Virus record (IMG/VR): IMGVR_UViG_3300033153_005158
Location: 1 to 21,842 of that record
Reading direction: 5' to 3' (one strand)
Source: a virus
Length of the DNA: 21,842 nucleotides
In this document: positions 1-21,842 of the stretch, in pieces
Numbering within the stretch: the stretch's first letter is position 1
Layout of the letters: each line of letters begins with the position of its first letter
Translations under genes and position numbers: made by a program
Notes under the pieces: model-generated
The model's input: only the letters and a program-made list of their open reading frames with translations
Told to the model about the DNA's origin: nothing
The model's database searches: none

Positions 1-94
1 CAGGATTCTTGTACTTTGCATCAAAATCTTCCAACTCTCTAGTTGATATCATCTCGTTGAGATGCTTTCGCCATTCTGTCATAAGTTTTTTCAT
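1..94 (-). CDS. 5' end of an unidentified phage gene (partial)
   Basis: An ATG at 94 overlaps the stop codon of the ribonucleotide reductase gene in an ATGA arrangement, and the frame stays open to the window edge (31 codons). The visible N-terminus begins MKKLMTEWRKHLNE and is charged and amphipathic, with Trp-Arg-Lys in the middle. The four-base overlap suggests translational coupling to nrdJ and membership in the same operon (inference). From memory, short openings of the KLMxxWRKxLNE type recur in hypothetical proteins of marine and environmental myophages, but they do not indicate a function. The body of the protein is outside the window, so no role is assigned. Confidence 0.7.
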   Translation of the reverse strand, partial: MKKLMTEWRKHLNEMISTRELEDFDAKYKNP

Positions 95-1947
95 CTTATT
101 TCACACGCTCCGCCAGCACATGCCAGTTCTCCCTTGAGATCTGTGTTATCTTCTGCCTCGTTAATCGCGGTCAAGTCAACTAGCTGCAAGGAATCCATCA
201 TTTTTTCATAAGTTTCCTTATCACAGTCCTCAAACGGGGCCTGGATATATGAACCGCCGTCATATGGAAGCACAGATAATCCGTTGTAACACGCTCTATT
301 TTCCCACATCCAGTTCCCTACTTCTACCCACTCTTCTTCTTTAAGTGAGATCGTCGCTGAAATATTATGAGTGTTCTGGCCTCGGGCATGACCGGGCTTA
401 ACCCATCTCTTGTAAAAGTCCTTCACCCTCTCTAGCAACGCAAATGCCGATTCGTGACGCAGAATGGATCCCACTGGTGCCTTCTGCGGTACCGAAATGA
501 CTGCTGTATCATGTGGGCGGAAATATTCATCTTCTACTAACTCAGGATGATTCTGTGCAAGATGGGAATAGATGGGCTCGTTCTTGCCTACTCTTATTCG
601 ACGGATATAATAATCGTTGTGCCACGCGTGAATACCAGAACTACAACCTAGAGCCAGAGACGTGGTGCCGGCCGGCTTAATAGTTGTAACCCTCGCCGCA
701 GGATTAATGCCGATCCTCTCTGCTGTCTCCTTGTTAACCCTCTTAGCTGTCTGGACACCTTCCTTGAGGTCAATGTGATCCAGCCTGCGAGAAGCGATAC
801 CAGTAAGGCTGACTCCTATCAGCGCCTCCTTCTCAGTGACACGTTGCCATACTGGGCGCAAGTAATGAAAGTTGGTGTATCCGGCTTGCAATGTGCCAAT
901 GAAGGCTGCCGCACCAACGCGGTTATTGAAATCCTCTTGGTCTTCTACGTCAGAAGCGTTCACCTCACACAAGTTGCAAAACTGAAAAGCACGTAAGGCG
1001 ATCTCACAACAAGGGTTGGTGCCGTAATCCTTATCATTGGAAAAGTAAATGCCTGGCTCTCCACTATTACTTAATCTAATCTTTTCCCACAGCCCATCAA
1101 AAAACTCCCTGTCTATCTTATGGCGCAGGAGAACGGCACTGTTATTGGAGCGGCCGCGTTGTGGATTGCGCTCGAACCAGTTGCCATACTTGCACGAGAT
1201 CATCTCATCATCATCTGCGGAAAACAAGGAGATCAAGGCAGCACGTCGAATGCCACCTGCTAAAACTGCATCAGCAATATGACACACGATGTCGTGTACT
1301 TCAATAGGCCGCAATTGATCTCCGTCTTCCTTCTCGTTTAAGATACTCTTGATCTGGCGCAAGCAAATCTTCAAAGGCTCTGGGCCTGGCGCTTTGCCGC
1401 CACTGGTTACTAACTGTGATCCCTTAACACGAATGTCACTAAAATCAAAATTTATATTTGATGTCCCAAAGAAGTAAGACTTCATCAATATCTTAACCGC
1501 ATCGGCCCAACCCTCGATACTATCCCCGATCAAATAGCGACGGGTGCGGGTCATATTCGGCTTCCTGATTTCTGGGAGAGCCTCGATGTGATGTCTCTGA
1601 ACGCTATAGCCTACGCCCGTGCCACCCAGCAGCAAAAAGAGGATTTCGCTAAAGGCGCGCCAGTCATCGACAGGAAGGAAAGCACAGTTATAAATGCGGT
1701 TCGGAGAAATCTCAATGGGGCGGCCGCTAAATTGCAGAGAACGCATTGACGGGAGAATTTTCTTTTCATACACAAATCGATATGCTTCGTCGATCTCCTC
1801 GCGCAGATCAGGATAGTTGTTCATGTGCATCTCTTTGTTCCTCGTCACTAACTCTTCCCATGTCTCGCGGCGCTGACGTTCTTCTCGGAACCTTGCGTAC
1901 TTCATATGTACTGTCACATCACTTAAAATCCTGCTTGATAATTCCAT
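91..1947 (-). CDS. nrdJ: Adenosylcobalamin-dependent (class II) ribonucleoside-triphosphate reductase
   Basis: This cytoplasmic enzyme reduces ribonucleotides (probably NTPs) to deoxyribonucleotides for phage DNA synthesis, using coenzyme B12 to generate the cysteine thiyl radical. The 618-residue protein shows the monomeric class II pattern. Cys88 (IYNCAF) and Cys324 (FCNL) fit the redox pair. Asn311-Pro-Cys313-Cys-Glu315 is the active-site motif, with Cys313 the likely radical cysteine. The C-terminal Cys610-x4-Cys615 is the shuttle pair. The 11-residue spacing from Cys313 to Cys324 and the C-x4-C tail match the Lactobacillus leichmannii enzyme (Cys408/Cys419 and Cys731/Cys736), though this protein is about 120 residues shorter. 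The helicase stop is only three bases upstream, with an AAAGGAG ribosome site inside the helicase end, so the two genes are cotranscribed. No NrdA/NrdB is visible in the window. Family assignment is secure; substrate level (NTP rather than NDP) is inferred from the monomeric type. Confidence 0.95.
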   Translation of the reverse strand: MELSSRILSDVTVHMKYARFREERQRRETWEELVTRNKEMHMNNYPDLREEIDEAYRFVYEKKILPSMRSLQFSGRPIEISPNRIYNCAFLPVDDWRAFSEILFLLLGGTGVGYSVQRHHIEALPEIRKPNMTRTRRYLIGDSIEGWADAVKILMKSYFFGTSNINFDFSDIRVKGSQLVTSGGKAPGPEPLKICLRQIKSILNEKEDGDQLRPIEVHDIVCHIADAVLAGGIRRAALISLFSADDDEMISCKYGNWFERNPQRGRSNNSAVLLRHKIDREFFDGLWEKIRLSNSGEPGIYFSNDKDYGTNPCCEIALRAFQFCNLCEVNASDVEDQEDFNNRVGAAAFIGTLQAGYTNFHYLRPVWQRVTEKEALIGVSLTGIASRRLDHIDLKEGVQTAKRVNKETAERIGINPAARVTTIKPAGTTSLALGCSSGIHAWHNDYYIRRIRVGKNEPIYSHLAQNHPELVEDEYFRPHDTAVISVPQKAPVGSILRHESAFALLERVKDFYKRWVKPGHARGQNTHNISATISLKEEEWVEVGNWMWENRACYNGLSVLPYDGGSYIQAPFEDCDKETYEKMMDSLQLVDLTAINEAEDNTDLKGELACAGGACEIR

Positions 1948-1950
1948 AAT

Positions 1951-3324
1951 TTATTCACTCCTTTCTTTTTTTTGTTTTTCTGCATCACGAAACTTTTTAT
2001 ATTGATTCTGAATGCCACTCATCCTTTCATCATCCGGCCCGATGTGGATCGGAGGAAGAACCTTTATATCGACATTCGCAGCATCCATAAATATTGGATA
2101 GACTGCGCCATCGATACCATTACGATTTTTGGCTATAAATATTCTTCCGGTATTGTTCATCTTGTCTGTAACCGTCCTCGAAACTGAAAAAATAAAATCT
2201 GCAACAAAGCACTTGGAGTATGCTTCACTTATAGATTCCATGGTAATAACTTCTGCGTTAATTCCACTCCTATTTGTTTGCGATGCAGTCCAGACTGGGC
2301 ACTCGTACTCTTGAGCAATTGCCCTCAACTCTTCATAAATAGTTTCCAGATCATTCCTTTTCTCTTTTGAAAAGGAAATAGGTTTCAAAATATCTCCGTA
2401 ATCAACAATCACCATGTCTATATCAATATCTCGCTGTCTTAATTTATCTAGATGGTTGCGTAAAGTCTGTGTTGTGGCACTTTTTGTAGGATATTCTTTT
2501 ATCAGCAGTTTGCCAGGTATCGTGCGGATCTCTTTTAACACTTCCTCTTTTCTCTGGAACAATTCATTGAGACGGATGCCGGTAATACAACTATCATAAC
2601 GATTTCCAACACTAACATCCTGTAACTCTAAAGTATAGTGTACAACATTTTTCCCTGCAAGAATCGCCTTTGCACCAAGATGTGCTAGGACCATACTTTT
2701 GCCGACTCCTGTGGGTGCAATCACAACACCCAACTCTGAAGTTCCAAGACCGCCGCGCAATATCTTATCTATTTCGTTCCAGCCGGTACTAATAGGATTC
2801 CGCGAAGCTAGTTGATATCGTTTCTCAAAATCTTCGATAAAGTCATAGCCAAAGTCAGTACTGAGCCCTAGCTTCAGTGCATCATTGATAATTTTACTTA
2901 TCTCATCAAATGATGAATTCTGCATCAGCCCAACACTCTGCAACATTGCTTCTTGAAGCTTTTGTTTTCTACAAAAGTCTAAAGAGTTTAATTTAACATA
3001 CTCTTCGTCCACGTCGCCGGCGTTTCCGGATACCATCCGAACGTAAAAGTCTCTTACTTGCTTTTTAACTGCCGGGCTGGCTGAACTAGACTCATTTTTT
3101 AGAATACTCTCAAAAGTATCGCGATTGGGATGAGTAGTGTATTCTTTCCTATAAGAATAAACTTTTGTCACAAAATCCTGAAGATATCTCAACTCGAAAA
3201 AATTCATATCTAAAACTTCTCCAATTTGAGAAGCAAATTTGGAGTCTTCCAGAATTAATTTTGCTAATGACTCTTGGAACGATTTCCCAAACGAACCAAA
3301 TGTCTTCTTTTCTTCTTCGATCAT
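1951..3324 (-). CDS. Replicative DNA helicase, DnaB/T4 gp41 family
   Basis: Hexameric 5'-3' helicase expected to unwind DNA at the phage fork. The 457-residue protein has an N-terminal helical domain (about 1-150) and a RecA-like ATPase domain (about 175-430). The Walker A motif APTGVGKS is at 203-210, the TLELQ segment at about 231-235 occupies the place of the DnaB H1a 'SLEM' motif, Walker B MVIVDYGD is at 304-311, and a TASQTNRSG sensor segment and an AKNRNG segment with arginine-finger character lie near the C-terminus. Length and layout match DnaB/gp41. It sits directly behind a perfect sigma-70 promoter (3354-3382) and directly ahead of nrdJ. The start ATG at 3324 has only a weak upstream GGGT ribosome site. 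No separate primase gene is visible, so priming must be encoded elsewhere. Confidence 0.93.
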   Translation of the reverse strand: MIEEEKKTFGSFGKSFQESLAKLILEDSKFASQIGEVLDMNFFELRYLQDFVTKVYSYRKEYTTHPNRDTFESILKNESSSASPAVKKQVRDFYVRMVSGNAGDVDEEYVKLNSLDFCRKQKLQEAMLQSVGLMQNSSFDEISKIINDALKLGLSTDFGYDFIEDFEKRYQLASRNPISTGWNEIDKILRGGLGTSELGVVIAPTGVGKSMVLAHLGAKAILAGKNVVHYTLELQDVSVGNRYDSCITGIRLNELFQRKEEVLKEIRTIPGKLLIKEYPTKSATTQTLRNHLDKLRQRDIDIDMVIVDYGDILKPISFSKEKRNDLETIYEELRAIAQEYECPVWTASQTNRSGINAEVITMESISEAYSKCFVADFIFSVSRTVTDKMNNTGRIFIAKNRNGIDGAVYPIFMDAANVDIKVLPPIHIGPDDERMSGIQNQYKKFRDAEKQKKERSE

Positions 3325-3353
3325 ATTTTTACCCGTCTTTCGTTTATGACCAG

Positions 3354-3382
3354 ATTATATAATAATTTCCTGAATTTGTCAA
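3354..3382 (-). promoter_or_regulatory. Perfect sigma-70 promoter ahead of helicase/nrdJ (P-hel)
   Basis: Read on the minus strand, TTGACA (3382-3377), a 17-base spacer and TATAAT (3359-3354) give an exact consensus promoter. The -35 box overlaps the TGA stop of the upstream exonuclease gene, and the -10 box is about 30 bases before the helicase ATG. It shares the CTTGACA core with the other four promoters in this window but lacks the extended TG of those at 6628, 6708 and 9588. It should start a transcript covering helicase, nrdJ and the next gene. Confidence 0.9.
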
Positions 3383-4356
3383 GATATTTCTTTATGTTCT
3401 CTGACGATTTTTTTAAACACACTGTAGACCTCATCTAGATTCACTTGAGGGAAGCCGTCAGCAAAAAGCATCTTGATCACCTCAGTCTCCCTGAACTGTG
3501 GCTCGTAATCATCGATTGTTGCCGCGATCACTTTGCTCGTCTGTACTGATATAGATGGACTGTAGAGCTGCATGACTTTATAGTTTAGCTTAATCAGATC
3601 CATGTTCTCGCAAACAAGATGATAAAATTTAATCTTGCTCCCCTCTTCAATCTTCTGTGTACAGTGTTCCTCCAATTCATTCAATAAGAACGTTTCGCCT
3701 TCCTTCAGAAAGGGTAGCCTCTTCGCAATGGTGCCGAGCCCTACTCCTGGAACACCTGGTAGGTTATCTGATTTATCTCCCGCTATAGCACGTGCTAACG
3801 CGAAGTTGGTCGGATGGACAAGATACTTCTCAGCGATCACCTTTTCATTCAAAATTTCATCCTGAATTGGGCGGTAAAGTACAGTATTTTCATTGCAGCA
3901 TTGGATAAAATCTTTATCGCTTGATACAATCACTTTTTGCCAATCGGCGTGTGCCGGTAATCTACACATTTCGGCGATCACGTCATCCGCTTCGACTTCA
4001 GGAAACACAAATTGAATCACCGGAGTTTCATTCAAATACTCAACTACGCGAAGTTGTTGCCACATAGCATTTTCTGCCTCTTCGTTGCCATCTAGATTTC
4101 TAATATTCCTATTCAGTCTGACCGGTTTTCTTCCTTCCTTATATGTCTTCACCATAGACTTTCTTTTACGGCTTCCGCCGGCCCCGTCCCACACCACGAC
4201 AATGCGGCTTGGACGGATTGTCCTGCTAAGTTTCTGAAGTCCTCGCAAGAACCCGATAAGGCCGCCAACAGGCTGCCCGTTGGTAGAGATAGATGGATTA
4301 ACAATATAATGTCTTATAAAGGCATTATTGCCGTCGATTATCATCAGTCTTTTCAT
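3379..4356 (-). CDS. 5'-3' exonuclease / flap endonuclease (PolA N-terminal / T4 RNase H type)
   Basis: Structure-specific metal-dependent nuclease that removes RNA primers and 5' flaps during lagging-strand synthesis. The 325-residue protein carries the family's acidic metal ligands: Asp8 (IIDGNN), Asp57 (VWDG), Glu122/Asp124/Asp125 (VEADDVIA), Asp147/Asp149 (SSDKDF) and Asp194/Asp197 (AGDKSDNLPG). The last motif leads into a helix-hairpin-helix-like DNA-binding segment, GVPGVGLGTIAKRL, at about 201-214. The neighbouring family-A polymerase gene lacks this domain, so the two proteins together cover functions fused in bacterial DNA polymerase I. The start overlaps the end of the coiled-coil gene by 32 bases; an AAGGAAGG ribosome site lies about 9 bases before the ATG. 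The helicase promoter overlaps its stop codon. Confidence 0.93.
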   Translation of the reverse strand: MKRLMIIDGNNAFIRHYIVNPSISTNGQPVGGLIGFLRGLQKLSRTIRPSRIVVVWDGAGGSRKRKSMVKTYKEGRKPVRLNRNIRNLDGNEEAENAMWQQLRVVEYLNETPVIQFVFPEVEADDVIAEMCRLPAHADWQKVIVSSDKDFIQCCNENTVLYRPIQDEILNEKVIAEKYLVHPTNFALARAIAGDKSDNLPGVPGVGLGTIAKRLPFLKEGETFLLNELEEHCTQKIEEGSKIKFYHLVCENMDLIKLNYKVMQLYSPSISVQTSKVIAATIDDYEPQFRETEVIKMLFADGFPQVNLDEVYSVFKKIVREHKEIS

Positions 4357-4534
4357 TGCGCTGACCTTCCTTTAATTCTTCAACCGTCTTTTTCAAACTG
4401 TCTCTCTCCCTTCGAAGCCTCTCGGTCTTCTTGTGCGCCTTGCCTAACTCTATCACCATCAACTCGTGAGCTTCTATAGATAAGGCTATTGTCTCGCGGA
4501 GTGAGTTCATCTTCTCTTCATTGTTCATGTTCAT
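4325..4534 (-). CDS. Small charged coiled-coil protein, function unknown
   Basis: A 69-residue (or 67-residue) soluble protein with about 30 percent Lys/Arg/Glu/Asp. Heptad-like spacing of Leu/Ile from about residue 12 to 55 predicts one long coiled coil, followed by a polar tail. No family is recognised. Two in-frame ATGs lie near the start (4534 and 4528). The AAAGGG ribosome site sits directly against the first, so the second is better spaced and is probably the real start. Its end overlaps the exonuclease gene by 32 bases in another frame, which implies coupled translation and a shared replication-operon context. It follows the terminator after uvsX. A dimeric accessory or scaffold role is possible but is a guess. 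Confidence 0.7.
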   Translation of the reverse strand: MNMNNEEKMNSLRETIALSIEAHELMVIELGKAHKKTERLRRERDSLKKTVEELKEGQRNEKTDDNRRQ

Positions 4535-4614
4535 CCCTTTTCTTGCCCTCCTAGGCGCGATAGGCGCTTCGCAGAAGCAAGTTAGTGCCTTTTGGCATGT
4601 GCCTCTAGTGCGTA

Positions 4615-4638
4615 TTAAAAATGCCCCTTAGAGGGGCA
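4615..4638 (-). terminator. Rho-independent terminator after uvsX
   Basis: On the minus strand TGCCCCTCTAAGGGGCA (4638-4622) forms a GC-rich 7-base-pair stem with a 3-base loop (or 6 pairs with a 5-base loop). It is followed at once by TTTTTAA. The structure is compact and has the U-tract expected of an intrinsic terminator. It lies 44 bases after the uvsX stop. Confidence 0.85.
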
Positions 4639-4681
4639 CTGGTTTGGCTGTAGGAGCGTGAGCTATAGGAGCTAATTTCAT
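4628..4681 (-). CDS. Possible 17-residue peptide overlapping the terminator
   Basis: An ATG at 4681 directly follows the uvsX stop (TAGATG) and opens a frame of 17 codons reading MKLAPIAHAPTAKPVPL. It stops at TAA inside the terminator hairpin. A GAGGAAGAGG ribosome-like site lies in the end of uvsX. The peptide reflects an imperfect 11-base direct repeat (4647-4657 and 4662-4672, one mismatch, period 15). It may be a leader-type ORF whose translation affects the hairpin, or chance. There is no homology support. Confidence 0.3.
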   Translation of the reverse strand: MKLAPIAHAPTAKPVPL

Positions 4682-5797
4682 CTATTCTTCCTCTTCCTCA
4701 TAAAACCTATCCGCCTCTACCAATCTCTTATCAAATTTTAAGACAACTTCTTCATCCAGCAGTTGCATGACTCGCGCACGGAATTTCTCGCCTTGCATTA
4801 ATTCTTTCCACTTGGGCGCCTGGAACTTCTCTTTGTTGCCGTCCACATGAGTGAGGGTCCACCATGCACCTGCGCTATTGAGGTGTTCGGAACTCTTAAT
4901 TGCTTCAAAAAGGCTTTCATCGTCGCGGATACCGATATCTTCGCCCCAAAGAATCTTAAAATTACATATGCGACCAGTTGTGCCAAATCTAGATTTTTCT
5001 AGGCGAGCCTTGACTTCATTACCAACCCGATATCCTTTACTGTCCACGATGTAGCTGCTAGCACCTTTTCTGCCTGTCAGCCAGATGCGTAAACTATAAG
5101 CATACGCCATCGACTTTCCGCCGGGACAAACATACTTTTCACTGTCCGTGGCATACTTCGGGTTCTGCACCGCAATGTTGGTTTTTAACTGATTAAGAAC
5201 CAGTAACGTGGATTGAGCATTTGCTAACGATACAACCAACTTGGACATACCCTTGGCAAGCACGCGCGCCTTGACCGCTACTGACTCATTGGGATTAAAT
5301 GTTCCTTCCACATCACTAATCGCTGGTGTTAGGGCGAGAGAATCCCAAATAAACAACATCTTATTGTCGTTTGTCTTTAAAAGTTCTTCGATGGTTTCTA
5401 ACACGAACTCAACAGACACAGCCTGTAGATACAGAAGCTGCCGGAGATCAACTCCGCTGTGTTCTAGAAATCCAGGATCAATCGCTGACTCGGAATCAAA
5501 ATAAATTACATCAATGCCCATCTTCTGAGCATTGGCAGCAACCTGTGCGGCCATGTAACTTTTACCGCTAGCTTCCATGCCAGCGATCTCGCTTAACTTA
5601 CCTACTGGAATTCCGGCCATACGGCCGCGGCAAACAATACCATTCAACCATGTAGAGCCGGTAGGAATCCAATCCTTAACTTCCGTCGGATTCTCTGCTG
5701 TCAGATCGTGTGCTACTGACATGCCGGCTTTCTTATTGATAAGATTGCGCATATCGCTAATGCTAAGCTTACCTACTTTAGATTTAATTTTTGACAT
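4682..5797 (-). CDS. uvsX: UvsX/RecA-family recombinase
   Basis: ATP-dependent strand-exchange protein for phage recombination, repair and recombination-dependent replication. In the 371-residue protein, Walker A GMEASGKS is at about 73-80. The catalytic glutamate lies in FDSESAIDP (about 103), equivalent to the RecA segment at Glu96. Walker B FIWDS is at about 149-153. The loop 2 region VLNQLKTNIA leads to PGGKSMAYA, a RecA-family landmark. The C-terminus is a run of glutamates, as in many RecA proteins. The ATG at 5797 is preferred over an in-frame TTG at 5800, because GGGG sits at a good distance from the ATG. Terminators lie on both sides (after ssb and after uvsX), so it can be expressed as a unit of its own, though no promoter was found in the 60-base gap. 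Confidence 0.93.
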   Translation of the reverse strand: MSKIKSKVGKLSISDMRNLINKKAGMSVAHDLTAENPTEVKDWIPTGSTWLNGIVCRGRMAGIPVGKLSEIAGMEASGKSYMAAQVAANAQKMGIDVIYFDSESAIDPGFLEHSGVDLRQLLYLQAVSVEFVLETIEELLKTNDNKMLFIWDSLALTPAISDVEGTFNPNESVAVKARVLAKGMSKLVVSLANAQSTLLVLNQLKTNIAVQNPKYATDSEKYVCPGGKSMAYAYSLRIWLTGRKGASSYIVDSKGYRVGNEVKARLEKSRFGTTGRICNFKILWGEDIGIRDDESLFEAIKSSEHLNSAGAWWTLTHVDGNKEKFQAPKWKELMQGEKFRARVMQLLDEEVVLKFDKRLVEADRFYEEEEE

Positions 5798-5810
5798 CAA
5801 TATCCCCTAC

Positions 5811-5844
5811 AATAAAAATGAGGCACCTGATAACCCTGTGCCTC
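5811..5844 (-). terminator. Rho-independent terminator between ssb and uvsX
   Basis: On the minus strand GAGGCAC (5844-5838) pairs with GTGCCTC (5826-5820) around an 11-base loop, followed by ATTTTTATT. It starts 17 bases after the ssb stop codon and ends shortly before the uvsX ribosome site. It should limit transcripts from the strong ssb promoters, with some read-through into uvsX. Confidence 0.8.
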
Positions 5845-5860
5845 CCCGTGGGTTTTTGGT

Positions 5861-6595
5861 TTAAAGAAGATCGCTAAATGCTTGATCTACCTTATCCGCG
5901 TCCGAGGTATATTTCTGTGTTTCGTTAGAAAAACCTTCGGGACTATCACCTGCCAGATGTTCGTCTAGCATTTTCTGTACATCATCGGTAGTCCTGCGTT
6001 CAAACAAGGTGCTGAAATCGGGGATGGCATCCAACAGTTGTTTACAGGTTTCATCGCTCAAGTCTTTACACAAAGAGCTTGATTGACGGCGCGGGGTCAA
6101 TTTAGTGACGGGATATTGACCTCCTGGCGGTTTACCGTATTGAAGATCCAGGTCTACACCCGTTTCCAGATCGGTGATATCTCCATATTCAGGATTAAGC
6201 ACTAAACTAAGTAAGGTTTCATACACAGTTTTACTATATCCCCAAACACGGGTACCTTCGCCCTCTTCACCGCGTACTAATACCGGTGAAAAGAAACGAC
6301 TTTTGGCGTTCAACTGTCTTGCCATTCCTTTGGACTCTTCATCGCCTTCACGATAAAGACTCTTTACGAAATTACACACAGGACAGTCGTCGCCGAAATT
6401 ATTGTTCGGACAAAGGAAACCATTTTCCTTGCCGATATTATAATGAAAGTGATAACTCTTAAATGGATCACCATCCTCCGTCGGAAGAATGCGAATGGTT
6501 TGAAGCCCATCGTTAGGCTTCCACCAAGAACCTCCGCCACTACGCGATTTAAGATTACTAAATTTGCTTTGCATTTTCTTCATATCAATTGCCAT
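5861..6595 (-). CDS. Single-stranded DNA-binding protein, T4 gp32 type
   Basis: Coats single-stranded DNA at forks and during recombination and works with UvsX, helicase and polymerase. The 244-residue protein has a basic, Gly/Ser-rich N-terminus, then an OB-fold core with a zinc-ligand pattern His49-x12-Cys62-x8-Cys71-x2-Cys74. This closely resembles gp32 (His-x12-Cys-x9-Cys-x2-Cys). The C-terminal third is acidic and ends DQAFSDLL, typical of the protein-interaction tail of such proteins. T4 gp32 is about 300 residues, so this is a shortened version. An AAGGAG ribosome site precedes the ATG. Two tandem consensus promoters precede the gene and a terminator follows it, indicating high and largely independent expression (inference). 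Confidence 0.92.
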   Translation of the reverse strand: MAIDMKKMQSKFSNLKSRSGGGSWWKPNDGLQTIRILPTEDGDPFKSYHFHYNIGKENGFLCPNNNFGDDCPVCNFVKSLYREGDEESKGMARQLNAKSRFFSPVLVRGEEGEGTRVWGYSKTVYETLLSLVLNPEYGDITDLETGVDLDLQYGKPPGGQYPVTKLTPRRQSSSLCKDLSDETCKQLLDAIPDFSTLFERRTTDDVQKMLDEHLAGDSPEGFSNETQKYTSDADKVDQAFSDLL

Positions 6596-6627
6596 TATTT
6601 TCTCCTTCTTGTCTTTTCGACATCCCT

Positions 6628-6656
6628 ATTATAGCATGATCAGATCATCCTGTCAA
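6628..6656 (-). promoter_or_regulatory. Perfect sigma-70 promoter for ssb, with palindromic spacer (P-ssb2)
   Basis: On the minus strand TTGACA (6656-6651), a 17-base spacer and TATAAT (6633-6628) with an extended TGC before the -10. It lies about 33 bases before the ssb ATG. The spacer contains a perfect 6-1-6 inverted repeat, ATGATCTGATCAT (6648-6636), well placed to be an operator. The sequence upstream (about 6660-6695) is almost pure A/T and could serve as an UP element. Confidence 0.92.
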
Positions 6657-6707
6657 GCTTTTTATTTAAAAAGTTTATTTTTTATTTTTCCTGAATGATC
6701 CCTCTCT

Positions 6708-6736
6708 AGTATAGCACAAGGGAAGCACGGTGTCAA
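6708..6736 (-). promoter_or_regulatory. Upstream tandem sigma-70 promoter for ssb (P-ssb1)
   Basis: On the minus strand TTGACA (6736-6731), a 17-base spacer and TATACT (6713-6708) with an extended TGC. It begins 5 bases beyond the stop of the SH3-like gene. It shares GCTTGACA and TGCTATAxTAG with the downstream promoter but lacks the palindrome, so the two may be controlled differently. Confidence 0.88.
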
Positions 6737-6740
6737 GCCT

Positions 6741-6989
6741 TTATTCATCATCTGTCATATCAATCTCACGCAATTGGCCCACTTGTGAGGTATAATTAAA
6801 CACCCGGAAATCGGATGCGTCTAAATCCCACACCAACTCCATTCCTTTTGGCATAGTCTTCTCTTTCTTGCTATCCTTGATCTTTGTAGACAAGAATGTC
6901 TCTGGTACATCATTTAACTTGACGAACGTCATGTGACGAAAATCATCATTCTTCTTCTTGAACATTCCTGTGTATATTTTACTCATCAT
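6741..6989 (-). CDS. Small SH3-like beta-barrel protein, function unknown
   Basis: An 82-residue soluble protein with alternating hydrophobic residues, the segment KIYTGMFKKKND, and a central MPKGMELVWDLDASDFRVFNY stretch. The pattern of a basic YTGxFKKK opening, FVKL strand and GMELVWDL...FRVFN resembles small phage proteins often labelled 'SH3 beta-barrel fold'. I recognise this by pattern only. Two adjacent ATGs (6989, 6986) follow an AAGGAG site; either is possible. It overlaps the FtsZ-like gene by 11 bases, so the two are translationally coupled. Role unknown; a nucleic-acid or protein-binding accessory of replication is plausible from position. Confidence 0.75.
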   Translation of the reverse strand: MMSKIYTGMFKKKNDDFRHMTFVKLNDVPETFLSTKIKDSKKEKTMPKGMELVWDLDASDFRVFNYTSQVGQLREIDMTDDE

Positions 6990-7824
6990 AATCTACTCCT
7001 TGTATGATTTTTGTGTTTGCTAATATATAAATATAATTTTGATCGTAGGGTGTAGGATACACCCCAAATCCTGTTCTAATGGTTGGATCGTTCTGTTTCA
7101 CCCTTCTCTTGATGTTAGACAGTAGATTAGGATCCTCATCTAGCTGCTTTTGGCTTATGGCAAAATAATAGTTCTTTTCACTAGTAAATTTAAGTGGAAA
7201 GAAAAGTTGATCTGCCATCTTCTCAATCGTCCCTACGCCAATTGTTGATATGCGTGAGATGTCATCAGACTCTAAAAAGTTGGAAAAATTGGCCGGTAAA
7301 TTTTTGTAGACATTCAACATATGGAAAGTGGATGATATTACGGAGTTTATCTTCTGGTAATACTGTGAAAGGGGGATGGCCCCCACCACTCTCTCTATGT
7401 CACTGTTACACACAACGTACATTCTTTCAAATACTCCGGATCTCGCATATTGCTGAAGAATTCCAAAGACTATCTTATCTCGTGTAATTTCCATTGGCCC
7501 ACTGGTTGATACATCTGGTCTGATATATAAAATTTCAATAGGGTTATCTGAGACACATTCTAAGGCTCGCAATCCTGCATGCGATATCTTTCCGCCGCCT
7601 GCGACCACTAGAACCACTGGAGTTTTAATCTTCTTCAGTGAAGAGGCAACCTTGGTTGGAAACTTTTCCTCATAGTCTTGGGCCGACTGCCTCTCGGGTA
7701 TCGAAAGACAATTGTTTTTCTTTTCAAGATCGGTATCAATCTTGTACACCTCGTACTGTTCGTGTTCGTTCAGAAGATCTGCTATTTTGCAGCCCGCATT
7801 TCCAAGACCAATAACGCTAATCAT
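6979..7824 (-). CDS. Divergent FtsZ/tubulin-superfamily protein
   Basis: A 281-residue protein with the layout of a tubulin/FtsZ GTPase domain. The N-terminal strand-loop ISVIGLGNAGCKI (2-14) matches the FtsZ T1 loop (GVGGGGxNAV type). YKIDTD (27-32) matches the T3 region AVNTD. VVLVVAGGGKISHAG (70-84) occupies the position of the GGGTGTG signature loop. A long helix at about 154-172 is followed by SNFLESDDISRI (181-192), in the place of the catalytic T7 loop (FtsZ NxDxxD). The signature loop is strongly altered: GGG is kept but TGTG is replaced. The C-terminal tail of cellular FtsZ is missing. A cytomotive filament role, by analogy with PhuZ or TubZ, is possible but unproven; the protein might bind nucleotide without polymerising. 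It overlaps the MazG-like gene by 8 bases and the SH3-like gene by 11. Confidence 0.75.
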   Translation of the reverse strand: MISVIGLGNAGCKIADLLNEHEQYEVYKIDTDLEKKNNCLSIPERQSAQDYEEKFPTKVASSLKKIKTPVVLVVAGGGKISHAGLRALECVSDNPIEILYIRPDVSTSGPMEITRDKIVFGILQQYARSGVFERMYVVCNSDIERVVGAIPLSQYYQKINSVISSTFHMLNVYKNLPANFSNFLESDDISRISTIGVGTIEKMADQLFFPLKFTSEKNYYFAISQKQLDEDPNLLSNIKRRVKQNDPTIRTGFGVYPTPYDQNYIYILANTKIIQGVDYDE

Positions 7825-8134
7825 CTTCAGCCTCTAACAGAATCCACCGCTCATTGAAAGAGCCTCTCTCTTGTGCCTTTTGAATCCGCGCCGTTACTAA
7901 GTCTGGTGTTGTGTACTCCATCGCAGACATGAGCGCGCTCATTACATCGGCGATGTCTGCTAGCTCCTCGATAGAGGGAGAGTCGTTGAACTCTTCGGCC
8001 TCTTCCAATAGCTTCTTCTTCAAGTAAGATAAATATTCTTCATCACTCTTTGCTCTGAAGAACACACATTCCTTACCTTTCTCTTTCAAAATTTCAGGAA
8101 TCTTATCCCGAACTAACTTGTCATAAAATGTCAT
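7817..8134 (-). CDS. MazG-like nucleoside triphosphate pyrophosphohydrolase
   Basis: An all-alpha NTP pyrophosphatase of the 'YDKLVRDKIP' type (phosphoribosyl-ATP pyrophosphohydrolase-like fold). These enzymes hydrolyse (d)NTPs to monophosphate and pyrophosphate, as house-cleaning or to adjust nucleotide pools. In the 105-residue protein, the opening FYDKLVRDKIPEIL is diagnostic. The metal-binding helices carry LLEEAEEF (about 42-49) and EELADIAD (about 56-63), the ExxE/ExxD pattern. The C-terminal RGSFNERWIL is also typical. Its ATG overlaps the polymerase stop (ATGA) and its end overlaps the FtsZ-like gene by 8 bases. Next to a DNA polymerase and in the same genome as a nucleotide reductase, dNTP management is the natural role; the exact substrate is unknown. 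Confidence 0.88.
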   Translation of the reverse strand: MTFYDKLVRDKIPEILKEKGKECVFFRAKSDEEYLSYLKKKLLEEAEEFNDSPSIEELADIADVMSALMSAMEYTTPDLVTARIQKAQERGSFNERWILLEAEDD

Positions 8135-9321
8135 AACCTAATCTCCTTCATATTTCCAAAATCTTTTCCAGCACTCATGTTCACAGCAAATTTTCCGAAT
8201 CGAGTGGAGGCAAACATTTTTTTGATCCCTGCCATATTATACCTCTCTTCTGCGGGAATGTCAAGCACAAAACTATCATGAATCAAAAAAACTATTTTTG
8301 ACGGCGATGACTTCAAGAATTTTTGTATACCCAAGACCTTTTCGAGGACCAAATCGCTGGTTGTACTCTGTATAATATAGTTCAAGGCATAATGTCTGCT
8401 AGCTTCTATCTCCCTTCCGAAAGGTGTCTTTACTGTAGTGCCATTCCAATATTTAGATAGTACCAGTTCCCGATCATATGTCTTGTTTAATGTTTCATCT
8501 TTTGATTCCGGATTGTACAACCAAGCAAACACTCTTTTCTTCGCCTCTTCTCTTGTTACATTATCATTAAATATATTTTTCACATTCCACTCATGTATAT
8601 CGCCGGCCGGTTGCGGCATTTCCATTAGCGCCAAGAGCGTTCTCAGTTCTGCTGCGTTGTAATCGAACTCTACAAAGAGATCATTATTTGGCTTAACTAC
8701 TTTACGAAAGTTTTTTGGCAGATTTAAAATTGGAAAACTATTTTTCCCTACTGTGAGCCTGCCTGTCACCGAGCCGAATTGATTATAAGATATCGTGTTG
8801 TTCACACCGCTCAACCTCTTAAGTTGCCGCCTAACCGTCAAAGAGGATACATCGTTTTTCATAGCTGTCAGATCTATCTTTAGATTATTCTTTTTGATAT
8901 CGTAAAACAATCTTTCTAAGCTAGACATCTTGTTATAGTTGTGAGGCCTATCTAGATTAGAAAAAGCCCACTCTATAATCTCACATTTAACTTGGGAGTA
9001 TTCTTTTAAGAACCATTGCGGAATAATATCATAGGCGCATGCTGTGCCGGCTTCCATCTTCGAGACCAGTACTGCGTTCTGGAATGCTAGCCTCTTTTCC
9101 TGTAGGCGCGCCCACTCATCTTTTAAGTGGGCAGGGCACACCTCTGTCAGGGATCTTCCACCCGCATACAAGCTCGTGTATTCAGTCATTTCGGGCCCGA
9201 GATCACCTTTGTAATCCCACGTTACGAATTGCTTGCTTGTCTTGTCTTCCTTGATATCCCCATTATAATAGTAACCCAAACACTCTTTTCTTGAATCTAA
9301 AACAGTAAAAATATTATCCAA
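8131..9321 (-). CDS. Minimal family-A DNA polymerase
   Basis: Template-directed DNA polymerase, palm and fingers of the Pol I type. In 396 residues: QFGSVTGRL (181-189) precedes motif A EFDYNAAELR (218-227, catalytic Asp220). The O-helix R257-x3-K261-x3-F265-x3-Y269 matches Taq Arg659/Lys663/Phe667/Tyr671, but the final Gly of YG is Asn. NYIIQSTTSD (314-323) matches the NxxxQ segment. Motif C is LIHDS (346-350), with Asp349 kept but Ser in place of the usual Glu of HDE. There is no 3'-5' exonuclease domain, and the roughly 170 residues before motif A are too few for a normal exonuclease-plus-thumb. No ATG is available in frame; TTG at 9321 is the likely start, with coupling to the upstream gene whose TGA is adjacent. 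The 5' nuclease is a separate gene in this window; a separate proofreading protein may lie outside it. Confidence 0.9.
   Translation of the reverse strand: MDNIFTVLDSRKECLGYYYNGDIKEDKTSKQFVTWDYKGDLGPEMTEYTSLYAGGRSLTEVCPAHLKDEWARLQEKRLAFQNAVLVSKMEAGTACAYDIIPQWFLKEYSQVKCEIIEWAFSNLDRPHNYNKMSSLERLFYDIKKNNLKIDLTAMKNDVSSLTVRRQLKRLSGVNNTISYNQFGSVTGRLTVGKNSFPILNLPKNFRKVVKPNNDLFVEFDYNAAELRTLLALMEMPQPAGDIHEWNVKNIFNDNVTREEAKKRVFAWLYNPESKDETLNKTYDRELVLSKYWNGTTVKTPFGREIEASRHYALNYIIQSTTSDLVLEKVLGIQKFLKSSPSKIVFLIHDSFVLDIPAEERYNMAGIKKMFASTRFGKFAVNMSAGKDFGNMKEIRL
8236..8264 (-). promoter_or_regulatory. Perfect sigma-70 promoter inside the polymerase gene (P-pol-int)
   Basis: On the minus strand TTGACA (8264-8259), 17 bases, TATAAT (8241-8236), with the GCTTGACA context seen in the other sites. 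It lies within the last 45 codons of the polymerase gene, about 100 bases before the MazG-like start. It should allow mazG-like, FtsZ-like and SH3-like genes to be transcribed independently of the polymerase. Confidence 0.85.
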
Positions 9322-9322
9322 T

Positions 9323-10537
9323 TCAATCTCTCTTTCTGTTAAAATTGAAACTCCCCTTGCGGTACTCTTCTATTTGAAGGTGCTCTCCAGGAGCGCGCTT
9401 CACTTCCTTATCTATGAACTTTAATGCGGTGCGGCCGCCGGAATGAATAAGGAAGTCACGCGCTCTTTCGACTACGTGATCAAACTTATGCTGATCCCAA
9501 TCCCGATTGGTCTCCTTGGCCCTTACATAGGCATAGAGGCGAATCCAAAATAAATTATTATACCTTGAATTATATATGCCACGATCCATTATAACACGTT
9601 CTTTTACATTTGTCAAGCTGATTGTTTTGCCATTTTCATTAACAACTTCGTGCGTACGGATCTTGGGGAATTGGCGTACAAAAGAATTGTAGAAGTTCAT
9701 CAAGTGTGCCTTTAAAGTCGGAATGTCAAACAAAGAAGACTTATAATAATATTTTCCAAACATTGTATCTAAACTAACATCATATTTTTTTAAAAGTTTC
9801 GCCATCACTTCGGATCCGACATCTGCTATTAGGCGCCATGGTGCATTCATGTCTACGGCGAACCCGTTTCTACTAGCAATCTCACGATATAATTCAAAAT
9901 TAACATTATTAACAAATTCAGTTATCTTCCCGATATCATCTCCGTGTTCCTTCTCGGCGAACTCAATCACTAAGCCACTCACCAACGGAGAGGAATATTT
10001 ACTTGTGATATACTCTGTCTTAGTGAGAGGGACGGCCATAGAAATCCTGTTGACTAAGCGCGTGAAGGCAGTGATAAAATCATCGAAGTTTTCAATGTCT
10101 CCTATTCTGCTTGGATCTGACATGAATGGCATCAGAAAGCTATCATAATAATCTCTCACGTAGTTATCATAATTGGCATTGATACTAATCCAAGATTTTG
10201 TAGGCTCAAAACGATCCATAAAAGGAGTGCCGTCAATATTGATGAAATGATTCTGTGTCTCTTGGAAAAGCATGTCCCTTCGAAACGACTCATACGCATC
10301 AGCAACAAAATCAAGTACAAAATAAGTACCACTCTCAGAGTCCAGTTGTTTCAGAAACGCTTCTGAGGGATACACTATATCACCTTGTTTGTTTACTCTT
10401 CCAAACAACATTTCGTTATACCAAAAATCAATTTTTCTGTAGTCTCTCATACCGGCTGGGAACTGCCTAATATATTCTTGACGCTGAAAAAACAACTCTC
10501 TGGCACGTGCCTCATTATTGGCGTAAGTAAGTTTCAT
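9323..10537 (-). CDS. Probable virion structural protein, function unknown
   Basis: A 404-residue soluble protein, rich in Phe/Tyr, Asn and Asp, with no signal peptide or membrane segment. The region INIDGTPFMDRFEPTKSWIS (about 105) and a segment FAVDMNAPWRLIADVGS... (about 235), followed by KYYYKSSLFD, recall hypothetical structural proteins of environmental myophages. I cannot name a T4 counterpart. Its ATG overlaps the stop of the 989-residue baseplate gene (ATGA), so it belongs to the structural operon and is its last visible member. The 3' part of its coding sequence contains a perfect promoter firing into the replication genes, so its codons serve two purposes. A baseplate or tail-fibre-attachment role is possible from position only. 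Confidence 0.7.
   Translation of the reverse strand: MKLTYANNEARARELFFQRQEYIRQFPAGMRDYRKIDFWYNEMLFGRVNKQGDIVYPSEAFLKQLDSESGTYFVLDFVADAYESFRRDMLFQETQNHFINIDGTPFMDRFEPTKSWISINANYDNYVRDYYDSFLMPFMSDPSRIGDIENFDDFITAFTRLVNRISMAVPLTKTEYITSKYSSPLVSGLVIEFAEKEHGDDIGKITEFVNNVNFELYREIASRNGFAVDMNAPWRLIADVGSEVMAKLLKKYDVSLDTMFGKYYYKSSLFDIPTLKAHLMNFYNSFVRQFPKIRTHEVVNENGKTISLTNVKERVIMDRGIYNSRYNNLFWIRLYAYVRAKETNRDWDQHKFDHVVERARDFLIHSGGRTALKFIDKEVKRAPGEHLQIEEYRKGSFNFNRKRD
9588..9616 (-). promoter_or_regulatory. Perfect sigma-70 promoter inside the last structural gene (P-pol)
   Basis: On the minus strand TTGACA (9616-9611), 17 bases, TATAAT (9593-9588), with GCTTGACA context and an extended TGT before the -10. 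It lies in coding sequence 267 bases before the TTG start of the polymerase gene, at the boundary between the late structural and early replication modules. The leader RNA would read the last 85 or so codons of the 404-residue gene before the polymerase start. Confidence 0.88.
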
Positions 10538-13503
10538 TTGCTAGCGTCTCCGATCTGAGGCTCTTTCCCGCCGCCGTTACTATCAGTACCATTTTCTACA
10601 ACGGCGTCATTAGCATTTCTTGCTGCGGAGGTGTCCGGAAGATATCCGTAGTTCTGGAAAATGCATCTCAGGTTAGTCTCTAAATCGCCTTCCTTAATCG
10701 TTGTAGCTACCTTTGTTATCAAATAAAATCCTCCGATGCCCAATTTATTTGCAATAGAAAACCTTTCATGGCTTGTGCCCAATCCCATGTTAGTGGGATT
10801 GATATACACATACTGTCCTGGCTGGAAAAAGCCGCTTCCAAAGATCTTTACATTGGCATTGTATGGCTCTTGGACTATTCCGAGTCCGTTGCCTCCCACG
10901 TTATATGCCCTCATGATATTAACATCCCGAATCCTGTTATTCGCTTCCTTCTCTAAGTCAATTGATTTTACAATGCCCTTGTCGGCGCCGATGTATAAGT
11001 GATAAATTCCTTCTTCAGCGTTCTTCTTCTCATTAACTTCTTGTGAGGCGAATGGCAGTCGTGAAACATATATAACAAAATATTGCTTGTTGATATCTTC
11101 ACTAGCAATGGTGCTGATAGGATGCGGACTTATCAAAAGTGAGCTCTCACCGGTCTCTTTGATAGTCGTTTCCGTATTTAATTTATTCCTCTTTAGGTGC
11201 GCGTTGAATCCTCCAACCACTCCGGCTTTTACTTGGGTGTTCTCTTTAAGTGTACGAATGACATCAGAATTAACATACTTGTTGCTAGCGGATTGCAGCG
11301 ATGCAACCAGCAGCTTAGTAGTAAGAGCTCTTATGAAATGCTTAAAGGTAAACACCCCAACATCATTATTGATAACCTCGTCAGTAAACCATTCAGTAAA
11401 CGAATTAAAAGATATGGGAATGTTAGCCATGTTTAATCTAACTCTGTAATCTGAATTAGAAACAATCTGTCGGCGATGACTGTCCAGAATTTCGTTCGTG
11501 CGCGCTGTCTTGTTCTCGTCTGTTCCCTCAAGTCTTTCGACTTCTTTAGCGGGATCGTGTTCAGCGCCGATCCGCTTGTAATCTAGGAACTCTACATCTC
11601 CTAAAACCACCTCAAACCTATCAACTTTTTTCTCGGAGCTATCCTGAAGTGGTAATACACCGGCAAAAAAATCTATTAGAGTTCCCAAATAAAAGAATGT
11701 GACGCGATGGGTTTGCTCTTCGACAGGATCTTGAATGTTAGATACGGCAAGGACTTTATCCAAGATCTTTGTGGAATTTACCGTTGTCTTATCCGACTCC
11801 TTATCTGTCGAAGACAGCGCCGTGACAAGATCAACAGATGGAGTCGTGAGAAGCTGTTTGGACGCGTCAGGATCTTCGCCAGAAGGGCCGTCGGTGGTGA
11901 GAATAAGGGGATAATCCGGGAGTTCGCCGTTTGCGTACTGGTCATACGATACATCGACGTACGACAATTTATTGTTCTTAATCATATATTCTGTAAACTT
12001 TCCGTACATCGATATCTTAAGCCTCTTGACAAGGGCTTCGGCCGCTTCCGCTAGGGCGTCAACATCCTCCTGTAGTTTTTTTGCTTTCTTATCTAACTTC
12101 GATAGAGTACGAGATGAGGCGGATGGATCCTCGGCGCAGGTAAACAATCCATACGGACTTTCTAGCGCATTTGTCATGGATTTAATCTGTGCTCTTTTCT
12201 CTATCAATTCTTTCTGGATATCATTATCAAGGCCGTGGGCATTCAAGTTAAGAAGATTAGCACTATAGTCGTCCATAATATTTTCAAAGCGCGCTACGTA
12301 GCTAACTTCTAAATCAATTTGACCTTCTGCTCCGAATTTAAACCTATGGTTAACGAGAGTCAAATCCAATGTTACACGACTATTATCGACTGCGTTCTTC
12401 AACTCTTGAGACAGATCGCTGTTAACCCCATATTTCCACCCCACATCGACCATCAATGCAAAGCTCCTGTCTGTGCGTATCGCACTCTTTGGATCTCTTT
12501 CCCACTCTTTTATCTGTTCGCTGGTAAGAGTTGTGTTTAGTAGCTTATCTACTGAAGGATATCCAGTGGGGCATCCGCGTGGAACAGAATTACTCTCTGT
12601 GTTGGGGATAATCAAGTCGCTCCATTTTACTTTTCCTTCTTCGTCCACTCGGGCGCTGCGCGCTAGTTCACTTATAGATTGAAAGTGCAAATTTAGAGTG
12701 GCCATAAGGGTTCTGGGTGCGCTGAACATGTTGGTGCCAGTAGTTTCCCAATTAAAAGATTTTAGTCCCACTCCTTGGCCCAGCGAGCTGTTCAATATCT
12801 CATCTTTTCCGGCTACCTTATAGGTCCACTTGAGGTGATCCATGAATTCAAATTCTTCCACCCCATCTGTCTTACTTTTCTTAAAAATCCGAAAATAAGG
12901 AGTTAACTGGCTCAACTCAAATGGTGTCGCACTCATCAGCGGCTGTAACTTAGAACTGCTAGTAAGCTTGTTGATCAAGTTCCCCTTATAGTTGGAAACC
13001 AGCATAAGATTTTTAAGTTCTTCTGGGTTAGGAGACGCTCCAGACTTAGCTAAAGTTAGCATGTGTAACGCTATGAAATTCTGATCTGTTTGCTTTGCGA
13101 ATTTGGCGAAGAACGCGCTCGCCTTTTGCAGTTTCAGTAGGTTTCGGGTCTCTTTGGCTGTGTTGAGCTTTTTGGACGGCAGCCCACGACGCGTTTTTGC
13201 GCCGGCTATTCTTTCGTTCTGTGTAGTGGCTGCCTCAGATAGGGCAGCTTGTGCTGTGAGTTCGGTGTAAAATCCGGCGACTTGTCCATTCTGGATATTG
13301 TTTTTTTCTAACTGATATTCATCATTAATGATTTTCAGCTCTGCCTTATAATACTGCTCCGGAGTCAGGCCGCGGCGCGGCACTGAACGTCGGCTCTTCT
13401 TTGGCTTCACAGAAGAATTGAGATTAACGTGTCCAACGGGTGCCTTTGCGTCGCTTGGCGGTACCTTCTTCTTCTGCTTCTCTTTTTCTGCGGGTGTGTT
13501 CAT
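10534..13503 (-). CDS. Large baseplate/hub-like virion protein
   Basis: A 989-residue soluble protein. The first 45 residues are Lys/Pro/Ser-rich and probably disordered, with RRSVPRRGLTPEQYYKAE leading into helices. A middle region has ELSQLTPYFRIFK (about 198) and GVGLKSFNWETTGTN (about 247). A coiled coil lies near 455-510. The last 200 residues form beta-rich segments, including KIFGSGFFQPGQYVYINP and LGIGGFYLITKV. The terminal 'placed-oil-in-barrel' style of pattern (FxPGQxVYINP ... GGFYLITKV ... LxCIFQNYG) resembles domains of hub proteins such as T4 gp27. That is by impression, not by alignment. It follows the gp53-like LysM protein and precedes the 404-residue structural gene with an ATGA overlap, as expected within a baseplate cluster. 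No lysozyme or peptidase motif was seen. Confidence 0.7.
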   Translation of the reverse strand: MNTPAEKEKQKKKVPPSDAKAPVGHVNLNSSVKPKKSRRSVPRRGLTPEQYYKAELKIINDEYQLEKNNIQNGQVAGFYTELTAQAALSEAATTQNERIAGAKTRRGLPSKKLNTAKETRNLLKLQKASAFFAKFAKQTDQNFIALHMLTLAKSGASPNPEELKNLMLVSNYKGNLINKLTSSSKLQPLMSATPFELSQLTPYFRIFKKSKTDGVEEFEFMDHLKWTYKVAGKDEILNSSLGQGVGLKSFNWETTGTNMFSAPRTLMATLNLHFQSISELARSARVDEEGKVKWSDLIIPNTESNSVPRGCPTGYPSVDKLLNTTLTSEQIKEWERDPKSAIRTDRSFALMVDVGWKYGVNSDLSQELKNAVDNSRVTLDLTLVNHRFKFGAEGQIDLEVSYVARFENIMDDYSANLLNLNAHGLDNDIQKELIEKRAQIKSMTNALESPYGLFTCAEDPSASSRTLSKLDKKAKKLQEDVDALAEAAEALVKRLKISMYGKFTEYMIKNNKLSYVDVSYDQYANGELPDYPLILTTDGPSGEDPDASKQLLTTPSVDLVTALSSTDKESDKTTVNSTKILDKVLAVSNIQDPVEEQTHRVTFFYLGTLIDFFAGVLPLQDSSEKKVDRFEVVLGDVEFLDYKRIGAEHDPAKEVERLEGTDENKTARTNEILDSHRRQIVSNSDYRVRLNMANIPISFNSFTEWFTDEVINNDVGVFTFKHFIRALTTKLLVASLQSASNKYVNSDVIRTLKENTQVKAGVVGGFNAHLKRNKLNTETTIKETGESSLLISPHPISTIASEDINKQYFVIYVSRLPFASQEVNEKKNAEEGIYHLYIGADKGIVKSIDLEKEANNRIRDVNIMRAYNVGGNGLGIVQEPYNANVKIFGSGFFQPGQYVYINPTNMGLGTSHERFSIANKLGIGGFYLITKVATTIKEGDLETNLRCIFQNYGYLPDTSAARNANDAVVENGTDSNGGGKEPQIGDASK

Positions 13504-13518
13504 ATCGTTCTACCTTTC

Positions 13519-13863
13519 TCACGCCCCTCTCATGAACAGCGGTAATACAGCGTCCAGAGGGAGAGGCACTTGAATAACCTGTCCGGTGGAGATATGAGAC
13601 TCTGTTGGAGCCTGATTATACCAAGCAACGATCCACCAAAGTGTGGGGTCTCCGTAATATTCATTTGCCAGTTTAAAAAAACGGTCGCCTATTTTCCACG
13701 TATAGTCTATCTCTTTGAGATTCCCCATCTCTATATCGGTAGGAAAAGACAGAGATGGCGTTTTGAACTGTCGTATGAAGTTTACTCCACGCTTCTTTAA
13801 CATTGCTTTATAGAGTGGAGCTGTGTTTATTGCTGCTGTCCTGTTATCATACCTAGAAGTCAT
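13519..13863 (-). CDS. LysM-containing baseplate wedge protein, T4 gp53-like
   Basis: Structural protein of the tail baseplate. The 114-residue protein has a short basic N-terminus and a LysM-like domain at about 53-101: YTWKIGDRFFKLANEYYGDP, then LWWIVAWYNQ and GQVIQVPLP. The Trp-x-(V/I)-G-D...LA..YYGDP...WW.IA..N...I..GxVI.(I/V)P pattern is typical of the LysM wedge/spacer proteins of T4-like and Mu/P2-like baseplates (gp53, gpX). Its ribosome site GGAGGG coincides with the stop of the preceding gene, giving tight coupling. Placement after tape measure and connector and before the large hub-like protein fits a baseplate cluster. LysM here is expected to hold proteins together and not to bind peptidoglycan. 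Confidence 0.87.
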   Translation of the reverse strand: MTSRYDNRTAAINTAPLYKAMLKKRGVNFIRQFKTPSLSFPTDIEMGNLKEIDYTWKIGDRFFKLANEYYGDPTLWWIVAWYNQAPTESHISTGQVIQVPLPLDAVLPLFMRGA

Positions 13864-13866
13864 TTC

Positions 13867-14952
13867 CTACCCTCCAATAAACTGTTTTATATCTTTATAT
13901 GGCTGAAGGATCTTTCCTGCCCTTACCTGTATTCTTCTCACGGCAAGATCTTTTTGCAAATCCAAGAAAGATTTCCAATCTGCTTCTTCCACGTAAGGCC
14001 GAACCCTCTTTCCCGTTGAAGGATCAACTGGTGCGTTGTTTCCGCCGTACGGGAACCGCGATGCCTTAGTGCCGGCGCCTTTGTTGTTCCGAAGAACTGC
14101 GCCATTAGCTCCTTCCATTTCCCACCCTAGCGGGGTATCATGCAAAACCGTAAATCTAATTTGTGCAGAAACCATTTTCGGATACAAGGAGCCATCAAAT
14201 TCGGCTGTGCCTTCACGGGTTTTTCTTGTGCTTTCCCAATTCTTGTGCTCTCCATGGTTAGGATATACTTTCGCGCCCACTACTTGCTCAATGGCCGGAT
14301 CAAAAACTCCAAACTCTAGTTTGGGCGTAAAACTAAAGCCCTCTATGATACCTGGAAGTCCGGCTTGTGCGGCCGGACTATTGACTGTGTCATGACCCGG
14401 CTTCATAATCAGGTTTCCCATCTTAATTTTAAAAATAGGACCGGATCGCATTGTAGTAGCTCCACTTCCGGCGCCGATGGCGTTATCATAAACCGGATAA
14501 AGAAATTGAACTAAGCGATTCATCTTTGCCAAGTTTTCCTTTGCTTCTTCTAGCCCTGATGCCGGTACATCCCAGCCCAACGTTATCACGCGGCCGGTCC
14601 TTTTGTAAGTGGCTACAGGATCCATCCTTCCAAAGACAGATTCCTTGTTGTATTCTGTGGTGTAAGTATCTTGAAACGTGGTAATGAAAGATTTGAAAAA
14701 GACATTCAATTGTGTAGGGACATGCCAAATTTCGATAAACTGCTTCTTCTTATTTGCCAAGTCGTCTGTTGCACTATTGTATAAGTTGCCGTCGGCTGTT
14801 GGGTGGCTAGCAACGAAGAACGGTTCGGTGGCGTCAAGAATATCAGAAGTTTCGCGAGTCTCATATTGTACCGTATCAGATTCGCCTAATGCGGTTTCTG
14901 TGGCGCCGTTGCTGGAGTCGAGGCTAAGGCTGCCTTTTGGTTGGTTCTCCAT
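13867..14952 (-). CDS. Tail tube-baseplate connector, T4 gp48/gp54-like
   Basis: A 361-residue soluble structural protein. After an acidic, Ser/Thr-rich N-terminus (about 1-55), a region with VFGRMDPVATYKRTGRVITLGWDVPASG (about 105-132) is followed by EAKENLAKMNRLVQFLYPVYD (about 135-155). The 'R.DP...Y..T.R.I...(F/W).(I/V)P....EA..NL.K...L..FLYP.Y' pattern, together with position directly behind the tape measure gene, suggests the gp48/gp54 class that caps the baseplate and starts the tail tube. The assignment is by pattern and gene order; another baseplate subunit is possible. The ribosome site GGGAGG lies in the end of the tape measure gene, three bases separate the two genes, and the LysM gene follows after three bases. 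Confidence 0.68.
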   Translation of the reverse strand: MENQPKGSLSLDSSNGATETALGESDTVQYETRETSDILDATEPFFVASHPTADGNLYNSATDDLANKKKQFIEIWHVPTQLNVFFKSFITTFQDTYTTEYNKESVFGRMDPVATYKRTGRVITLGWDVPASGLEEAKENLAKMNRLVQFLYPVYDNAIGAGSGATTMRSGPIFKIKMGNLIMKPGHDTVNSPAAQAGLPGIIEGFSFTPKLEFGVFDPAIEQVVGAKVYPNHGEHKNWESTRKTREGTAEFDGSLYPKMVSAQIRFTVLHDTPLGWEMEGANGAVLRNNKGAGTKASRFPYGGNNAPVDPSTGKRVRPYVEEADWKSFLDLQKDLAVRRIQVRAGKILQPYKDIKQFIGG

Positions 14953-14955
14953 TAT

Positions 14956-17424
14956 CTATTTCCTCCCAAGTAATACAGCTTTCCTTTCAACTGTATCTAT
15001 TATATATTCTGCCATGATTTTTCCATCCAATTCCAAAGTAATTCTTGAATGGCCGGCTGCGCCGGCGCCTGTTCCTCCGCCGCCTGTCGTAGCCACAGCT
15101 ATATCTCTTACTTGATCTGCTACATCCTTAAGCGATTCTGCCCACTCTTCAGTAGTCTCTATCAATCCATCAAACATCTTCTTTATACCATCCGGAGCAA
15201 GACCTATTTTGAATCCATCATTAATTGCTTTTCCTATTCTCTCGAATACTTTTGAAGGCGATCCCATTTCAACCTCGTCTTCGGCGCCCATGATTGACTG
15301 TTCCAGTAGCTCGGGCATGATGTATTCAGTGCCGGCAGCGCCTTTCATGATGCCATCTTTCATGGCCTCGCCCAAGGGCTCCGTCGATGCGGCGTTCGGA
15401 GCCACCGTCAGTGCGGCCGCATCAATGCCAATGGCGGCTTCGCCTATTACCTCTCCAAGATATTGAGCGAGCATGTTGCCGGACGCCTTCATGCTTTTGG
15501 CCATGGCCTTCATTGCTTTAGACATTGGATCTAAAAACAACTCAACGAGAGCCTTTCGGACTGGATTAAAAACCGGACCTTTTATTGTCTTTGTGACGCT
15601 TTCAACTCCGGATGCGAAAGATGCGGCCATTGAACCTTCGCCTTCACCACTAAAAACCTTATCGAGGCCAAGACCTTCAAGAACCTTTGCCTTTAAGTTT
15701 TCCCATGCTTTTTCGCTGCTCTCTCCGCCGGCGGTGAATTCTTCGAAAAAGGTTGTCAAAATATCGGTCCATTTCGTGATCTTTTTAAAGCCTTCGCCGC
15801 TAGCGCTGAAGAACTTCGTTGCCCACCCTATTGCCATCTCAAAAGCTTTTGTCATACCGGTGCCGATGAGCTTAACTATCGATCTTACTGCATCTCCAAA
15901 AGGGGATCCTTTCCTGAGTGCCTTAAACAAAACTCCGAAGGCATCTCCGAATGCGGTTGCCAGTCCAGTGTTGTTGAAGATAGAAGTAAAGAGCATTCTT
16001 ATTTTTTCTGTAAGAGATACTGTTGATTTAACCATCTTATTGTATGCCTTTGTATCTTTCTCTTTTTCTTTCGCCTCTTTTCGTGCTTGGCGCGCTGCGC
16101 GGCCTGATGAATTCATCAACTGTGCCAGTTGTTGTTCGTCCATTCCCATTTGCTCTGCGACTGCCTTTCTCTCAAACCTTTCCATTTGATCGAAATTCTT
16201 GCCTGCCATGTCAAGAGAACTCTTTAGGGCCTGGACTCTCTCCGCCTCGTTCATGTTCATCATCTCTAGAGTATTCAGATAATCTCCCCCAAGAAGCGCA
16301 TTTAAATTACCGACGGAGCCGGCGGCCGAGTCAAATGTATCAAACTTTGAGGCGACGCCCAATAGAGTATCCATTGCCAATCCGCTGGCCATGGCGGATG
16401 CTTCTAAATCTTTAAAGACAGACATCATGTTAGGGCCGTGAGCCATCAATGTCTTGGAAGCGGAAACAAAATCACTGGCTAACGCATCAGGTGTCTTGCC
16501 AAAGGCTGCTGCGGAGGCGGCTAGCCCTTTCCACACTTTATCGCCGGCGTCAGCTGTCATCCCCATTGCGTTAGTTAGGACGGTCATCCCTTGGCCAGTT
16601 GTGGATGCGCCAATACCAACTCTCTCTAGTTCGGCTGCGGTGCCAATGAGCGCTGACTTTGTTTTCGTAGACAAAGACGTGAATGTAGTGAAGGAACTGC
16701 CCAATCCTTTTGCTGCGGCAGTCGCTTGTTGGATATCGACTCCCATTCCGAAGTTGATTGCCCTTCCCGTAGCTTTGGCACTGGCGCCTGCATCGCCTAG
16801 GCTGGCATTCAGCGACGACATCTGCTCATCAAAGAGAGTAAATCGCTCAGTCGTTTCTTTCCATATGGAGCCGGCGATGCTAGACACGATATTAGTAAAG
16901 CTGAAAGCTTCGAAGAAACTATCTTTCAGATTTCTCCCCATCACAGCCAAAGCAGAAATAGGATCCGACATTTTTGATATATTCTTATACGACGTAATGA
17001 GATTTCCTGCCATTGTGCCGGCGGCAGAGGCGCTGATACCGAGACTGGTACCGATACTGTCTATCAACCCATGAGTTGCCTCTAAGCCTTTTGCCTGTGC
17101 AGTATAAAGCTTCTCTTGCTTGACGCCCTGTTTCAGGCTTTTTGCGTTTGCTTTGTATTGTTTTGTCAGATGGCTTTGAAGTTTTTCATCTTTTTCTGCT
17201 TTTCTTTTGCCACTTGCGACTTCTTCTTTAGACAGCTTTGACATCAATTGATATTGTTCTTGCTTTACCTTGAGGATTTCTTGTTCAATCTTTAGAAGTT
17301 GCTTTGCGTGATCGTACCTATCCTCACTATCGATATATTTCTTTAACTCTTCTAGTAGTGCCTTGTCTTCTATCAGCTTCTTTACCGCTGGATCGTCTTT
17401 AAAGGATGTTTTCGGATCTGCCAT
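14956..17424 (-). CDS. Tail tape measure protein
   Basis: Sets tail length and is ejected through the tube. The 822-residue protein starts with a highly charged coiled coil (about 14-115, KKYIDSEDRYDHAKQLLK... repeated Lys/Glu/Gln/Leu). It continues with Ala/Gly/Ser-rich helical and weakly hydrophobic segments (about 120-470; for example GISASAAGTMAGNLI, and GVASKFDTFDSAAGSVGNLN), which are typical of tape measures. It ends with a Gly-rich linker and a short beta segment ITLELDGKIMAEYI, also common at tape measure C-termini. It is the longest gene in the tail region after the baseplate protein. By the usual rule of about 0.15 nm per residue, tail length would be near 120 nm (estimate). Position after the chaperone and its frameshift product is the canonical order. 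Confidence 0.92.
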   Translation of the reverse strand: MADPKTSFKDDPAVKKLIEDKALLEELKKYIDSEDRYDHAKQLLKIEQEILKVKQEQYQLMSKLSKEEVASGKRKAEKDEKLQSHLTKQYKANAKSLKQGVKQEKLYTAQAKGLEATHGLIDSIGTSLGISASAAGTMAGNLITSYKNISKMSDPISALAVMGRNLKDSFFEAFSFTNIVSSIAGSIWKETTERFTLFDEQMSSLNASLGDAGASAKATGRAINFGMGVDIQQATAAAKGLGSSFTTFTSLSTKTKSALIGTAAELERVGIGASTTGQGMTVLTNAMGMTADAGDKVWKGLAASAAAFGKTPDALASDFVSASKTLMAHGPNMMSVFKDLEASAMASGLAMDTLLGVASKFDTFDSAAGSVGNLNALLGGDYLNTLEMMNMNEAERVQALKSSLDMAGKNFDQMERFERKAVAEQMGMDEQQLAQLMNSSGRAARQARKEAKEKEKDTKAYNKMVKSTVSLTEKIRMLFTSIFNNTGLATAFGDAFGVLFKALRKGSPFGDAVRSIVKLIGTGMTKAFEMAIGWATKFFSASGEGFKKITKWTDILTTFFEEFTAGGESSEKAWENLKAKVLEGLGLDKVFSGEGEGSMAASFASGVESVTKTIKGPVFNPVRKALVELFLDPMSKAMKAMAKSMKASGNMLAQYLGEVIGEAAIGIDAAALTVAPNAASTEPLGEAMKDGIMKGAAGTEYIMPELLEQSIMGAEDEVEMGSPSKVFERIGKAINDGFKIGLAPDGIKKMFDGLIETTEEWAESLKDVADQVRDIAVATTGGGGTGAGAAGHSRITLELDGKIMAEYIIDTVERKAVLLGRK

Positions 17425-17445
17425 TCTTTTTTTACCCCATGTTCC

Positions 17446-17790
17446 CTAGCTTTTGAATGGCCACTTTAAGCCAGTAGTTCTCTGAAATCTGGTGACTGCT
17501 TGATCTAAAAGCGTCTTGTTTTTATATGTTGCGGGATTGTCTAGACCGTTATCCTTCCACGAAGAAAGATAGTTCTTCTCTTTCGAAAGGACATCAGCGA
17601 AACTCTTAATCTCTGATTCACTTCCCTTGATCTTCAATGGCAGGAGACTACCCCTATAGAGAGACGGCATGATCCAACGCAGTAAGCCACCAAACATAAG
17701 CCACCACCCCTCGTCTAACTTGCCCTGTTGATCTCGCGCCTTGGAGAAATCAATAACCATCTTGCTTAAATCTTTGTCATTTTTAACCAT
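17446..17790 (-). CDS. Conserved-looking small tail-region protein, function unknown
   Basis: A 114-residue protein starting MVKNDKDLSKMVIDF. The centre LDEGWWLMFGGLLRWIMPSLYRG (about 25-47) is Trp-rich and hydrophobic, possibly a buried or membrane-touching helix. The C-terminal half is basic and polar and ends TGLKWPFKS. The ATG at 17790 is chosen over an upstream GTG (17805), because that GTG overlaps the GGAGG ribosome site spaced 8 bases from the ATG. It lies between the chaperone terminator and the tape measure gene, so a tail-assembly or tape-measure-associated role is plausible, but I do not recognise a family. Confidence 0.7.
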   Translation of the reverse strand: MVKNDKDLSKMVIDFSKARDQQGKLDEGWWLMFGGLLRWIMPSLYRGSLLPLKIKGSESEIKSFADVLSKEKNYLSSWKDNGLDNPATYKNKTLLDQAVTRFQRTTGLKWPFKS

Positions 17791-17803
17791 TGAAAAAACC
17801 TCC

Positions 17804-17819
17804 ACTATTATTAAATAGT
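17804..17819. repeat. Related inverted repeat ahead of the 114-residue tail gene
   Basis: ACTATT-ATTA-AATAGT (6-4-6) directly upstream of the GGAGG ribosome site. On the minus strand it shares the 10-mer ATACTATTTA with the palindrome ahead of the tube gene. It may be a late-gene control element or a translation-level hairpin. Confidence 0.5.
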
Positions 17820-17830
17820 ATAATTTAAAA

Positions 17831-17861
17831 AATAAAAGAGCACCATCGATGCTCTTTTATT
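17831..17861 (-). terminator. Rho-independent terminator after the tail chaperone genes
   Basis: A perfect 12-base-pair stem AATAAAAGAGCA / TGCTCTTTTATT with a 7-base loop (17843-17849). On the minus strand it is followed by TTTTTAAATTA. The stem begins 5 bases after the stop of the short downstream frame of the chaperone. It could also act on plus-strand transcripts. It separates the sheath-tube-chaperone transcript from the tape measure group. Confidence 0.85.
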
Positions 17862-17866
17862 GCTTC

Positions 17867-18040
17867 CTATCTACTCTTATTAGCTTCGTTCTCCATCTCT
17901 AATTGCTTGACTAGCCGTTTGGTGAACCACACCCTCAACTGAACTGGAAGATTATACGCCTCGAACAAGCTCCACCCGCCATAATACTTAAGGGAGTGAA
18001 ACTGTTCATAAACCTGTTCCATATAATCAGGCGTCAGGCC
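17867..18040 (-). CDS. Downstream frame of the tail assembly chaperone (probable frameshift extension)
   Basis: Behind the 7-T run that ends the gp26-like gene, the +1 frame (equivalently -2) is open for 57 codons, from GGC at 18040 to TAG at 17867. It encodes GLTPDYMEQVYEQFHSLKYY followed by GGWSLFEAYNLPVQLRVWF and a charged helix. It includes an ATG at 18022 (51 residues), but no ribosome site precedes it, and that ATG lies only 7 bases from the end of the upstream frame. The 'LPVxLRxWF' helix resembles the second-frame (T-like) part of tail assembly chaperones in other phages (by pattern). Expression as a fusion of about 354 residues with the upstream protein is inferred, not shown; independent re-initiation at the ATG is the alternative. 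Confidence 0.75.
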   Translation of the reverse strand, partial: GLTPDYMEQVYEQFHSLKYYGGWSLFEAYNLPVQLRVWFTKRLVKQLEMENEANKSR

Positions 18041-18932
18041 AAAAAAACCGAGGCGTAATAGGTACCTCTAATTCCTGTTCGTAATCACATGTTTCGCAGA
18101 CGAACTCCTGCTTTAAATCGATATTTGGTGTCAACTCTTTAAACGCTTTGCGTAGAAATCTAGAATCAGAGGCTGGCATAGAGTTGATAAAGCTCTCTTT
18201 CTCTAGAGGATTTGAAATTCCATTTACAGAAACCACCACCCTCTTAAAATGTTCTGTCAAAGCATTCTCTGGTAATTTCTTCTTTTTTCGCATTTCTGCT
18301 GCACGAGTAATGTCTCCCTCGTCTTTACCATTCAGCAATCTCACCTCGACAACAACGGCGGATTTTGGCAAGGTAATGAGATATGTCGATCCGCCAGCAT
18401 ATTCCAGTCCGGCGCCTAAGTCAGCATCCCCACTCTCCAGATCAACTGGCCCTTTGTTTGGGCATGCGCTGAGATCAAAACCATGATCTTTATCCTCGTA
18501 ACCACACAATGGGCACGAAACAGCTGTCTCATAGAGGGCGCCGTAAGCACTAATGCGTGCAGCGACAAGAAGGGCGTTCCTATCTCCGATCAACAGTTCT
18601 TCTGTCTTAATTGATTTGTTCACAATCAGACTTCGGAGCAGACGGTCAAAGAGAATCCCTTTTTTAAGAAAGGATTCTGTTGTAAGAATGTCCTCTTCTC
18701 TAGCTGTCATCTCTTTGATCTCTACCTCTCCCACTCCGTGAAGAGAGCTGCCTTCTGGATAAAATTGTCCTTTAGACGGTAGTTCAACTATCTCAGTGGG
18801 AACAACATACGATAGTTGATTAGAATTAGGTGCTGGGTTTGATATAGCATCAATCACAGGCGGAGCTTCCCCGGATTGCTGTGCGCCGGGCGCAGGCATT
18901 CCGAGACGATCCTCGTTATTTCTTCTTGTCAT
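18027..18932 (-). CDS. T4 gp26/gp51-type baseplate/tail assembly chaperone
   Basis: Assembly protein of the T4 baseplate-chaperone family. In 301 residues, a Pro/Ser/Asn-rich N-terminus leads to the hallmark LPSKGQFYPEG (51-61), followed by VEIKEMTAREEDIL (70-83) and a helical core. Two cysteine pairs, Cys140-x2-Cys143 and Cys279-x2-Cys282, suggest a zinc ribbon. It ends ITPRFFWPDA. It lies between the tail tube and the tape measure gene, exactly where lambda-type phages place gpG/gpGT, which bind the tape measure during assembly. At codons 296-298 the mRNA runs CGG TTT TTT TGG, a 7-T slippery tract (18047-18041), and an overlapping frame follows (17867-18040). This supports a chaperone role with a minor frameshifted form. 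An AGAGAGG ribosome site precedes the ATG. Confidence 0.87.
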   Translation of the reverse strand: MTRRNNEDRLGMPAPGAQQSGEAPPVIDAISNPAPNSNQLSYVVPTEIVELPSKGQFYPEGSSLHGVGEVEIKEMTAREEDILTTESFLKKGILFDRLLRSLIVNKSIKTEELLIGDRNALLVAARISAYGALYETAVSCPLCGYEDKDHGFDLSACPNKGPVDLESGDADLGAGLEYAGGSTYLITLPKSAVVVEVRLLNGKDEGDITRAAEMRKKKKLPENALTEHFKRVVVSVNGISNPLEKESFINSMPASDSRFLRKAFKELTPNIDLKQEFVCETCDYEQELEVPITPRFFWPDA

Positions 18933-18971
18933 TAAAACCTCTCTTTATTGTCTTCGGGGCGAGTTGGAATA

Positions 18972-19520
18972 TTAAGGATTAAAGGTCTCCAATTCAAACC
19001 AATCATATCTGATATCCATCGTGATGGTCATCAAGTCTTCGCTGTCATACGTGAGATCACCACCAAAATTAACTTTAGTTATCCATGGATTTTTAAGAAT
19101 TGTACGCTCAATGGTGTTTCCATCGCCGTCCAACATTACGATAACAGCGTTGTTCATAGCACCTGTGGCCAGTCTTTTGCTGACCGTACTTGCCATGGTA
19201 GAGTCGGCACCCACTGCATCTGTAATGGTGCTGGGGAGCTGATACCCTGAATCTTGAATCAGCTTGTACAATTGTTCCGTAGCATGAGGATTTGCTGGAT
19301 CTACCATCTCCACACTAATAGTGTTATATTCTACGCTACCAGGATAGTAAAACGTATGATTGAGAAACTTGTGTGTGCCCTCGTTGATAGTCATCTCCGG
19401 CTTATTAACTTTCTTACATATGTAAGTGATGTTTTCGGATAGGCCGGCTACACCCAATTCGAGTATCCATCTAAACGATCTCTTAGGATCTGCTACTTGT
19501 GCGTCTTTCCAAAATGGCAT
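18972..19520 (-). CDS. Tail tube protein, T4 gp19 family
   Basis: Forms the stacked rings of the inner tail tube. The 182-residue protein starts MPFWKDAQVADPKRSFRW and alternates beta strands with ITYICKKVNKPEM, HKFLNHTFYYPGSVEYNTISVEMVDP and a C-terminal VNFGGDLTYDSEDLMTITMDIRYDWFELE. The 'FxxKKVxKPxxxxxxxxHxFLNHxFxYPGxxxWxxIxxxxVDP' pattern and the C-terminal strand pair are those of gp19-like tube proteins in T4-related phages. Length is close to T4 gp19 (163). It follows the sheath gene after a 55-base gap containing an inverted repeat, and the ribosome site TAGGAG lies 10 bases before the ATG. It is probably one of the most abundant virion proteins. Confidence 0.9.
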   Translation of the reverse strand: MPFWKDAQVADPKRSFRWILELGVAGLSENITYICKKVNKPEMTINEGTHKFLNHTFYYPGSVEYNTISVEMVDPANPHATEQLYKLIQDSGYQLPSTITDAVGADSTMASTVSKRLATGAMNNAVIVMLDGDGNTIERTILKNPWITKVNFGGDLTYDSEDLMTITMDIRYDWFELETFNP

Positions 19521-19547
19521 TGTTTAATTTCTCCTATTCTCTCCAGC

Positions 19548-19563
19548 ATACTATAAATAGTAT
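19548..19563. repeat. Inverted repeat between sheath and tube genes
   Basis: A perfect 7-2-7 palindrome, ATACTATAAATAGTAT, fills the middle of the 55-base gap. It could be an RNA hairpin (weak, all A/T but two pairs), an operator, or part of a late promoter. A related inverted repeat lies at 17804-17819 ahead of the 114-residue gene, and the two share ATACTATTTA on the minus strand. Confidence 0.55.
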
Positions 19564-19575
19564 TAGTTTTTAAAT

Positions 19576-21842
19576 TTAGTCCTCAAAACCTGCTCCTGTT
19601 TTTGTAATAACAAAATCAAGTGCAATAAACTCAATGGCGCGCGCGGGTTTCAAGAAAATCTTAGCATATAAGATATTCCTATCAATCAAATCCGGCGTCG
19701 TAGTGGTCTGATCTAACACCACCTTATAGTCTGTGAGCCCCAACCTTGTCTGGATACTTCCTAGGAAAGGATTGACCTGACCCAAGAACCTGTTCCACGT
19801 AGCGTTCACGTTTTGTTCGAACAACAGTGTGGCAGAAATTCTAGATATCTCACGTTTTACATAAATCATCAATCTACGTACATTAATTCTATCCAACGCA
19901 GACCGTGTGACTTGAAGCGTCTTTTGGCCAAAGATTACAATACCTTCCGCTGGAAACTGTGCAATCGGATTAATATTCGCGTTATAGAGATCGTCTCTTT
20001 CTTTGGAATTTAATCTTGAGCGCACATTCGTAACCGGAAGACCTGCACTACCCTCGGTTAGTCCGCCGCGAGTAAAGCCGGCAGGAGCAAACCAGAGTTC
20101 GCTAGATGCCTGACTGCTAGCAAGAGTTCCGAGAACCACTACACTAGGTGGTACCCATAAAGAGCCTCCTGTGGTAACGGTATCTGTCACTTGAACCCAA
20201 GGATAATAAGTACATCCATAACTATTATTAATATTTCTATTGTCCAATAAGTCAATTGTATTTTGTACAGTGCCAATTCGGGCTGAGTCAGATAGAGACG
20301 CATTTTCGCCTGGCGGAGTATACTCTCCAGGAAGGTCAACAATGGCCAATGCATCTGCGCGCGCTTCGCACACGTCCAACAATTTGCTAGTAAGGTTGGT
20401 ATTCAACAGTCCTGGAACAGTCATCATGTTGCATTCCACTACATCAGCGTCTGCTACACTATCAATTGCACGGTCGTATGTGGCATATTCATAACTAGAA
20501 ATTGCGTTTAGACCAACCATTGCTGTATTCCTAAAAGGCTCTTTCTCAAGGATGTTAACCCCTTCAAAGCCTTCACTTATGACGGTTGTAAATTGTTTGA
20601 ATCCCTCTAAGAGGACAGACTGATACGAACCGGATGCCGTAAATGAATCACCTGTTCGGCGTGAGCCAGATACCCAAGCAGCGGAGGCGCCGTTTGTTGC
20701 CGAGCCAGTCGTCAAATCATCCAGAGAGAATATCCAAGAATATTCTAGTGCAGCAGGAATCGTAGTGAAGACACCAGTTCCTTCGGGTTTGCGGCGCAGC
20801 ATATCTCTGATGCTGGCTTCCACACGGTTGCTGTCTACCCTATTGCTAGTTGCTCCAAAGTAAGATTCTTTCTGATCAGTGATTATACCTTCATTGCTAA
20901 GTGTCCTAGTCGGAACAGATGGAAACTCAAAGCTTGCAGTAAATGGTACATTGCCGGCGTTTATGAAGTGGGTGCTAGCAAGTGAATCCGGGATATCATT
21001 GTTCCCTAACACGTATGCCACTCCAGAATCGACGCCAGTGTCCACTCCTAGGGCCGCTGGGCCGGTGCCGCCACTAATGGCAGTAAAACCCTTCCACCTA
21101 GTTGGTCCGTAAACTCCAAATGGCAAGAATTTAGCATCGCCGCTAGCATCTCTAACTGAAGCATCTACCTCTACGCGTATATAGCGAGATTGGTTTACAT
21201 AATCGCCGTAGCTCACATACCTCTTATCGCCGGTATCCCACTCAGTATAAGAATCCCCTATTCGACGCGCAATATAGTTCGGAGAATTTGGATTTAAATT
21301 AACGTCACTATAAGTTTCTACGGGTCTAGGATTGTTATCGCTATCTGTCATTCCACGAACTGAGACACTGAAGTATCCAAAAGGATTCGCGACGTTATTT
21401 GATGGAGTGATACTAGTAATGGATATTTTCAAATTGTTTTGTTGCCATTCGCCGCCACCCAGACCATGAAATCTAAAAAGCTTTTGCATGTTCAGTGCAT
21501 CATATGACGAAGCATCTCCCAAATCTTGAGAAAAGAACCATCCTGTAAAAGAATCTTTAAGCTCTGTGTGCTGAATGTGCTGATCAACACTTGATGAGGC
21601 TAGGCCTAAAATGGTAGCATATCCGGTGAGGCCGGCGGTGCCGATGCCTCCTGATATATCTGTTACACTTCGTTCGAAAGACTCTCCGAGAAAGTATGTC
21701 TTTGATGCGTCTGACGGATTGACCGCCGGATCGTTATTACAAAGCGCTGGATTAGTGTTAAAGACATTCCGGATGAACAATTTACTGTTTTCATCAAAAT
21801 TGAAAACTACCTTTTCTAAGACGGCGCCTGTTTCGTCTTTAA
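19576..21842 (-). CDS. Contractile tail sheath protein, T4 gp18 family (5' end outside window)
   Basis: Outer sheath subunit whose contraction drives tail-tube penetration. The frame is open to the window edge, so at least 755 codons are present and the N-terminus is missing. The TTG at 21780 is an internal Leu, because the upstream in-frame codons read ...VVFNFDENSK and join smoothly to LFIRNVFNTNPALCNND, the conserved N-terminal part of gp18-like sheaths. The C-terminal domain shows NPIAQFPAEGIVIFGQKT, LDRINVRRLMIYVKREI and a final beta segment ARAIEFIALDFVITKTG, all characteristic of gp18. A large variable middle part (about residues 150-420 of the visible part) probably forms the surface-exposed domains. 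T4 gp18 is 659 residues, so this sheath is longer. It heads the tail operon seen here. Confidence 0.93.
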   Translation of the reverse strand, partial: KDETGAVLEKVVFNFDENSKLFIRNVFNTNPALCNNDPAVNPSDASKTYFLGESFERSVTDISGGIGTAGLTGYATILGLASSSVDQHIQHTELKDSFTGWFFSQDLGDASSYDALNMQKLFRFHGLGGGEWQQNNLKISITSITPSNNVANPFGYFSVSVRGMTDSDNNPRPVETYSDVNLNPNSPNYIARRIGDSYTEWDTGDKRYVSYGDYVNQSRYIRVEVDASVRDASGDAKFLPFGVYGPTRWKGFTAISGGTGPAALGVDTGVDSGVAYVLGNNDIPDSLASTHFINAGNVPFTASFEFPSVPTRTLSNEGIITDQKESYFGATSNRVDSNRVEASIRDMLRRKPEGTGVFTTIPAALEYSWIFSLDDLTTGSATNGASAAWVSGSRRTGDSFTASGSYQSVLLEGFKQFTTVISEGFEGVNILEKEPFRNTAMVGLNAISSYEYATYDRAIDSVADADVVECNMMTVPGLLNTNLTSKLLDVCEARADALAIVDLPGEYTPPGENASLSDSARIGTVQNTIDLLDNRNINNSYGCTYYPWVQVTDTVTTGGSLWVPPSVVVLGTLASSQASSELWFAPAGFTRGGLTEGSAGLPVTNVRSRLNSKERDDLYNANINPIAQFPAEGIVIFGQKTLQVTRSALDRINVRRLMIYVKREISRISATLLFEQNVNATWNRFLGQVNPFLGSIQTRLGLTDYKVVLDQTTTTPDLIDRNILYAKIFLKPARAIEFIALDFVITKTGAGFED

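Follow-up and report, generated by a model that had tools for sequence, protein, structure and literature searches.

The question raised by this locus is whether the gene lying between the tail tube and probable tape measure genes of the window (the whole 21,842-nucleotide stretch of viral DNA that was analysed), which ends on a run of seven T with a second open frame behind it, is decoded by programmed frameshifting and, if so, in which direction. The order of genes is sheath, tube, PF12322 gene and probable tape measure (Table 1). A profile search places PF12322, the family of the T4 gp26 and gp51 proteins, over residues 49–298 of the product (E=1.1e-9, over the cut-off), and the last position of the model falls on residue 298, which is the slip site; the same product matches PHROG 150. 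The 822-residue ORF that follows gave no convincing family match in Pfam or PHROG and no significant match to the tape measure of phage immuto, with which it shares its place in the gene order, and its identification as a tape measure is probable by position and size. Taking the comparisons below together, this gene of a distant T4-type phage very probably specifies its tail assembly chaperone, made in a short form and, through a conserved programmed +1 frameshift, a long form.

Table 1. Features of the tail region of the window, with the predicted slip site and second frame.
Feature	Position	Strand	Remark
Tail sheath	19576..21780	minus	PHROG 23, E=1.1e-60
Tail tube, upstream neighbour	18972..19520	minus	PHROG 4542, E=2.2e-21
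TAC-N ('G') short form, PF12322 / T4 gp26-gp51 type	18027..18932	minus	301 aa
Codon CGG before the T run	18050-18048	minus	
Seven-T run (TTT TTT T)	18047-18041	minus	
Predicted slip codons TTT TTT, followed by TGG	18042..18047	minus	P-site Phe codon, UUU to UUU in +1
TGA stop of short form	18027..18029	minus	
T domain, +1 frame	17867..18040	minus	57 codons (first GGC, at 18040) and TAG; selection in this frame; homology to gp51 C-tail, by profile
Intrinsic terminator stem-loop, 3′ of T stop	17831..17861	minus	
Probable tape measure, 822 aa	14956..17424	minus	Position and size only

The remainder of the window, on the same strand, holds a B12-dependent (class II) ribonucleotide reductase (91-1947) and two neighbouring ORFs (8131-9321 and 9323-10537), of which only that of 396 aa matches a family A DNA polymerase and that of 404 aa has no Pfam or PHROG match, so that the polymerase may be a split or partial enzyme. 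A 281-aa ORF (6979-7824) with glycine-rich motifs (GLGNAGCKIADLL, VVAGGGKISHAGLRAL) appears FtsZ/tubulin-like to the eye and has no match in Pfam or PHROG.

The PF12322 gene ends in CGG TTT TTT TGG CCT GAC GCC TGA, and the +1 frame, which is open from 38 nt upstream of the short-form TGA, reads GLTPDYMEQVYEQF...NKSR up to a TAG that lies exactly 5 bases before the terminator stem-loop. The gene end, the 57-codon frame and its distance from the terminator are thus as described in an earlier sequence-only reading of this DNA, which had proposed a frameshift at the T run. The predicted fused product, i.e. the short form joined to the T domain, is 354 aa in length. An extension of this kind is not very rare by length, as 52 open codons have a chance of ∼2.4% under a Markov model of that stretch; extensions of at least 50 codons behind other genes of the window are merely the next gene. 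Since the open frame alone is not very improbable, it is the comparison with relatives that decides, and the evidence for the +1 frame is comparative: across relatives, the frame is conserved as a protein.

The window (L001) and two close relatives (L002 and L003) keep the slip site, and scans of IMG/VR and GTDB contigs with distant relatives as queries yielded ∼200 further loci; the XacN1 protein as query added no further loci. A profile HMM of the T domain was searched in three frames around every gene end, and located the domain in the +1 register at 197 loci, some of which are redundant (164 distinct 150-mers when centred on the slip site), and in the short-form frame at none. A second frame lying in frame with the gene, which the sequence-only reading had named as an observation that would speak against a shift, was therefore never found. 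The −1 frame carries the T domain in five loci, namely L101 and L107, where it is a separate ORF, and L008, L143 and L242. At the HMM threshold no T domain was detected in six loci, comprising distant −1 phages, RM378 and a truncated locus; inspection of RM378 finds the +1 frame at TTT TTT TGG.

The T region is under purifying selection in its +1 frame. Over 60 pairs of relatives, pN/pS in this region is 0.26 in the +1 frame and 1.3–1.6 in the other two, with pN below pS in the +1 frame in 60/60 pairs. Between the window and its 93%-identical relative L002, the T region has accumulated 14 synonymous and 3 nonsynonymous changes. A homopolymer at the break in a metagenomic contig might have suggested that the frame is interrupted by a sequencing error or that the gene has decayed, yet the same break recurs in the 197 loci, which include the isolated phages immuto and Mel-JY01 and sites that are not homopolymers, and selection is strong on both frames. 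We ruled out error and decay on the basis of this recurrence and this selection, and give them a negligible probability.

The sites at which the register changes bear on the kind of slippage. All 197 +1 loci have, at one of two codons, an in-frame UUU before U or C, or a CUU before U. The most frequent site is TTT TTT TGG (99 loci), followed by TTT CTT TGG (38), which is the site of the Flavobacterium phage immuto, TTT TTT TAC (35), TTC TTT TGG (16) and TTT CTA TGG (4), the rest being five single types, among them TTC TTT CGT of Streptococcus phage GXN1. When the codon before the RF2 stop is randomised, the most slippery codon for +1 is CUU, with CCC and UUU next (PMC10885494). The sequence-only reading had asked whether the T run and the second frame always occur together in relatives, and had left the shift as +1 or −2. 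The slip codon does accompany the second frame throughout, whereas a run of seven or eight T is present at 135 sites and is not the conserved element, the other 62 (e.g. TTT CTT TGG, TTC TTT TGG and TTT CTA TGG) having 3–4 T in a row. Transcriptional slippage on the T run, or a ribosomal shift of −2 like that of Mu, would suit the window's seven T but is possible at those 135 sites only; the 62 short-run sites do not permit −2 re-pairing, yet their register and T domain are those of the other sites. As every site permits +1 re-pairing, a +1 ribosomal shift is the sole mechanism that covers them all, and we regard transcriptional slippage or a −2 shift as very improbable. The +1 part of the earlier proposal is thus supported, and the −2 part is not general.

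An ATG at 18022, 4 nt past the short-form TGA, could in principle allow termination–reinitiation to yield T as a separate small protein. Its position directly behind the stop would suit such a process, and in L101 and L107 (3690-3760 in each) T is a separate ORF, extended at its N terminus (MENIDNLLREIQ...) and with its own ATG shortly past the G stop. However, no Shine-Dalgarno-like sequence was seen before the window's ATG, in agreement with the earlier remark that this frame has no ribosome site of its own, and the ATG is absent from L231 and L234 of the window's own clade. Between the preceding stop codon and the tenth codon beyond the slip site, the T frame has no ATG, GTG or TTG at 62 of the 197 loci, or 54/164 when counted on distinct sites, and only 6 of the 164 distinct relatives have an ATG with a Shine-Dalgarno-like 4-mer. 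Such frequent lack of a start codon speaks against independent initiation. In addition, the T frame is conserved upstream of the ATG as far as the slip site (FFGLTP), for which an independently initiated protein would have no need. Reinitiation in the window is accordingly a poor candidate, about as improbable as slippage on the T run. The two separate-T loci fall inside the +1 clade on the tree and have no clear ribosome site for T. The separate second frame that had been named beforehand as a counter-example thus does exist in these two, but since they nest within the +1 group, the frameshift was probably lost there secondarily, and it has apparently been replaced by a split gene. Taken together, the +1 register, the slip codons, the selection and the missing starts make +1 ribosomal frameshifting very likely in the window and its relatives.

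The relation of the two forms to T4 proteins was approached through named phage genomes, in which PF12322 was searched. T4 gp26 and gp51 both belong to this family (T4_baseplate). T4 and RB43 have two PF12322 genes, and no second frame runs on behind their gp26, whereas P-SSM2, Syn9, HTVC008M, phiM12, KVP40, phiW-14, XacN1, RM378, GXN1 and the two huge phages LR756508 and LR756511 have one copy, and in all of these one-copy phages a second frame runs across the gene end. The shift is −1 at T TTT TTC/T in most of them and +1 in RM378, GXN1 and LR756508. An HMM built from the T domains of six −1 phages matches the last ∼50 residues of gp51 in 8/8 proteins (15–32 bits), gives nothing positive on gp26, and scores 15.1 bits on the window's T domain; the best scores over ∼2000 shuffles were 8.9 bits for gp51 and 7.4 bits for the window's T. 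The +1 T profile alone has no significant match to gp51 by hhalign or hmmsearch, and the −1 T domains are needed as a bridge. This bridged profile comparison identifies the T domain as a homologue of the C-terminal tail of T4 gp51, a part that gp26 lacks. As T matches the gp51 tail and not gp26, gp26 corresponds to the short form and gp51 to the long form, in the sense of G and GT. This assignment agrees with earlier work, and the link itself is not new. Cyanophage gp51 has ∼20% of the length of other gp51 proteins and matches their C-terminal region (Sullivan 2010, PMC3037559). The tail chaperones of T4-like phages were identified by Vladimirov, Gautam and Davidson 2022 (Virology 566:9), who, as cited in PMC10885494, describe one short and one long gene in some T4-like phages and, as cited in PMC12846349, poly-T −1 signals in others. 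The proposal of the sequence-only reading that the gene would link T4 baseplate chaperones to lambda-type tail chaperones is thus supported; judging from these citations, it had already been published.

The direction of the shift differs within the family. On a tree of the short forms, the T4/cyanophage group (−1 or two genes) stands apart from the window's group (+1), within which LR756511, XacN1 and L144 mark an inner −1 group. On this topology at least two changes of shift direction would be needed, and the long branches of RM378, XacN1 and phiW-14 blur the details.

Signals outside the slip codons were also sought. The single-sequence fold at the window site gives no support for an RNA stimulator (z=−0.84), nor does an alignment of 15 relatives, in which one pair of 24 covaries, and no upstream Shine-Dalgarno sequence was seen near the window's slip site. 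An AlphaFold model of the short form from 56 sequences has a pLDDT of 86.9 and a pTM of 0.80; a single-sequence model of the fused protein is uninformative (pLDDT 31). A fold search with the short form against 350,542 PDB chains ranks 2ob9, the tail assembly chaperone of HK97, first, but without significance (E=0.25, prob 0.69), so that the modelled likeness is no more than suggestive. The short-form profile has no match among PDB sequences. Against predicted viral structures, the significant matches include many T4-type 'baseplate hub' proteins.

These data are consistent with the following scheme, in which we infer slippage, its rate and the chaperone role. Most ribosomes would stop at the TGA and release TAC-N, the short form, which resembles lambda G and T4 gp26. 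Some would instead slip by +1, as the P-site tRNA-Phe leaves UUU for the UUU that overlaps it; in relatives the move would also be UUU to UUC or CUU to UUU. These ribosomes would then read GGC CTG... and produce TAC-NC, the long form, which resembles lambda GT and T4 gp51. If the lambda model applies, the tape measure protein would carry a coat of many short and few long forms, with the T part recruiting tail tube subunits, and both forms would leave before the tail is finished.

The records of immuto, Mel-JY01 and RM378 list the T domain as a short hypothetical gene (L005:5833-5943, L007:5734-5970 and L112:4701-4877, respectively; that of immuto is truncated), and the long chaperone form is therefore absent from them. 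Two contigs in the collection deserve mention for their origin. The same chaperone gene lies near both ends of NHDW01000006.1 (L239 and L240; 305,838 bases), which is binned as Methylococcaceae; this bacterial binning may be wrong, and the contig may represent a jumbo phage whose genome has redundant ends. A T4-type tail chaperone locus is also found in a chromosome-level MAG of candidate division WOR-3 (L227; CP070664.1, 2763509-2770249), where it may be an integrated phage or an assembly chimera.

In the literature searched, we found no description of the +1 version, of the switch of direction within the family or of a branch where a separate T gene has taken the place of the shift. On balance we favour the broader view that a conserved +1 shift gives rise to the tail chaperone of a large, mostly uncultured T4-type clade. 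The slip would fall on UUU-Y or CUU-U ahead of a sense codon, in most cases UGG or UAC; the A-site holds no stop codon, and no RNA structure is detectable. One family would thus have arrived at four solutions: a −1 shift, a +1 shift, duplication of the gene as in T4, and a T gene that has split off. If true, a +1 signal without an A-site stop codon would be of an unusual type in bacteria. A review describes the tail-chaperone frameshift as conserved in long-tailed phages 'except T4' (PMC5009743); to this exception, and to its later explanation by two genes, would be added that the direction itself has switched within the T4-type family. The ∼200 natural +1 sites, with their variants UUU-UUU, UUU-CUU, UUC-UUU and UUU-CUA, would form a ready mutational series for +1 slippage. 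Current annotations would miss the long forms, giving a 'baseplate hub subunit' and a hypothetical fragment instead.

Among known systems, lambda G/GT and other −1 (in Mu, −2) tail chaperones were reportedly treated by Xu, Hendrix and Duda in 2004. The window's gene resembles lambda G/GT in its place before a probable tape measure (so assigned by position and size), in its predicted short and long forms from one gene and in a predicted shift near the end of the short form, and differs in that the predicted shift is +1, not −1 or −2; it has no detectable sequence similarity to the lambda-type −1/−2 chaperones, and only the weak HK97 fold likeness. A tail gene of the haloarchaeal myovirus HSTV-2 very likely uses a +1 shift (PMC5009743, PMC8211752), which by description places a +1 shift in the G-T position as in the window, although in an archaeal virus. 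The cyanophages, KVP40, phiM12 and phiW-14 share with the window a single PF12322 gene that is overlapped by a T frame (the 'short gp51' downstream), whereas their shift is −1 at T TTT TTC/T and that of the window +1 at UUU-Y. Finally, in T4 itself, both gp26 and gp51, known as baseplate hub chaperones, are like the short form in PF12322 and the gp51 C-tail matches the T domain of the long form, although T4 has two separate genes where the window has one gene and a predicted +1 shift.
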